From: Streptomyces venezuelae
GTDB lineage: Bacteria > Actinomycetota > Actinomycetes > Streptomycetales > Streptomycetaceae
Direction of reading: 5' to 3'
Assembly: GCF_008642295.1 (NCBI RefSeq)
Contig: NZ_CP029190.1
Coordinates: 4,385,501 to 4,449,500 of the forward strand
Length of the DNA stretch: 64,000 nt
This document shows positions 1-64,000 of this stretch, in pieces (positions within the stretch are counted from its first letter, which is position 1; every line of letters begins with the position of its first letter). The notes beneath the pieces are model-generated. The model ran no database searches. It was not told where the DNA came from and worked only from the letters and a program-made list of their open reading frames with translations. Both the position numbers and the translations under genes were made by a program.

Positions 1-403
1 GGAACCGGTGGTCCTTCAGCAGCGCCACCACCAGCACGCACGAAGCCACCCCGATGACCGTCCACAGCAGCTGGCCCGGTGCGTTCGCCTCGCCGCCGTA
101 CCGCTCGATGTACGACTGGTCGAGCCGGTGCAGCAGCACCAGCCCCAGCCCGGTGAGCAGCATCGCCAGCGGCAGGATCAGCGGATCCGCGTACGCGGCG
201 AACCGGCGCACCCCCAGATGCCCCACCAGGGACAGCAGGCTCAGGCTGATGGCGAAGCCGGCGAGGTCGGCGGGCAGCTCGCCGTTCATCGACAGGCCGG
301 CATTGGCGTGCCCGAACACGGCGATGCCGACGACCAGGACGAGCAACAGGGCTTCGGTGCGGCGGCGGGCGCCCGCCACCGTCAAGGGCCTCAGTCCACG
401 CAC
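1..403 (-). CDS. SEDS-family (RodA/FtsW) peptidoglycan polymerase, 5' part only
   Basis: The reading frame enters from the left window edge on the minus strand; only about 134 N-terminal residues are present. They show several hydrophobic segments and the stretches ADPLILPLAMLLTGLGLVLL and HRLDQ, then LLKDHR, which closely resemble the N-terminus of actinobacterial RodA. SEDS proteins are multi-spanning glycosyltransferases that polymerise lipid II during elongation or division. The GTG start chosen at 403 overlaps the end of the upstream LCP gene by 13 bases, suggesting translational coupling; a GTG at 379 is also possible. Whether it is RodA- or FtsW-like in function cannot be decided from this fragment. 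Confidence 0.85.
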   Translation of the reverse strand, partial: MRGLRPLTVAGARRRTEALLLVLVVGIAVFGHANAGLSMNGELPADLAGFAISLSLLSLVGHLGVRRFAAYADPLILPLAMLLTGLGLVLLHRLDQSYIERYGGEANAPGQLLWTVIGVASCVLVVALLKDHRF

Positions 404-1653
404 GGGATGCCGCCGCCGTCGATGGCGGTCCCTTCCGTCCGGTGCCGGTTCTGGCCCCCGGCGGAGTTCGCCGGCGGGGTCGGTTCCGAGGCCGGAGCCT
501 GTGATGCGCCGGAGTCGCCCGAGGCCGTGGGGTCGGCGGAAGTCTTTGGTCCGATCTGCTCGGCAATGCGGCGCTTTATCTTCATATCATCTACGACGTT
601 AATGTCCTCCCCATGGTTCCTTCCGAACCCCTCCACGGGCAGTGTGGTGAACTCCACCCGCCCTCCGGACAGGTTCTTGGCCTGCTTCACAAACGCCAGG
701 AGGTCCCAGCCCTCGTCCGTCACCACGTCCTTCTTCGCCGCGTCGATCAGCTTGATCAGCTTGACCGGGTCGGTGAAGGTGCCGACCGAGTTCAGCTTCT
801 GCGTGGCCCCCGCCAGGAACGCCTGCTGCCGCTTCGTCCGGTCCAGATCGCCCCTCGGCAGCCCCATCCGCTGCCGGACGAAGGCCAGCGACTGCTGCCC
901 GTTCAGGGTCTGCCGGCCCGCCGGGAAGTCGGCGCCCGAGTTCTTGTCCTTGACCGCCTTGTTCAGGCACACCGGAACCCCGTCCAGCGCGTCCGCCAGG
1001 TGGTAGAAGCCCGCCAGGTTGAGTTCCGCGAAGTGGTCGACCGGCACCCCGAGGAAGGACCGGACCGTCTCGATCGACGCCTTCCGGCCCGCCTCGCGCC
1101 CTTCCCGCTCCAGCTGCCGCCGGTCCGTGACCCCCTGCGCCGCCAGGCGTCGCTCCTGCTCCGCCTTGGCCAGCCCGTACGCCTTCTTGATCTTGTCCTT
1201 GCCGGTGAAGCCGGGAATGCCCTTGAGCTCGACGAAGTCGTCCCTGGGTATGGAGAAGGCCTTCGCCTTGCCGCCGTCGCCGGGGACGTGCAGCAGGATC
1301 AGCGTGTTCGTGTTGTAGCCGCCGATGTCGGAACTGCCCGCGTGCAGCCGGTCGAGCACCTGCTCCGGCAGTTTCTCGCCGTTCTGGTCGCGCCGGCTGT
1401 CCAGCCCCATCAGCAGGATGTTGGTGTCCCCGTGCGCCGACTTCTCGGCGCCCTCCAGGGCCTTGGAACTGCCGATGCTGCCGGCCAGGTCCCGGTACAG
1501 GTACCAGGCGGTGCCGCCCGCCAGGACGGTCAGGGCCGCGGCCGTGGTCAGCAGCAGGCGGATGATGCGGCGCGGCCTCCGCCGGCGCCGGCGCCCTGCC
1601 GTGTGCCGGCCGGGTGCCGATGGCGTCGTGGTCTTCCTTCGGTGCGCGCTCAT
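391..1653 (-). CDS. LytR-CpsA-Psr (LCP) family cell-wall glycopolymer ligase
   Basis: 420-residue protein with a basic, Arg-rich cytoplasmic N-terminus, one membrane anchor (about residues 31-50) and an extracytoplasmic LCP domain. Visible family features are NILLMGLDSR, the NTLILLHV strand, FSIPRDDFVEL, the tract around VPVDHFAELNLAGF and SLAFVRQRMGLPRGDLDRT with its conserved Arg residues. LCP enzymes transfer teichoic acid or other glycopolymers from lipid carriers to peptidoglycan. A Pro/Ser-rich tail follows the domain. An in-frame extension upstream exists but runs through the kinase gene; the ATG at 1653 places the basic region and anchor correctly. It lies between a two-component system and a SEDS gene, so an envelope operon is likely. 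Confidence 0.9.
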   Translation of the reverse strand: MSAHRRKTTTPSAPGRHTAGRRRRRRPRRIIRLLLTTAAALTVLAGGTAWYLYRDLAGSIGSSKALEGAEKSAHGDTNILLMGLDSRRDQNGEKLPEQVLDRLHAGSSDIGGYNTNTLILLHVPGDGGKAKAFSIPRDDFVELKGIPGFTGKDKIKKAYGLAKAEQERRLAAQGVTDRRQLEREGREAGRKASIETVRSFLGVPVDHFAELNLAGFYHLADALDGVPVCLNKAVKDKNSGADFPAGRQTLNGQQSLAFVRQRMGLPRGDLDRTKRQQAFLAGATQKLNSVGTFTDPVKLIKLIDAAKKDVVTDEGWDLLAFVKQAKNLSGGRVEFTTLPVEGFGRNHGEDINVVDDMKIKRRIAEQIGPKTSADPTASGDSGASQAPASEPTPPANSAGGQNRHRTEGTAIDGGGIPCVD

Positions 1654-1690
1654 GCCTGTCGATTCTGATGCGGGCCTGCTGAAGGAAAGC

Positions 1691-1722
1691 TGAATCCCTG
1701 AATCCCTGAACCCCTGAATCCC
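1691..1722. repeat. Short tandem repeat, four 8-bp units
   Basis: Four adjacent units of TGAATCCC (third unit TGAACCCC) lie in the 80-bp gap between the sensor-kinase stop and the LCP start. They would be in the 5' leader of the LCP message. No function can be assigned; slippage-prone spacing is possible. Confidence 0.6.
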
Positions 1723-1733
1723 CGAAGGCTGCC

Positions 1734-3167
1734 TCAGGGCCGGGGCCGGTGCGCGGGCAGCCGCAGTACCAGCCGGGTGCCGCCGCCCGGGGCCTCCCCG
1801 GCCGTGACCTCGCCGCCGTGCGCCCGCGCGATCTCCCGGGCGATGGGCAGGCCCAGCCCGGTGCCGCCGCCGGTCCGGCCGCGGTCCTCGTCCAGCCGTA
1901 CGAAGCGCTCGAAGACCCGGTCCCGGTCGGCGGCCGGGATCCCGGGGCCGTCGTCGCGGACCTCCAGGACGGCGGTGGCCGCGGCCGTCCCCGGCGCCGC
2001 CGCGTACGCCCGTACGACGACCTCGGTACGGGCATGCCGCAGCGCGTTGTCCACCAGATTGGCCAGGGCCCGCTCCAGCCGGGCCGGGCGTCCCGTGGCG
2101 GGGACCGGAGCCTCGGCCTCCACCCGCAGCCGGACCTGCCGGGGCCGGGGCACGGGACGGCGGGCCGCGTCCTCCGCCGCGAGCAGGGCCAGGTCCACGG
2201 GCTCCCCGGCCGCCCCGTCGGCCCCGCCGTCCAGCCGGGCCAAGAGCAGCAGGTCCGCCGCGATCCGCTGGAGCCGGTCGGTCTCGGCCAGCGCCGCCCG
2301 GACCGACTCCCGGTCCGGCCGGTCGCCGGGCCGGGGCGCACCGGCCAGCGCCACCTCCAGCCGGGACCGGACGGCGGCCAGCGGATTGCGCAGCTCGTGC
2401 GAGGCATCGGCGGTGAACTGCCGCTGCCGGGCGTCGGACCGCTCCAGCCGGTCCAGGGTGTCGTTGACCGTCCGGGCCAGCCGGGCGATCTCGTCCGCCC
2501 CGCCCGGGTCCGGCACCCGCCGGTCCAGCCGGCTCGCCGTGACCGCGGCCAGCCCGCTCCGGATCGCGGTCACCGGCCGCAGCGCCTGCCCGGTCACCCA
2601 CCAGGCCAGCAGTGCCGCGAACCCGATCAGCGGCGGCGCACCCGCCAGCAGGCCGAGCGCGATGGCCCGGGTGGCATCGTCCACATCGCCGAGCACCGTC
2701 ATCGCGTACACCGTGACCCGCTCGCCGGGCCCGGCGCCCTGCGCCTCGACGAGGACCACCCCGCGCCGCTCACCGCCCGGGCGGTCGGCCGGAAGGATCA
2801 CGGTCCGCGAATCCGTCCCGGGCGGCGGCCGTACGCCGGCCAGCTCGGCCGGCGCCACCGCCCGGGTGTTGCCGCCGGCGGCCAGGGTCCGGCCGTGCGC
2901 GTCGAGGACGAGGACCAGGTCCACCCCCGCGTCCGGGGCGGGCAGCCGGCCGTCGGCCGGCAGGGCGTGCGCGTCCGCCTGGGCGGCGGCCTTGCGGGCG
3001 GCGAGTTCGGTGCGGGACGCGGTGTTGTCGAGGAGGTTGGCGCGCAGCAGGTGGTGGAGCCAGAGGCCGCCGGCGGCCAGCAGGGCGGCCATGGCGAGGG
3101 CTGCCGCGAGGGCGGCCCGGGCGCGCAGGGAACTACCCCGCACCGCCGCCACCCGCCCCCGCCGCAC
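1734..3167 (-). CDS. Sensor histidine kinase, HAMP type
   Basis: 477 residues. Order: N-terminal membrane helix (about 17-40), extracytoplasmic sensor region (about 45-165), second helix (about 168-192), HAMP linker, HisKA dimerisation domain with phospho-acceptor His257 in FTADASHELRNPLAAV, and HATPase_c with N-box LVDNALRHA, G1 DDGPGIP and G2 GGGTGLGLPIA. It should autophosphorylate and pass phosphate to the response regulator just upstream, whose gene it overlaps. The start is uncertain: GTG codons at 3167 (overlap 35 bases) and 3143 (overlap 11 bases) both lack a strong ribosome site. The signal sensed is unknown; the linked LCP and SEDS genes point to the cell envelope. Confidence 0.9.
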   Translation of the reverse strand: MRRGRVAAVRGSSLRARAALAAALAMAALLAAGGLWLHHLLRANLLDNTASRTELAARKAAAQADAHALPADGRLPAPDAGVDLVLVLDAHGRTLAAGGNTRAVAPAELAGVRPPPGTDSRTVILPADRPGGERRGVVLVEAQGAGPGERVTVYAMTVLGDVDDATRAIALGLLAGAPPLIGFAALLAWWVTGQALRPVTAIRSGLAAVTASRLDRRVPDPGGADEIARLARTVNDTLDRLERSDARQRQFTADASHELRNPLAAVRSRLEVALAGAPRPGDRPDRESVRAALAETDRLQRIAADLLLLARLDGGADGAAGEPVDLALLAAEDAARRPVPRPRQVRLRVEAEAPVPATGRPARLERALANLVDNALRHARTEVVVRAYAAAPGTAAATAVLEVRDDGPGIPAADRDRVFERFVRLDEDRGRTGGGTGLGLPIAREIARAHGGEVTAGEAPGGGTRLVLRLPAHRPRP

Positions 3168-3873
3168 CGCTGCCGCCCTGGCCCGTACAGCCGGCGCCGC
3201 CGTCCGCGGCCATCCGGTAGCCGGTGCCGTGCACGGTGAGGATGGAGCGGCGGCCGAACGGCGCGTCGATCTTCCGGCGCAACGAGGAGACGTACACCTC
3301 GACGATGTTCGGGTCGATGCCGGCCGGGGCCTCCCAGACCTCGTCCAGGATGTCCTGCTTGGCGACGGCCTGCCCGGGCCGCTCCATCAGGCACCCCAGC
3401 ACCGCCAGCTCGCGGGCGGTCAGTTCGATCTCGGCCGCGCCGCGGCGGCAGCGCCGGGACTCGCGGTCCAGGCACAGATCGCCGGCCTGCAGGGTGGTGC
3501 GCTCGGGGGTGCCGACCCGGCGGGCCAGGGCCCGGAGCCGGGCGCCGAGCACCACGAAGGAGAACGGCTTGGTGAGGTAGTCGTCGGCTCCGCGGTCGAG
3601 GCCCTCGGCCTCGTCGTGCTCGCCGTCCCGGGCGGTCAGCATCAGCACCGGGGTGCGGTCGCCGTGGGCGCGCAGCCGGGCGCAGATCTCGTACCCGGAC
3701 AGGCCCGGGAGCATCAGGTCGAGCAGGACGACGTCGTAGGGGCCGCCGCTGAGGGCGAGTTCCAGGCCGCGGTGGCCGTCGTGGGCCGTTTCCACCCGGT
3801 GGCCGTCAGCGGCGAGGCCTCGCCGAATGGTTTCGGCGAGGCCTTCTTCGTCTTCGACCACGAGGATGCGCAC
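3133..3873 (-). CDS. OmpR/PhoB-family response regulator
   Basis: 246 residues. Receiver domain with acidic pocket VEDEE near the N-terminus, phosphorylation site Asp52 in LLDLMLPG, conserved Thr in LMLTARD and Lys in DYLTKPF. The C-terminal winged helix includes LTARELAVLGCLM, NIVEVYVSSLRRKID and VHGTGYRM. A Gly/Ala-rich tail of about 20 residues overlaps the kinase start. It is first in the run regulator-kinase-LCP-SEDS, all on the minus strand, so these may be one transcript. The promoter should lie in the 58-bp gap at 3874-3931; no clear motif was recognised there. Confidence 0.92.
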   Translation of the reverse strand: MRILVVEDEEGLAETIRRGLAADGHRVETAHDGHRGLELALSGGPYDVVLLDLMLPGLSGYEICARLRAHGDRTPVLMLTARDGEHDEAEGLDRGADDYLTKPFSFVVLGARLRALARRVGTPERTTLQAGDLCLDRESRRCRRGAAEIELTARELAVLGCLMERPGQAVAKQDILDEVWEAPAGIDPNIVEVYVSSLRRKIDAPFGRRSILTVHGTGYRMAADGGAGCTGQGGSGAAGAGGGGAG

Positions 3874-3931
3874 CCCCCAACTGTCACATATGGGACGTGT
3901 GGGGCGCGCGCCGCCCGAATGGCCTCAGGCG

Positions 3932-4279
3932 TCAGTCATGGAAGACCACCGAGCGGACCTCGAGCTTGGCGGAGCCCTGCGCCCCGGCTTCGAGGTCGAA
4001 GGAGTCGCCCTCACAGCCGGGCTGCTCGAAGACCGTGGCCGTCTCGTCCGTGCCGTTGTACGGCGAGTGCGCCGGCGGGACCTCCTTCGGGTCGTCCGCC
4101 TCGTCGAGCGTGATGCACTGCTCGCTCGGCGGGTCGACCAGCTTCCCGCTCAGCATGGCCCGGTCCTGGGACCGGTACTTGTACGTGAAGCTGCCCTCGG
4201 CCGCGCCGGCCGAGGTGGGGAGCGCCAGAACGAGCAGGGCGGCACCGGCGGCGGCGCCGAGGGTGTGGCGGATGCGCAT
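3932..4279 (-). CDS. Small secreted protein, function unknown
   Basis: 115 residues with a typical Sec signal peptide (MRIRHTLGAAAGAALLVLA, cleavage probably after SAGA-A around residue 27). The mature part is about 88 residues, acidic, with two cysteines (in SEQCITLDE and QPGCEG) that could form one disulfide bond. I do not recognise a catalytic motif. A ribosome site GTGAGGAAC lies just upstream of the ATG on the minus strand. It sits upstream of, and on the same strand as, the two-component system, so it could be a regulated output or a stand-alone exported protein. Confidence 0.75.
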   Translation of the reverse strand: MRIRHTLGAAAGAALLVLALPTSAGAAEGSFTYKYRSQDRAMLSGKLVDPPSEQCITLDEADDPKEVPPAHSPYNGTDETATVFEQPGCEGDSFDLEAGAQGSAKLEVRSVVFHD

Positions 4280-4558
4280 GGTTCCTCACGGGGGAGTGGG
4301 GTTCGATCTTGCGGCCACTGGGTTCCCGGCCGGGCTGCGGGGTATGCCTCGGGTCGTCCGTTGATCATCCTTACGCGCCTGGAGAATCGATTCCTCACTG
4401 ACCCATGAGCACCAGCGCCGAAAAGCGCACCCCGGACACGCGCCGCACGCATCCCCGGACGTATGTGCGGGTGGCCGTGGTGCGGCCCGGAACGGGGCCC
4501 GGGCAGGGGGGTTGGAGCAGTATGGGAAGCCGGTATTCCGCAACGCCCATGGCGTGAA

Positions 4559-4585
4559 TTGGCACTCCGCTTGACCGAGTGCTAA
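4559..4585. promoter_or_regulatory. CIRCE operator 1 (HrcA binding site)
   Basis: Inverted repeat TTGGCACTC, 9-base spacer, GAGTGCTAA. This matches the CIRCE consensus TTAGCACTC-N9-GAGTGCTAA with one change. The spacer contains the -35 hexamer of the groES promoter, so HrcA bound here would block RNA polymerase. Confidence 0.93.
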
Positions 4586-4600
4586 TCGCCGGAATAGTCT
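4571..4600 (+). promoter_or_regulatory. groES promoter, housekeeping sigma type
   Basis: -35 TTGACC (4571-4576) and -10 TAGTCT (4595-4600) with an 18-base spacer. The -35 is inside CIRCE 1 and the start point is predicted to fall in or at the left arm of CIRCE 2, so both operators overlap the promoter. Confidence 0.8.
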
Positions 4601-4605
4601 CGGGC

Positions 4606-4632
4606 CTGGCACTCGCCACCGGTGAGTGCCAA
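4606..4632. promoter_or_regulatory. CIRCE operator 2 (HrcA binding site)
   Basis: Inverted repeat CTGGCACTC, 9-base spacer, GAGTGCCAA. The core GGCACTC/GAGTGCC is intact. It starts 20 bases after CIRCE 1 ends, at the expected transcription start, giving double HrcA control as is usual for groES in actinobacteria. Confidence 0.9.
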
Positions 4633-4731
4633 CACAGCGACGGGCAGGTCCGGCACCCGCGACGACGGATCGACCTGGTCGCCACCTCAGACAGTTAACC
4701 CCGTGAGATCTCCGAAGGGGGAGGTCGGATC

Positions 4732-5040
4732 GTGACGACCGCCAGCTCCAAGGTTGCCATCAAGCCGCTCGAGGACCGCATCGTGGTCCAGCCGCTCGAC
4801 GCCGAGCAGACCACGGCCTCTGGCCTGGTTATCCCGGACACCGCGAAGGAGAAGCCCCAGGAGGGCGTCGTCCTCGCCGTGGGCCCGGGCCGGTTCGAGG
4901 ACGGCCAGCGTCTCCCGCTGGACGTCAACGTCGGCGACATCGTGCTGTACAGCAAGTACGGCGGCACCGAGGTGAAGTACAGCGGCGAGGAGTACCTCGT
5001 CCTCTCGGCTCGCGACGTGCTCGCGATCGTCGAGAAGTAA
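4732..5040 (+). CDS. groES: Co-chaperonin GroES (Cpn10)
   Basis: 102 residues, normal length for the family. Contains [10 protein letters not shown] at the N-terminus, the mobile loop around [18 protein letters not shown] (contacts GroEL) and the C-terminal strand [17 protein letters not shown]. It caps the GroEL ring during ATP-driven protein folding in the cytoplasm. The GTG start at 4732 follows a strong ribosome site GGGGGAGG. It is the first gene of a groES-groEL1 operon and is under CIRCE/HrcA heat-shock control. Confidence 0.97.
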
Positions 5041-5064
5041 TTCACCCAAGCACCAAGATGCTTT

Positions 5065-5117
5065 GAGCTGCGCCCCTGGTCACCCCGCTGATTGCCGGGC
5101 GGCGAGGGGCGCAGTTC
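5065..5117 (+). other. Intercistronic hairpin between groES and groEL1
   Basis: Arms 5065-5077 and 5105-5117 pair over about 13 bases (core CTGCGCCCCT with AGGGGCGCAG) around a 27-base loop, just after the groES stop. There is no T-tract. It may partly terminate, or protect or process the message so that groES and groEL1 levels differ. Confidence 0.55.
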
Positions 5118-5147
5118 GTTGAAACCCAGATTTTTCGAGAGGGCTGA

Positions 5148-6788
<1,641 letters not shown>

Positions 6789-6802
6789 TCGGCCCCGTGC
6801 AC

Positions 6803-6837
6803 GAAAGCCCCGTTCCGCGATGCGGAACGGGGCTTTC
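6803..6837 (+). terminator. Strong hairpin terminator after groEL1
   Basis: 16-bp perfect stem (GAAAGCCCCGTTCCGC pairing with its complement) and a 3-base loop, ending in CTTTC. It lies between groEL1 and the convergent gene ending at 6888 and could act in both directions. Confidence 0.88.
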
Positions 6838-6887
6838 CCGTGTTCGGGCTGCGACTGCGCCCGCTCGGTTCGGTCGGTTCGTTCGGT

Positions 6888-7601
6888 TCAGCGGGACCCG
6901 TACGGCGACCCGGATCCGCCCATCTCCCGCTGCAGCTGGCCAGGGTTGTAGTGCCACCAGCCCTCGATGATCTCCCCGTTCACGCACTGGAACGTGGTGG
7001 TCCCGGACATCTCGTACGTCTTCCCGGTCGGCATGACGCCCATGAACTCACCCTTGTGGGTGCCGCGCCAGTTCCACACCGTGGTGACGAAATCGCCCTC
7101 GGCGACCTGGCACACCGGCTCGAACGTCATGTCGAAGGCCTTGCGCCAGATCTCCATGTCGGCGCGCATGGAATCGCGTCCGATGACGGTCGACTCCTCC
7201 TTGCTCGCGTCGTGGTCGATGTAGTTCGTCGCGAAGCACTCCTCGATGACGGCCATGTTGCCGTGCATGAGGGCGTCGTCGAACACCCGGTTCACCAGGT
7301 GCTTGTTGAGCTGCTCGTCCCGGACCACGTCCAGGTTGGTGAAGGTGGGCATCCCGTCGCAGAGGGCCACCATCTCCTTGAACATCCGGTCCGTCTCCGG
7401 GAGATGGGAGTTCTTCATGGCGTCTTCGTACGACGGGAATTCGATCACGTCGACGTAGTGCTCCCCGTCCTCGCGGTCCTTGCCGATCAGACTGTGGGTG
7501 ACGGTCCGCTTGCCCTGGCTCTGCGCGACGTACCGGTCCATGAGGTCGGACAGGTCATCGTAGCGGCGGGTCTTGTAATCGATTATCTGTACGAATGTCA
7601 T
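6888..7601 (-). CDS. SnoaL-like / ester cyclase protein with N-terminal ferredoxin-like (ABM/EthD-type) domain
   Basis: 237 residues. About 1-95 look like a small alpha-beta barrel of the antibiotic-biosynthesis-monooxygenase or EthD kind (MTFVQIIDYKTRRYDDLSDL, HYVDVIEFPSYEDAMKNS). Residues 105-225 form a SnoaL-like cone fold (VNRVFDDALMHGNMAVIEE, YIDHDASKE, VWNWRGTHKGEFMGV, EIIEGWWHYNP). Such domains bind or cyclise small polyketide-like molecules, but the substrate cannot be deduced. Ribosome site GGGAGA precedes the ATG. It is the last of three minus-strand genes (MOSC, SDR, this one). The first codons include ATA, which is rare in this genome. Confidence 0.72.
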   Translation of the reverse strand: MTFVQIIDYKTRRYDDLSDLMDRYVAQSQGKRTVTHSLIGKDREDGEHYVDVIEFPSYEDAMKNSHLPETDRMFKEMVALCDGMPTFTNLDVVRDEQLNKHLVNRVFDDALMHGNMAVIEECFATNYIDHDASKEESTVIGRDSMRADMEIWRKAFDMTFEPVCQVAEGDFVTTVWNWRGTHKGEFMGVMPTGKTYEMSGTTTFQCVNGEIIEGWWHYNPGQLQREMGGSGSPYGSR

Positions 7602-7664
7602 CGTGTCTCCCGGCTCCGGACTGGATGGGACATGCCGACACGCCCATTTTATTCCGGTATGGGG

Positions 7665-8438
7665 TTATTGGGGGCCGTACTTCCGGCCCGTACGGGAGGA
7701 CACCCCGCCCAGCAGCCCGCGCGGCGTCAGCTTCACGATCCCCATCAGCGCCTTGTAGCGCGGGTCCGGGATCGACACCGTCCGGCCGCGCGCCAGATCG
7801 GCCAGCGCCTCCGCCACCAGCTTGTCCGCGTCCAGCCACATCCAGTTGGGGATGTTGTCCGTCCCCATCCCGGCCCGCTGGTGGAACTCGGTCCGGACGA
7901 AGCCCGGGCACAGCGCCATCAGCCGTACCCCCGAGTCCGCCAGGTCCTTGGCCGCGCCCTGGGTGAACTGCACCACCCACGCCTTGCTCGCGCCGTACGT
8001 GCCCCGCGGCAGGAACGCGGCCACCGAGGCCACGTTGATCACACCACCCCGGCCCCGCGAGCGCATCGACTCCGTCGCCGCCGAGGTCAGCCGCAGCACC
8101 GCCTCGATGTGCACCTTCAGCATCGTCAGCTCGTCGGCCATGGGCACGTCCAGATAGCGGCCCTTGTTGCCGAATCCCGCGTTGTTGACCAGCAGGTCCA
8201 CCGGGTGGGTGCGGTCGGACAGCCGCTCCTCCACCGCACCGATGCCCTCGTCCGTGGACAGGTCGGCGGTCAGCACCTCGGCCTCGATGCCGTGCCGGTC
8301 GTGCAGCTCGGTGGCCTGCTCGCGCAGCCGCTTGGTGTCCCGGGCCACCAGCACCAGGTTGTGGCCCTGGGCGGCGAGCCGCCGGGCGAAGGCGGCGCCG
8401 ATGCCCGCCGTGGATCCCGTAATCAACGCAGTCGTCAT
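7665..8438 (-). CDS. Short-chain dehydrogenase/reductase (SDR)
   Basis: 257 residues, classical SDR length. The N-terminal dinucleotide motif is TGSTAGIG (about 7-14) and the structural motif is NNAG. Catalytic Ser lies in NVASVAAF, and Tyr and Lys in YGASK. Lipophilic C-terminal residues suggest a lipid or aromatic carbonyl substrate; the exact reaction is unknown. NADP is favoured over NAD because Arg follows the second strand (VLVARDTKRL). It lies 62 bases downstream of the MOSC gene and 63 bases upstream of the SnoaL-type gene, all on the minus strand. Confidence 0.88.
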   Translation of the reverse strand: MTTALITGSTAGIGAAFARRLAAQGHNLVLVARDTKRLREQATELHDRHGIEAEVLTADLSTDEGIGAVEERLSDRTHPVDLLVNNAGFGNKGRYLDVPMADELTMLKVHIEAVLRLTSAATESMRSRGRGGVINVASVAAFLPRGTYGASKAWVVQFTQGAAKDLADSGVRLMALCPGFVRTEFHQRAGMGTDNIPNWMWLDADKLVAEALADLARGRTVSIPDPRYKALMGIVKLTPRGLLGGVSSRTGRKYGPQ

Positions 8439-8500
8439 GCGGGCAACCTAGCCGCCCGGAGCCGTGCGCACGGCAGGGGCCCGGCGGGACCGATGCGCTG

Positions 8501-9187
8501 TCAGCCCCGAGTGGGCCCGCCGTACTTGGCCAGGTACTCCCGGACGGTCTCGTGATTGCGCGGTGACATCGCGGTGCCCGCCGCCAGGGTCCGCGGCAGC
8601 AGGGCGCGCTCGGTGGTGAACGCCCGGAACCAGAACTCCACCGAGACCTCGTGGTCCGGGCGGTCCACGATCTCGATCCGGTCGCCCGGCGAGACCCGCC
8701 CCTCCTCGATCACCCGCAGGTACGCGCCCGGCCGCCGGGCCTGGGTGAACCGCTTGACCCAGCCGGGCTCCGCCATGGCGCCCTGGAAGGTCCGGCACGG
8801 GATCCGGGCCGAGGACACCTCCAGCAGCAGCCCCGGGCCGACCCGCCAGCGCTCGCCGAGCAGCGCGCCGTTGACGTCCACCCCGGCCGTGGTGAAGTTC
8901 TCGCCGAACAGTCCGGCGGGCAGCTCGCGGCCCAGCTCCGCCTCCCACCGGTCCAGGTCCTCGCGGGCGTACGCGTAGACCGCCTGGTCGTCGCCGCCGT
9001 GGTGGCGCCACTGGGCGATCTCGTCACCCTCCACCCCGGAGCCGGCGGTGCCCTTGGGGCCGGGGGCGAAGACCCGCACCGGGCCGGGCACCGGGCGCTT
9101 TCCGATGCCCGTCACCCCGATCCCGGAGTCGGTGTAGTCGGCTTCGGTGAGCCTGCCCAGGTTGACGGAGATGAGCTGCATGTCCAT
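8501..9187 (-). CDS. MOSC-domain protein (YiiM-like)
   Basis: 228 residues with a MOSC domain: GDEIAQWRHHGGDDQAVYAY, LFGENFTTAGVDVN, and the conserved Cys in ARIPCRTFQ. MOSC domains carry molybdenum cofactor or sulfur and often reduce N-hydroxylated compounds; YiiM-type proteins act as molybdoenzymes. The gene is divergent from a LysR regulator with a 79-bp gap, the usual layout for a regulator and its target. A TAGCGT box ends about 6 bases before the ATG at 9187, so the message may be nearly leaderless; an in-frame ATG two codons later is the alternative start. Confidence 0.85.
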   Translation of the reverse strand: MDMQLISVNLGRLTEADYTDSGIGVTGIGKRPVPGPVRVFAPGPKGTAGSGVEGDEIAQWRHHGGDDQAVYAYAREDLDRWEAELGRELPAGLFGENFTTAGVDVNGALLGERWRVGPGLLLEVSSARIPCRTFQGAMAEPGWVKRFTQARRPGAYLRVIEEGRVSPGDRIEIVDRPDHEVSVEFWFRAFTTERALLPRTLAAGTAMSPRNHETVREYLAKYGGPTRG

Positions 9188-9266
9188 GTCCGTACGCTAA
9201 CCCAGCCCACCCAAAGCGCTGGAAGGGTATTGGCGCGGCAGTCAAAGCGGGGCTTATGCTCGAAGG

Positions 9267-10166
9267 GTGATCGAGGCACGTCATCTCAGGGTCCTGCGCG
9301 CCGTGGCCGGCACCGGCTCCTTCTCCGCCGCGGCCCGCGAACTCGGCTGCACCCAGCCCGCCGTCTCCCAGCAGATGAAGGCCCTGGAACAGTCGGCGGG
9401 CACCCCGCTGCTGGTCCGGGCCGGCCGCGAGATGCGGCTGACCCAGGCAGGTGACGCGCTGGTCCGGCACGCCGCCGGCATCCTCGCCGGCCTCACCGCC
9501 GCCGAGGAGGAGGTGGCGGCCATCGCCGGCCTGCGGGCCGGCCGGGTCCGGCTGGTGTCCTTTCCCAGCGGCAGCTCCACCCTGGTGCCCACCGCCCTCG
9601 CCGCCATGCGGGAGGCCCACCCCGGCACCCGTATCTCCCTGGTCGAGGCGGAGCCGCCGCGCTCGGTGGAGATGCTGCGGGAGGGCGACTGCGATGTGGC
9701 GCTGGCCTTCCGCTACGGCTCCGGCACGGCGGACGCGGCGGAATGGGACGACCTGGTCGTCCGGCCGCTGCTCACCGACCGGCTGGTCGGGCTGGTGCCG
9801 GAGGGCCACCGGCTGGCCGGCGCGGAGCGGGTCCGGATGGCCGAACTGGCCGGGGAGCCCTGGATCGCCGGCTGCCCGCGCTGCCGCCGCCATCTGGTGG
9901 ACATCTGCGAGAGCGCGGGATTCACCCCGAGCATCGACTTCGCGACCGACGACTACCCGGCGGTGGTCGGACTGGTCGGTGCGGGGCTCGGGGTGGCCGT
10001 GCTGCCGGAGCTGGCGGTGGAATCCGTACGGGTCAAGGGCGCGCGGACGGTGGAGGTGGAGCCGGCGGTGGAGCGCGAGGTCGTGGCGCTGACCCTGCCG
10101 GACCTCGCCCGGGTGCCGGCGGTGGCGGCGACGCTGGCGGAACTGGAGCGGGCCGCCGGCCGTTGA
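9267..10166 (+). CDS. LysR-family transcriptional regulator
   Basis: 299 residues. The N-terminal winged helix-turn-helix covers about 1-60 (MIEARHLRVLRAVAGTGSFS, then AARELGCTQPAVSQQMKALE). Residues 90-295 form a periplasmic-binding-protein-like effector domain. Two Cys in GCPRCRRH may matter for sensing but this is speculative. The gene starts with GTG and is divergent from the MOSC gene, so it probably controls the MOSC-SDR-SnoaL group as well as itself. The effector is unknown. Confidence 0.9.
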   Translation: MIEARHLRVLRAVAGTGSFSAAARELGCTQPAVSQQMKALEQSAGTPLLVRAGREMRLTQAGDALVRHAAGILAGLTAAEEEVAAIAGLRAGRVRLVSFPSGSSTLVPTALAAMREAHPGTRISLVEAEPPRSVEMLREGDCDVALAFRYGSGTADAAEWDDLVVRPLLTDRLVGLVPEGHRLAGAERVRMAELAGEPWIAGCPRCRRHLVDICESAGFTPSIDFATDDYPAVVGLVGAGLGVAVLPELAVESVRVKGARTVEVEPAVEREVVALTLPDLARVPAVAATLAELERAAGR

Positions 10167-10179
10167 CGGCCGGCGGCCC
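10150..10179. terminator. Hairpin overlapping the end of the LysR gene
   Basis: 12-bp stem GGGCCGCCGGCC / GGCCGGCGGCCC with a 6-base loop that contains the LysR stop codon. It lies between convergent genes (LysR and whiD) and may terminate both. Confidence 0.7.
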
Positions 10180-10270
10180 GGCGCGCGACACGCCCGAGCG
10201 GGCCGCACGGGTCCCACGGGTCCCACGGATTCGAAGAAACGTTCCTTCGTGCGCTTCTCCGCTCAGGCGC

Positions 10271-10597
10271 TCAATGCGGCGCGGGCGGGCCGGTCACAGT
10301 GCTGGCGGGGATGAGGCGGTGCCGGGCGCGCCCCATCAGTTCCTCGCGCTCGTCCTCGGTGAGCCCGCCCCACACTCCGTAGGGCTCACGTACGGCGAGC
10401 GCGTGCGCGGCGCATTCCGAGCGCACCGGGCATCGCATGCAGACCTCTTTAGCCGAGGCCTCGCGCGCGCTCCGGGCCGCTCCCCGCTCGCCTTCCGGGT
10501 GGAAGAAGAGGGAGCTGTCGACCCCACGGCAGGCGGCGAGCAGTTGCCAGTCCCAGAGGTCGGCGTTCGGTCCGGGGAGGCGGGAGAAATCTGCCAT
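10271..10597 (-). CDS. whiD: WhiB-family iron-sulfur regulator WhiD
   Basis: 108 residues. The four cluster-binding cysteines are Cys23, Cys53, Cys56 and Cys62 (AACRGVD and EVCMRCPVRSEC), and the G-VWGG turn is in PYGVWGGLTEDE. N-terminus MADFSRLPGPNADLWDWQLL is, from memory, that of Streptomyces WhiD. WhiD binds an oxygen-sensitive [4Fe-4S] cluster, partners the principal sigma factor and is needed for spore maturation. The ATG at 10597 has ribosome site AGAGGA; upstream in-frame codons would add an unrelated extension. It is divergent from bldM across a 379-bp region, and orthologous in position to M. tuberculosis whiB3. Confidence 0.95.
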   Translation of the reverse strand: MADFSRLPGPNADLWDWQLLAACRGVDSSLFFHPEGERGAARSAREASAKEVCMRCPVRSECAAHALAVREPYGVWGGLTEDEREELMGRARHRLIPASTVTGPPAPH

Positions 10598-10976
10598 TGG
10601 TAGTCCTCTTGGTGCCGGTACTGAGGCGGATACGGTCCATGTCTCCACACCTACTGTCGGAGTAGATGTAAATATGACTCATTGGGAATCTAGCCTCAGA
10701 CACACGCCAAACGGAAGGAAAGCCGCCAAATAGGGCATAGCTCCAGATGGAGGACAGTTGGCTTGTGGCGCCCGTGTCGTGTTCGCTTCCTCACGTAGAG
10801 TGCCGAAGGTGTCCGTCCGACCCGTAACTCTTTCGAGTGACCATCGTTGAGAGTGCGAAGGCGGTTGAACGAAGAAGTTCTCGGACAGATGTCCGGGGAC
10901 ATCGACCGCACAGGTGACGATACGTACCAGCCTGGAGGCTCAAGGTGACGCGCATCAGCAGCTGCGGAGGGCGGTC
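10598..10976. other. 379-bp whiD-bldM divergent regulatory region
   Basis: AT-richer than its surroundings, as expected for a complex developmental promoter region. The bldM side contains a sigma-BldN-type promoter (10823-10850). The whiD side has several AT-rich boxes (for example TAGATT and CATATT on the minus strand around 10665-10695) but no pair I can assign to a particular sigma factor. Confidence 0.65.
10823..10850 (+). promoter_or_regulatory. bldM promoter of sigma-BldN type
   Basis: CGTAAC (10823-10828), 16-base spacer, CGTTGA (10845-10850). These match the known S. coelicolor sigma-BldN consensus at both hexamers, and bldM is the classical BldN target. The transcript would have a leader of roughly 120 bases. 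Confidence 0.85.
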
Positions 10977-11588
10977 ATGACATCCGTCCTCGTCTGCGAC
11001 GACTCCCCGCTTGCCCGAGAGGCGCTCCGTCGCGCGGTGGCCACCGTGCCCGGCGTCGAGCGTGTGACGACGGCTGCCAACGGCGAGGAAGTCCTCCGCC
11101 GCTGGGGTGCCGACCGCTCCGACCTGATTCTGATGGACGTCCGCATGCCGGGCCTGGGCGGTGTCGAGACGGTCCGCCGGCTGCTCTCGGCCGACCCCGG
11201 CGCCCGCATCATCATGCTGACCGTTGCCGAGGACCTGGACGGCGTGGCCCTCGCGGTCGCGGCGGGTGCCCGCGGATATCTGCACAAGGACGCCTCGCGC
11301 GCCGAACTGCGGGCCACGGTCACCCAGGCCCTTGCCGACCCGACCTGGCGGCTCGCCCCGCGCCGGCTCAGGTCGGCCGAAATGGGTGCCGCGCCCACGC
11401 TCACCGCCCGCGAGATCCAGGTGCTGGAGGGCATGAGCCACGGCCGTTCCAACGCCGAGATCGGCCGTGAGCTGTTCCTTTCCGAGGACACGGTCAAGAC
11501 GCACGCCCGCCGCCTCTTCAAGAAGCTGGGCGCCTCGGACCGGGCGCATGCCGTCGCGCTCGGCTTCCGCTGGGGCCTGGTCCGCTGA
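10977..11588 (+). CDS. bldM: Developmental response regulator BldM (LuxR/NarL type)
   Basis: 203 residues, the length of S. coelicolor BldM. Receiver domain with CDDSPLAREALRR and phosphorylatable-position Asp54 (LMDVRMPGLGG); C-terminal LuxR-type helix-turn-helix LTAREIQVLEGMSHGRSNAE and DTVKTHARRLFKKLG. From published work BldM is an atypical regulator that works without phosphorylation at Asp54, as a homodimer on early genes and as a heterodimer with WhiI on late sporulation genes. Ribosome site GGAGG supports the ATG at 10977 over an upstream GTG. A hairpin follows at 11611-11635. Confidence 0.96.
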   Translation: MTSVLVCDDSPLAREALRRAVATVPGVERVTTAANGEEVLRRWGADRSDLILMDVRMPGLGGVETVRRLLSADPGARIIMLTVAEDLDGVALAVAAGARGYLHKDASRAELRATVTQALADPTWRLAPRRLRSAEMGAAPTLTAREIQVLEGMSHGRSNAEIGRELFLSEDTVKTHARRLFKKLGASDRAHAVALGFRWGLVR

Positions 11589-11610
11589 CCGCGGAGCCGG
11601 AATAGCGGTC

Positions 11611-11635
11611 CCCGTCCGCCCCGGGCGGACGGGGC
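11611..11635 (+). terminator. Hairpin after bldM
   Basis: CCCCGTCCGC pairs with GCGGACGGGG around a 5-base loop, 22 bases after the stop. No T-tract, as is common in Streptomyces. Confidence 0.72.
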
Positions 11636-11758
11636 GGCCATGGCGGGTCTTGTCCTACCCGGTGCGCGGCCGGGGGTTGGCGAGGCACAATCCGGGGGAC
11701 GTGTCGCTTCGTGCGCGATGCCGCATCCTTGAGGGTGTGCCGCATTCTTGGAGATGTG

Positions 11759-11782
11759 GAGTCCTCGGGGGAGTCCTCGGGG
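11759..11782 (+). repeat. 12-bp tandem duplication upstream of the ECF sigma gene
   Basis: GAGTCCTCGGGG occurs twice head-to-tail, 35-58 bases before the sigma-factor start. Just left of it GCCGCATCCTTGAGG and GCCGCATTCTTGGAG form a second, imperfect pair. It may set promoter or leader spacing. Confidence 0.6.
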
Positions 11783-11816
11783 ACATTCGGCCGAGCGGGA
11801 GGGGAGTGCGCAAGTG

Positions 11817-14200
<2,384 letters not shown>

Positions 14201-14209
14201 CGCGCACAC

Positions 14210-14249
14210 ACCCGCGGGGCGGGTCCGGATCACCGGGCCCGCCCCGCGG
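14210..14249 (+). terminator. GC-rich hairpin after guaB
   Basis: 13-bp perfect stem CCCGCGGGGCGGG / CCCGCCCCGCGGG with a 14-base loop, 10 bases after the guaB stop. No T-tract. It may reduce read-through into guaB3. Confidence 0.7.
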
Positions 14250-14346
14250 GCGTTCCCGGAAGCGTCCGTCCAGCGGTCACGGGAACGCGCGGCTCCGGGG
14301 TTCGGGGATACTGGACGGGCAGACCAAGAGGGAAAGGCCACCACAC

Positions 14347-15471
14347 GTGACTGAGATCGAGATCGGGCGCGGCAAGCGCGGTCGCCGGGCGTACGCCTTC
14401 GACGACATCGCCATCGTCCCCAGCCGCCGCACGCGCGACCCGAAGGAGGTCTCGATCGCCTGGCAGATCGACGCCTACCGCTTCGAGCTCCCGTTCCTGG
14501 CCGCCCCCATGGACTCGGTGGTCTCCCCACAGACCGCGATCCGCATCGGCGAGCTCGGCGGCCTCGGCGTGCTGAACCTCGAGGGCCTGTGGACCCGGTA
14601 CGAGGACCCGCAGCCGCTGCTGGACGAGATCGCCGAGCTGGACGAGGAGGCCGCCACCCGCCGCCTCCAGGAGATCTACTCCGCCCCGATCCAGGCCGAC
14701 CTGATCCGGCAGCGCATCAAGGAGGTGCGCGACTCGGGCGTCGTCACCGCCGCGGCGCTCTCCCCGCAGCGCACCGCCGAGTTCTCCAAGGCCGTGGTCG
14801 ACGCGGGCGTGGACATCTTCGTCATCCGCGGCACCACGGTCTCCGCCGAGCACGTCTCCGGCGCCGCGGAGCCGCTGAACCTCAAGCAGTTCATCTACGA
14901 GCTCGACGTCCCGGTCATCGTCGGCGGCTGCGCCACGTACACCGCGGCCCTGCACCTGATGCGGACCGGCGCGGCCGGCGTGCTGGTGGGCTTCGGCGGC
15001 GGCGCCGCGCACACCACCCGCAATGTGCTGGGCATCCAGGTTCCGATGGCCACCGCCGTCGCCGATGTGGCCGCGGCCCGCCGCGACTACATGGACGAGT
15101 CCGGCGGCCGGTACGTGCACGTCATCGCCGACGGCGGCGTGGGCTGGTCCGGCGACCTGCCCAAGGCCGTCGCCTGCGGCGCCGACGCCGTGATGATGGG
15201 CTCCCCGCTGGCCCGTGCCACCGACGCGCCCGGCAAGGGCCACCACTGGGGCATGGAGGCGGTCCACGAGGACGTGCCGCGCGGCAAGAAGGTCCACCTC
15301 GGCACCGTCGGCACCACCGAGGAGATCCTCACCGGCCCGTCGCACACCCCGGACGGCTCGATGAACCTCTTCGGCGCCCTGCGCCGCTCGATGGCCACCA
15401 CGGGCTACAGCGAGCTCAAGGAGTTCCAGCGGGTCGAGGTCACCGTGGCGGACTCCCAGCACCGCCGCTGA
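14347..15471 (+). CDS. guaB3: GuaB3-family IMP dehydrogenase-related protein
   Basis: 374 residues, no CBS domains. The (beta-alpha)8 barrel is recognisable (FDDIAIVPSRRTRDPKEVS, FLAAPMDSVVSP, RGTTVSAEH, GGRYVHVIADGGVGWSGDL, CGADAVMMGSPLA). The loop that holds the catalytic Cys in GuaB is GFGGGAAHTTRN here, so position 222 is His. M. tuberculosis GuaB3 also lacks this Cys as I recall it. It is therefore not a standard IMP dehydrogenase; GMP reductase-like activity or a regulatory role has been proposed for this subfamily. GTG start at 14347; strong terminator after it. Confidence 0.9.
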   Translation: MTEIEIGRGKRGRRAYAFDDIAIVPSRRTRDPKEVSIAWQIDAYRFELPFLAAPMDSVVSPQTAIRIGELGGLGVLNLEGLWTRYEDPQPLLDEIAELDEEAATRRLQEIYSAPIQADLIRQRIKEVRDSGVVTAAALSPQRTAEFSKAVVDAGVDIFVIRGTTVSAEHVSGAAEPLNLKQFIYELDVPVIVGGCATYTAALHLMRTGAAGVLVGFGGGAAHTTRNVLGIQVPMATAVADVAAARRDYMDESGGRYVHVIADGGVGWSGDLPKAVACGADAVMMGSPLARATDAPGKGHHWGMEAVHEDVPRGKKVHLGTVGTTEEILTGPSHTPDGSMNLFGALRRSMATTGYSELKEFQRVEVTVADSQHRR

Positions 15472-15506
15472 CGCTTCCGCGCCGTCCGTCGTACGGACGG
15501 CGCGTA

Positions 15507-15544
15507 CGGAGGGCCGGCACCCCGGGCGGGGTGCCGGCCCTCCG
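15507..15544. terminator. Strong terminator between guaB3 and the convergent membrane gene
   Basis: 17-bp perfect stem with loop GGGC, followed by GCGTTTTCA. A second palindrome (GCCGTCCG / CGGACGGC, 15481-15501) lies directly before it. Probably bidirectional. Confidence 0.88.
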
Positions 15545-15561
15545 GCGTTTTCACGGCCGGG

Positions 15562-16047
15562 TCAGGCGGCGACCTTGCGGGCCGTCTGGAAGGCGGTGAC
15601 CGCGCCCAGGGCGTAGAAGAGGAAGGAGATCGGGCTCAGGTCCTCCTTCAGGGAGGCCTGCACCAGGTCGAAGTGCTCGGTCAGCAGCTCGGTCACGGTG
15701 AGCGGCAGCACCTTGGACCCGATGATGGCGGTGCCGAGAGCCTGGCCGCCGTAGACGGCGCCGAGCGAGAGCACGGCGCCCACGACCGGGAGGGCCGGGT
15801 GCGGGCCGCCCAGCTTGCCGGTGGCGAAGCCGATGATGAGGCCGACCGCGAGGGCGGCGTAGCCGATCTCGCGCTCGGTGGCGCCGATGATGCCGCCGTA
15901 CGCACCGGCCGCGACCAGGGCGGCGATGACGGCGGCGGCGATGCCGAGGCCGATGTTGCCGCTGCGCGCCGGGGGAGCGGCCGGGGGTGTGGCCGGGTGG
16001 GCGGGCATCTGGGATTCGGGCGCGGGCGGCTGGAAGGACTGGCTCAT
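15562..16047 (-). CDS. Small membrane protein, unknown function
   Basis: 161 residues. A Pro/Ala-rich cytoplasmic head (about 1-30) is followed by four hydrophobic segments (starting near IGLGIAAAVIAALVAAGAYG, EIGYAALAVGLIIGFATGKL, LPVVGAVLSLGAVYGGQALG and, at the end, SFLFYALGAVTAFQTAR). No catalytic motif. Start ATG at 16047 has ribosome site GGGGGGA six bases away; an in-frame ATG nine codons upstream lacks one. Convergent with guaB3 and separated from the toxin gene by about 120 bases. Confidence 0.72.
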   Translation of the reverse strand: MSQSFQPPAPESQMPAHPATPPAAPPARSGNIGLGIAAAVIAALVAAGAYGGIIGATEREIGYAALAVGLIIGFATGKLGGPHPALPVVGAVLSLGAVYGGQALGTAIIGSKVLPLTVTELLTEHFDLVQASLKEDLSPISFLFYALGAVTAFQTARKVAA

Positions 16048-16167
16048 GGGAAATCCCCCCCAAGGGATTGGCATGCGCGGGTCACGAACGCCTGCAGGGC
16101 GAACGTAAGCGCGAGATAAGTGATGCCGCAGGCTAGCAGGAGGTCACGACATCCGGAGGGGGAGATT

Positions 16168-16485
16168 TCAGAGCCCCAGGTAGAGCGCTACGGCGTGCTC
16201 CACTTGAGTCAACTCGCCGAGTTCGAGGTAGTGGACCGGATCACCGTGGATGTACCGGGTGTCGATGGTGCGGATCTGGTCCACGAGGAGCCGGGTCGGC
16301 ACCCCGGCGATTTCCAGCTCGGGACGGAATTCCGCAGGTTGGGCACGGGTGGACGTCGGGATGATCGTTGCCACGCTCCAGGGCATCCCGCTGGGACTCA
16401 GCACCAGGCCGAAGCGCTTGCCGCGCTGCTCGTGCCCGCGCTTGGCATCCCCGAGGTCGACGCGGTAGACGGCGCCGCGGATCAC
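16168..16485 (-). CDS. MazF/PemK-type mRNA-interferase toxin
   Basis: 105 residues. Family features: [20 protein letters not shown] at the N-terminus, [10 protein letters not shown], the IIPTST strand with its conserved Thr-Ser, [14 protein letters not shown], and [16 protein letters not shown] at the end. MazF toxins cut single-stranded RNA at short motifs and halt growth. The GTG start overlaps the antitoxin stop by 4 bases (GTGA), a typical coupled toxin-antitoxin pair. Chromosomal core location; the target motif cannot be predicted. Confidence 0.87.
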
Positions 16486-16682
16486 CAGGCGTCCGGTTCG
16501 CCGCTCAGGTCCTCGTCTGCGAGCCGTTCGGCGGCGGCCCGGGCCTGCTCGAGCCATGCCTCGCGTTCCAGCAGGCGCAATGCGCGCCGGATCACATCGC
16601 TGGTCCGCTCCCCGTCCCGCATGGCCGCGGCGATGATGCGCTCGTCCTCTTCGGTGGGCCGGAACCCTATCGTCGTTGCCAT
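16482..16682 (-). CDS. Antitoxin, ribbon-helix-helix type, partner of MazF
   Basis: 66 residues. [20 protein letters not shown] matches the strand and first helix of a ribbon-helix-helix DNA-binding protein; [15 protein letters not shown] is the second helix. The acidic C-terminal half ([16 protein letters not shown]) would neutralise the toxin. It precedes the toxin and overlaps it by 4 bases, so it is made first. The ATG at 16682 is preferred over an upstream in-frame codon because the longer form would read through the operator-like repeats at 16702-16730. Confidence 0.85.
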
Positions 16683-16701
16683 GGCATCAGCGTAGCGGGC
16701 T

Positions 16702-16730
16702 GTGCAACATATGTGCAACGAACGTTGCAC
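16702..16730. promoter_or_regulatory. Probable operator of the toxin-antitoxin pair
   Basis: GTGCAAC occurs at 16702-16708 and 16713-16719 (11-base period) and in inverted form GTTGCAC at 16724-16730; the last two make a 7-4-7 palindrome. The site lies 20-48 bases upstream of the antitoxin start, where ribbon-helix-helix antitoxins normally repress their own operon. Confidence 0.68.
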
Positions 16731-16740
16731 CGTGCTGCGG

Positions 16741-17970
16741 TCAGAGGCGGTGGGCCGCACCGACCGGGCTGGCGCCGCGGGTGTCGAGGAGCAGCTGGGC
16801 CTTCACCGCCAGGCCCTGGAGGTCGTATGTGCGGTGGTGCTGGAGGAGGACCGTGAGGTCCGCGTTGGCCGCCGCCTCGTAGAGGGAGTCCGCGCGGGGG
16901 ACCGGCCGGTCGCGGACCCGCCAGCCGGGCACGTACGGGTCGTGGTAGCTGATCAGGGCGCCGAGGTCGAGCAGGCGGCTGGCGATCTCGGGGGCCGGGG
17001 AGCCCTCCTGGTCGGCGAGGTCCGGCTTGTACGTCACCCCGAGCAGCAGGACCCGGGCGCCGCGGGCCGATTTGCCGTGCTCGTTCAGCAGGGTGGCGCA
17101 GCGCTGGATCACGTATTGCGGCATCCGGCCGTTGATCTCCTGGGCCAGGCCGACCATGCGGAGCGGGTGGCCGGGGGTGCGGGTGGTGTGGGGGAGGTAG
17201 TTGGGGTCGAGCGGGACGGCGTGGCCGCCGACGCCGGGGCCGGGGCGGAAGGCCTGGAAGCCGTACGGCTTGGTTTCGGCGCACCGGATGACGTCCCACA
17301 GGTCCACGCCGAGGTCGTGGCAGAGCACCGCCATCTCGTTCATCAGGGCGATGTTGACGTGCCGGTAGTTGGTTTCGAGCAGCTGGACGGTCTCGGCCTC
17401 GCGCAGGCCGCGGGCGCGGACCACCTTCTCGGTGAGGCGTGCGTAGAAGGCTGCGGCGGATTCCGTACAGGCCGGGGTGAGGCCGCCGATCACCTTCGGC
17501 GTGTTGGCGAAGGTGTGCGTCCGGTTGCCCGGGTCGAAGCGGCTGGGGGAGTAGGCCAGATGGAAGTCCCGGCCGGCCCGGAGGCCGGAGCCCGATTCCA
17601 GCAGGGGGCGCAGATAGTCCTCGGTGACACCCGGATGGGCGGCGGACTCGAGGATGACGGTGGTGTGGGGGCGCAGCCGGGCGGCGAGCGCGCGGGCCGC
17701 CTCGCCGACCGCCGACAGGTCGAGCGCGCGGTCGGGGCCGAGCTGGGTGGGGGCGCAGATGACGGCCGTCCGGACCCGTCCGAGCTCGGCCGGGTTGGTG
17801 GTGATGCGGAAGCCGGCCGCCGACATCCGGCGGATCTCGGCGGCGGTGAGCGTGGTGTCGGTGGCGGGGCCGCAGCCGTAGCCGACGGTCTCGATACCGG
17901 CGGAGACGGCGGCCTGGGCGAGCGGCAGGCCGAGGTGGCCGAGTCCGATGACGGCGAGATCTGCGGGCAT
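16741..17970 (-). CDS. Nucleotide-sugar (UDP-glucose/UDP-ManNAc-type) dehydrogenase homologue lacking the catalytic Cys
   Basis: 409 residues. The N-terminal Rossmann domain has [14 protein letters not shown]; the central helix domain has [18 protein letters not shown]; the C-terminal domain has [14 protein letters not shown]. In working enzymes the motif GxGVGGHC(I/F)P-D supplies the nucleophilic Cys; here it reads [16 protein letters not shown] with Ala251. Enzymes of this family oxidise the sugar C6 alcohol twice to a uronic acid; without the Cys the second step should fail. The rest of the fold looks intact, so the gene is not simply decaying. It is divergent from glpD; its partners (glycosyltransferase, epimerase) are not nearby. 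Confidence 0.83.
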
Positions 17971-18199
17971 GGCGGTGCCGTCCCTTCCCTGACATGAGGG
18001 GGCTGTGCGCGCACGTCCTGTGGACAGGGTGAGCTGGCGCTATGTCAGACTAGGCGTATATATGACCGATGTGTCGCATTGCGGGGTGGTCGCCACCGTT
18101 GTGTTGTCCACAGGCGGTGGCTGATGTGGGAGTGCGCGGTCAGACTGATTTCCACGGGGGACGTGAGCGGGGTGACCCGCACACCGACGGGAGGCAGCG

Positions 18200-19906
18200 G
18201 TGAGGACAGCGACACTGGGACCGGAGCAGCGCGCGGAGGCGCTCGCCCGGATGGCCGAGCGGGAACTGGACGTGCTGGTGGTGGGCGCCGGAGTGGTGGG
18301 GGCCGGCACCGCGCTCGACGCGGTCACCCGAGGGCTTTCGACCGGGCTGGTCGAGGCGCGCGACTGGGCCTCGGGGACGTCCAGCAGATCCAGCAAGCTG
18401 ATCCACGGCGGTCTGCGCTATCTGGAGATGCTCGACTTCGCGCTGGTCCGGGAGGCGCTCAAGGAGCGCGGCCTGCTGCTGGAGCGGCTCGCGCCGCACC
18501 TGGTGAAACCGGTGCCCTTCCTGTACCCCTTGCAGCACAAGGGCTGGGAGCGGTTCTATGCCGGCTCGGGCGTCGCCCTGTACGACGCCATGTCGGTGTC
18601 CAGCGGACACGGGCGAGGCCTGCCCGTCCACCGGCACCTGTCCCGCAGCCGGGCCCTTCGGGTGGCCCCCTGCCTGCGCAAGGACGCCCTGGTGGGGGCC
18701 CTGCAGTACTACGACGCCCAGATGGACGACGCGCGGTATGTCACCACCCTGGTGCGGACCTCCGCGGCGTACGGGGCGCACTGCGCCAACCGGGCCCGGG
18801 TGATCGGGTTCCTGCGCGAGGGCGAGCGGGTGGTCGGCGCCCGGGTGCGGGATGTCGAGGGCGGCGGGGAGTACGAGATCCGCGCCAAGCAGATCGTCAA
18901 TGCGACGGGGGTCTGGACGGACGACACCCAGGCCCTGATCGGCGAGCGCGGGCAGTTCCACGTCCGCGCCTCCAAGGGCATCCACCTGGTGGTGCCCAAG
19001 GACCGCATCCATTCGACCACCGGCCTGATCCTGCGCACCGAGAAGTCCGTGCTGTTCGTCATCCCGTGGGGCCGCCACTGGATCATCGGGACCACGGACA
19101 CCGACTGGGACCTGGACAAGGCGCATCCGGCGGCGTCCAGCGCGGACATCGACTACCTGCTGGAGCATGTGAACTCGGTGCTCGCGGTGCCGCTGACCCG
19201 GGATGACGTCCAGGGCGTGTATGCGGGGCTGAGGCCGCTGCTGGCCGGCGAGTCGGACGCCACGAGCAAGCTCTCCCGGGAGCACACGGTGGCGCATCCG
19301 GTGCCCGGGCTGGTGGTCGTCGCGGGCGGCAAGTACACGACGTACCGGGTGATGGCCAAGGATGCGGTGGACGAGGCCGTGCACGGCCTGGACCAGCGGG
19401 TCGCCCCCTGCGTCACCGAGGACATCCCGCTGGTCGGGGCCGAGGGGTACCGGGCGCTGTGGAACTCCCGGGCCAGGACCGCCGCCCGGACGGGTCTTCA
19501 TGTGGTGCGGGTCGAGCACCTGTTGAACCGGTACGGCTCCCTGACCGAGGAGCTCCTCGATCTGGTCGAAAAGGATCCGGGGCTCGGAGAGCCGCTGTCC
19601 GCGGCGGACGACTACCTGCGGGCCGAGATCGTGTACGCGGCCTCGCACGAGGGGGCGCGGCACCTGGACGACGTACTGACCCGGCGGACCCGTATCTCCA
19701 TCGAGACCTTCGACCGGGGGACCCGATCGGCGCGGGAGTGCGCGGAGTTGATGGCGCCGGTGCTGGGCTGGGACCGGGACCAGATCGAGAAAGAGGTCGA
19801 GCACTACGAGAAGCGGGTCCAGGCGGAGCGGGAGTCGCAGCGGCAGCCCGACGACCAGACGGCGGACGCGGCCAGGCTGGGGGCTCCGGACATCGTCCCG
19901 CTGTGA
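18200..19906 (+). CDS. glpD: Glycerol-3-phosphate dehydrogenase, FAD-dependent
   Basis: 568 residues, usual length. N-terminal FAD motif VLVVGAGVVGAGTALDA (about 25-41), the family signature GTSSRSSKLIHGGLRYLE, WGRHWIIGTTDTDWD in the catalytic part and VVVAGGKYTTYRVMA near residue 375, then an all-helical C-terminal domain. It oxidises glycerol 3-phosphate to dihydroxyacetone phosphate at the membrane face and feeds electrons to the quinone pool. GTG start at 18200 with ribosome site GGAGG. The 229-bp divergent region before it contains a TATATAT box near 18058 but no full promoter I can defend. Confidence 0.95.
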   Translation: MRTATLGPEQRAEALARMAERELDVLVVGAGVVGAGTALDAVTRGLSTGLVEARDWASGTSSRSSKLIHGGLRYLEMLDFALVREALKERGLLLERLAPHLVKPVPFLYPLQHKGWERFYAGSGVALYDAMSVSSGHGRGLPVHRHLSRSRALRVAPCLRKDALVGALQYYDAQMDDARYVTTLVRTSAAYGAHCANRARVIGFLREGERVVGARVRDVEGGGEYEIRAKQIVNATGVWTDDTQALIGERGQFHVRASKGIHLVVPKDRIHSTTGLILRTEKSVLFVIPWGRHWIIGTTDTDWDLDKAHPAASSADIDYLLEHVNSVLAVPLTRDDVQGVYAGLRPLLAGESDATSKLSREHTVAHPVPGLVVVAGGKYTTYRVMAKDAVDEAVHGLDQRVAPCVTEDIPLVGAEGYRALWNSRARTAARTGLHVVRVEHLLNRYGSLTEELLDLVEKDPGLGEPLSAADDYLRAEIVYAASHEGARHLDDVLTRRTRISIETFDRGTRSARECAELMAPVLGWDRDQIEKEVEHYEKRVQAERESQRQPDDQTADAARLGAPDIVPL

Positions 19907-20062
19907 GCCGTGCCGGGTTTCCGGGCAGGGGGGAACCGTAGACCCCGGGCGCCCGTCCGTCCCGGAGTGAGGAACAATGAGGGTCCGGCCGGGGCGGGTT
20001 ACGTCGGGACCCGGCGGACGCCGGGCCGGCCGGAGCGGGCGGCACGATCGCAGAGGGGACGC

Positions 20063-22726
20063 ATGTCGAAGCCGGAGCACACGCCCTCTGGTTCCGGTGG
20101 GGGCGAGGACGACAACCGCACCCCGGGACCGGATCTCACGCCCTCGGACGCGAAGCCGCCTGCGGCGAAGCGGGCCGACGCGAAGCCGGCGGCGGCTGCG
20201 CCCGATCCGGCCACCTCGGCCTCGGCCGAGCCGGCGCCGGACGAAGCCGAGCCCGCGGGCCCGAAGCAGGCTGCACCGAAGCAGGCCACGGCCGAGCCGG
20301 CCGCTGCCACGCCGGGTTCGGCCGAGCCGGATTCGGCCGAGCCGGTCAGGGCGAAGCACGAGGTGGCGAAGCCGGACGCTGCCGAGACGGGTGCTGCCAC
20401 GCCCGGTCCGGCCGCCTCGGATTCGGCGAGGCCGAGCCCGGCCGAGACGGCCGATGAGGACCCGGCGAAGCCGGCTGAGGTGAAGCGGGCCGACGCGAAG
20501 CCGGACTTGACGAAGCCGGGCCCGGCCCAGCCGGCGGCGGCTACGCCGGAGCCGGCCGATCGGGCTGCTGCGAAGACGGACTTGGCGAAGCCGGCCGCGG
20601 CGAAGCGGGCCGGCGCGAAGCCGGGTACCGCCGAGGCGGTGGGGGCTGCGCCGGAGCCGGGCAAGAAGGCTGCCGCCAGGCCGGCCGCGGGCAAGGCCGA
20701 GCCTGCCAAGTCCGTTGCCCCCAAGGGGGTGACCGGGGACACCGCCGAGGACGAAGGGCGGCTGCTGGCCCGGCGCTACCGGCTGGACCGGGTGCTGGGC
20801 AAGGGCGGTATGGGTACCGTCTGGCGAGCCGTCGACGAGACCCTGGGCCGCACCGTGGCCGTCAAGGAGCTGCGGTTCAGCTCCGGGGTGGACGAGGACG
20901 AGAAGCGCCGCCTGATCACCCGTACCCTGCGCGAGGCGAAGGCCATCGCCCGGATTCGCAGCGGCGGCGCCGTCACCGTCTTCGACGTGGTCGACGAGGA
21001 CGGCCGCCCCTGGATCGTCATGGAGCTCATCGAGGGCTCCTCGCTCGCCGAGTACATCCGCGAGCGCGGCACGCTGACCCCGCGCCGGGCCGCCGAGGTC
21101 GGCCTCGCCGTGCTCGACGTGCTGAAGGCCGCGCACGGCGAAGGCATCCTCCACCGTGATGTGAAGCCCTCCAATGTCCTCATCTCAGACGCCGGCCGGG
21201 TGGTGCTGACCGACTTCGGCATCGCCCAGGTCGAGGGCGACCCCTCGGTCACCTCCACCGGCATGCTGGTCGGCGCCCCGTCCTACATCTCGCCCGAGCG
21301 CGCCCGCGGCCAGAAGCCGGGCCCGCCCGCCGACATGTGGTCCCTGGGCGGCCTGCTCTACGCGGCAGTCGAAGGCGTTCCCCCGTATGACAAGGGTTCG
21401 GCCCTCGCCACCCTCACCGCGGTGATGACCGAGCCGGTCGACCCGCCCAAGAACGCCGGCCCGCTGACCGAGGTCATCTACGGCCTGCTGGTCAGAGATC
21501 CGGCCCGGCGGCTCGACGACGCCGGGGCACGGGCCCTGCTGACCGCGGTGATCAACGCGCCGGAGGAGGCTCCGGAGGCCCCGGCCGACGAGACCCGGGT
21601 CATCTCGCTGTCGGCGGCCAAGGAGGCGGCGGAGAAGGCCGCGGCGGAAAAGGCCGCGGAGAAGGCGGCCGAGAAGGCTGCCGCCAAGGCCGCGGCAAAG
21701 CGGGAACGGGAGCAGCGCGAGCGGGCCCGGGAGGCCCTGAAGGCGGCGCGCAAGGCGGCTGCCGCCTCCGCGGCGACCGCGGCGAGCGCCGCGGAGGCCC
21801 CGGCCGAGTCCGGGAAGTCCGCCTCCGGATCCACTGCTTTGGCCGCAGCCGCGAACCCGCCCGCACCGCGGAAGCGGTCGGTCGTGGCCCCGCTGACGGA
21901 CGTGATGACCCGCCGCACGATCGCGCTGGCGATAGCCGCCGTGGTGGTGGTCCTGGCCGTGGTCGGTTCGCTGGTGGTGTGGGCCTTCGGTGATGACGAC
22001 GAGAAGGGCGCCAAGGGCACGGCCAAGGGCGGGAATCCGGGTACCCAGGTGTCCGGCACCCCGACCCCCGGTGGCGGTACGGGAGGCGGCGACCCCAAGG
22101 GCGGCAGCACCCCGGCTCCCGGCCAGAGCACCGGCCAGAGCGCCGGCCAGGGTACGGGAGACCAGGGCTCCGGGCAGGGCTCGGGCCAGGGCTCCGGCTC
22201 CGCCACGGCGGGCAGTTCGGGCACGCCGGGAACGATTCCCGGGGGCCCGGGCGGAACCGGCAACACCCTGCCCGCCGGATTCGTGTCGGTGACGAACTCC
22301 AAGTTCCACTTCGCCATGGCGATGCCGGAGGGCTTCCGCCAGACCGGCACCGCAGGGGAGAACTCCGGCGCCATATACAGCCGGGACGGCGGATTCCCCC
22401 GTATTCAGGTCGACTTCAACGACGAGCCGAAGGACGACGCCCGGCTGGCCTGGATGGAGCTGGCCAAGGCCGTGGGCCCCAGCAGCCAGAGCTACCGGCC
22501 GATCGGGATCCAGAAGGTCGACTACCGCGGCTATCCGACCGTTGCGGACTGGGAGTTCGAGCGCGTCCAGGGCGGCACCAAGGTGCGGGTGCTGAACCGC
22601 GGTTTCAAGGTGGACGCCACCCACGGCTACGCCATCATGATCAGCTGTGCCGCGGACCAGTGGGACGGCGAGGAGTGCACGAAGATCCGCAACACCGCGT
22701 TCGACACGTTCCAGCCGGTGGACTGA
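20063..22726 (+). CDS. Membrane Ser/Thr protein kinase 1 of the cluster
   Basis: 887 residues. An Ala/Pro/Lys/Glu-rich low-complexity head (1-235) precedes the kinase domain (about 236-500): GKGGMGTVWRA, VAVKEL (Lys ~265), HRDVKPSN (~363), DFGIA, GAPSYISPERARG, DMWSLGGLLYAAVEG. After it come an Ala/Lys/Glu helix (~515-575) likely to be coiled coil, one membrane helix (~620-643), a Gly/Ser/Thr linker and an extracellular domain of about 150 residues starting at FVSVTNSKFHFAMAMPEGF. All catalytic residues are present. ATG at 20063 with ribosome site AGAGGGG. First of three adjacent kinase-like genes sharing the outer domain. Confidence 0.9.
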   Translation: MSKPEHTPSGSGGGEDDNRTPGPDLTPSDAKPPAAKRADAKPAAAAPDPATSASAEPAPDEAEPAGPKQAAPKQATAEPAAATPGSAEPDSAEPVRAKHEVAKPDAAETGAATPGPAASDSARPSPAETADEDPAKPAEVKRADAKPDLTKPGPAQPAAATPEPADRAAAKTDLAKPAAAKRAGAKPGTAEAVGAAPEPGKKAAARPAAGKAEPAKSVAPKGVTGDTAEDEGRLLARRYRLDRVLGKGGMGTVWRAVDETLGRTVAVKELRFSSGVDEDEKRRLITRTLREAKAIARIRSGGAVTVFDVVDEDGRPWIVMELIEGSSLAEYIRERGTLTPRRAAEVGLAVLDVLKAAHGEGILHRDVKPSNVLISDAGRVVLTDFGIAQVEGDPSVTSTGMLVGAPSYISPERARGQKPGPPADMWSLGGLLYAAVEGVPPYDKGSALATLTAVMTEPVDPPKNAGPLTEVIYGLLVRDPARRLDDAGARALLTAVINAPEEAPEAPADETRVISLSAAKEAAEKAAAEKAAEKAAEKAAAKAAAKREREQRERAREALKAARKAAAASAATAASAAEAPAESGKSASGSTALAAAANPPAPRKRSVVAPLTDVMTRRTIALAIAAVVVVLAVVGSLVVWAFGDDDEKGAKGTAKGGNPGTQVSGTPTPGGGTGGGDPKGGSTPAPGQSTGQSAGQGTGDQGSGQGSGQGSGSATAGSSGTPGTIPGGPGGTGNTLPAGFVSVTNSKFHFAMAMPEGFRQTGTAGENSGAIYSRDGGFPRIQVDFNDEPKDDARLAWMELAKAVGPSSQSYRPIGIQKVDYRGYPTVADWEFERVQGGTKVRVLNRGFKVDATHGYAIMISCAADQWDGEECTKIRNTAFDTFQPVD

Positions 22727-22732
22727 GCGTGC

Positions 22733-22758
22733 CCCCGGCCGGGATCGCCCGGCCGGGG
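22733..22758 (+). terminator. Hairpin after kinase 1
   Basis: 11-bp stem CCCCGGCCGGG / CCCGGCCGGGG with a 4-base loop, 6 bases after the stop. It may separate transcription of kinase 1 from the pseudokinase gene. Confidence 0.72.
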
Positions 22759-22867
22759 CAGACCTCGCCAGGTCCGGGACGCAGGCCGGGTGTGGGACGT
22801 ATCGTGTCAGCGGGGTCATGGGGGAACATGCCCCGTTCGCACGTGAATTCGGCTCGGGGGAGGCGAA

Positions 22868-25552
22868 GTGGAGGACTACGCGGGGCGCATCCTGGCCGAC
22901 CGCTACCGTCTGCCGCTGCCGCCGTCCGATGCGTACGAACTGATCGAGACCCGCGCCTTCGACACCCGCAGCGGGCAGGAAGTGCTGATCCGGCAGGTGC
23001 CGTTGCCGGAGGTGGTGGACGCCGAACTGCTGGACGGCGGCCGGCCCGCCCCGGCCCGCCGGGACCCGTCCGGACTCGCCGAACTCCCGGCGGTCCGGCG
23101 TGCCATCGAGGCGGCGCAGGCGGCGGCCCGGATTCCGGACCATCCGCGGCTGGACCAGGTCTTCGACGTCTTCGCCGAGGACGGCTCGCTGTGGATCGTC
23201 AGCGAACTGATACCGGCACGACCGCTGGCGGCACTGATCGCGGACGAACCGCTGAGCCCGTACCGGGCCGCGGAGGTCGCCTCGGACGTGCTGACCGCTC
23301 TGCGCGTCCTCCACGCGCACGGCTGGACCCACCGCAACATCACGGTGCGCACGGTGTTGATATGCGATGACGGCCGGGTGGTCCTGACCGGCCTGGCCGC
23401 GGGTGCCGCCGAAGAGGCGCTCTGCGGCTATGACCCGGTGCCCGCGCTGGACCTGCCCGAAGTGCCGCCGAGTGTTCCGCCCGGTCCGGTCGACCGGCCG
23501 GCCGGAACGCCCTGGCCGGCGCCCGCCGTTCCCCGTCCTGCCGAAGGTCCGGCTCCGGCCGGGCCGGCGGCCGACCGGCCGCGCCCGGACGACGGACAGG
23601 GGCCCGTGTACGCCGACCGGATCACCCCGGGGCAGCGGGCCGAGGACCGGCCCGACCTGAAGGCCGCCGCGCGTGCCGGGGCCGTCGCGGCCTACCGTGC
23701 CGGGGCGCAGGCCGCGGCGCGGGTCACCGAGGAGCGCCGGGCCGGCGGCGCCGGCCCCGACCGGCAGCCCGAAGCGCGGCCCCGGGGCTCGAAGGTGCCG
23801 CAGGGGTACTCGTACCCGTACGGCGGCGGTCCGGAGGCCGCCGGCGGCAGTTGGCACGGAGCCACCCCGCGCCGCACCGCGCTCCCGGCCGCGCCGCACG
23901 TGGACCAGCACCCGGACCAGCACCCGGACCAGCACGTGGACCAGCACGTGGACCAGCACGTGGACCAGCACCCGGACCAGCACGTGGACCCGCACCAGGA
24001 CCTGGACCACGGTCAGGAGCCGGGCCAGGACGCCCGGGCCGGGAGCGGTCCGGAGGCGGAGCAGACGGCACCCATCGGGGTGCCCCCCGTTCCGTACGCC
24101 CGCCCCGCCGCCCTGCCCGCGCAGCTCGCCCTCCCACAGGGCTACCGGCAGGCCGAGGATCGGGCCGCCGGACAGCAGCCGTACCTGCCGGAACCGGCCA
24201 CCACCCCGGCCACCGCCCCGGCCCGTGAGCCTGAGCCGGAGCTCGTGCCCGCCCCCGTCCCCGCGCCCGCGCGGTCCGGCTGGGGTGCCGAGGCCGGACC
24301 CGGGCGCGGGCTCGCGGCCGAGCGGGCCCGGCAGACCCGGATCGCCGTGGTCGGGGCCGTCACCGAGCGGTGGTCCCCGGAGCAGGCCCGCCCCGTGCAC
24401 GGCACCTGGCAGCTTGCCGCGCCGGTCGGGCCGGCCACGGACCTGTGGGCGCTCGGCGCCCTCCTCTACCGCTCCGTACAAGGCCACGCCCCCTACCCCG
24501 AGGACAGCACCCACGAGCTGGTCGAGATGGTGTGCGCCGAGCCGCCGGCCTTCGCCGAGGAATGCGGGCCGCTGCGTCCGGTGGTCGAATCCCTGCTGCG
24601 CCAGGACCCCACCGAGCGACCCGAGTTCGAGGAACTGCGCGGCTGGCTGCGGTCGCTCGTCCGGTCGGCTCCGGAGCCCGAGGGCGAGGACCCGGTGGCG
24701 CTGCCCGCCGCCGACCCCGCACGGCTGCCCGTCGTACGGCGCCGGGGCGAGGTGCACCACGGGCGGCACCGCCAGGAGAGCGGATCGCGCCGCCCCCGCA
24801 GCGCGCGCTCGCTCGGACGGAGCCTGCTGCTCGGCATCCTGCTCGCGCTCGCCGCCCTCATCGCCTTCGCCATGCTCTTCCTGCCCAAGGCCGACCAGGA
24901 CCCGGCCGGCAGCTCCGGATCCGCCCCGACGCCCACCCGGAACCAGGGGCAGAACGGGGCGAAGTCCCCCGATCCGGGCGGCGGTTCAGGAGGCAGCGGA
25001 GGCAGCAGTGCCGCACCGCAGGCCTCCACCGGCCCCGAGTCCAAGCCTTCCCCGGACACCGGCACCGCCGCCGGCACCCCGCCCGCGGGCAGCGCCTCCG
25101 CCCCGCCCGGCTACACCCTCGCCCAGGACCCAGAGGGCTTCGAGGTGCTGGTCCCGGCAGGCTGGGAGCGCACCGCCAAGAACGACTCCGGTCAGGTGCG
25201 TTACTCCAACGGCGACTACGAACTGATCGTGGTTCCCGGGCGGGACGCCATCCAGGGGAACCCGGACCCGCTCGCCTACCAGAAGGACAAGGAGCGCGAG
25301 CTGGAACCCTTCCGGTCCTCCACCTGGGCCACCTCCACCGGCACCCGGCAGACCAAGGTGGGCCAGAAGCTGACCGCCGAGGGCACCTACACCTGGACCG
25401 ATGCCACCGGCCGCAGCCTCTACGTCCGCAACCACGTCGCCGCGCTCGCCGGCCGCTACCACGTGGTGATGGTGCTCGGCCCGCAAGACGGTCAGGAGAA
25501 GGTCACCGAAGTGCACGCAAAGGCCACGGGGAGTTACAGACTGGGGCGTTGA
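22868..25552 (+). CDS. Membrane pseudokinase with a ~320-residue insertion
   Basis: 894 residues. Kinase fold landmarks align with the neighbours but all catalytic residues are gone. There is no Gly loop (YRLPLPPSDAY), VAVK is VLIRQ, HRDVKPSN is HRNITVRT (~155), and TDFG is TGLA (~173). About 320 Pro/Ala/Gln-rich residues (175-495), with eight VDQH/PDQH repeats (345-376), sit where the activation loop should be. The C-lobe then resumes at ATDLWALGALLYRSVQGH. One membrane helix (~650-674) leads to an outer domain like those of its neighbours (GYTLAQDPEGFEVLVPAGW). GTG start at 22868 after GGGGGAGGC. Probably a scaffold or allosteric partner of the flanking kinases. Confidence 0.85.
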   Translation: MEDYAGRILADRYRLPLPPSDAYELIETRAFDTRSGQEVLIRQVPLPEVVDAELLDGGRPAPARRDPSGLAELPAVRRAIEAAQAAARIPDHPRLDQVFDVFAEDGSLWIVSELIPARPLAALIADEPLSPYRAAEVASDVLTALRVLHAHGWTHRNITVRTVLICDDGRVVLTGLAAGAAEEALCGYDPVPALDLPEVPPSVPPGPVDRPAGTPWPAPAVPRPAEGPAPAGPAADRPRPDDGQGPVYADRITPGQRAEDRPDLKAAARAGAVAAYRAGAQAAARVTEERRAGGAGPDRQPEARPRGSKVPQGYSYPYGGGPEAAGGSWHGATPRRTALPAAPHVDQHPDQHPDQHVDQHVDQHVDQHPDQHVDPHQDLDHGQEPGQDARAGSGPEAEQTAPIGVPPVPYARPAALPAQLALPQGYRQAEDRAAGQQPYLPEPATTPATAPAREPEPELVPAPVPAPARSGWGAEAGPGRGLAAERARQTRIAVVGAVTERWSPEQARPVHGTWQLAAPVGPATDLWALGALLYRSVQGHAPYPEDSTHELVEMVCAEPPAFAEECGPLRPVVESLLRQDPTERPEFEELRGWLRSLVRSAPEPEGEDPVALPAADPARLPVVRRRGEVHHGRHRQESGSRRPRSARSLGRSLLLGILLALAALIAFAMLFLPKADQDPAGSSGSAPTPTRNQGQNGAKSPDPGGGSGGSGGSSAAPQASTGPESKPSPDTGTAAGTPPAGSASAPPGYTLAQDPEGFEVLVPAGWERTAKNDSGQVRYSNGDYELIVVPGRDAIQGNPDPLAYQKDKERELEPFRSSTWATSTGTRQTKVGQKLTAEGTYTWTDATGRSLYVRNHVAALAGRYHVVMVLGPQDGQEKVTEVHAKATGSYRLGR
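23900..23995 (+). repeat. Eight 12-bp tandem repeats inside the pseudokinase gene
   Basis: Units GTGGACCAGCAC or CCGGACCAGCAC (last unit GTGGACCCGCAC) repeat without gaps and in frame, encoding VDQH/PDQH eight times. Unit length is a multiple of three, so copy number can change without a frameshift. The His/Asp spacing could bind metal; that is a guess. Confidence 0.9.
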
Positions 25553-25689
25553 GCACCCCGTGACACCGTCTGATCCACCGTCACTACGGCAATTGCGTCA
25601 CAGTGCTGTCTCACCGACCCCGCTTGGTCCCGCCCACAGCCGTGGGCTCCGTAACCTGGCGTCCGAAGTGCAGAGAGCGGCGGGGTTTC

Positions 25690-27447
25690 GTGGAACACAG
25701 GACAGGCGAGGGCGACGTACTCGCGAACCGGTACCGGCTCGTCGAGCCCATCGGCCGCGGAGGCATGGGCAAGGTCTGGCGGGCGCACGACGAACTGCTG
25801 CACCGGACGGTGGCGGTCAAGGAACTGACGGCCGGTCTGTACGTCGCCGAGGCCGACCGGGCCGTTCTGCACGCCCGTACGCAGAAGGAGGCGCGGGCCG
25901 CCGCCCGTATTGCGCACCCGGCCGTGGTCACCGTGCACGACGTGTTCGAGCACGACGACCGGCCGTGGATCGTCATGGAGTACATCGACGGCCCCTCCCT
26001 CGCCGATGCCGCCAAGGCGGCCGGGCGGATCGAACCCCGGGAGGCGGCCCGGATCGGCCTGCACGTGCTGGGGGCCCTGCGCGCCGCGCACGCGGTGGGC
26101 GTGCTGCACCGGGACGTGAAGCCGGGCAACGTACTGCTCGCCAAGGACGGGCGGGTGCTGCTCACCGACTTCGGCATCGCCGCGATCGAAGGGGACACCT
26201 CGATCACCAGAACCGGCGAACTCGTCGGCTCCATCGACTACCTGGCGCCCGAGCGGGTCACGGGCGGGGCCCCTGATCCGGCCTCCGACCTGTGGTCCCT
26301 CGGCGCCACCCTCTACACCGCGGTCGAAGCCCGTTCGCCGTTCCGCCGGACCTCCCCGATCTCCAGCCTGGCGGCCGTGGTCAACGACGCGCCCCCGCCG
26401 CCGCGGCAGGCGGGCGCCCTGGGGCCGGTCATCACCGCACTGCTGCTCAAGGACCCGGCCCAGCGGCCTTCTGCCGCCGAGGCGGAGCGGATGCTGATGG
26501 AGGCGATGGAGGGCCGGGAGCCGAAGGCGGCCCAGGAGTACGTCCCGACGCAGTCCCTTGCCGCATCCGAGCGCGCCGGGGGGTACCCGGGCGGCCCGGA
26601 AACCGCGCCCGCCCCGGACCGCACCGCCGGCCGCCCCGGCCCCGGCACCGACCCCGGCCGCACCGCCGGAACCACCGGATTCACCGGCACCACCGGCAGC
26701 GGCACCGCCCGGATGCCCGGCCCGGCCGACCCCGGTCCGGTGGCCGGCCACGGCAACCGCCACCCCAAGGGCCGGTTCCGCCGCGGGGCGATCGTGGCCC
26801 TGCTGGCCGCACTGCTCGGCGGTGGCGGCGCCCTCGGAGTGATGAAGTACCTCGACGGCAACAGCGAGGGCGACAGGTCCAAGACCGCGAACGGCGCGAC
26901 GGCCGGCGGAACGGGCACCGGGACCGACAAGGGCACGGACAAGGGCACGGGCAAGGACACCGGCACCTCCAAGGACGGCGAGCAGGCCACCGCCCCGGCG
27001 GGCTATACCCGGGTCAAGGACCCGGCCGGGTTCACCCTCTTCGTTCCGCAGGGCTGGAAGCGCCAGAAGTTCGGGGACCAGATCGACTACACCCCGGACA
27101 ACGGAAACCACCGGATCCGGATCAGCGTCGACCCGACCCCGGACTACCGGGACCCGTACGCCCACCTGCTCGACCTGGAGAAGCAGGTCAGCGCCCGGTC
27201 CGCCTACACCCGGGTGTCCCTGCAGCCGAACACCTTCCAGGGCCAGACCCAGGCCGCCCTCTGGGAGTTCAGCTGGCAGGAGAAGAAGGACCACCCGGGC
27301 CCGCGCCGCGCCATCGACCAGATGTACGTGGCCCCGAACGGCTCCGAGTACGCGGTCTACATGGCCGGCCCGGCATCGGACTGGTCCACGATGCGCACAC
27401 AGTTCGACACGGTGCTCAGCGGCTGGCAGCCGCCCGCCTCCCGCTGA
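25690..27447 (+). CDS. Membrane Ser/Thr protein kinase 3 of the cluster
   Basis: 585 residues. Kinase domain at about 12-285: GRGGMGKVWRA (~20), VAVKEL (~41), HRDVKPGNVL (~139), DFGIAA (~159), GSIDYLAPERV, SDLWSLGATLYTAVE. A Pro/Gly/Thr linker, one membrane helix (~367-387), a Thr/Gly/Lys spacer and an outer domain (GYTRVKDPAGFTLFVPQGW onward, ~435-585) follow. All catalytic residues are present. The GTG at 25690 is chosen because the next residues run straight into the kinase fold; a longer in-frame form from 25603 has no ribosome site. It follows the pseudokinase gene after 137 bases. Confidence 0.9.
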   Translation: MEHRTGEGDVLANRYRLVEPIGRGGMGKVWRAHDELLHRTVAVKELTAGLYVAEADRAVLHARTQKEARAAARIAHPAVVTVHDVFEHDDRPWIVMEYIDGPSLADAAKAAGRIEPREAARIGLHVLGALRAAHAVGVLHRDVKPGNVLLAKDGRVLLTDFGIAAIEGDTSITRTGELVGSIDYLAPERVTGGAPDPASDLWSLGATLYTAVEARSPFRRTSPISSLAAVVNDAPPPPRQAGALGPVITALLLKDPAQRPSAAEAERMLMEAMEGREPKAAQEYVPTQSLAASERAGGYPGGPETAPAPDRTAGRPGPGTDPGRTAGTTGFTGTTGSGTARMPGPADPGPVAGHGNRHPKGRFRRGAIVALLAALLGGGGALGVMKYLDGNSEGDRSKTANGATAGGTGTGTDKGTDKGTGKDTGTSKDGEQATAPAGYTRVKDPAGFTLFVPQGWKRQKFGDQIDYTPDNGNHRIRISVDPTPDYRDPYAHLLDLEKQVSARSAYTRVSLQPNTFQGQTQAALWEFSWQEKKDHPGPRRAIDQMYVAPNGSEYAVYMAGPASDWSTMRTQFDTVLSGWQPPASR

Positions 27448-27474
27448 CGCCGCCCACCGACCCTGCCGGACCCT

Positions 27475-27542
27475 GCCAGCGATCGCTGGCGGAAAACTCA
27501 AATTCCGGTTACCGGCGGGTACCCAAAGGGTTCCCCGGGGAA
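27475..27542. promoter_or_regulatory. Two palindromes upstream of the aldehyde dehydrogenase gene
   Basis: GCCAGCGATCGCTGGC (27475-27490) and TTCCCCGGGGAA (27531-27542) are perfect palindromes. The first may be a hairpin ending kinase 3 or an operator; the second lies 14 bases before the next ATG, where it could mask the ribosome site or bind a regulator. Confidence 0.45.
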
Positions 27543-27555
27543 TACGCTCACCCGC

Positions 27556-29193
27556 ATGACGGACTCGCAGGCCCCGGCCACCGCCCCCGCCACCCCGGCC
27601 ACCCCTGAATTCACCAATCCGGTCGCCGCCGCCCCGGCCGGCGCGCGCACCGCCGCCGACGTGGTGACCCCCGACCTGGTCGCCCGGCTGACCCGCGGGG
27701 TGATCGGCTCCGGCCGGACCGCCAACCACACCCCCTTCACCGGGGCGAAGCTGGCCGACCTCCCCGAGGCCACCCCCGAGGACGTCGAGACCGCCTTCGA
27801 GCGGGCCCGCGGCGCCCAGGCCGCCTGGGCCGCCGTACCGGTCCGGGCGCGGGCCGCCGTCCTGCTCCGCTTCCACGACCTGGTGCTCTCCCGGCAGGCC
27901 GAGGTCCTGGACCTGATCCAGCTGGAGACCGGCAAGGCCCGGCTGCACGCCCACGAAGAGGTCCAGGCCGTCGCCGTCGCGGCCCGCCACTACGGGCGCA
28001 AGGCCCCCGCCTACCTGCGCCCCAAGCGGCACGCCGGCGCGATGCCCACCCTCACCAAGGTCACCGAGCTGCGCCAGCCGCGCGGCGTGGTCGGGCAGAT
28101 CGCCCCCTGGAACTACCCGCTGGAGCTGTCCGTCGGCGATGCGCTGCCCGCCTTCGTCTCCGGCAACGCGGTCGTCATGAAGCCCGACACCGAGACCGCG
28201 CTGACCGCCCTGTGGGCCCGCGACCTGCTGATCGAGGCCGGGCTGCCCGCCGAGGTCTTCCAGGTGGTCCTGGGCGACGGACCGGTGGTCGGCCCCGAGG
28301 TGGTCCGGCACGCCGACTACGTCTCCTTCACCGGCTCCACCCGCACCGGCCGGGAGGTCGCCCAGGGCGCCGCGGCCCGCCTGGTCGGGGTCTCCCTGGA
28401 ACTCGGCGGCAAGAACGCCATGCTCGTGCTGCACGACGCGGACATAGAGAAGGCCGCCCAGGGCGCCGTCCGTGCCTGCTTCTCCTCCGCGGGCCAGCTC
28501 TGCATCTCCATCGAGCGGCTGTACGTGCACGCCTCGATCGCCGACGCCTTCGTCGAGCGGTTCGCCGCCCGCACCAAGGCCATGCGGCTCGGCGGCGCCC
28601 TCGCCTACGGCGCGGACATGGGCTCGCTGGTCGGCGAGCGCCAGCTGGAGACCGTACAGCGGCACGTCGACGAGGCCGTGGCAAAGGGCGCGGCCCTGGT
28701 CGCCGGCGGGGTCGCCCGGCCCGACATCGGCCCGCTCTTCTACGAGCCCACCATCCTCGACGGGGTGGAGGCGCCGATGGCGGTGTGCGCCGAGGAGACC
28801 TTCGGCCCGGTCGTCTCGGTCTACCGGTTCACCGACGAGGACGAGGTCATCGCGCAGGCCAACGCCACCGCGTACGGCCTCAACTCCAGCGTCTGGACCA
28901 AGGACGCCAGGCGCGGCCACGCCGTCGCCGCCCGGCTCCGCACCGGCACCGTCAACATCAACGAGGGCTATGCGCCCGCCTATGGCAGCGTCCAGTCCCC
29001 GATGGGCGGCATGAAGGACTCCGGTCTCGGCCGCCGGCACGGCTCCGAGGGCATCCTCAAGTACACCGAGGCGCAGACGATCGCCCACCAGCGCCTGCTG
29101 CCGATGGCGCCCTCGCTCGGCATGGACGACGACAGGTACGCCGCGTTCATGACCCGCAGCCTCAAGGCCATGAAGGCCCTTCGCATGCGCTAG
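27556..29193 (+). CDS. Succinic semialdehyde dehydrogenase (NAD(P)-dependent ALDH)
   Basis: 545 residues. Aldehyde dehydrogenase features: PWNYPLELSVGDALPAFVSG, the catalytic Glu in SLELGGKNAML, the catalytic Cys in FSSAGQLCISIER, and EETFGPVVSVYRF. It has an Ala/Pro-rich N-terminal extension of about 45 residues. It closely resembles actinobacterial GabD2, which oxidises succinic semialdehyde to succinate. The stop codon TAG (29191-29193) is inside the left end of a MITE-like element, and the GMC oxidoreductase gene begins just beyond that element. Confidence 0.88.
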   Translation: MTDSQAPATAPATPATPEFTNPVAAAPAGARTAADVVTPDLVARLTRGVIGSGRTANHTPFTGAKLADLPEATPEDVETAFERARGAQAAWAAVPVRARAAVLLRFHDLVLSRQAEVLDLIQLETGKARLHAHEEVQAVAVAARHYGRKAPAYLRPKRHAGAMPTLTKVTELRQPRGVVGQIAPWNYPLELSVGDALPAFVSGNAVVMKPDTETALTALWARDLLIEAGLPAEVFQVVLGDGPVVGPEVVRHADYVSFTGSTRTGREVAQGAAARLVGVSLELGGKNAMLVLHDADIEKAAQGAVRACFSSAGQLCISIERLYVHASIADAFVERFAARTKAMRLGGALAYGADMGSLVGERQLETVQRHVDEAVAKGAALVAGGVARPDIGPLFYEPTILDGVEAPMAVCAEETFGPVVSVYRFTDEDEVIAQANATAYGLNSSVWTKDARRGHAVAARLRTGTVNINEGYAPAYGSVQSPMGGMKDSGLGRRHGSEGILKYTEAQTIAHQRLLPMAPSLGMDDDRYAAFMTRSLKAMKALRMR

Positions 29194-29409
29194 GGGGTGC
29201 CCGGCGGATCATGGCCGGGCCCGGCCCTCCCCCAGACTCCGTCCGGGGGGACCCCAGCACCGCGGCTTGCCGCGTTGTCGTCGGTCGCCGACGTCCCCCA
29301 GCTACCGCTGGGAGGTGCCCCCACCGCGTGGGCTCCCTCCTCCGCCTTGCAATCCACGGCACCAGACGACCCGGGCTTATCCGGCCCTGATCCACCGGAC
29401 ACCCCCTAG
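29190..29409. mobile_element. 220-bp MITE-like non-coding element with terminal inverted repeats
   Basis: The ends are CTAGGGGGTG, variable base, CCGG, variable base, GGATCA, variable base, GGCCGG on the left (29190-29218) and the reverse complement of the same pattern on the right (29381-29409), 26 of 29 positions matching. Inside are short inverted repeats (for example CGGTCGCCGAC region and CCAGCTACCGCTGG region) and no coding capacity. The left end supplies the stop codon of the aldehyde dehydrogenase gene, and the right end is followed at once by the AGGAGG ribosome site of the GMC gene. I recall very similar sequences between genes in other Streptomyces genomes; no transposase is present here, so it would need one in trans. 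Confidence 0.82.
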
Positions 29410-29420
29410 GAGGCGCGGCA

Positions 29421-31223
29421 GTGTCGTTCGACAACGGGTACGAGCACCAGTACGACTACGACGTCATCGTCGTCGGATCCGGATTCGGCGGTTCGGTGTC
29501 GGCCCTGCGGCTGACCGAGAAGGGCTACCGGGTCGCCGTGCTGGAGGCGGGCCGGCGGTTCAGCCGGGAGAGTCTGCCCAGGAACTCCTGGGACCTCCGG
29601 AACTACCTGTGGGCGCCCGCCCTCGGGCTGTACGGGATCCAGCGGATCCACCTGCTCGGCAAGGTGATGGTGCTGGCCGGCGCCGGGGTCGGCGGCGGCT
29701 CGCTCAACTACGCCAACACCCTGTACGTGCCCCCGCCGGCCTTCTTCCGGGACCGGCAGTGGGCCGGGATCACGGACTGGCAGGAGGAGCTCGCCCCCTA
29801 CTACGACCAGGCCAAGCGGATGCTCGGGGTCCGGCTCAACCCGACCATGACCCCCTCCGATGTGCACCTCAAGGCCGCCGCCGAGAAGATGGGCGTCGGG
29901 GACTCCTTCCACATGGCCCCGGTCGGGGTGTTCTTCGGCGACGGGGACGACGCCGACGGCACCGCCACCGCCCGCCCCGGCGGCGAGGTCCCGGACCCCT
30001 ACTTCGGGGGTGCCGGTCCCGCCCGCAAGGCCTGCACCGAGTGCGGGGAGTGCATGACCGGCTGCCGGCACGGCGCCAAGAACACCCTCAACGAGAACTA
30101 CCTGCACCTCGCCGAGCGGGCCGGCGCCGCCATCCACCCCATGACCACCGTGACCGCCCTCGCCGAGCACCCCGAGGGCGGCTACCGGGTCCGGACCGTC
30201 CCCACCGACAACCGCCGCCGCGGCAAGGCGAAGGTGCTGCGGGCCCGCCAGGTCGTCCTCGCCGCCGGCACGTACGGCACCCAGACCCTGCTGCACACCA
30301 TGAAGGACCGCGGTGAACTCCCGCGGCTCTCGGACCGGCTGGGCGATCTGACCCGCACCAACTCCGAAGGCCTGGTCGGCGCGCAGACCGACGACCGCCG
30401 CTACCGCAGGCGGCACGGCTCGGAGCGGCGGGCCGACTTCACCCGCGGCGTGGCGATCACTTCTTCCGTGCACCCCAACGCGGACACGCACATCGAGCCG
30501 GTCCGCTACGGCAAGGGCTCCAACGCCATGGGCTTCCTGACGATCCTCCAGGTCCCCTACGGCCGGCACCGGGTGGCGGCCTGGCTCGCCCGCACCGCCA
30601 CCCACCCCGTCCAGCTGCTGCGCTCGCTCTCCAACCGGCGCTGGTCCGAGCGGACCATCATCGGCCTGGTGATGCAGTCACTGGACAACTCCCTGACCAC
30701 CTACCGCAAACCGGGCGGCGTGGGGAAGGGCCTGCTCACCGCCCGCCAGGGGCACGGCGCGCCCAACCCCACCCAGATCGAGGAGGCCACCCGGGCGGCG
30801 ACCCTGCTCGCCGAGGAGATAGGCGGCTTCCCCGGCAGCAACGTCGGCGAGCTGATGGGAACCCCGCTCACCGCGCACTTCCTGGGCGGCTGCCCGATCG
30901 GTGCCTCCCCGGAGGAGGGCGTGGTCGACCCGTACCACCGGCTGTACGGACACCCGGGCATCTCGGTGGTGGACGGCTCGGCGGTCTCCGCGAACCTCGG
31001 GGTGAACCCGTCGCTGACCATCACCGCGCAGGCCGAGCGGGCCATGTCGTACTGGCCGAACAAGGGCGAGGCGGATCCGCGGCCGGCCCAGGGCGAGGCG
31101 TACGAGCGGCTCGCCGCGGTGGAGCCGGTCTCCCCGGCGGTCCCGAAGGAGGCCTTCGGCGCGCTGCGGCTGCCGTTCCTGGCGGTCCCGGAGGTACCGC
31201 CGAAACGACAGCCGCAGTCCTGA
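29421..31223 (+). CDS. GMC-family oxidoreductase (cholesterol oxidase-like)
   Basis: 600 residues. FAD motif VIVVGSGFGGSVSALRL near the N-terminus, LEAGRRFSRESLPRNSWDLR, and the ferredoxin-like Cys cluster CTECGECMTGCRHGAKN (~205-220). The closing motif is STEMGTCRMG-like HFLGGCPIGASPEEGVVDPY, with SVVDGSAVSANLGVNPSLTI at the C-terminus. This composition matches actinobacterial ChoD-type GMC proteins, whose true substrate is often not cholesterol. GTG start with ribosome site TAGGAGG, which directly abuts the MITE-like element. It probably shares a transcript with the aldehyde dehydrogenase. Confidence 0.88.
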   Translation: MSFDNGYEHQYDYDVIVVGSGFGGSVSALRLTEKGYRVAVLEAGRRFSRESLPRNSWDLRNYLWAPALGLYGIQRIHLLGKVMVLAGAGVGGGSLNYANTLYVPPPAFFRDRQWAGITDWQEELAPYYDQAKRMLGVRLNPTMTPSDVHLKAAAEKMGVGDSFHMAPVGVFFGDGDDADGTATARPGGEVPDPYFGGAGPARKACTECGECMTGCRHGAKNTLNENYLHLAERAGAAIHPMTTVTALAEHPEGGYRVRTVPTDNRRRGKAKVLRARQVVLAAGTYGTQTLLHTMKDRGELPRLSDRLGDLTRTNSEGLVGAQTDDRRYRRRHGSERRADFTRGVAITSSVHPNADTHIEPVRYGKGSNAMGFLTILQVPYGRHRVAAWLARTATHPVQLLRSLSNRRWSERTIIGLVMQSLDNSLTTYRKPGGVGKGLLTARQGHGAPNPTQIEEATRAATLLAEEIGGFPGSNVGELMGTPLTAHFLGGCPIGASPEEGVVDPYHRLYGHPGISVVDGSAVSANLGVNPSLTITAQAERAMSYWPNKGEADPRPAQGEAYERLAAVEPVSPAVPKEAFGALRLPFLAVPEVPPKRQPQS

Positions 31224-31237
31224 GGCCGGCCGGGGTG

Positions 31238-32887
31238 TTACGCCTGGCCGGCGCGGCGGCGGAACGCCGCGAACAGCGCGGCTCCGGTCACGGCGATCAC
31301 GGCCGCGCCGACGGCGACCGGCAGCACCGAGCTGCCGGTGTCGGCCAGGCCGCCCTGCGGCGTGGTGCCGCTGCCGCCCGCGGCGGGCACCGGCGTGGGC
31401 GTCCCGGAGGACGAGGACGAGGCCGAAGCCGAGGGAGAGGCCGAGGTGGTGGGCGTCGGGGTGCCGGCGTCCGGGGACGGGCTGGTGCCCGGGCTGGGCG
31501 AGGTGCCCGGGGACGGCGAGGTGCCGGCGGTGTCCACCGTGATGGCGGCGGCGTTGTTCGCCGGGTTCCGGTCCCAGGCGGGGAGGCTGTAGCCGTGCTC
31601 GTCGCCGAGGACCGTGACCGAGCCCTTCGCGCCCTTGACGGCCTTGTCGATCTTCAGCTCGAACGGGAAGCCGACCTTGGCGTTCTCGGAGAGGGAGGTC
31701 CCGCTCCGGCAGAGGTGGCGGGTGCCGCCGTTCGGCAGGTCGGTCCTGGTCTCGCAGGCCGTGGACTTCTTGACCACCGAGACGCCCTCGGGAAGCCGGA
31801 CGTCGAGGAAGGCCACCGGCGATCCGGGGTTCTCCGGGTCGTCGACGGAGTGGTCGATCCAGGCCGGACCGTTGTTCCGGAAGCCCAGCCGGGCCTTGAC
31901 CGTCTCGCCGGGCTTGCCCGCCAGCACCGTCTCGTCCGCGGACAGGTCGGCGGTGTTCTCCACCGAGAGGCGGACCCGGCGCGCGTTGTCCTCGGGGTTC
32001 ACGTCCCCGCCGTCCGCAGCCCGCAGCGCAGCCGTCCGCGGGACGGCCTTGAGCAGCGGGCCGGCCCCCGGTGATGCCGGAGCGGGTACCGCGTGGACCG
32101 AGTGGTCCAGGGTCTCCCGGTAGGCGCGGGTGTTGGCCTTGAGTCCGACGGGGGTGTCGGAGGACAGCTCGTAGGTGACCCCCGGGAGGAAGTCGCCCAC
32201 CAGCGTGCAGGACAGGTGGGACTGCTCGGTGGCGGTGCAGTTGCCGTACCGGCCCGACAGGTCCAGGCCGCGGGAGGCCTGGAAGGTCATCCGGACGGCC
32301 GTGACCGGCTTGGTTCCCTTGTTGGTGAAGGCCGGCCGCAGCGACTGCTGCTCACCCACCCTGGGCTTGGTGCCGACCGGGAAGTCCGCCACGGCGAGGT
32401 CCGGGCCGTCGGACACGGTGACCTTGGCCGTGCGCGGGGCGAAGGTGGTGCCGGCCGCGGCGCCGGTCACCGTGATCTCGGCGGTCTCGCCGCCCTTGGT
32501 CCCCTTGGCCGCCGTGAGGTTCAGGACGGCCACGCCGTCCCGGACCGGGTGGCTCTGCTTCTTCTCGCAGACCACGGTCGTGCCCGTGAGGGTGCAGCCC
32601 TTGTTCTCGGAGCCGGCGGGCAGGGTGGCCTCGGCGATGCCCTGGAGCCTGCTCAGATCGAGGCGGTAGGTGACGTCGAAGGGGATGTCCTCGGGCGTCT
32701 CCGGGATCACGTAGCTCACGCCGAAACCGATCCGGGAGGACGCCGGACTGCCGGACTGCGGGTAGGGCTTGAGGAACACCTCCGGCTGGCCGGTGAGGAT
32801 GTACTGGGGTTCCGCTGCACCGGCCGGCACGGCCGACCCGAGGGCGATCAGGCCGGCCGCAGCCAGCAGGGACAGTTGCTTTCTCAT
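31238..32887 (-). CDS. Secreted LAXTG-motif surface protein, large
   Basis: 549 residues. Signal peptide MRKQLSLLAAAGLIALGSAV with cleavage near AGA-AEP. Repeated beta-sandwich-like domains (PDLAVADFPVGTKPRVGEQQ, AFTNKGTKPVTAVRMTFQ, VKARLGFRNNGPAWIDH) resemble conserved-repeat or DUF11-type surface modules. A Ser/Thr/Pro-rich stalk then leads to LADTG, a hydrophobic span and the basic tail RRRAGQA. This is a class E sortase signal, so the protein should be linked to peptidoglycan. No enzymatic motif. The second ATG (32887) is used because it begins the signal peptide. Divergent from a shorter paralogue at 33128. Confidence 0.85.
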   Translation of the reverse strand: MRKQLSLLAAAGLIALGSAVPAGAAEPQYILTGQPEVFLKPYPQSGSPASSRIGFGVSYVIPETPEDIPFDVTYRLDLSRLQGIAEATLPAGSENKGCTLTGTTVVCEKKQSHPVRDGVAVLNLTAAKGTKGGETAEITVTGAAAGTTFAPRTAKVTVSDGPDLAVADFPVGTKPRVGEQQSLRPAFTNKGTKPVTAVRMTFQASRGLDLSGRYGNCTATEQSHLSCTLVGDFLPGVTYELSSDTPVGLKANTRAYRETLDHSVHAVPAPASPGAGPLLKAVPRTAALRAADGGDVNPEDNARRVRLSVENTADLSADETVLAGKPGETVKARLGFRNNGPAWIDHSVDDPENPGSPVAFLDVRLPEGVSVVKKSTACETRTDLPNGGTRHLCRSGTSLSENAKVGFPFELKIDKAVKGAKGSVTVLGDEHGYSLPAWDRNPANNAAAITVDTAGTSPSPGTSPSPGTSPSPDAGTPTPTTSASPSASASSSSSGTPTPVPAAGGSGTTPQGGLADTGSSVLPVAVGAAVIAVTGAALFAAFRRRAGQA

Positions 32888-32983
32888 GTCTGGCGAGACC
32901 GGCGACCCCACAGCGGAGTTGCACCCTCCGGTATGTGGGGCAGGTCACATCCGAAACTCGCGGCCCTCCGTGCAACCTTCCGG

Positions 32984-33046
32984 GCCGATCGCCGGTCACT
33001 TAGGTGCGATCGGCGGGGACCGCGCTCGGAGGGGGAGCGCGGTCCC
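32984..33046. promoter_or_regulatory. Two tandem perfect hairpins in the divergent LAXTG promoter region
   Basis: Hairpin A: GCCGATCGC / GCGATCGGC (9 bp, 13-base loop, 32984-33014). Hairpin B: GGGACCGCGCTC / GAGCGCGGTCCC (12 bp, 7-base loop, 33016-33046). They are back-to-back with one base between. GGTCAC occurs nearby at 32943-32948, in the loop of hairpin A and within the palindrome GTGACCTGGGTCAC (33067-33080). They may be operators, leader RNA structures or terminators that insulate the two divergent genes. Confidence 0.6.
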
Positions 33047-33127
33047 GCCCTCGTTTCCGCCCGTACGTGACCTGGGTCACGCACCGGCCGGGGCAACTCC
33101 GTGCCCTGGTCGGAGGTCCACCTCGGC

Positions 33128-34486
33128 ATGAGACCCATCTCCCTGCCGGCCGTGACGGGCTTGCTGGCCCTCGCCCTGGCTGCCCCGGTTCCGGCACACG
33201 CGGCCGATCCCGCGTCGGCGCCCGGCCCGGACCTCGCCGTGCACGAGCTGCCGCTGCGCACCACCGGCCTCCGGCCGGGCGACCGTCAGCCGGCGCTCTT
33301 CGCCTTCACCAACCGCGGCACCGCCGCCGCGAACGGCGTACAGCTGGTGGTGAAGGGGACCCGGGGGCTGGAGTTCGTCGAGCGCTACCGGAACTGCCGG
33401 ACCGTCCCCGGCGCCTGGGACGCGGTCACCACCTGCACCTTCCCCGGCAGCTACGAGGCCGGTGCGAGCTACCGGCTGAGCGGGCCGCTCACCCTCCGGG
33501 CCGCCGGGCAGGCGCAGGACGAGGAGCTCGTCTACGGCTTCCACCCGGCGCCGGCGGCTGCCGCCTTCGGCGGGCAGGCACCCGGCGGGACCACCCTCGA
33601 CCTGGCCGCAGCCACCACCGCACCGGCACCCGCACCGGCCACCGACCCGGCCACCGACCCGGCACCCCGGTCCGACCGTTACGCCGCGGACACCGCCGCG
33701 GACACCGACCGCGACCCCGGCAACCACACCCGCCGGGCCCGGCTCACGGTGTCCAACACCGCCGACTTCGCAGCCATCGGCGCCACGGTCGACGGCCGGG
33801 TCGGCGACACCGTGCGCGCCGAGGTCGGCTACCGCAACCGCGGCCCCGCCTGGGCCGGAACGCCGGACCCCGCCAAGCCCGTCCCGTACGCCCTGGTCGA
33901 GGTGGTCCTCCCGCGCGGCGCCCGGGCCGTGGCGACCCCGCCGGGCTGCACCGAGCTGGGTGCCGTGCGGCCCCCGGGCACCGACCCGAAGGCCCAGGTC
34001 TTCCGGTGCGGCAGCCGGACCGCCGTACGCGAGGACGAGGTGCGGACCTTCGCCTTCGGCCTGAAGATCGAGCAGGCGCTGACCGAGTCCGCCGGCCGGG
34101 TCGCGGTGGGCCCGTACGAGAGCGACGGCAACCCGATCGGGTCCCACACCACCGACCCGAAGGCGGAGAACAACACCTCCGCGCTGGTCCTGCACTCCGG
34201 CACCGCACCCGGCTCGCCCGGACCGTCCACCGGCCCGACCACGACCACCGGGCCGAGCACCCGCCCGACTCCGGGCCCGGCCACGACCACGGCCACGGCC
34301 ACATCCACGCCGCGCCCCGGCCGCAGCGCGTCGGCGAGCAGTGCGGCCCCCGCTCCCGCCCCGGCCGCGACGGGCGGCGGGCTCGCCGCCACCGGTTCCG
34401 GCGCGGGCCTGACGGCCCTGGTGGCGGCCCTGGCGGTGGCCTGCGGGGTGGCGCTGCGCCGCGGCGTACGGCGCACGGGACGCTGA
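33128..34486 (+). CDS. Secreted LAXTG-motif surface protein, short paralogue
   Basis: 452 residues. Signal peptide MRPISLPAVTGLLALALAA, cleavage near AHA-ADP. The domains mirror the divergent neighbour: PDLAVHELPLRTTGLRPGDR, AFTNRGTAAANGVQLVVKG, VRAEVGYRNRGPAWAG. A Thr/Pro/Ser-rich stalk leads to LAATG, a hydrophobic span and the tail RRGVRRTGR, a class E sortase signal. It should be displayed on the wall. The ATG at 33128 lies 12 bases after GGAGG; an in-frame GTG at 33101 is possible but would precede the signal peptide. Function unknown; adhesion or structural roles fit. Confidence 0.83.
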   Translation: MRPISLPAVTGLLALALAAPVPAHAADPASAPGPDLAVHELPLRTTGLRPGDRQPALFAFTNRGTAAANGVQLVVKGTRGLEFVERYRNCRTVPGAWDAVTTCTFPGSYEAGASYRLSGPLTLRAAGQAQDEELVYGFHPAPAAAAFGGQAPGGTTLDLAAATTAPAPAPATDPATDPAPRSDRYAADTAADTDRDPGNHTRRARLTVSNTADFAAIGATVDGRVGDTVRAEVGYRNRGPAWAGTPDPAKPVPYALVEVVLPRGARAVATPPGCTELGAVRPPGTDPKAQVFRCGSRTAVREDEVRTFAFGLKIEQALTESAGRVAVGPYESDGNPIGSHTTDPKAENNTSALVLHSGTAPGSPGPSTGPTTTTGPSTRPTPGPATTTATATSTPRPGRSASASSAAPAPAPAATGGGLAATGSGAGLTALVAALAVACGVALRRGVRRTGR

Positions 34487-34523
34487 CAGACGACGCCGAG
34501 CGGACGACGCTGGCGGACACAGA

Positions 34524-34557
34524 ACGGCCGGCCTCGGGCGTCCCCGAAGCCGGCCGT
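34524..34557 (+). terminator. Terminator after the short LAXTG gene
   Basis: 15-bp stem with one mismatch (ACGGCCGGCCTCGGG against CCCGAAGCCGGCCGT) and a 4-base loop, followed by CCTTC. The remaining ~190 bases to the chorismate mutase stop show nothing I can name. Confidence 0.78.
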
Positions 34558-34746
34558 CCTTCATGGTGACCGGGCCGCTGTCCCCTGCCGTCCGGTCACG
34601 CGCCGGAACGGGGTCCCACGACGCACGCACCACGGGCCGTACGTCTCACCGCTCCGACGGAGCCACGCGTGACAACCTCACCAACGAAGGCCGCCGGGGG
34701 CGGTCACGGCCCGGACGGGTGACGAACAGGCGCCCGCGAGCCCGGT

Positions 34747-35019
34747 TCAGACCCGGCCGCGGCACAGCTCCAGCAGGGTCATGGCCAGTGAGGTGCCCGG
34801 CTTGCCGAGGGCGTCGCTCCAGTGCTGGAGCACCTCCATCTCGCGCGAGAGGTGCACCCGGCGTCCGCCGGAGGAGATCCGGGCCTCCTGGATCACGGCC
34901 GAGACGGCCATCCGCTCCTGGATCAGCCCGATGATCCGGTCGTCGATGGCGTCGATCCGCTCGCGGGAGTCGGCGATCAGCTGCTGCGGGGTGGCGGCGG
35001 TGGCGGTGGCGGTGGTCAT
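34747..35019 (-). CDS. Chorismate mutase, AroQ type, stand-alone
   Basis: 90 residues, one AroQ helix bundle. Diagnostic residues are in SRERIDAIDDRIIGLIQERM, Arg/Lys-rich VHLSREMEVLQHW and the C-terminal ALGKPGTSLAMTLLELCRGR. It converts chorismate to prephenate, the branch point to Phe and Tyr. The ATG at 35019 has ribosome site AGGAGA. On the minus strand its 5' leader carries a 22-codon open frame with clustered aromatic codons (35187-35119) and then a strong hairpin (35093-35060), which together look like a transcription attenuator. Confidence 0.87.
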   Translation of the reverse strand: MTTATATAATPQQLIADSRERIDAIDDRIIGLIQERMAVSAVIQEARISSGGRRVHLSREMEVLQHWSDALGKPGTSLAMTLLELCRGRV

Positions 35020-35059
35020 GGGGGTCTCCTGAAGGTTGTGCCGGCAGGAGCGGAAACGC

Positions 35060-35093
35060 AGAGCGCCCCGGTCCTGTCGGACCGGGGCGCTCT
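35060..35093 (-). terminator. Attenuator-type hairpin in the chorismate mutase leader
   Basis: 15-bp perfect stem (AGAGCGCCCCGGTCC with its complement) and a 4-base loop, then GCGTTTCC on the minus strand. It lies after the stop of a 22-codon open frame and 41 bases before the chorismate mutase start, so it must be passed for the gene to be expressed. Confidence 0.72.
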
Positions 35094-35118
35094 GGGAAGT
35101 CAGCGGCTCAAGCGAGCA

Positions 35119-35187
35119 TCACAGCGACCCATGGCGACCGGACCGGCCGGTGCCATAGGTAAAGAGGAAGCTCAGCTGCTTGCGCAT
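35119..35187 (-). CDS. Putative leader peptide rich in aromatic codons
   Basis: 22 codons: [11 protein letters not shown] followed by [11 protein letters not shown]. Phe, Phe and Tyr fall within five consecutive codons (TTC CTC TTT ACC TAT). The ATG lies 8 bases after a -10-like TAATAA box, so the message would start at or very near the ATG (leaderless translation). The stop is followed after 25 bases by the hairpin at 35093-35060. Stalling at Phe or Tyr codons could prevent that hairpin from forming. Inference from layout; expression is untested. Confidence 0.55.
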
Positions 35188-35195
35188 GGAAGGAA

Positions 35196-35224
35196 TTATT
35201 ACCAGCGGCGCTCCGCCCGGCCAA
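35196..35224 (-). promoter_or_regulatory. Candidate promoter of the leader peptide / chorismate mutase unit
   Basis: On the minus strand: -35 TTGGCC (35224-35219), 17-base spacer, -10 TAATAA (35201-35196). The -10 stands out in a very GC-rich region. Predicted start point at or next to the leader ATG at 35187. Confidence 0.6.
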
Positions 35225-35267
35225 GCAGGTTCGGATGGTGAGACGAAGACGCCCGTGCGTCCCCCGT

Positions 35268-35273
35268 TAGAAT
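35268..35273 (+). promoter_or_regulatory. Candidate -10 box of guaA
   Basis: TAGAAT, fitting TANNNT, 39 bases upstream of the guaA GTG. No clear -35 hexamer at the right distance. Confidence 0.5.
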
Positions 35274-35311
35274 CGACAACACACACCCTCTTTCCGCCGG
35301 AAGGCCGCCCC

Positions 35312-36892
35312 GTGCCAGTAGCACCCACCGCCGCACCGGACGTCGTCCTCGTTGTCGACTTCGGCGCGCAGTACGCCCAGCTCATCGCCCGCCGCGTCCG
35401 TGAGGCCCGGGTCTACAGCGAGATCGTGCCCAGCACGATGCCCGTCGCCGAGATGCTGGCCAAGAACCCCAAGGCGATCATCCTCTCCGGCGGCCCGTCC
35501 TCCGTGTACGAAGAGGGCGCCCCGCAGCTCGACCGCTCGATCTTCGAGGCCGGCATCCCCGTCTTCGGCATGTGCTACGGCTTCCAGCTGATGGCGACCA
35601 CCCTCGGCGGCACCGTCGACAACACCGGCGCCCGCGAGTACGGCCGCACCCCGCTGTCCGTCAGCAAGCCCGGCTCCACCCTCTTCGAGGGCACCCCCGA
35701 GCACCAGTCGGTGTGGATGTCGCACGGCGACGCCTGCTCCGCCGCCCCCGAGGGCTTCACCGTCACCGCCTCGACGAACGTCGTCCCGGTCGCCGCCTTC
35801 GAGAACGACGAGAAGAAGCTGTACGGGGTCCAGTACCACCCCGAGGTCATGCACTCCACGCACGGCCAGCAGATCCTCGAGCACTTCCTCTACCGGGGTG
35901 CCGGCCTGGCCCCGAGCTGGACCACCGGTTCCATCGTCGAGGAGCAGATCGCCGCCATCCGCGAGCAGGTCGGCGACAAGCGCGCCATCTGCGGCCTGTC
36001 CGGCGGCGTGGACTCCGCGGTGGCCGCGGCCCTGGTGCAGAAGGCCATCGGCAACCAGCTGACCTGCGTGTACGTCGACCACGGCCTGATGCGCAAGGGC
36101 GAGACCGAGCAGGTCGAGAAGGACTTCGTCGCCGCGACCGGCGTACAGCTGAAGGTCGTGGACGCGCAGGAGCGCTTCCTCGCCGCCCTCGCCGGGGTCT
36201 CCGACCCCGAGGAGAAGCGGAAGATCATCGGCCGCGAGTTCATCCGGGTCTTCGAGCAGGCCCAGGCCGAGATCATCGCCGAGGCCCCGGACGAGACCCC
36301 GGTGGAGTTCCTGGTCCAGGGCACCCTCTACCCGGACATCGTCGAGTCCGGCGGCGGCACCGGCACCGCGAACATCAAGTCCCACCACAATGTCGGCGGC
36401 CTGCCCGAGGACCTGGAGTTCCAGCTCGTCGAGCCGCTGCGGCAGCTGTTCAAGGACGAGGTCCGGATGGTCGGCCAGGAGCTCGGCCTGCCCGACGAGA
36501 TCGTCCAGCGCCAGCCGTTCCCCGGCCCCGGCCTGGGCATCCGGATCGTCGGCGAGGTCACCCGGGAGCGTCTGGACCTGCTCCGCGAGGCCGACGCCAT
36601 CGCCCGCCACGAACTGACCGCGGCCGGTCTCGACCGCGAGATCTGGCAGTGCCCGGTGGTCCTGCTCGCGGACGTCCGCAGCGTCGGCGTCCAGGGCGAC
36701 GGCCGTACCTACGGCCACCCGATCGTGCTGCGCCCGGTCTCCTCCGAGGACGCGATGACCGCGGACTGGACCCGGATGCCGTACGAGGTGCTGGCGAAGA
36801 TCTCGACCCGGATCACCAACGAGGTCCCCGATGTGAACCGTGTGGTCCTGGACTGCACCAGCAAGCCCCCGGGCACCATCGAGTGGGAGTAG
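35312..36892 (+). CDS. guaA: GMP synthase (glutamine-hydrolysing)
   Basis: 526 residues, standard length. The class I amidotransferase half has Cys in [10 protein letters not shown] and His in QYHPEVMHS. The ATP-pyrophosphatase half has the PP-loop [12 protein letters not shown], and the dimerisation domain closes with [14 protein letters not shown] and the C-terminus [13 protein letters not shown]. It aminates XMP to GMP, completing the pathway that begins with guaB in this same window. GTG at 35312 with ribosome site GGAAGG is used; an upstream in-frame extension overlaps the divergent leader peptide. A hairpin terminator follows. Confidence 0.97.
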
Positions 36893-36912
36893 TCCCCACC
36901 CGGACCCGAGCC

Positions 36913-36944
36913 GAAGCCGCCGCTCCCTTCCGAGCGGCGGCTTC
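36913..36944 (+). terminator. guaA terminator
   Basis: 13-bp perfect stem GAAGCCGCCGCTC / GAGCGGCGGCTTC with a 6-base loop, 20 bases after the guaA stop. Confidence 0.83.
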
Positions 36945-37007
36945 GTCGTGTGTCTGGCCAGTTCGCGGGGGCGCGGGTACCTTGCGCCGCGACCCGAAGG
37001 AGCGGCC

Positions 37008-37796
37008 ATGTCGGACCAGCCAGGACCCGAACCCGTACCCGTGGAGCGGCTGCGTTTCGACCTGCCGCCCGAGCCCGGCACCCCCGGGCAGGAGCGCGCG
37101 CACCGCAAGGAGCGGCTCGCCGAGGCCTTGCGGCTGCTGGCGCGGCTCGGCTGGGAGGACGGGGTGGCCGGGCACATCACCGCGCGGGACCCGGAGTTCC
37201 CGGACTGCTACTGGGTGAACCCCTTCGGAACGGCCTTCGGCGGGCTGACCCCCGCCGATCTGCTGCTGGTCGACGGGGAAGGGCGGGTGCTCCAGGGCGG
37301 GCGCCGGGTCAACGAGCTGGCCTTCGCCGTGCATGCGGCCGTCCACCGGGCCCGCCCCGAGGTGGTGTCCGTGGTCCGGGTGCCGGCCCCGTACGGCCGC
37401 GCCCTGGCCGCCCTCGGCGAGCTGCTGGCCCCGATCACCCCGGAGGCCTGCGCCTTCTACGAGGACCACGCCCTGCTGGACGAGTTCGCGGTCGCCGAGG
37501 ACCCCGCCCGGATCGGCCGGGCGCTGGGCCCGTACAAGGCGCTGATCCTGCGCAACCGCGGGCTGCTGACGGTCGGTGGCTCGGTGGACGCCGCGGTCTG
37601 GTGGTCCATCGCGGCGGAACGGGCCGCGCAGGTGCAGCTGATCGCGCGGGCGGCCGGGAAGCCGGTGCCCATCGACCACCGGGCGGCGGTCGCGACCCGC
37701 GAGCGGTTCGGGACGGATCTGGCGGCCTGGGTGAGCTACCAGCCGCTGCGCCGGCAGCCGGGCCCGGCCGGTGGCGTCAACATCATGAACGGTTAA
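37008..37796 (+). CDS. Class II aldolase/adducin-family protein lacking all metal-binding His
   Basis: 262 residues with the family fold: GWEDGVAGHITARDPEF, CYWVNPFGTAFGGLTPADLL, PEACAFYEDHALLDEF and LILRNRGLLTVGGSVDAAVW. Active family members bind Zn with His-x-His before PYG and a third His in LRNHGLLTVG. Here these positions read VRVPAPYG (Arg124, Pro126) and LRNRGLL (Arg184). The glycine-rich loop and the rest are conserved, so a binding or regulatory function is more likely than aldol cleavage. ATG at 37008 with ribosome site GAAGGAG. It follows guaA after a terminator, so it is probably separate. Confidence 0.84.
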   Translation: MSDQPGPEPVPVERLRFDLPPEPGTPGQERAHRKERLAEALRLLARLGWEDGVAGHITARDPEFPDCYWVNPFGTAFGGLTPADLLLVDGEGRVLQGGRRVNELAFAVHAAVHRARPEVVSVVRVPAPYGRALAALGELLAPITPEACAFYEDHALLDEFAVAEDPARIGRALGPYKALILRNRGLLTVGGSVDAAVWWSIAAERAAQVQLIARAAGKPVPIDHRAAVATRERFGTDLAAWVSYQPLRRQPGPAGGVNIMNG

Positions 37797-37840
37797 TCAC
37801 CTGCTCTGACATCGTGCGCAATCCGGAGCACTGGCGTAGT

Positions 37841-37866
37841 GGTGCACAATTCGCAGGCACTGCACC
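37841..37866. promoter_or_regulatory. Inverted repeat upstream of a membrane-protein gene
   Basis: GGTGCA (37841-37846) and TGCACC (37861-37866) are separated by 14 bases, 57 bases before the next start. A possible operator; evidence is only the symmetry. Confidence 0.35.
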
Positions 37867-37922
37867 GTAGTTCGGCAGTCCAGTAGCTCTGTAGATCAGA
37901 AGTCCAGAGAGGCGGCACGCTC

Positions 37923-39188
37923 GTGGCTGTCCAAGAGATCCACCGAACCACCCACGGCGGCGGCTGCACCTGCGACGACTGCCCGCACGGGGCGCGGGAG
38001 GGCCACCGCCGCGCCGATCTGGCCTTCCGGGAGAAGCGGGACGGGTTCGCGGCCGGCCAGGGGCTGCCCGCGGCGGTCGCCCGCTCGGCCGGCGCCTCCC
38101 GCCAGTGGGTGTCCGACGAGCTGACCGTGTCCGCCCGTACGGTCGCCGACCGGGGCCGCGAGGCCGGCCTTTCCTGGCTGTACCTGCTGTCCCGGCGGGC
38201 CGTCCTCACGGTGTGGATCGCCGCCGGGGTGCTGCTGCTGGTCCAGGTCGGCACCGCGCTCGGCACCGGCTGGTCCACCGCCCGGACCGCCGGGCTGCTG
38301 GCCGCACTGCTGCTGGCCGGGCTGCTCACGGTGGCGGCCCGGGCGCAGTCCCTCCGCGGCGGGCTGCTGGCCCCGCTGGTCGGCGAGGACAACCGGCTGT
38401 CCACCTCCAAGGCGGTGCCCTGCGCCTGGCTGCTGCTGACCGCCTTCGCCGCCCTGCTGCCGGCGCTGCGGCTGGCCGCCTCCGGGCCGGGGGCGGAGCG
38501 GGACGCCCTGTACGCCGGCCTGGAGCTGTGGCGGGCGCTGCCGCTGCTGTCCGTGCTGGCGCTGACCTCCGCGGTGGCGGTGGTGGTCCGCCGGGTGGTG
38601 TCCGTACGGATCCTCGCGCAGCGGCTGCAGAAGCTGCCGGCGGACCGGCCGCGCGGGGCCGACCTGCTGACCGACGACGCGGGGCGGGGCAGCTTCCCCG
38701 ACGCCCAGTACGTGCTGGTGTCCACGGTGGTGCTGGCCCATGCGGCGGTGTCGCTGGCCCGGTTCCCGGACCGGCTGCCGCGGCTGCCCTGGGCGCTGGC
38801 CCTGCTGGTCGCCCTGTCGGCGGTGGTCTACCTGGCCGCCAAGTACGCGGAGGGAAGCCGTCCGCTGGTGCTGTCGGTGGTCCGGACCCGGGAGCCGGGG
38901 GACCTGGACGCGGCGGTCCGGACCGGGGACGACATCGAGATCCGCGGGGTGGGCTTCGTGCCGCCCGGCGCGCACACCCCGGAGATGCTGGCGCGGCTGG
39001 TGGTGCGGATCGGGGCGGTGCACGTGCACGTGCCGCTGGTGCCGGTCGCGGGCGGGTTCACCAACCCCTCGGACACCGTGCTGGTGGTCCCGGTGCCGGC
39101 CGAGGTGGAACCCGGGCGCACCGAGATCCAGGTGGTGACCGCGGCGGGGGTGGAATCCAACCGTTGCGCCATCGACGTGGCCGACTGA
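37923..39188 (+). CDS. Membrane protein with N-terminal Cys cluster, unknown function
   Basis: 421 residues. The N-terminus has GGGCTCDDCPHG (CxCxxC), which could bind metal. About six hydrophobic segments follow between residues 90 and 305 (for example AVLTVWIAAGVLLLVQVG and LPWALALLVALSAVVYLAA). The C-terminal ~110 residues look like a soluble beta-rich domain (DDIEIRGVGFVPPGAHTPEM, IQVVTAAGVESNRCAIDVAD). I do not recognise the family. GTG start with AGAGAGGCGG upstream. A DoxX-type gene follows after 24 bases, suggesting one transcript. Confidence 0.75.
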   Translation: MAVQEIHRTTHGGGCTCDDCPHGAREGHRRADLAFREKRDGFAAGQGLPAAVARSAGASRQWVSDELTVSARTVADRGREAGLSWLYLLSRRAVLTVWIAAGVLLLVQVGTALGTGWSTARTAGLLAALLLAGLLTVAARAQSLRGGLLAPLVGEDNRLSTSKAVPCAWLLLTAFAALLPALRLAASGPGAERDALYAGLELWRALPLLSVLALTSAVAVVVRRVVSVRILAQRLQKLPADRPRGADLLTDDAGRGSFPDAQYVLVSTVVLAHAAVSLARFPDRLPRLPWALALLVALSAVVYLAAKYAEGSRPLVLSVVRTREPGDLDAAVRTGDDIEIRGVGFVPPGAHTPEMLARLVVRIGAVHVHVPLVPVAGGFTNPSDTVLVVPVPAEVEPGRTEIQVVTAAGVESNRCAIDVAD

Positions 39189-39212
39189 CCGGGATGGGGG
39201 TAGACATGGGTC

Positions 39213-39767
39213 GTGACCCAGACTTCCGAACGGACCTCCGAACCCCTGCCTCGTTCCGGGTCGCGGCGCGCCGCCCTGTGGTCGCGGTTCGCCGCCCTGC
39301 GGGAGGGCGTCGCCCCGTACGCCCTGCTGCCGCTGCGCCTGTTCCTCGGCGTGACCTTCGTCTATGCCGGGCTGGACAAGCTGTTCGACCCCGCCTTCCT
39401 CTCCGATGATCCGGAGCGCCAGGGGTCGATCGCCTTCCAGATGACCAACATCCGGGACCTGTCGGCGATTCCGTCCCTGGTGGACCTCGGGCTGAAGGCG
39501 CCGGTGGCCGTCGGTGCGGCCATGGCCGTCGGCGAGCTGCTGGTGGGCCTGGGCACCCTCGCCGGGCTGTTCGCCCGGGTCGCGGCTCTCGGCGGGGCAC
39601 TGATCTCGCTCAGCCTGTGGCTCACCATGAGCTGGCAGGCCTCCCCGTACTACTACGGCAACGACCTGCCGTACCTGATGGCCTGGCTGCCGCTGGTGCT
39701 GGCCGGAGCGGCCTACTGGTCGCTGGACGCGCTGATCCGGTCGCGCCGGTCGCGGCGTACGGCGTAG
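39213..39767 (+). CDS. DoxX-family membrane protein
   Basis: 184 residues. DoxX signature region LLPLRLFLGVTFVYAGLDKL with four membrane helices; GELLVGLGTLAGLFARVAAL and YLMAWLPLVLAGAAYWSLDA are typical. DoxX proteins are linked to thiol and redox homeostasis at the membrane, although molecular roles are poorly known. GTG start. The 3' end overlaps the convergent small membrane gene by 55 bases. Confidence 0.86.
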   Translation: MTQTSERTSEPLPRSGSRRAALWSRFAALREGVAPYALLPLRLFLGVTFVYAGLDKLFDPAFLSDDPERQGSIAFQMTNIRDLSAIPSLVDLGLKAPVAVGAAMAVGELLVGLGTLAGLFARVAALGGALISLSLWLTMSWQASPYYYGNDLPYLMAWLPLVLAGAAYWSLDALIRSRRSRRTA

Positions 39768-39937
39768 GTGATCAGGCCCAGCAGGGCGGCCAGGGACAGC
39801 CCGCCCATGGTCATCGGGACGATCACCCACCAGGCCAGGTCGGTCTCGCCGGCCGCGTCGAGCAGGTAGAGCACGCCCGCCACCAGCAGGACCAGGCCCG
39901 CGAGGAGCCGGCCGGGCTGGAACTCATGCCGCCGCAC
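39713..39937 (-). CDS. Small two-helix membrane protein
   Basis: 74 residues. Two hydrophobic segments (LLAGLVLLVAGVLYLLDAAG and WWVIVPMTMGGLSLAALLGL) and a basic tail RRDRRDR. The GTG at 39937 has ribosome site GGAGG and overlaps the PspC gene by 14 bases, so it is probably co-translated with that gene. Its 3' end overlaps the DoxX gene on the other strand. Confidence 0.68.
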   Translation of the reverse strand: MRRHEFQPGRLLAGLVLLVAGVLYLLDAAGETDLAWWVIVPMTMGGLSLAALLGLITYAVRRDRRDRISASSDQ

Positions 39938-41237
39938 GGGCCACCTCCACCTGTCCCACACCTGCGGTCAGGTGCAGTTCGATCGTTCCGCCGGCCTCGG
40001 TGCCGGCGGCGGGCGGCAGGGTCGCCGTCCGCTTCTGGTTGCGTACGCCCTCGATGCGGTCGGGCCGTTCGCCGGGCAGCTGTACGTCGCCCACCCGGAC
40101 CCGGATGTCGGCCTCGGCGGTGACCTCGCGGGGCAGGACCACCTTGAGCCGGCCGGCGTCGATGGCGGCGCTGACGGCGAGCGTGCTGCCCTTGGCCACG
40201 TCCAGCCGGCTCAGGTCCAGGGTGGCGAGGCCGGTGCCGGCTTCGTAGGACGGCTTGACCTCGGCGACGGCGGCCGGCCGCCACTCGACCCGCCGGAAGT
40301 CGGTGCCGATGTCCCGGGGCAGCACGGCGGCCCCCGCCAGCAGGCCGGCGGTGAGCACGGCGAGCAGGATGGTGCCGAGGCCCGTGCGACCGCGGAAGGC
40401 GCTGACCGCGAGGCCCAGGCCGAACAGGGCGAGGGAGCAGGCGAGACCGACCTGGAGGGCCTGCCCCAGCGGATTGCCGTGCCAGCTGGCGGCGGCGCCG
40501 GCCAGCCCGGCGAGCAGCGCGCACACAAAGACCCGGCCGCCGATCCCGCCGCGCGGCGGACGGTTCCCCCGGGCGCGGTCCGGCCCGGCGCGGTCCGGTG
40601 CGAGCGGGCCGCCGGCCTCGTCCGGTCCGGCGGCGTCGCCGTCGGGCCCCCACAGATAACCGGTGCCCGGGGCCCCGTTCTTGACCAGCGGGTCCTTCCA
40701 CCAGGAGGGGGTGCCGGGGGTCGGCGGAGCCTGGGTCTCCGGCGGGGCCTCGACCCGCGGGTGGGCCGGCTCGGCCTCGGCGGCGGGCACCGACCGGCGG
40801 CGGTGCGACCAGTAGGCCGCTCCGGCCACGGCCAGGATCACCAGGACCGAGAATCCGCCCATGCCGCCGTTGTCCAGCAGCGACAGGAACACCGCGCAAC
40901 CGACCAGCGAGGCCAGCACCGCGGCCAGGGTGCCGCCCTCGATCCGGCCGGTGAGCAGCTTCCTGGCCTCGTTGTCCTCCTCGCCGTCCAGGGGCACCAG
41001 CAGCCAGGCGAAGCCGTAGAAGATCAGACCGACGCCGCCGGTGACCGCGAGGACACCCAGCACGATCCGGAAGATCACCGGGTCGAGGTCGAAGTACCGG
41101 CCCAGGCCGCCGCAGACGCCCGCCAGCACCTTGTCGCGTTTGCTGCGGCGCAGCGGCGGGCGGTCGGCCGGGGCGGCGGCCCGTTCGCCGGCCGGTTCGG
41201 CCGGTCCGGCCGGCGGGGACTCGTGGACTTCGGTCAT
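39924..41237 (-). CDS. PspC-domain membrane protein with C-terminal toastrack-like domain
   Basis: 437 residues. PspC domain at about 28-85 (RRSKRDKVLAGVCGGLGRYF, then DPVIFRIVLGVLAVTGGVGL). A linker rich in Pro and Ala follows, with several more membrane helices (~115-290). A soluble C-terminal domain (~300-435) has the regular beta strands of a LiaF/LiaG toastrack fold (GLATLDLSRLDVAKGSTLAV, LKVVLPREVTAEADIRVRVG). ATG at 41237. It is divergent from a PspC-containing sensor kinase, forming a LiaFSR-like envelope-stress module. Confidence 0.85.
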   Translation of the reverse strand: MTEVHESPPAGPAEPAGERAAAPADRPPLRRSKRDKVLAGVCGGLGRYFDLDPVIFRIVLGVLAVTGGVGLIFYGFAWLLVPLDGEEDNEARKLLTGRIEGGTLAAVLASLVGCAVFLSLLDNGGMGGFSVLVILAVAGAAYWSHRRRSVPAAEAEPAHPRVEAPPETQAPPTPGTPSWWKDPLVKNGAPGTGYLWGPDGDAAGPDEAGGPLAPDRAGPDRARGNRPPRGGIGGRVFVCALLAGLAGAAASWHGNPLGQALQVGLACSLALFGLGLAVSAFRGRTGLGTILLAVLTAGLLAGAAVLPRDIGTDFRRVEWRPAAVAEVKPSYEAGTGLATLDLSRLDVAKGSTLAVSAAIDAGRLKVVLPREVTAEADIRVRVGDVQLPGERPDRIEGVRNQKRTATLPPAAGTEAGGTIELHLTAGVGQVEVARAAA

Positions 41238-41380
41238 GCGTCCATGGTGACGGCCGCCCGTACCTGCCGGTATCCGGCCCGACCCTGGCGCAACCCTGAT
41301 AAATCCCGGAGGGCGGACGGGGGAAAACCGGGGGCTCTCCCGATGTCCCCGGCCCGCCCGCCCATGTGACCATCGGGAAC

Positions 41381-42676
41381 ATGCCAGTGGTCCCCGCATC
41401 CAGCAGTCCGCACGTCCCCGACACCGAGGAGCAGCCGCAGCGCAGGCTCTACCGGAGCGCCGACGGGCGGATGCTGGGCGGTGTCGCGCGCGGCCTCGCC
41501 GGGCACCTCGGGCTGCCCGTGGTCTGGGTCCGGCTCGCCTTCCTCGGCATGTTCATGTTCGGCGAGGGGCTGGGGGTGCTGCTCTACGCCGCGTTCTGGG
41601 TCTTCGTCCCGCTGGGGGTCGGCGGCAAGCCCACCGGCCGCTCGCTCTTCGAGACCCTGCCGGACGGCCGCCGCCGGCTCCGCACCCCCGACAAGGGGCA
41701 GATCGTCGCCCTGGCCGTGCTGGCCGTCGGGGTGGTCCTGTTCATCACCAAGGTGCAGGTCGGCGGCGAGTCCGGCCGCTACCTGTGGCCCACCCTGCTG
41801 GTCGGGGCAGGCGTGGTCCTGGTGTGGCGGCAGGCCGACAACGCCCGCCGCGCGCACTGGACGGCCGCCGCGGGCCGGAACGCCCGGCTGCTCCAGGCGG
41901 GGCGGGCCCTCGCCGGAGTCGCCCTGGTGGGCGTCGGGCTCACCGTGTTCATCGTCGTACGGGGCTCCGCCGCTCAGCTCGGCAACCTCCTCACCGCCAC
42001 CCTCGCCGTCCTCGTCGGCATCGCCCTGCTCGCCGGACCCTGGCTGATCCGGATGACCCAGGACCTCTCCGAGGAGCGGCTGATGCGCATCCGCGCCCAG
42101 GAGCGGGCCGAGGTCGCCGCCCACGTCCACGACTCGGTGCTGCACACCCTCACCCTGATCCAGCGCAATGCCGAGGACGCCGGCGAGGTCCGGCGGCTGG
42201 CCCGGGCGCAGGAGCGCGAGCTGCGGAACTGGCTCTACAAGCCGGAGGGCACCGGCAAGGACGAGGCGGAGGAGCCGGACACGCTCGCCGAGGCCGTGAA
42301 GAAGACCGCGGCCGAGGTGGAGGACCACCACGGGGTCCCCATCGAGGTCGTGGTCGTCGGCGACTGCCCGCTGGACGACCGGCTGGGCGCCCAGCTCCAG
42401 GCGGCGCGCGAGGCGATGGTGAACGCCGCCAAGTACGGTGGCGAGGGCGGACCGGTGCAGGTCTACGCGGAGGTGGAGGGCCGGACGGTGTTCGTGTCCG
42501 TACGGGACCGGGGACCGGGCTTCGACATCGACGCGGTACCCGGCGACCGGATGGGCGTACGAGAATCGATCATCGGCCGGATGCAGCGCAACGGCGGGAC
42601 CGCCCGGCTGCGGTCCGCGGCCGGCGGGGGCACGGAAGTCGAGCTGGAGATGGAGAGGGCGGCGAGCGCGCAATGA
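41381..42676 (+). CDS. PspC-domain sensor histidine kinase (HisKA_3 / NarL type)
   Basis: 431 residues. N-terminal PspC domain (RLYRSADGRMLGGVARGLAG, VWVRLAFLGMFMFGEGLGVL), then further membrane helices to about 230. HisKA_3 carries the phospho-acceptor in RAEVAAHVHDSVLHTLTLIQ, and HATPase_c has AREAMVNAAKYGG and VRDRGPGFDID. Kinases of this kind pair with LuxR-type regulators, here the next gene, which it overlaps by 4 bases (ATGA). The ATG at 41381 is used; a GTG 15 bases earlier is possible but lacks a ribosome site. Confidence 0.9.
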   Translation: MPVVPASSSPHVPDTEEQPQRRLYRSADGRMLGGVARGLAGHLGLPVVWVRLAFLGMFMFGEGLGVLLYAAFWVFVPLGVGGKPTGRSLFETLPDGRRRLRTPDKGQIVALAVLAVGVVLFITKVQVGGESGRYLWPTLLVGAGVVLVWRQADNARRAHWTAAAGRNARLLQAGRALAGVALVGVGLTVFIVVRGSAAQLGNLLTATLAVLVGIALLAGPWLIRMTQDLSEERLMRIRAQERAEVAAHVHDSVLHTLTLIQRNAEDAGEVRRLARAQERELRNWLYKPEGTGKDEAEEPDTLAEAVKKTAAEVEDHHGVPIEVVVVGDCPLDDRLGAQLQAAREAMVNAAKYGGEGGPVQVYAEVEGRTVFVSVRDRGPGFDIDAVPGDRMGVRESIIGRMQRNGGTARLRSAAGGGTEVELEMERAASAQ

Positions 42677-43356
42677 CCGAGGAGAACGACCGGAGCCGGC
42701 ACGTGCGGGTGGTGCTCGTCGACGACCACCGGATGTTCCGTACAGGCGTCCAGGCGGAGATCGGCGAGACGGAGCGCACCGGGGTCGAGGTGGTCGGCGA
42801 GGCCGCCGATGTGGACCAGGCGGTCACGGTCATCACGGCCACCCGCCCCGAGGTGGTGCTGCTGGACGTGCACCTGCCCGGCGGCGGCGGGGTCGAGGTG
42901 CTGCGGCGCTGCGCCCCGCTGATGGCGGCGGCGGAGAACCCGGTGCGGTTCCTGGCCCTGTCGGTGTCGGACGCGGCCGAGGACGTCATCGGCGTGATCC
43001 GGGGCGGGGCCCGCGGGTACGTCACCAAGACGATCACCGGCGCCGACCTGGTCGACTCGGTCTTCCGGGTGCAGGAGGGGGACGCGGTGTTCTCGCCGCG
43101 GCTGGCGGGCTTCGTGCTGGACGCCTTCGCCTCCACCGACGCGCCGCCGGTGGACGAGGACATGGACCGGCTGACCCAGCGGGAGCGGGAGGTGCTGCGG
43201 CTGATCGCCCGCGGGTACGCGTACAAGGAGATCGCCAAGCAGTTGTTCATCTCGGTGAAGACGGTCGAATCGCATGTCTCGGCCGTGCTGCGGAAGCTCC
43301 AGCTGTCGAACCGGCACGAGCTGACCCGGTGGGCCACCGCACGCCGGCTGGTGTGA
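42673..43356 (+). CDS. LuxR/NarL-family response regulator
   Basis: 227 residues. Receiver domain with VVLVDDHRMFRTGVQAE, phosphorylated Asp in VVLLDVHLPGGGG and Lys in GYVTKTITGAD; C-terminal LuxR helix-turn-helix LTQREREVLRLIARGYAYKE and VKTVESHVSAVLRKLQL. Its start overlaps the kinase stop. It should control envelope-stress genes, probably including the divergent PspC gene. Confidence 0.92.
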   Translation: MTEENDRSRHVRVVLVDDHRMFRTGVQAEIGETERTGVEVVGEAADVDQAVTVITATRPEVVLLDVHLPGGGGVEVLRRCAPLMAAAENPVRFLALSVSDAAEDVIGVIRGGARGYVTKTITGADLVDSVFRVQEGDAVFSPRLAGFVLDAFASTDAPPVDEDMDRLTQREREVLRLIARGYAYKEIAKQLFISVKTVESHVSAVLRKLQLSNRHELTRWATARRLV

Positions 43357-43437
43357 CGGCCGCTGCGACGGCTGGTGTGATGCATACCGCAATGAAATAG
43401 GGCAACCCGGACGGGCTGTGTGCCCCTCTAGGGAGGC

Positions 43438-44544
43438 GTGACGAGCCTGACCGGGACCCCGCTCTACGCGACGGCGATCGCCCTCACGGTGATCGCCGTC
43501 CTGCTGCCGCTGCTGCTGTGGAGCAGGGTGCGCGGCCCGGCCGCGGTGCGGGGGCTGGTGCGCTGCTCGATGGTGGTCTTCGCCCAGGTGACGGCCATTG
43601 CACTGGTCTTCGTCGCGGTGAACCGGTCGGAGAACTTCTACGCCTCCTGGGACGATCTGCTCGGTACCGGGGACTACGTGGTCGCGGCCCACGACCTGGG
43701 CCCGGACGGGCTGGGCGGCCGGAAGGCCGCCGATCTGCCCAGGGTCCGCCAGGAGTTCCGGCCGGACGGGGCCTTCGGCGGCCGGGTCCTGACCGCGCAG
43801 GTCGACGGCACCGTCTCCGGGGTGCAGGGCGATGTGCACGTGTGGCTGCCGCCGCAGTACGAGGACCCGGCCTGGAAGGACCGCAGGTTCCCGGTGGTCG
43901 AGCTGATCCCGGGCATGCCCGGCACCGGGACGTCCTGGTTCCAGGGGCTGAAGGTGCACGAGGTGCTGGAACCGCTGATGAAGAGCGGAAAGATCCCGCC
44001 CTTCGTCCTGGTCTCGGCGCGCACCATGCTGCTGGGCGGCACCGACACCGGCTGTGCCAACATCCCCGGCAAGGTCAATGCCGACAGCTGGCTGAGCGTG
44101 GACGTCCGGCGGGCGGTGACCGACACCTTCCGGGTCTCGGACCGGGCCGGGGCCTGGGGCGTGTCCGGGTACTCGGCAGGCGGCCACTGCGCCGCCAGGC
44201 TGGCGATCGCGCACCCCGACCGGTACGCCGCGGCGGTCTCCCTGTCCGGCTACAACGACCCGGCCCAGGAACCGACCTCGCTGGTCGGCCGCGATCCGGA
44301 ACTCCGCCGCAGCCACAACCTGCTGACCATGCTGACCTCGGCCGCGACCCCGCCGCCGGTCGCACTGTGGCTCTCCGGAGCCCAGAAGGACGGCTACGAG
44401 GCCGGGCAGGCGCTGGCCCGGGCGGCGCACCCGCCGACGGTGGTCCACGCGGAGCGGGTGGCCGGCGGCCACAACATCGAATCCTGGGTCCGCCAGATCC
44501 CCCGGACCTTCGCCTGGCTGGGCACCCGGCTGAAGGCGGCCTGA
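43438..44544 (+). CDS. Membrane-anchored alpha/beta-hydrolase esterase
   Basis: 368 residues. Two N-terminal membrane helices (~8-60) and then an esterase-D / mycolyltransferase-like domain with nucleophile elbow GVSGYSAGGH, VVELIPGMPGTGTSWF before it and the late His in GGHNIESWVRQ. The catalytic Ser, an Asp in the sheet and His are present. Substrate unknown; related Streptomyces proteins are annotated as putative esterases. The GTG start sits only two bases after GGGAGG, so a slightly later start is possible. Confidence 0.8.
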   Translation: MTSLTGTPLYATAIALTVIAVLLPLLLWSRVRGPAAVRGLVRCSMVVFAQVTAIALVFVAVNRSENFYASWDDLLGTGDYVVAAHDLGPDGLGGRKAADLPRVRQEFRPDGAFGGRVLTAQVDGTVSGVQGDVHVWLPPQYEDPAWKDRRFPVVELIPGMPGTGTSWFQGLKVHEVLEPLMKSGKIPPFVLVSARTMLLGGTDTGCANIPGKVNADSWLSVDVRRAVTDTFRVSDRAGAWGVSGYSAGGHCAARLAIAHPDRYAAAVSLSGYNDPAQEPTSLVGRDPELRRSHNLLTMLTSAATPPPVALWLSGAQKDGYEAGQALARAAHPPTVVHAERVAGGHNIESWVRQIPRTFAWLGTRLKAA

Positions 44545-44552
44545 GCCGGAAC

Positions 44553-44599
44553 GGGCCGGGCGGGGAGGCAGGGCGGGGAGGGCCGGGCGGGGCGGGCGG
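44553..44599 (+). other. G-rich tract with G-quadruplex potential
   Basis: Nine runs of three or more G in 47 bases, with loops of 1-5 bases, lie between two convergent genes. On the RNA of the esterase gene it could form stacked quadruplexes and act as a non-canonical terminator or stability element. The convergent NlpC/P60 transcript would be C-rich here. Confidence 0.6.
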
Positions 44600-45706
44600 T
44601 CAGGCCGGGCGGCTGGCGCCGGCCCAGGGCATCGAGTCCACCGGGGCGATGCGCACCGTGGAGCCCGGGCGCGGGGCGTGGATCATCTTGCCGTCGCCGA
44701 TGTAGAGCCCGACGTGGGTGATCCCGGAGTAGAAGAAGACCAGGTCGCCGGGGGCCAGCCCGCTCTTGGTGATCCGCTGCCCGGCGTTGATCTGGGTGTA
44801 GGTGGTGCGCGGCAGGGAGACCCCCGCGGAGCGCCAGGCGGCCTGGGTGAGGCCCGAGCAGTCGAAGGAGCCGGGGCCGGTGGCCCCCCAGACGTACGGC
44901 TTGCCGATCGCCCCGTACGCGAAGGCGACGGCGCGGGCCGCGCGGGAGCTGCCGGCGGCCGGGCGGGCCGGGGCGGGCGCCGGGCGGGCGGCGGCACCGG
45001 CCTTGGCCGCGCCGGCTGCGGCGGCGGGCGCGGCGGGCGACGTGGGCGCGGCTGCGGGGCCGGAGTGGGCGTTCCGGGCCTCGTACGCGGCCCGCTCCTC
45101 CGCGGTCAGCCGGGCCAGCAGCCGCTTGGCCGCCGCCAGCTTGGACTCCACGGTCTGCTTGTGGCGGGCCAGCTCGGCCTGCCGTTCGCGCAGCTCGGCC
45201 AGCTGCCCGGCGGCCTCCTCGCGCAGCGTGCCGACCTCGCCGAGCTGCCGGCGTACCGAGGCGATCTCGGCGGCCTTGCGATCGCCGGTCCGTTCCAGGA
45301 TGGCCGCCCGGTCCAGGTACTCCTGCGGGCTGTCGGCGAGCACCAGCTGGACGGCCGGCCCCAGCGCCCCGCTGCGGTACTGGGAGGTGGCGAGCGAACC
45401 CAGGGCGTTGCGGGCGGTGTTGAGCCGGTCGGTCTGGCGGGCCGTCCGCTCCCGCAGCCCGGCGAGGGACCGCTCGGCCCGGTCGGCCTTGTCCTTCGCC
45501 CCGTTGTAGCGCTCGGCCGCGGCCTCGGCCTCCTCGTAGAGGCGGTCCACCTGGGCCTTGACCTGGTCCGGGGAGAGCCGCGGCTCCGCCTGCGAGGACC
45601 CTTCGAACGCGGTGGCGGTGGCAGCGCCCGCGAGGGCGAGGGTGGCGGCCTTCCGGACGGTGCCGCCGGAGAGCGGGCGCTGCCTGGGCTTTCGATGACT
45701 GGCCAC
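44600..45706 (-). CDS. NlpC/P60 peptidoglycan hydrolase with coiled coil
   Basis: 368 residues. An export signal-like N-terminus (basic, then TLALAGAATATAF), a long coiled-coil region (~45-205; QVDRLYEEAEAAAERYNGAK onward), an Ala/Pro linker and a C-terminal NlpC/P60 domain with catalytic Cys in GSFDCSGLTQ, His in ITHVGLYIGDG and the third residue in MIHAPRPGS. It should be a D,L-endopeptidase cutting peptide stems; the coiled coil is typical of partners of the FtsEX-type regulation. ATG at 45706. Confidence 0.9.
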   Translation of the reverse strand: MASHRKPRQRPLSGGTVRKAATLALAGAATATAFEGSSQAEPRLSPDQVKAQVDRLYEEAEAAAERYNGAKDKADRAERSLAGLRERTARQTDRLNTARNALGSLATSQYRSGALGPAVQLVLADSPQEYLDRAAILERTGDRKAAEIASVRRQLGEVGTLREEAAGQLAELRERQAELARHKQTVESKLAAAKRLLARLTAEERAAYEARNAHSGPAAAPTSPAAPAAAAGAAKAGAAARPAPAPARPAAGSSRAARAVAFAYGAIGKPYVWGATGPGSFDCSGLTQAAWRSAGVSLPRTTYTQINAGQRITKSGLAPGDLVFFYSGITHVGLYIGDGKMIHAPRPGSTVRIAPVDSMPWAGASRPA

Positions 45707-45807
45707 GGGGGGCGTCCTTCCGTTCGTCTTGGGGGAGGACGCTAGACCCGGAGGTAACGGGCGGATGACGAGATGGCTCGAAGTGATCGGATGTGACCGG
45801 TTGCCGG

Positions 45808-46161
45808 TTACTTCCAGAGGACGGCGATAAAGATGTTGAGCACGGTCAGTCCGCCGACCGCCCCGAACAGCGCCTTGTCCACCTTCTCCTCGTCCCGCTT
45901 GACGTAGACCAGCGCGAGGATGACGAACAGGACGGCCAGCTTCACGCCGATCTTGATGTGGTTGAGGCCACCGCCGTCCATCTCCCGGAAGCCGACCAGC
46001 AGCACGCCCGTGACCAGCATGGTGAGCGCCCCGTGCAGCATCGCCGGCGTGAACCGGGCGGTGCCCGCACCGATCGCCTTCATCTGGGTCAGGAAGCCGC
46101 CCAGCAGCGCGGCGATACCGATGATGTGCAGGCCGACGAAGAAGTTGATCAATATGTCCAT
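45808..46161 (-). CDS. Small four-helix membrane protein, unknown function
   Basis: 117 residues, nearly all membrane: four helices starting with LINFFVGLHIIGIAALLGGF, then LTMLVTGVLLVG, IGVKLAVLFVILALVYVK and the C-terminal LFGAVGGLTVLNIFIAVLWK. His residues in LHIIG and LNHIK could be functional. I do not recognise a named family. ATG at 46161; it lies upstream of and on the same strand as the NlpC/P60 gene and is divergent from pcrA. Confidence 0.77.
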   Translation of the reverse strand: MDILINFFVGLHIIGIAALLGGFLTQMKAIGAGTARFTPAMLHGALTMLVTGVLLVGFREMDGGGLNHIKIGVKLAVLFVILALVYVKRDEEKVDKALFGAVGGLTVLNIFIAVLWK

Positions 46162-46245
46162 GTTGTGAGGGTACGGGTCGCGGGTATGGCGAGATCCGGC
46201 GGGGGCGGCCCCACTGTCGGCGCGGAGCTCTAGACTCGGATGGCG

Positions 46246-48726
46246 ATGAGCAGCCTCTTTGACGACAGTTTCCTGGCGGACCTCACCCCCTCCGAGGAGG
46301 AGCCGCCCCCGCCGCCCGAGGAGTACGCCCCGGAAGCCGGCGCGGACGACCTCTTCGGAGGGCACTTCGACGCGCCCATGACCGGGGACCGCTACTACCG
46401 GGACGGGGCCCCGAAGCCCGTCATCGACCCGGCGGCCCTGCTGGACGGGCTGAACGAACAGCAGCGCGCCGCCGTGGTGCACGCGGGCTCACCCCTGCTC
46501 ATCGTGGCCGGCGCCGGTTCCGGCAAGACCCGGGTGCTCACCCACCGCATCGGGCACCTGCTGGCCGCCCGCAACGTCCACCCCGGCCAGATCCTCGCGA
46601 TCACCTTCACCAACAAGGCCGCCGGTGAGATGAAGGAGCGCGTCGAAGGCCTGGTTGGCCCGCGTGCGAACGCCATGTGGGTGTCCACCTTCCACAGCGC
46701 CTGCGTCCGCATCCTGCGGCGCGAGTCCAAGCGGCTCGGCTTCACCTCCTCCTTCTCGATCTACGACGCGGCCGACTCCAAGCGCCTGATGGCCCTGGTC
46801 TGCCGCGATCTCGACCTCGACCCGAAGCGGTTCCCGCCGAAGTCCTTCAGCGCCAAGATCTCGAACCTGAAGAACGAGCTGATCGACGAGGACGCCTTCG
46901 CCGGGCAGGCCGCGGACGGGTTCGAGAAGACCCTCGCCCAGGCCTACGCCATGTACCAGGCACGGCTGCGCGAGGCCAACGCGCTCGACTTCGACGACAT
47001 CATCATGACCACGGTGCACCTGCTCCAGGCCTTCCCCGATGTCGCCGAGCACTACCGGCGCCGCTTCCGGCACGTCCTGGTCGACGAGTACCAGGACACC
47101 AACCACGCCCAGTACACGCTCGTGCGCGAGCTGGTCGGGCCGGGCTACCCGGACCTGCCGCCGGCCGAGCTGTGCGTGGTGGGCGACGCCGACCAGTCGA
47201 TCTACGCCTTCCGCGGCGCGACCATCCGCAACATCCTCCAGTTCGAGGAGGACTACAAGGACGCGACGACGATCCTGCTGGAGCAGAACTACCGCTCCAC
47301 CCAGACGATCCTCTCCGCGGCCAATGCGGTCATCGAGCGCAACGAGAACCGCCGCGCCAAGAACCTGTGGACCGAGGCCGGCTCCGGCGCCGGGATCACC
47401 GGCTATGTCGCGGACACCGAACACGACGAGGCGCAGTTCGTCGCCGACGAGATCGACCGGCTGACGGACGCGGGCGACGCGAAGGCCGGGGACGTCGCGA
47501 TCTTCTACCGGACGAACGCGCAGTCGCGTGTCTTCGAGGAGATCTTCATCCGGGTCGGCCTGCCCTACAAGGTCGTCGGCGGCGTCCGCTTCTACGAGCG
47601 CAAGGAGGTCCGGGACGTCCTGGCCTACCTCCGGGTGCTGGCCAACCCCGAGGACAACGTCCCGCTGCGCCGGATCCTCAATGTGCCCAAGCGGGGCATC
47701 GGCGAGCGCGCCGAAGCGATGATCGACGCGCTGGCGCTCCGCGAGAAGATCACCTTCCCGCAGGCGCTGCGCCGGGTGGACGAGGCGTACGGCATGGCGG
47801 CCCGCTCCACCAACGCGGTCAAGCGGTTCAACGTCCTGATGGAGGAGCTCCGTACGATCGTCGACTCCGGCGCCGGCCCGGCGGTGGTGCTGGAGGCGGT
47901 CCTGGAGCGGACCGGATACCTGGCCGAGCTGCAGGCCTCCACCGACCCGCAGGACGAGACGCGGATCGAGAACCTCCAGGAACTCGCCGCCGTGGCGCTC
48001 GAGTTCGAGCAGGCCCGCGGCGAGGACTCGGCGACCCCTGGCACGCTCGCCGAGTTCCTGGAGCAGGTCGCCCTGGTCGCCGACTCCGACCAGATCCCGG
48101 ACGAGGACACGGAAGGCACCGGAGTCATCACCCTGATGACCCTGCACACCGCCAAGGGCCTGGAGTTCCCGGTGGTCTTCCTGACCGGCATGGAGGACGG
48201 GGTCTTCCCGCACATGCGGGCACTGGGCCAGACCAAGGAGCTGGAGGAGGAGCGGCGGCTCGCCTACGTCGGCATCACCCGGGCCCGCGAGCGGCTCTAC
48301 CTGACCCGCTCCAGCATGCGCAGCGCCTGGGGGACCCCCTCCTACAACCCGCCCTCGCGGTTCCTGGAGGAGATCCCAGACCAGTACCTGTCATGGAAGC
48401 GGACCGGACCGGCGCAGAAGCCCGCCGGGCCGATCTCGGGCGCGCGGGGTGCGGGGAAGTCCTCGTCCTCGTTCGGGACCTCGCCGGAGGCGTTCCTGTC
48501 GTCCTCGAGGACCAAGTCGGGACCGTCCGGCTTCGCGACCCGGCGGGCCGCCGACAAGCCGGTGATCTCGCTGGCGGTGGGGGACCGGGTCACCCACGAC
48601 CAGTTCGGCCTGGGCACGGTCATGGAGGTCCGGGGAGCCGGCGCGGACGCACAGGCCACCATCGACTTCGGAGACGCCAAGCCGAAGCGGCTGCTGCTGC
48701 GCTACGCACCGGTCGAGAAGCTCTGA
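46246..48726 (+). CDS. pcrA: ATP-dependent DNA helicase PcrA (UvrD family)
   Basis: 826 residues. SF1A helicase motifs in order: Q-motif LNEQQRAAVVH, motif I AGAGSGKTRVLTHRI, Ia ITFTNKAAGEMKERV, II VDEYQDTN, III GDADQSIYAFRGA, IV-VI further on (VITLMTLHTAKGLEFPVVFL, EERRLAYVGITRARERL). The C-terminus (DRVTHDQFGLGTVMEVRG) is the Tudor-like tail that binds RNA polymerase in PcrA. It unwinds DNA in repair and replication restart. A TAGACT box lies 9 bases before ATG 46246, so translation is probably leaderless from there; ATG 46240 is the alternative. Confidence 0.95.
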   Translation: MSSLFDDSFLADLTPSEEEPPPPPEEYAPEAGADDLFGGHFDAPMTGDRYYRDGAPKPVIDPAALLDGLNEQQRAAVVHAGSPLLIVAGAGSGKTRVLTHRIGHLLAARNVHPGQILAITFTNKAAGEMKERVEGLVGPRANAMWVSTFHSACVRILRRESKRLGFTSSFSIYDAADSKRLMALVCRDLDLDPKRFPPKSFSAKISNLKNELIDEDAFAGQAADGFEKTLAQAYAMYQARLREANALDFDDIIMTTVHLLQAFPDVAEHYRRRFRHVLVDEYQDTNHAQYTLVRELVGPGYPDLPPAELCVVGDADQSIYAFRGATIRNILQFEEDYKDATTILLEQNYRSTQTILSAANAVIERNENRRAKNLWTEAGSGAGITGYVADTEHDEAQFVADEIDRLTDAGDAKAGDVAIFYRTNAQSRVFEEIFIRVGLPYKVVGGVRFYERKEVRDVLAYLRVLANPEDNVPLRRILNVPKRGIGERAEAMIDALALREKITFPQALRRVDEAYGMAARSTNAVKRFNVLMEELRTIVDSGAGPAVVLEAVLERTGYLAELQASTDPQDETRIENLQELAAVALEFEQARGEDSATPGTLAEFLEQVALVADSDQIPDEDTEGTGVITLMTLHTAKGLEFPVVFLTGMEDGVFPHMRALGQTKELEEERRLAYVGITRARERLYLTRSSMRSAWGTPSYNPPSRFLEEIPDQYLSWKRTGPAQKPAGPISGARGAGKSSSSFGTSPEAFLSSSRTKSGPSGFATRRAADKPVISLAVGDRVTHDQFGLGTVMEVRGAGADAQATIDFGDAKPKRLLLRYAPVEKL

Positions 48727-48732
48727 ACCGCA

Positions 48733-48758
48733 CCCGGGACGGCCGCGGCCGTCCCGGG
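48733..48758. terminator. Palindromic terminator between pcrA and the convergent M23 gene
   Basis: 26-base perfect palindrome centred on CCGCGG, 6 bases after the pcrA stop; strong GC stem without a T-tract. Probably used in both directions. Confidence 0.72.
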
Positions 48759-48778
48759 ATTCAGTGGGGTCAGTGGGG

Positions 48779-50272
48779 TCAGTTCGGGTTGAGGCCGTGG
48801 CTGCGGAGCCAGGAGCTGGGGTCGATCGCCGCCCCGCCGCCGGGCCGTACCTCGAAGTGGAGGTGCGGGCCGGTGGAGTTGCCCGAGTTGCCGGAGTACG
48901 CGATGACGTCCCCGGCCTTGACCTTGCCGGACCGGATCTTGGTGCTGCTGAGGTGGCAGTACCAGGTCTCGGTGCCGTCGGGCGAGGTCACTATGGCCAT
49001 ATTGCCGTAGGCGCTGTTGTACTGCGTGCGCACGGTGCCGTCGGTGGCGGCCATGACCGGGGTGCCGTAGGAGACCGGGAAGTCGATGCCGGTGTGCACG
49101 GACATCCACATGCCGCCGGACTGGCCGTAGCCGGCGCTCAGGCCGTGCTGTTTGACCGGGAGCGCGAACTTGGGGCGCAGGGCCTCCTTGCGGGCCGCTT
49201 CCTCCGCCCGCTTCTTGCGCTCCTCGTCCTGGCGCACCTTCAGGTCGATGCGCTCCTGGGTGCGGCTCGCGCGGTCCGCGAAGTCACCGGCGTCGGCGCT
49301 GAGGGCGGCGAGCTGGGTGTCGAGCTTGTTGTTCGCGGCCACCGGCTTGACGGAGGACGGGTCGGGCGCGGTGGCCGTGGTGATCTGCTCGTCGGCCTTC
49401 TCCTCGCCGCCGGTGAGACCTCCCACGGAGGCGGCGGCGACACCCGCGACACCCATCACGCACACGGAGGGCACGGCCACGGTCAGCAGGGCGGAACGCT
49501 TCGCCGGGTTCCGGCGCCGACTTGCGCCGGCGGACTTGCCGGCGGCGCGGCGCGCGGAGCGCGGCACGGAGGCCGCTTCCGGGGCCGACGGCTGCTGCGG
49601 CATGGTCTGGGTCTCGGCGCCGTGCAGTGCTGCGTCGGGCGCGTCCGGTGCCTCGGCCTCTGCCTCGGCCGGTTCCGCCGGCTCCGGTGCGATGACCTCG
49701 AATACGGCGGTCGGGGTGGGGGTCGGGGCGGATGCCTCGGGGGTGGCCTCGGCCGCCGGATAACCGGCCTGCGGCTGCTGCTCGTACGCGTAGGCCTGCG
49801 GCTGCTGCTCGTACTCGTACTCCTGCTCGTACGTGTACTGCTGGGGCAGTTCCTCCTGCGCGACCGTGTTCCAGGCGGTGGCGTCGTACGCGCCGGTCTC
49901 GAGGCCGGCCGTGGTGCCGTACCCGGGCATCGCCCAGTGGCCGGTCTGCTCGGCCGTGGTGGTGTCGTAGCCGAAGGAGGTCTGCTGGTACTCGGCCGCG
50001 TACCACTGGCCGGTGGCGGTGGTGTCCTGCGGAACCGGCTGCGCGGGGATGCCCGCGGACCAGGCGGTCGTGTCGTAACTGCCGGTCGCGTCGTAGGTGG
50101 CCGTGGGCTCGTAGGACGCGGAGGCGTAGGAGGTGAATCCGCCCGTGTAGTCGTATCCCTGAGCCTGCGTTTCAAAGGAACCGTAGGGCAGGTCACCAGC
50201 GAAAGTGGTGGTGGAAAGGCCGTCATACCCAGGGTCCGGGTACTGGCCCGACGAGGGGCGGTCGTTCACCAA
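48779..50272 (-). CDS. M23 (LytM-type) metallopeptidase with long Tyr/Gln-rich cytoplasmic head
   Basis: 497 residues. Residues 1-245 are Tyr/Gln/Thr/Ala/Pro-rich and probably disordered. One membrane helix (~258-290; TVAVPSVCVMGVAGVAAASV) and a coiled coil (~320-370) follow, then an M23 domain with Zn ligands in SVHTGIDFPV (HxxxD) and HLHFE. It should cleave peptidoglycan cross-bridges from outside the membrane. GTG start with ribosome site AGAGAAG. A lipase gene lies 217 bases upstream on the same strand; that gap has a 7-bp hairpin (50308-50328) and no riboswitch that I can recognise. Confidence 0.9.
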   Translation of the reverse strand: MVNDRPSSGQYPDPGYDGLSTTTFAGDLPYGSFETQAQGYDYTGGFTSYASASYEPTATYDATGSYDTTAWSAGIPAQPVPQDTTATGQWYAAEYQQTSFGYDTTTAEQTGHWAMPGYGTTAGLETGAYDATAWNTVAQEELPQQYTYEQEYEYEQQPQAYAYEQQPQAGYPAAEATPEASAPTPTPTAVFEVIAPEPAEPAEAEAEAPDAPDAALHGAETQTMPQQPSAPEAASVPRSARRAAGKSAGASRRRNPAKRSALLTVAVPSVCVMGVAGVAAASVGGLTGGEEKADEQITTATAPDPSSVKPVAANNKLDTQLAALSADAGDFADRASRTQERIDLKVRQDEERKKRAEEAARKEALRPKFALPVKQHGLSAGYGQSGGMWMSVHTGIDFPVSYGTPVMAATDGTVRTQYNSAYGNMAIVTSPDGTETWYCHLSSTKIRSGKVKAGDVIAYSGNSGNSTGPHLHFEVRPGGGAAIDPSSWLRSHGLNPN

Positions 50273-50489
50273 CTTCTCTTTCGCCTCGGCAGTGGGGGCC
50301 TGGGTGGCCGGGGAAGCGGAATCCCCGGAGGAGAGCAGTGGCGTGACTGTACCCGGCGGTTCGTGGCGTCGACAATCTTCGAGGGGCTTTGACCTCTCAG
50401 GAACCGGGCATTCGGCCGTCTTTCGGTCGCACCATCACAGACCCTTGGCCTTGAGTTCGAAATCCGTTCGACTTCGGGTGGGTTCCGGT

Positions 50490-51296
50490 TCATGCGACGG
50501 ACGCGGCTCCCGAAGCGTCTTCGGGGGCCTCCCGAACCGCCTGGACCAGGCCGTCCAGAGCACGGCGGACCGCCGCGATGACCGCCGGGTGCGCCGGCAG
50601 CGCCAGATGTCCGATCCCGGTCACCTGCACGTTCTCCACGAGAAGGTCGGGATGCTCCAGACGGGCCGCGTGGACCGGGGCCATCAGCGCGTCGAACTCG
50701 CTCCAGAACGCGACGAACCGGGTCCGGCAGCCGGGTGCCGGCGCCGCCAGCTCCGCCATCACCTCGGAGTCCGGCCGCATCTGCCGGACCACCGGGTGCG
50801 CGTCCATGAACGGGACGACGGTCGTTCCGGAATGCGGGGTGCCCAGCGTGACCAGGGTGCGCACCCGGGCGTCCCCGCCGAGGCGCTGCACGTAGTAGCG
50901 GGCGACCAGGCCGCCGAGGCTGTGCCCCACCAGGTCCAGCCGCTCCTGTCCGGTCCGCGCGCACAGCTCCTCGACCCGGCGGCCCAGCAGCCGGGCCGCC
51001 GCCCGCAGATCGCAGGTGAACGGCGAGTAGTTGTACGCCTCCACCCGGCGCCGGCCGTCCGCGCCGAGGGCGCGGCGCAGCAGCACGAAGACGGACCGGT
51101 TGTCGCCGAACCCGTGCAGCAGCAGTACGGGGGGCCGCGCATCGCAGTCCTTGCCCGGGGGAGCGGTGCGCTCCTGGGTGATCCCGGTCGGGTAGAGCAC
51201 CAGGTGGCCGGCCAGCACCACCAGCTCCAGCACGACTGCGCGCAGCGCACCGGCGGACCGGGGCGCGGGCCCGGAAGGTACGAGTGACAGCCCCAT
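50490..51296 (-). CDS. Secreted or membrane-tethered lipase/esterase (alpha/beta hydrolase)
   Basis: 268 residues. An N-terminal hydrophobic segment ([20 protein letters not shown]) may anchor the protein. Oxyanion-hole motif [11 protein letters not shown], nucleophile elbow [16 protein letters not shown], and late His in [20 protein letters not shown] is typical of triacylglycerol lipases of the LipA/EstA group. The ATG at 51296 has a strong ribosome site GGGGGAGGG; an upstream in-frame extension has none. Substrate unknown. Confidence 0.88.
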
Positions 51297-51468
51297 CCGA
51301 CGCCCTCCCCCGATGCGTCGGCAGCGCCGCCGTGCCGTGCGGCTGTCGGCACGGAGGCGCTGCACCCCGTACGGTGCTTTGCTCTGTGATTTCCCCCTCG
51401 TGGTTGACCGCGAAACGGTGTCGTGCGGGATGCTGTACTTAACGTTCGTTCACTCGGGAGGCAGTGCG

Positions 51469-51876
51469 ATGGGTGTGACCGGTCCGATCCGTGTGGTGGT
51501 GGCCAAGCCGGGTCTCGACGGCCACGACCGCGGCGCAAAGGTGATCGCGCGTGCGCTGCGCGATGCGGGGATGGAGGTCATCTACACGGGCCTGCACCAG
51601 ACTCCGGAGCAGATCGTCGACACGGCCATTCAGGAGGACGCGGACGCCATCGGGCTGTCCATCCTGTCGGGCGCGCACAACACGCTGTTCGCCAAGGTGC
51701 TGGAGCTCCTGAAGGAGCGCGATGCCGAGGACATCAAGGTGTTCGGCGGCGGCATCATCCCGGAGGCGGACATCGCTCCGCTGAAGGAGAAGGGCGTGGC
51801 GGAGATCTTCACCCCGGGCGCGACGACGACCTCGATCGTGGACTGGGTCCGCGCGAACGTCCGCTCCGCGGTCTGA
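51469..51876 (+). CDS. icmB: Isobutyryl-CoA mutase small (B12-binding) subunit
   Basis: 135 residues, a single cobalamin-binding domain. The cobalt-ligand His is in [13 protein letters not shown] (DxHxxG), followed by the SILSGAHNT and [10 protein letters not shown] motifs of the base-off/His-on pocket. Length and sequence match stand-alone IcmB of Streptomyces, which pairs with a separately encoded large subunit IcmA to interconvert isobutyryl- and butyryl-CoA. The large subunit is not in this window. ATG at 51469 with ribosome site GGGAGG. Upstream TTAACGTTCGTT (51439-51450) resembles a TetR-family half-site. Confidence 0.88.
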
Positions 51877-51899
51877 CCCGGAGCCGGCGGGACCCCGGG

Positions 51900-51918
51900 C
51901 CGGGGCGGAGCGCCCCGG
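51900..51918. terminator. Hairpin between icmB and the convergent DUF5691 gene
   Basis: CCGGGGCG / CGCCCCGG with a 3-base loop, 23 bases after the icmB stop. Bidirectional use is likely. Confidence 0.6.
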
Positions 51919-51927
51919 TTCCCGGGC

Positions 51928-53496
51928 TCAGGCGGGGGCGGTCAGTTCGGTGAGCATGGCCGCCCGCATCCGCAGGGTGGCCACCAGCCGCTGGAACGCC
52001 TCCGCCCAGTACGCCTCCGCCCCGGCCGCCGCCTCCGCTTCCGCAGGCTCCGGCCGCCGCTCCGCGGCCACCGCCTCCAGCCGCCCCGCCTCCGCCGGAT
52101 CCAGGCAGCGCTCCGCCAGCCCCATCACCCCGCTGAAGCTCCACGGGTAGCTGCCCGCATCCCGCGCCGCCTCCAGCGCGTCCACCACGGCCCGCCCCAG
52201 CTCCCCGGCCCAGGGAACCGCGCACACCCCGAGCAGCTGGAACGCCTCCGAGAGGCCGTGCGCCCGGATGAACTCCGCCACCCAGGCGGCCCGTTCCTCC
52301 TGGGTCAGGGTCTCCAGCAGCTTCGCCCGCTCCGCCAGCGAGGCCGTGCCCGGGCCCGCGGCCGGCGGATCGGTGGCCGCGCCCAGCAGGGCCTTGGACC
52401 ACTCCGGGTTCCGCTGCCGGACCGCGGCCCGGCACCAGGCGGCATGCAGTTCCTCCGCCCAGCCCTCGGCGACCGGTACGGCCACGATCTCCGCCGGGCC
52501 CAGCCCGCCGAACCGGTCCCGCCAGCAGGCCAGCGGCGCCGCCTCCACCAGCTGGCCCAGCCACCAGGCGCGCTCCCCGCGGCCGGCCGGCGGGCGGCGG
52601 ACCACCCCGTCGCGCTCCATCCCCTGATCGCACTCGGCGGGCGGGGTCACCCCCTCCGGGCCCACACAGGCCAGCGCCCGCTCCGCCATCCGCCCGGCCA
52701 GCGCGGACCCGGGCAGCGCCGACAGCAACTCCGCCGCCACCGCCCGCACATTGCGGCTCCGGTCGCCCAGCGCCCGTTCCAGGAACGGCTCGTCCTGCTG
52801 GGACAGCCCCGCCCGCAGCGAGTCCAGGAACATCAGCCGGTCCTCGGCCCGCTCGGTGGCCCAGGTGGTCGAGAGCAGCGCCAGGGCCGCCGCCGGCTGC
52901 GCCGCCCGTACGGCACCCAGCAGGGCCACCCGCTCCGCGAACAGCCCCTCCTCCCACAGCCGGGCCACCCCCTCCCGGTCCCCGGGGTCCGGGAGTTCCG
53001 CTCCGCCCGCCCCGCTGCGCAGGGCGAACCGCCAGTCCGGGTTCAGCCGGGCCAGCCAGTGCCCCCGGGGGCCGGCCAGGGCCAGCGCCTGGGGCCGCAG
53101 GTCGGTCCGCGCCCGGGCCGCGTCCAGCAGGGCCGGCAGCTGAGCGGCCGGCGCCCGGTACCCGTGCCGGGCGGCGGCGGCCAGCCACTGCGGGAGCAGC
53201 TCGGTCAGGTCCGGCGCCGAGCCCCGCCGGCCGCCCCCGGCCCCCGCCCGGCCGGCGAGCAGCTGGGCCAGCCGCCGCCGGGCCGGCTCGGGCGGCTCCG
53301 GCCGCGGATCGGGTGCCGCCGGTTCCGGTCGCGGGCCGGCCTCCGCCGGCCGCAGCCCGGCCCGGCGCCGCAGCGCCTGCACCGCGGCGGCGTCCAGCAG
53401 CGCCTCGGGCGTACCGCCCTGTCTCCGGTCGGTGCCGAGCAGCGCGGTGCCGACCAGCTCCTCCCAGTCCCCGTAACCGTCCCCGTACCCGTTCAC
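51928..53496 (-). CDS. DUF5691 family protein, member of the MoxR/VWA locus
   Basis: 522 residues, soluble, with no signal peptide. GTALLGTDRR near the N-terminus, WLARLNPDWRF and repeated helical pairs (for example RNVRAVAAELLSALPGSALA) suggest a HEAT/ARM-like helical scaffold. I recall this protein next to SWIM, MoxR-AAA, DUF5682 and VWA genes in many actinobacteria and proteobacteria; its function is unknown. GTG start with ribosome site GGGGAGGG, 78 bases downstream of the SWIM gene, so the two probably share a transcript. Confidence 0.82.
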   Translation of the reverse strand: MNGYGDGYGDWEELVGTALLGTDRRQGGTPEALLDAAAVQALRRRAGLRPAEAGPRPEPAAPDPRPEPPEPARRRLAQLLAGRAGAGGGRRGSAPDLTELLPQWLAAAARHGYRAPAAQLPALLDAARARTDLRPQALALAGPRGHWLARLNPDWRFALRSGAGGAELPDPGDREGVARLWEEGLFAERVALLGAVRAAQPAAALALLSTTWATERAEDRLMFLDSLRAGLSQQDEPFLERALGDRSRNVRAVAAELLSALPGSALAGRMAERALACVGPEGVTPPAECDQGMERDGVVRRPPAGRGERAWWLGQLVEAAPLACWRDRFGGLGPAEIVAVPVAEGWAEELHAAWCRAAVRQRNPEWSKALLGAATDPPAAGPGTASLAERAKLLETLTQEERAAWVAEFIRAHGLSEAFQLLGVCAVPWAGELGRAVVDALEAARDAGSYPWSFSGVMGLAERCLDPAEAGRLEAVAAERRPEPAEAEAAAGAEAYWAEAFQRLVATLRMRAAMLTELTAPA

Positions 53497-53574
53497 AAGT
53501 CCCTCCCCGTCCGTGTGCGGCTAATCCGCTGTATGTGTCGTATGTGTGGTGTCAGGTCGCGTGGTTGTCGTTGC

Positions 53575-54936
53575 TCACGACAGCGATACCGGCTCCCCCG
53601 TCCCCATATCCGTGTCCGCCTGTGTCTCCGTCTGCCAGGCCGTCAGCGGCACGAAGCCGCGATGGCCGCACTCTCCGAACACCGTCACCGGCCCGCCGCC
53701 CGACAGCGCGGCCAGCTGCCACAGACCGGCCCCGGCCCGCCCGCCGCCGGTCCGCACCGGCAGCGCGTCCTTCCCGTCCGCATCGGCCAGCTGCCAGCCC
53801 AGCTCCCCGGGTATCGGCACCACCGGTCCCAGCACCACCGGCCAGGAATCCAGCCAGGGGTCCTCCCGGAGGGCGGTGCCGTACTCCTCCAGCGCGGCGC
53901 CCGCGCTCATCCCGGCCGGCGGCCGGGAGTGCGGGGCGGGTGCCGCGAACCGGTCGCCGAGATCGGCCCGGAGGCCGGCCGAGCCCGGCCGGAACCGGGC
54001 CTCCGCCTCCAGTACCAGGCCCACCGGCAGGGCCAGTTGGGGCGGGCGGCCGGGCGGCCCGTAATCCATCACCAGGGCCTTGCGGTCGCCCTCCAGGCCC
54101 TGGAGCCAGATCCGCCGGGTGGTCAGCCGGCCGTCCGCGGAGACCGAGTCGTACTGCGCGAGGACCAGCCAGCGGTCCCGCACCGCAGCCGCCCCCTCCG
54201 CGGCTGCGGGCAGTCCCACTCTGGTCCGCACGGTGGCGGCCAGCGGCTCCGGCAGCCCGGCCGCCCCCAGCCAGGCCCGGTCCAGCAGGTGCAGCAGCGC
54301 GCACTCCTCCAGCATCCGGCCCGGCCAGCCCGCGCCGGAGCTGGGGATCGTCCCCAACTCCCGGACCCGGGCGGCCAGTCCGGGCGCCTGGGCGTCGACC
54401 ATCCGGGCCGCCGTCTCCTCCCACACGCCGTATCCCGCCTGCTCCTGTCCGGCCAGTCCGGCGCGCAGCAGATCGGCGAGCCGCCGCTCCAGTTCGGTGA
54501 CCCCCGCCCCGATCCGGCCGGCCCGCCGCTCGGCGCGCCTGCGCGCGGCCTCCGCGTCCGCCGGTGCGGCCGGTGCGGACCGGGCGGCGGCCTTCTCCGC
54601 CCGCTTGGCCAGCCATTCCGCGGCCCAGTCCGGGGCCTCGGCGGGCTCGCCCAGCCCCTCCGCCGCCCAGAGCAGCAGCAGTCCCAGCGCGTGCTTGCAC
54701 GGGAACTTCCGGCTCGGGCAGGAGCAGGTGTACGCCGGCCCGGTCAGGTCCACGACCGTGCGGTACGGCTTGCTGCCGCTGCCCTTGCACCACCCCCACA
54801 CCGCACCGGAAGCGGAACCTCCGGTCTGCGACCACGGACCCGCTCCGCCGAGCTTGCCTCCCGCCTTGCGTGATGCATCGTCAGGAGCCAGAGCCAGTAC
54901 CTGTTCCGCTGTCCAGCGGACCTGCTGCTCAGTCAT
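53575..54936 (-). CDS. SWIM zinc-finger protein of the MoxR/VWA locus (YehQ-like)
   Basis: 453 residues. The SWIM motif CxCx(n)CxH is CSCPSRKFPCKH at about residues 70-81, preceded by the usual strand TVVDLTGPAYT. SWIM domains bind Zn and nucleic acid or protein. The rest is a helical linker and a mixed alpha-beta C-terminal domain (WLVLAQYDSVSADGRLTTRR, WLDSWPVVLGPVVPIPG). The ATG at 54936 lies 7 bases after a TACGGT -10 box, so the message should be leaderless. The promoter carries a TTGTCAGTG element. Divergent from the AAA gene. Confidence 0.87.
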   Translation of the reverse strand: MTEQQVRWTAEQVLALAPDDASRKAGGKLGGAGPWSQTGGSASGAVWGWCKGSGSKPYRTVVDLTGPAYTCSCPSRKFPCKHALGLLLLWAAEGLGEPAEAPDWAAEWLAKRAEKAAARSAPAAPADAEAARRRAERRAGRIGAGVTELERRLADLLRAGLAGQEQAGYGVWEETAARMVDAQAPGLAARVRELGTIPSSGAGWPGRMLEECALLHLLDRAWLGAAGLPEPLAATVRTRVGLPAAAEGAAAVRDRWLVLAQYDSVSADGRLTTRRIWLQGLEGDRKALVMDYGPPGRPPQLALPVGLVLEAEARFRPGSAGLRADLGDRFAAPAPHSRPPAGMSAGAALEEYGTALREDPWLDSWPVVLGPVVPIPGELGWQLADADGKDALPVRTGGGRAGAGLWQLAALSGGGPVTVFGECGHRGFVPLTAWQTETQADTDMGTGEPVSLS

Positions 54937-54943
54937 GGAAACC

Positions 54944-54966
54944 ACCGTAGAGATCCCCACTGACAA
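54944..54966 (-). promoter_or_regulatory. PafBC/RecA-NDp-type promoter of the SWIM gene
   Basis: On the minus strand: TTGTCAGTG (54966-54958), 8 bases, TACGGT (54949-54944). This equals the DNA-damage promoter pattern TTGTCRGTG-N8-TANNNT known from mycobacterial recA and other PafBC targets. The start point would fall at or next to the SWIM ATG. Confidence 0.78.
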
Positions 54967-55003
54967 TCGCTCTGACCTGCAACGACGTTGGGAGCGAGGG
55001 GCG

Positions 55004-55026
55004 TTGTCAGTGGGGTGGTGCACGGT
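55004..55026 (+). promoter_or_regulatory. PafBC/RecA-NDp-type promoter of the MoxR operon
   Basis: TTGTCAGTG (55004-55012), 8 bases, CACGGT (55021-55026). The first element is perfect; the -10 has C in place of the initial T. With the minus-strand copy it forms a 12-bp inverted repeat (CCCCACTGACAA 54955-54966, TTGTCAGTGGGG 55004-55015) with 37 bases between. The transcript would have a leader of about 40 bases containing a GGAGGGGG ribosome site. Confidence 0.68.
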
Positions 55027-55071
55027 GGTGGACAGCAGCCGGAAAGGGCTGCCGAGTCCGGAGGGGGACCC

Positions 55072-56178
55072 ATGACCATGTCCGAGAACGGCACCGGTGC
55101 CGAGCCGCTGCGACCGCATGCCGAGGACGCCTTCGCGCACGAACTGAAAGCCCTCGCGGCGGTCGACGACCGGCCCCGCCCGACCCGCTGGAAGCTCTCC
55201 CCGTGGGCCGTCGCCACCTACCTGCTGGGCGGCACCCTGGAGGACGGCACGGTGATCACCCCGAAGTACGTGGGGCCCCGCCGGATCGTCGAGGTCGCCG
55301 TCACCACCCTCGCCACCGACCGCGCCCTGCTCCTGCTGGGCGTCCCCGGCACCGCCAAGACCTGGGTGTCCGAGCATCTCGCCGCCGCCGTCAGCGGCGA
55401 CTCCACCCTGCTGGTCCAGGGCACGGCCGGCACCCCGGAGGAGGCCATCCGGTACGGCTGGAACTACGCCCGGCTGCTGGCCCACGGACCCAGCCGCGAG
55501 GCCCTCGTCCCCAGCCCGGTCATGCGGGCCATGTCCGAGGGCATGACCGCCCGGGTCGAGGAGCTCACCCGCATCCCCGCCGATGTGCAGGACACCCTCA
55601 TCACCGTGCTGTCCGAGAAGACCCTCCCCATACCGGAACTGGGCGAGGAGGTGCAGGCGGTCCGCGGGTTCAACCTCATCGCCACCGCCAACGACCGCGA
55701 CCGCGGGGTCAACGAGCTCTCCAGCGCCCTGCGCCGCCGCTTCAACACGGTGGTCCTGCCGCTGCCCGCGACCGCCGACGCCGAGGTCGACATCGTCGCC
55801 CGCCGGGTCGACCAGATGGGGCGCGCGCTGGACCTGCCCGCCGCCCCCGAGGGCCTGGCGGAGATCCGCCGGGTGGTCACCGTCTTCCGCGAGCTCCGCG
55901 AGGGCATCACCGACGACGGCCGGACGAAGGTCAAATCGCCCAGCGGCACCCTGTCCACCGCCGAGGCCATCTCGGTGGTCACCAACGGCCTTGCCCTGGC
56001 CGCCCACTTCGGGGACGGGGTGCTCCGCCCCTCCGACGTCGCCGCCGGCATCCTCGGCGCGGTCGTCCGCGACCCGGCTGCCGACCGGGTCGTCTGGCAG
56101 GAGTACCTGGAGGCGGTCGTCCGCGAGCGGGACGGCTGGAAGGACTTCTACCGCGCCTGCCGCGAGGTGACGGTATGA
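55072..56178 (+). CDS. MoxR-type AAA+ ATPase (YehL-like)
   Basis: 368 residues. Walker A GVPGTAKT (90-97), Walker B-like and sensor motifs in the later part (NLIATANDRDRGVNELSSAL, then RRRFNTVVLPLP with arginine-finger candidates). MoxR ATPases act as hexameric chaperones with VWA-domain partners. The C-terminus is helical. ATG at 55072 with ribosome site GGAGGGGG. It overlaps the DUF5682 gene by 4 bases and is divergent from the SWIM gene. Gene order AAA-DUF5682-VWA with a linked SWIM gene equals E. coli yehL-yehM-yehP-yehQ. Confidence 0.9.
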   Translation: MTMSENGTGAEPLRPHAEDAFAHELKALAAVDDRPRPTRWKLSPWAVATYLLGGTLEDGTVITPKYVGPRRIVEVAVTTLATDRALLLLGVPGTAKTWVSEHLAAAVSGDSTLLVQGTAGTPEEAIRYGWNYARLLAHGPSREALVPSPVMRAMSEGMTARVEELTRIPADVQDTLITVLSEKTLPIPELGEEVQAVRGFNLIATANDRDRGVNELSSALRRRFNTVVLPLPATADAEVDIVARRVDQMGRALDLPAAPEGLAEIRRVVTVFRELREGITDDGRTKVKSPSGTLSTAEAISVVTNGLALAAHFGDGVLRPSDVAAGILGAVVRDPAADRVVWQEYLEAVVRERDGWKDFYRACREVTV

Positions 56179-58580
56179 CCGCCACCGCCACCGTCACCGC
56201 CGCGGGGCCTCTGCTCCTCGGGGTACGGCACCACGGGCCCGGCTCGGCCCGTGCGGTGCGGGCCGCCCTGGAGGCGGCCCGGCCGGCGGCCGTGCTGATC
56301 GAGGGCCCGCCCGAGGGCGATGCCCTGCTGCCGCTCGCCGCCGACCCCGGGATGCGCCCCCCGGTCGCCCTGCTGGCACACGCGGCCGGCGATCCGGGCC
56401 GGGCCGCCTTCTGGCCGCTGGCCGGGTTCTCCCCCGAATGGGTGGCGATCCGCTGGGCGCAGGAGGCCGGCGTACCGGTCCGGTTCATCGACCTGCCGGC
56501 CGCCCACTCGCTGGCCGCCGAAGAGCAGCCGGGCGACGAGGACGGGGGCCACGACACGGGCGGCGACCCGGGCGGCGCGGTACGGATCGATCCGCTCGCG
56601 GTGCTGGCCGGGACCGCCGGGTACGACGACCCCGAGCGCTGGTGGGAGGACGTGGTCGAGCACCGGGGTGCGGGCCCGGCCGATCCGCTGGCCCCGTTCG
56701 AGGCGCTCGGCGAGGCGATGGGCGCTCTGCGCGAGGCGTACGGGGACGGCGGCCATGCCCGTGACCTGGTGCGCGAGGCGTACATGCGGCAGAAGATGCG
56801 GGCCGCGAAGCGGGAGTTCGGCGCGGGTTACGCGGTGGTGTGCGGGGCCTGGCACGTCCCGGCGCTGCGCGCGAAGACCACCGCGGCGGCCGACAAGGCG
56901 CTGCTGGCCCGACTGCCCAAGGTGAAGGTGGAGACCGCCTGGGTGCCCTGGACGCACCGCCGGCTCGCCCGGGCCGGCGGGTACGGGGCGGGCATCACGT
57001 CCCCGGGGTGGTACGGCCACCTGTTCACCGCCCCCGACCGGCCGGTCGAGCGCTGGCTGACCAAGGTCGCCGGCCTGCTGCGGGCGGAGGACCGGCAGGT
57101 CTCCTCGGCCCATGTGATCGAGGCGGTCCGGCTCGCCGAGACCCTGGCCGCGATGCGCGGCCGGCCGCTGCCCGGCCTCTCGGAGACCCTGGAGGCGGCC
57201 CGGGCGGTGATGTGCGACGGCTCGGACGTGCCGCTGGCCCTGATCGAGGACCGCCTCGTCGTCGGCGACCTGCTCGGCGAGGTCCCGGAGACGGCCCCGA
57301 TGGTTCCGCTCCAGCGCGACCTCGGCCGGCTCCAGCGCTCGCTGCGGCTGAAGCCCGAGGCGGCGGACCGGGAGCTGGAGCTGGACCTGCGCAAGGACAC
57401 CGACGCGGCGAAGAGCCTGCTGCTGCACCGGCTGCGGCTGCTCGGGATCGGCTGGGGCACGCCCACGGTGTCCCGGGGCGGCACCGGCACCTTCCGGGAG
57501 ACCTGGCGGCTGCGCTGGGAGCCGGAGCTGTCGGTGCGGGTGGCCGAGGCCGCCGTCTGGGGCAATACGGTGCAGTCCGCCGCCACCGCCAGGGCGGAGG
57601 CGGACGCAGCCGCCGCGGCGGAGCTGGGTGAGGTCACCTCGCTGGCCGAGCGCTGCCTGCTGGCCGGGCTCTCCGAGGCGCTGCCCGCCGTACTGCGGGC
57701 CCTGGCCGACCGTGCTGCGCTGGACACCGATGTGGCCCGGCTGGCCAAGGCGCTGCCCGCGCTGGCCCGCTCCCTGCGGTACGGGGACGTCCGCGGCACC
57801 GACACCGCCGCGCTGGGCACGGTCGCGGCGGGCCTCGCCGAGCGCATCTGCGTGGCACTGCCGCCCGCCTGCGCGGCCGGACTCGATGCCGACGGTGCGG
57901 CCGAGCTGCGCGGTCATCTGGACGCGGTGCACGGGGCGATCGGCCTGCTGGGCTCCGCCCCGAATACCGCGGACACCCCGGACACCCCGGACACCCCGGA
58001 TGCCCCGGCCGAAGCCGACGGCGCTGCGGGAGCCGAACCGGAACCGGGGCCGGCCGAGCCGGGGCTGGCGGAGCGCTGGGCGGCGGTGCTGCGCACGCTG
58101 GCCGTGCGGGACACCGTCCCCGGGCTGATCCGCGGCCGGGCGGCCCGGCTGCTGCTGGACGAGGGCCGGCTGGCCCCCGAGGAGACGGCCCGGCTGATGG
58201 GGCTGGCCCTGTCCCCGGCAGCGGCCCCGGTGGACGCGGCCGGCTGGATCGAGGGCTTCGCGGGCGGCGGCGCAGGCGGCGGCACCCTGCTGGTCCACGA
58301 CGAGCGGCTGCTCGGCCTGATCGACACCTGGCTGACCGGTATACCGGCCGGCGCATTCACCGACGTACTGCCGTTGCTGCGCCGGACGTTCGGGGCGTAC
58401 GAGACGGGCGTGCGGCGCTCTCTGGGCGAGCTGGCCCGCCGCGGACCGGGCGGCGGCACCGCCCGGTCCGGCCCGGCCGGGTCCGGCGGCTCCGTTGACG
58501 GGTTTGCCCCGGACCTGGACCAGGACCGCGCGGACGCGGTGGTCCCGCTGGTCCGGCTGCTGCTCGGCACGGCCGCCTGA
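56175..58580 (+). CDS. DUF5682 family protein, possible TIKI/EreA-like hydrolase
   Basis: 801 residues, soluble. The N-terminal half has two GxxH motifs, GVRHHGPGS (Gly16-His19) and CGAWHVPAL (Gly224-His227), and an acidic motif LIEGPPEGD (Glu43). This is the pattern of the TIKI/TraB/EreA/ChaN superfamily of metal-dependent hydrolases; the assignment is my inference. The C-terminal half is helical and ends near a 9-bp repeat region coding TPDTPDTPD (about 58000 minus 35 bases). It starts inside the AAA stop codon (ATGA) and is followed 40 bases later by the VWA gene. Confidence 0.84.
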   Translation: MTATATVTAAGPLLLGVRHHGPGSARAVRAALEAARPAAVLIEGPPEGDALLPLAADPGMRPPVALLAHAAGDPGRAAFWPLAGFSPEWVAIRWAQEAGVPVRFIDLPAAHSLAAEEQPGDEDGGHDTGGDPGGAVRIDPLAVLAGTAGYDDPERWWEDVVEHRGAGPADPLAPFEALGEAMGALREAYGDGGHARDLVREAYMRQKMRAAKREFGAGYAVVCGAWHVPALRAKTTAAADKALLARLPKVKVETAWVPWTHRRLARAGGYGAGITSPGWYGHLFTAPDRPVERWLTKVAGLLRAEDRQVSSAHVIEAVRLAETLAAMRGRPLPGLSETLEAARAVMCDGSDVPLALIEDRLVVGDLLGEVPETAPMVPLQRDLGRLQRSLRLKPEAADRELELDLRKDTDAAKSLLLHRLRLLGIGWGTPTVSRGGTGTFRETWRLRWEPELSVRVAEAAVWGNTVQSAATARAEADAAAAAELGEVTSLAERCLLAGLSEALPAVLRALADRAALDTDVARLAKALPALARSLRYGDVRGTDTAALGTVAAGLAERICVALPPACAAGLDADGAAELRGHLDAVHGAIGLLGSAPNTADTPDTPDTPDAPAEADGAAGAEPEPGPAEPGLAERWAAVLRTLAVRDTVPGLIRGRAARLLLDEGRLAPEETARLMGLALSPAAAPVDAAGWIEGFAGGGAGGGTLLVHDERLLGLIDTWLTGIPAGAFTDVLPLLRRTFGAYETGVRRSLGELARRGPGGGTARSGPAGSGGSVDGFAPDLDQDRADAVVPLVRLLLGTAA

Positions 58581-58620
58581 CCGGCACACCACACCACAAC
58601 CACACGAGGGGGACGGACGG

Positions 58621-59796
58621 ATGACGGCAATGCAGGCAGCGGCCGGTACGGATGACGAGCGGCTGCGCAGGTGGCGGCTGGTCCTCGGCGGGGGAGAGGC
58701 CGACGGGACCGGCTGCGCGCTCACCGGCCGGGACGCGGCGATGGATGCCGCGCTCGGCGCGCTCTACGGAGGCGCGGCCGGCGGCGGCCGGCGGCGCGGC
58801 GGGGAGCGGTCGGCCGGCCTCGGCGGCTCGGCGCCGTCGGTGGCCCGCTGGCTCGGCGACATCCGCCAGTACTTCCCCAGCTCGGTGGTGCAGGTGATGC
58901 AGCGCGATGCCATCGACCGGCTCGGGCTGTCCTCGCTGCTGCTGGAGCCGGAGATGCTGGAGGCCGTCGAACCGGACGTCCATCTGGTGGGAACCCTGCT
59001 CTCGCTGAACAAGGCGATGCCCGAGACGACCCGGGAGACCGCCCGCGCGGTGGTCCGCAGGGTGGTGGAGCAACTGGAGAAGAAGCTGGCCTCGCGGACC
59101 CGGGCCACCCTCACCGGAGCCCTCGACCGGTCCGCGCGGATCAGCCGCCCCCGGCACCGGGACATCGACTGGGACCGCACCATCCGGGCGAACCTGAAGA
59201 ACTACCTCCCCGAGTACCGCACCGTCGTACCCGAGCGGCTGATCGGCTACGGCCGGGCGAGCCAGTCGGTGAAGAAGGAGGTCATCCTCTGCATCGACCA
59301 GTCCGGTTCGATGGCCGCCTCCGTGGTCTACGCCTCGGTCTTCGGCGCGGTGCTCGCCTCGATGCGGTCGATCGCCACCCGTCTGGTCGTGTTCGACACC
59401 TCGGTGGTCGATCTGACGGATCAGCTCGACGATCCGGTCGACGTGCTGTTCGGCACCCAGCTGGGCGGCGGCACCGACATCAACCGGGCCCTCGCCTACT
59501 GCCAGTCCAAGATCACCCGGCCGGCCGACACGGTGGTCGTCCTGATCAGCGACCTCTACGAGGGAGGCATCCGGAACGAGATGCTCAAGCGGGTGGCGGC
59601 GATGAAGGCGGCCGGAGTGCAGTTCGTCGCCCTGCTCGCGCTGTCCGACGAAGGGGCCCCTTCCTACGACCGCGAGCACGCCGCTGCCCTGGCCGCACTC
59701 GGCGCGCCCGCCTTCGCCTGCACCCCCGATCTGTTCCCGGAGGTGATGGCCGCCGCGATCGAGAAGCGACCGCTGCCCGAACCCTCGGCTTCGTGA
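58621..59796 (+). CDS. VWA-domain protein, partner of the MoxR ATPase (YehP-like)
   Basis: 391 residues. A helical N-terminal region (1-215) is followed by a von Willebrand A domain with an intact MIDAS: DQSGS (Asp226, Ser228, Ser230), Thr in GGGTDINRAL and Asp in VLISDLYEGG. VWA proteins with MoxR ATPases bind substrates through the MIDAS metal and insert cofactors or remodel complexes. ATG at 58621 with ribosome site GAGGGGGACGG. Last gene of the AAA operon. Confidence 0.9.
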   Translation: MTAMQAAAGTDDERLRRWRLVLGGGEADGTGCALTGRDAAMDAALGALYGGAAGGGRRRGGERSAGLGGSAPSVARWLGDIRQYFPSSVVQVMQRDAIDRLGLSSLLLEPEMLEAVEPDVHLVGTLLSLNKAMPETTRETARAVVRRVVEQLEKKLASRTRATLTGALDRSARISRPRHRDIDWDRTIRANLKNYLPEYRTVVPERLIGYGRASQSVKKEVILCIDQSGSMAASVVYASVFGAVLASMRSIATRLVVFDTSVVDLTDQLDDPVDVLFGTQLGGGTDINRALAYCQSKITRPADTVVVLISDLYEGGIRNEMLKRVAAMKAAGVQFVALLALSDEGAPSYDREHAAALAALGAPAFACTPDLFPEVMAAAIEKRPLPEPSAS

Positions 59797-59832
59797 GATC
59801 CCACGAATATCCGGTTCACACCTGAGGCGATC

Positions 59833-59848
59833 TGTGACAGGTATCACC
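59833..59848. promoter_or_regulatory. CRP-like site upstream of sucC
   Basis: TGTGA, 6 bases, TCACC. It matches the half-site pattern TGTGA-N6-TCACA except at the last base and lies about 190 bases before the sucC start. The site may bind Crp; no promoter was assigned with confidence in this 241-bp region. Confidence 0.45.
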
Positions 59849-60037
59849 GCTCCGGTGTGATCTGCGATTTAGGGACCTGTGTCCCACGGGGATAACCTGC
59901 GGGACGGACATGCCGCGTCCACGGTCACCGTGTGCGCTCCCCTTGTGACAGCGCCGTCACGTTGCCCTCGCGGCACGCCCACGCAGACAACCGCGATCAC
60001 TGCGAAGCGAATCTTTAAAGACAAGGGACGGACGCGC

Positions 60038-61234
60038 GTGGACCTGTTCGAGTACCAGGCGAGGGACCTCTTCGCCAAGCACGGTGTACCGGTGCTGGCC
60101 GGTGAAGTCATCGACACGCCTGAGGCGGCTCGCGAGGCCACCGAGCGGCTGGGCGGCAAGTCGGTCGTCAAGGCGCAGGTGAAGGTCGGCGGCCGTGGCA
60201 AGGCCGGTGGCGTGAAGCTCGCCGCGACCCCGGACGAGGCCGTCGCCCGCGCGACGGACATCCTGGGCATGGACATCAAGGGCCACACGGTCCACAAGGT
60301 GATGATCGCGGAGACCGCTCCCGAGATCGTCGAGGAGTACTACGTCTCCTACCTGCTCGACCGCACCAACCGCACCTTCCTGGCCATGGCCTCGGTCGCG
60401 GGCGGCATGGACATCGAGCAGGTCGCCGAGGAGACCCCGGAGAAGCTCGCCAAGGTCCCGGTGAACGCCAACGAGGGCGTGACCATCGAGAAGGCCCGCG
60501 AGATCGTCGCCCTGGCGAAGTTCCCGGCCGAGGTCGCCGAGAAGGTCGCCGAGGTCCTGGTGACCCTGTGGGCCACCTTCATCGCCGAGGACGCGCTCCT
60601 CGTCGAGGTCAACCCGCTCGCGAAGGTCGCCAACGGCGATGTCATCGCGCTCGACGGCAAGGTCTCGCTCGACGAGAACGCCGAGTTCCGCCAGCCGGGC
60701 CACGAGGAGTTCGTGGACCACGCCGCCGCGAACCCGCTCGAGGCCGCCGCCAAGGAGAAGAACCTCAACTACGTCAAGCTCGACGGTGAGGTCGGCATCA
60801 TCGGCAACGGCGCGGGTCTCGTCATGAGCACCCTGGACGTCGTCGCGTACGCCGGTGAGGCGTACCAGTCCGAGAATGGCGGCGGCGTCAAGCCCGCCAA
60901 CTTCCTCGACATCGGCGGTGGCGCCTCCGCCGCCGTCATGGCCAACGGCCTCGAGATCATCCTCGGCGACCCGGACGTCAAGTCCGTCTTCGTCAACGTC
61001 TTCGGCGGCATCACCGCCTGTGACGAGGTCGCCAACGGCATCGTGCAGGCCCTTCAGCTCCTGAAGGACAAGGGCGAAGAGGTCACCAAGCCGCTCGTCG
61101 TCCGCCTCGACGGCAACAACGCCGAGCTGGGTCGCAAGATCCTCTCGGACGCCAACCACCCGCTGGTCCAGCGCGTGGACACCATGGACGGCGCGGCCGA
61201 CAAGGCCGCCGAGCTCGCTGCGGCTGCGAAGTAA
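60038..61234 (+). CDS. sucC: Succinyl-CoA synthetase (ADP-forming), beta subunit
   Basis: 398 residues. ATP-grasp domain begins [20 protein letters not shown] and contains [19 protein letters not shown]-terminal ligase domain has FLDIGGGAS and [15 protein letters not shown]. It provides the nucleotide site of the TCA-cycle enzyme succinate + CoA + ATP = succinyl-CoA + ADP + Pi. GTG at 60038 is used; a longer in-frame form upstream would include promoter DNA. sucD follows after 23 bases in the same operon. Confidence 0.96.
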
Positions 61235-61257
61235 AGGGACGAGGTCACAGACTCACC

Positions 61258-62142
61258 ATGGCTATCTTCCTCAACAAGGACAGCAAGGTCATCGTCCAGG
61301 GCATGACCGGTGCCACGGGCATGAAGCACACCAAGCTCATGCTGGCCGACGGCACCAACATCGTCGGCGGCGTGAACCCGCGCAAGGCCGGCACCAGCGT
61401 CGACTTCGACGGCACCGAGGTCCCGGTCTTCGGCTCGGTCGCCGAGGCGATGGAGAAGACGGGCGCCAACGTCTCCGTCCTCTTCGTCCCGCCGGCCTTC
61501 GCCAAGGCCGCCGTCGTCGAGGCCATCGACGCCGAGATCCCGCTGGCCGTCGTCATCACCGAGGGCATCGCGGTGCACGACTCCGCCGCCTTCTGGGCGT
61601 ACGCGACCGCCAAGGGCAACAAGACCCGGATCATCGGCCCGAACTGCCCCGGCCTGATCACCCCCGGCCAGTCCAACGCCGGCATCATCCCGGGCGACAT
61701 CACCAAGCCCGGCAAGATCGGTCTCGTGTCCAAGTCCGGCACGCTGACCTACCAGATGATGTACGAGCTGCGCGACATCGGCTTCACCTCCGCCGTCGGC
61801 ATCGGTGGCGACCCGGTCATCGGCACCACGCACATCGACGCCCTGGAGGCCTTCGAGGCCGACCCGGAGACCGAGCTCATCGTCATGATCGGCGAGATCG
61901 GCGGCGACGCCGAGGAGCGTGCGGCGGACTTCATCGCGAAGAACGTCACCAAGCCGGTCGTCGGCTACGTCGCGGGCTTCACCGCCCCCGAGGGCAAGAC
62001 GATGGGCCACGCGGGCGCGATCGTGTCCGGCTCTTCCGGCACCGCACAGGCCAAGAAGGAGGCCCTCGAGGCCGCCGGCGTGAAGGTCGGCAAGACGCCG
62101 ACCGAGACCGCCAAGCTGGCCCGCGAGATCCTCAACGGCTGA
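61258..62142 (+). CDS. sucD: Succinyl-CoA synthetase, alpha subunit
   Basis: 294 residues. CoA-binding Rossmann domain ([18 protein letters not shown]), then [13 protein letters not shown] and the phosphohistidine loop [11 protein letters not shown]. It carries the phosphorylated His during catalysis and pairs with SucC. ATG start, 23 bases after sucC. A very strong terminator follows at 62163-62207. Confidence 0.97.
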
Positions 62143-62162
62143 TCTCCGGCGCCACCGCAGCG

Positions 62163-62207
62163 ACGGGCGTGGCCCGCACCCCTTGCCCGGGTGCGGGCCA
62201 CGCCCGT
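62163..62207. terminator. sucCD terminator
   Basis: 19-bp perfect stem with a 7-base loop, followed by TTT on the plus strand. Lies between sucD and the convergent XRE-sigma gene, 5 bases before the latter's stop, and could serve both. Confidence 0.9.
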
Positions 62208-62212
62208 TTTCG

Positions 62213-63655
62213 TCATTCGGACTGCGGCACCAGCCGGGCGGGACCGGTGGCCGGCTCGGAGCGGAGCTTCTCCTGGAGCAGCCGGTCCTCGTCGGTGAGC
62301 TGCTCCGGACCGTGGTACGCGGGCACCCCTGACACATTGGTGCCGGGGGCGACCGGAGGCTCGTACCGGGTCGGCGCCGTGGCGGCGGTGTAGGCGCCCG
62401 CGGTGGCGATCACCGCGGTCATGCCGACCGCCGCCCGGGTCCAGAAGCGGGCGCGGTGCTCCCCGGCCCTGCGGACCGCCGCGGGCGGGCGGACTTCGAG
62501 GCGGACCGCCGGGGTGAGGCTGCCGAGCCGGTCGTGCAGCAGGGCGGACTGCTTCTCCGGGGCCACGCCGTTCAGCTCGGGCAGCCGGGCGGCGAGGTGC
62601 CCATGGGCGTGCAGCAGCCGGCTGCCGGCGGTGGGCGTGCTGGCCTCGGTCTCGGCGGCGGTGTCGGGCAGGTCGAGCCCGACCCCGTCGTAGAGCAGGA
62701 CCGTACGGCGGTGCGCGGCCGACAGGGACAGCATCGCTTCGAGCAGCGCCCGGTCGCCGAGGTCGGCCGGGGCCCGGTCGGGGTGCTTGTGGGCCCGGCG
62801 GAACCGGTGCCAGGGGGAGAGGGCGTACTCGTACACCGCCGCCCGCACCCAGCCGACAGGATCGCGGTCGGTGGCGACCTCCGGCCAGTGGGCCCAGGCC
62901 CGCTGGAAGGCCCGCTCCACGGCCTCCCGGGCGATCGCCCGGCGGCCCGTCAGCAGGTAGGACTGCCGGAGCAGGGCGGGCGCGGCTCGGGCGTAGAGCG
63001 CATCGAAGGCCTCGGCCGCGGTGGACTGCACCGGCCCGGGTTCCGGCGGGGGCCCGGCCAGGGGCTGCCCGGCCGGCCCCGCTGACAGGGGTTCACCGGC
63101 CGCCGGGCGGCGGCCCGACGGGGCGGTACCGGTGTCCGGGGCGGCGGCCGGGGCGGCGGCCGGGAGGCCCTGATGGTCCGTCGGAGGTGCTGGTGTCGTG
63201 GTGTCCGCCCGCCGGGGGCGGTCCTGCGGCTCCTGGGAGGCGGTCCGGCCCGCGGGCCCGCCCGGGGGCTTCGCCGCACGTTTGGCGGCGGCCTTCGGCC
63301 GGGTGCGGGCGGCGGCGGGGGAGCCGTGGCCGCTTCCGCCGCCCCCCTTGGCGAAGGCGCGTACGGCACCTGCCACCCGCAGGGCGGTGCCGCCCCGCCG
63401 ATGCTCCTCGGCGGGCTGCTGTGCGGGGTCCGCCGGCGGCTTGGCGAGTTCGGCCAGCAGCTTGGCGTACGCCTCGCGGGTACGGCCGCGGGGTTCGGTG
63501 CGGCCCGACTCCCAGGAGCGGACGGTGGATGCGGTGACCCCGACCGCCGCCGCCACCTCATCGTGCGTCAGCTCGCGGGATTCGCGCAGTCTGCGGCGTT
63601 CCTTGGGCGGCGGCAGGGCACCCGGCTCCGCGGCCGTCTCCGCACGCTGGGTCAT
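62213..63655 (-). CDS. XRE helix-turn-helix / sigma-factor-like / membrane fusion protein
   Basis: 480 residues. N-terminal XRE-type DNA-binding domain (~20-75; [32 protein letters not shown]). A long Ala/Pro/Arg-rich linker follows, then an ECF sigma-like region 2 (~220-290; [40 protein letters not shown]) and a degenerate region 4 ([20 protein letters not shown]). One membrane helix ([20 protein letters not shown]) lies near residue 420, with a short outer tail. The order suggests a membrane-tethered regulator; its target is unknown. Convergent with sucD. Confidence 0.8.
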
Positions 63656-63765
63656 GCCGCACCCCGGCAGGTCTGGGCGAAAAAGTACATAACCGTATCT
63701 TGAGCGACACCACGGTCATTCGCCTGTTACCCGCCCATAGCGCGTGTCGTTGGGACCATGGCGGG

Positions 63766-64000
63766 GTGACCCAAGTGACCGAACGCGGGACGTCGTTGCC
63801 GACGCCCCCGCGGGCCGCGGGCCGCCGGCGCACTCCGGCGGCCGTCGCCTGCGTACTGGGCGGCGCCATGGCCGCCGGGCTGGGGCTCGGCTCCCTCGCC
63901 GTCCTCGTGATGGTGCTGTGGATCAGCTCCCCGTATCCCGACAGTGGGCCGGGCGGTGCCCTCCATGTGGCGGCCGGGCTGTGGCTGCTCGCCCATGGCA
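63766..64000 (+). CDS. DUF6350-type polytopic membrane protein, 5' part only
   Basis: The frame runs off the right edge; 78 residues are visible. A basic, Pro-rich cytoplasmic start ([20 protein letters not shown]) is followed by hydrophobic segments ([39 protein letters not shown]). This resembles the N-terminus of Streptomyces DUF6350 (PerM-annotated) proteins found next to sucCD and purNH. GTG at 63766; an in-frame GTG at 63775 is also possible. Confidence 0.7.

Follow-up and report, generated by a model that had tools for sequence, protein, structure and literature searches.

Two opposed PafBC-type promoter elements are predicted to make a divergent ddrTUVWX-like locus of Streptomyces venezuelae inducible by DNA damage

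We analysed a 64-kb stretch of Streptomyces venezuelae DNA (64,000 nt, called the window below), in which a gene for a SWIM zinc finger protein on the minus strand and a gene for a MoxR AAA+ ATPase on the plus strand are separated by 135 bp. This intergene contains two PafBC-type (RecA-NDp) promoter elements that face opposite ways. They are predicted to be two independent promoters, one for each half of a locus resembling the Deinococcus ddrTUVWX operon, and to make the locus inducible by DNA damage; we put the probability of this reading, which was drawn from sequence comparison, at about 0.83.

The SWIM protein (53575..54936, minus strand; 453 aa, PF04434, DdrT-like) is followed downstream by a DUF5691 protein (51928..53496, minus strand; 522 aa, PF18944, DdrU-like). 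In the other direction, the MoxR ATPase (55072..56178, plus strand; 368 aa, PF07728, DdrV-like) is followed by a DUF5682 protein (56175..58580, plus strand; PF18934 with E = 2.7e-290 when scanned from 56178, DdrW-like), whose start codon was taken to overlap the MoxR stop codon, and by a VWA/CoxE-like protein (58537..59796, plus strand, exact start uncertain; PF05762, DdrX-like).

The element of the SWIM gene (54944..54966, minus strand) reads TTGTCAGTG-N8-TACGGT and is an exact match in full (TTGTCAGTGGGGATCTCTACGGT). The element of the MoxR gene (55004..55026, plus strand; TTGTCAGTGGGGTGGTGCACGGT) reads TTGTCAGTG-N8-CACGGT, with a -10 hexamer of the form CAnnGT that is off the consensus. A sequence-only reading of the window had described the same motif on each strand with these spacers and hexamers, and we confirmed both elements exactly at these positions. 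When the window was searched for TTGTCAGTG-N8-TANNNT with up to two mismatches, the two elements were the only matches (0.26 expected), and at least two matches arose in only 2 of 100 shuffles of the window. The published RecA-NDp consensus is tTGTCRgtg-8nt-TannnT (PMC5656591). On the SWIM side, the tTGTCRgtg element is exact and the 8-nt spacing leads to TannnT; on the MoxR side, the motif and the 8-nt spacing agree with the consensus but the hexamer does not. Because its -10 is CAnnGT instead of TannnT, we describe the MoxR element as PafBC-like, not as a strict member of the class. At the level of sequence, the PafBC-type reading is supported.

From the first T of the SWIM-side motif to the SWIM start codon (ATG, 54936 to 54934 on the minus strand), the distance is 30 nt. 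If transcription begins at the A of this ATG, TTGTCAGTG would occupy -30 to -22 and be centred on -26, which is consistent with the position of -26 described for the PafBC element (PMC11804915). The MoxR ATG at 55072 has GGAGG ahead of it, and the predicted leader is about 38 nt.

The sequence-only reading had proposed a motif scan across orthologous loci as a check of its prediction. A close orthologue of MoxR was present in 80 genomes of the genus (two lists of 56 and 27, with 3 shared), and we read the locus in 75 of them. In all 75, both elements were present with at most one mismatch to TTGTCRGTG-N8-YANNNT. The match was exact in 69 of the 75 on the MoxR side (one mismatch in 6) and in 70 on the SWIM side (one mismatch in 5). 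Among the five genomes outside the 75, four (G035, G051, G052 and G060) had a SWIM-side site near MoxR in pattern scans, and the fifth (G010) had no site among the matches listed. On both sides, TGTCAG, the A of the -10 and its final T were invariant in 75/75, and the SWIM-side -10 kept its T, A and final T without variation. By contrast with these positions, the flanking columns 6-16 nt upstream of the elements held only 0.05-0.66 bits across the 75 orthologues. When the 310 nt before MoxR were shuffled by mononucleotide in 20 rounds, a site was seen in a mean of 0.05 of the 75 sequences. The presence of both sites in every orthologue, compared with this mean, excludes chance, and the conservation indicates that both elements are under selection. 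The earlier statement that the spacing and pattern are those of PafBC held for the motif and the 8-nt spacing on both sides and fell short at the MoxR-side -10, whose first base was C in all 75.

The distance from the first base of the SWIM-side motif to the ATG was 30 nt in 73 of the 75 orthologues and 29 nt in the other two, and a leaderless SWIM transcript is predicted from this fixed distance. The same prediction had been made from the single sequence. The ATG behind the motif opens a SWIM-family protein in 73/75, while in two loci (L078 and L140) it opens a frame of 52 or 49 aa that is not SWIM. The cysteines of the zinc finger were kept in 69 of the 75 and the finger was lost in four (L077, L081, L142 and L146), a call made on visual inspection of the sequence that remains. 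In these four, as in L151 from a sister genus, the promoter element and the leaderless start were kept although the finger was lost.

The MoxR side has a feature of its own in the genus, a conserved TGGTG in the spacer together with the -10 CAnnGT. The resulting TGGTGCA block (55016-55022 in the window, and the equivalent positions elsewhere) is strongly conserved, whereas the spacer on the SWIM side is freer. It may reflect tuning of the -10 or the presence of an additional operator.

The element was also found far beyond this locus. The exact leaderless architecture, TTGTCAGTG-N8-TANNNT-N7-RTG, was present in 61/61 genomes of the genus with 393 sites in total. In the same 61 genomes, the reversed pattern gave 0 sites, a version with a 9-nt spacer, one base longer, also gave 0, and a start codon moved by 3 gave 30 sites in 27 genomes. 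The 7.5-Mb contig of the present genome has 9 exact TTGTCAGTG-N8-TANNNT sites, and 122 sites with up to two mismatches compared with 27 for the reversed pattern. Outside the window, we read each of the remaining 8 exact sites and 12 of the remaining 25 with one mismatch, and assigned the genes behind them by a simple open-frame rule instead of annotation (L044 was left out of the assignment). An exact site lies before recA, whose start codon is 30 nt from the motif. A promoter of this type has reportedly been noted at recA of S. rimosus. Other genes behind exact sites code for SNF2 helicase, macro-domain, WGR, sigma-factor and DUF4132 proteins; one-mismatch sites precede genes for PolA, UvrB, AlkZ-like, HEPN and DUF4253 proteins, and one of the stretches read also has a weaker site followed by an MGMT gene. 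Six of the scanned products behind sites had no Pfam match (L045 and L047 were outside the scan). At the SNF2 helicase gene (L035/L167, G000:C1:5639383 onward), the exact element is followed by the helicase gene and then directly by another SWIM-domain gene. Outside the family, the exact TTGTCAGTG-N8-TANNNT was not found in 17 of 20 genomes.

PafB and PafC, the candidate regulator, are encoded by adjacent genes of this genome (G000:C1, around 5985000-5986200). PafC carries PF19187 (HTH_PafC), and the two proteins (L054 P0001 and P0002) match chains of 7p5x (E = 4.6e-56 and 1.1e-50), which we take to be the M. smegmatis transcription complex. The elements of the window share with the PafBC-activated mycobacterial RecA-NDp (P1) the tTGTCRgtg motif, the 8-nt spacing and, on the SWIM side, TannnT, and as in mycobacteria the element stands before recA and other repair genes in a genome that encodes both subunits. 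Unlike the mycobacterial promoter, the Streptomyces locus has CAnnGT on the MoxR side and two facing copies in one intergene. PafBC homologues in Streptomyces were already described in PMC9380542, and PMC8223512 already stated that RecA-NDp extends beyond mycobacteria. For Streptomyces, however, and in contrast to mycobacteria, PMC9380542 described a PafBC-type response as still to be shown; it left the question open and doubted the motif, reporting from an initial search that the PafBC motif known from M. smegmatis seemed not to be conserved in S. venezuelae. Our motif counts disagree with this remark for the genus. With the motif occurring in such numbers, at a precise spacing, and at recA and other repair genes, the question of PafBC in Streptomyces is now directly testable. 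From these sequences we infer PafBC binding and damage induction at the two elements.

Promoters of this class could instead be damage promoters read by a factor other than PafBC, such as another WYL protein or ClgR. The genome has nine WYL-domain matches, and recognition of this motif by ClgR has been reported in mycobacteria (PMC5656591), but structures and genetics in mycobacteria tie the motif to PafBC (PMC6789036, PMC11804915) and both PafBC subunits are conserved here. We regard this alternative as unlikely.

The two elements in this genome form a perfect 12-bp inverted repeat (arms 54955-54966 and 55004-55015, read directly from the sequence; the repeat finder gave a 26-nt pair at the intergene with 81% complementarity), and both TTGTCAGTG arms might thus be taken for one palindromic operator through which one regulator controls both genes. 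The gap between the elements, however, ranged from 27 to 719 nt across the 75 orthologues. In 10 of them it reached 500 nt or more, measuring 569-719 nt (L008, L011, L061, L074, L138, L143 and others). The distance from motif to ATG on the SWIM side and that from motif to -10 are fixed, and single copies of the element precede recA and other genes. We therefore rejected a single palindromic operator on the variable gap and consider it very improbable. The inverted repeat that had been noted before does exist at these positions, but with such a gap it is incidental and not a functional unit; each element appears to stay with its own gene, as two promoters without a joint palindrome.

TTGTCA is one base off TTGACA, the consensus -35 hexamer, so that ordinary housekeeping sigma promoters might be proposed. 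Only 11 nt, instead of about 17, separate TTGTCA from the -10, conservation runs across TTGTCAGTGG, and lengthening the spacer to 9 nt left no site in the 61 genomes; a housekeeping -35/-10 promoter was rejected on this spacing, and there is very little chance that it applies. Control by LexA (SOS) would answer to the same stress, with mycobacterial recA having one LexA-dependent and one LexA-independent promoter (PMC5656591) and recA of S. venezuelae carrying an SOS box (PMC9380542), but no SOS box was found in the intergene with up to two mismatches (the nearest matches are at 51854 and 57035), and this reading was rejected as extremely improbable.

The sequence-only reading had called the locus uncharacterised. 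This is not wholly so, because the locus is homologous to a radiation-induced operon of Deinococcus (PMC5552922). Named ddrTUVWX, the operon is described as having an ORF of 78 residues between V and W (PMC9510100), and the gene order in the D. taeanensis record (SWIM, DUF5691, AAA, a 78-aa ORF, DUF5682 and VWA) fits this description. The window and Deinococcus have the same five Pfam families one by one (SWIM, DUF5691, AAA_5, DUF5682 and VWA_CoxE). Compared with D. taeanensis, the MoxR proteins were 71% identical over 360 columns and the VWA proteins 53% identical over 364 columns, and the pairwise match of DUF5691 was weak (34% over 71 aa). From the Pfam agreement, the identities and the published operon, we regard the locus in the window as homologous to ddrTUVWX, with its genes divided between two divergent halves. 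In D. deserti, the SWIM gene Deide_18730 was reported to be induced more than 10-fold by radiation, and Deide_18720, 18710 and 18690 more than 5-fold; the operon (Deide_18730-18690) is described as IrrE-dependent, with an RDRM upstream and products of unknown function (PMC5552922). The control in Deinococcus is LexA-independent and works through IrrE/DdrO, which is unrelated to PafBC, and the Deinococcus genes form one co-directional operon whereas those of the window form two divergent half-operons with PafBC-type elements. The RDRM (DdrO site) had no match in the window with up to two mismatches.

Known MoxR-VWA chaperone pairs, RavA-ViaA and NorQ-NorD, also combine an AAA+ MoxR protein with a VWA protein; the locus in the window differs from them in its partners (DUF5682, DUF5691 and SWIM) and in its predicted regulation. 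A stretch of E. coli K-12 (L211, 2196000-2216000) has WGR yehF, DUF4132 yehI, MoxR yehL, yehM, VWA yehP and SWIM yehQ, with yehH and yehK lying between, and YehM is 29% identical over 571 columns. No DUF5691 is annotated there, and the make-up is nearer to the DUF4132-headed Streptomyces operons described below. DUF5682 was named in no paper found in our search of the open-access literature.

The working that we propose for the promoters is modelled on mycobacterial PafBC, which is activated by single-stranded DNA and adapts the housekeeping polymerase (PMC11804915). After damage, PafBC would be activated by single-stranded DNA and would enable RNA polymerase carrying the housekeeping sigma factor to initiate at both -26/-10 promoters. 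SWIM and DUF5691 would be transcribed together without a leader; the transcript of MoxR, DUF5682 and VWA is expected to carry a leader of about 38 nt and to depend on a weaker -10. What the products do is the least certain part: an AAA+ ring of MoxR, acting with the VWA and DUF5682 proteins, may be directed by the SWIM protein to damaged or single-stranded DNA and may remodel protein complexes there. The targeting may be done by the zinc finger and two predicted OB-like barrels of the SWIM protein. In the structure model of this protein (pLDDT 90.5), the zinc finger region resembled ZSWIM8 and the two barrels resembled RPA70, both short of significance; these likenesses suggest that the MoxR machine is targeted to DNA.

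The five-gene set was thus already known in Deinococcus as radiation-induced and without assigned function. Its position behind an unrelated type of damage promoter in actinobacteria is independent evidence for a role in the DNA damage response. Predicted induction in Streptomyces and reported induction in Deinococcus point to a shared DNA-damage machine, and Streptomyces is a tractable host for learning what the ddrTUVWX-like set does.

Further MoxR operons were found in Streptomyces. In the present genome, a second set consists of DUF4132, MoxR, DUF5682 and VWA genes (L031 and L168; G000:C1:303400-310306), with an exact PafBC-type element 38 nt before the DUF4132 gene. Across the genus, the remaining MoxR matches were grouped into three types according to how closely they matched the query in identity, of which 4/4, 6/14 and 18/21 loci were read. 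The element was present upstream with at most one mismatch in 4/4, 6/6 and 17/18 of these loci (27/28 together), about 3.4-3.9 kb from MoxR in the first two types and 6.0-6.4 kb in the third. Its position at the head of the operon was taken from gene order in a few examples of each type and from the distance in the rest, and no second element with at most one mismatch was seen in the stretches read. Among the "50%" paralogues, 2/11 had the element within 6 kb, and 17/18 had it when the next 3 kb were added, the miss being G012. DUF5682 matches adjoin MoxR matches in 18 genomes; one "44%" MoxR (G034) had no DUF5682 match, and the DUF5682 proteins of this type score low, at about 100 bits.

A wider proposal can be made only tentatively, and we think it is rather doubtful as a whole. 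Machines of the ddrTUVWX type may be a broadly shared damage effector that was captured independently by two unrelated LexA-independent regulators, PafBC in actinobacteria and DdrO/IrrE in Deinococcus; all four types of MoxR operon seen in Streptomyces would then be PafBC targets, and the SWIM protein would bind single strands in the manner of RPA and load the AAA+ machine at lesions.

Outside the genus, 20 loci from 13 other genera of the family were compared. The MoxR element was kept in 16 of them with at most one mismatch and the leaderless SWIM-side element in 12 with at most two; the finger was present in 11 of these 12 SWIM products and absent in L151. Near MoxR, 33 of 34 orthologues from outside the family had no element, and L110 had a single match with one mismatch. 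In other actinobacteria, SWIM and MoxR point the same way, with SWIM about 3 kb further upstream. Of 23 such loci (20 of the 34 plus five named or MAG actinobacterial loci, minus L305 and L307, which were dropped because the SWIM N-terminus was unaligned; L265 was excluded because it contains runs of N), 13 had an element with at most two mismatches 30-31 nt ahead of a SWIM start codon in frame, and the other 10 had none at this position at the same threshold. At other offsets between 24 and 119, the count was 0 to 3 matches each. We therefore rejected the idea that the element is a trait of the family only, as in these 13 it is found at the SWIM start and not near MoxR. The likeliest history would be an ancestral promoter at SWIM, followed in the Streptomyces family by a split of the locus with a second element at MoxR.

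Of 86 loci examined for other phyla, 82 gave a match to SWIM. Two of three Deinococcota loci (L212 and L218, not L241) had an RDRM-like palindrome with one mismatch before SWIM, as did a Chitinophagales locus (L228). Over 80 loci, one-mismatch RDRM-like matches numbered 15 in 441 kb upstream of MoxR compared with 10 in 524 kb downstream. Since such matches also occur downstream and in L228, chance matters here, and the case for the RDRM in Deinococcus rests on the published data. The alphaproteobacterial LexA box was not found at the Rhizobium or Methylobacterium operon. Two Delftia loci (L281 and L285) have LexA-like palindromes some 470 and 380 nt upstream of the estimated SWIM start; these palindromes probably belong with a neighbouring gene. 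In a single cyanobacterial case (L292, a Leptolyngbyaceae MAG), a perfect AGTACNNNTGTTCT, which we take to be a cyanobacterial LexA-like box, is located at 1647-1660, 98 nt before the estimated SWIM start.
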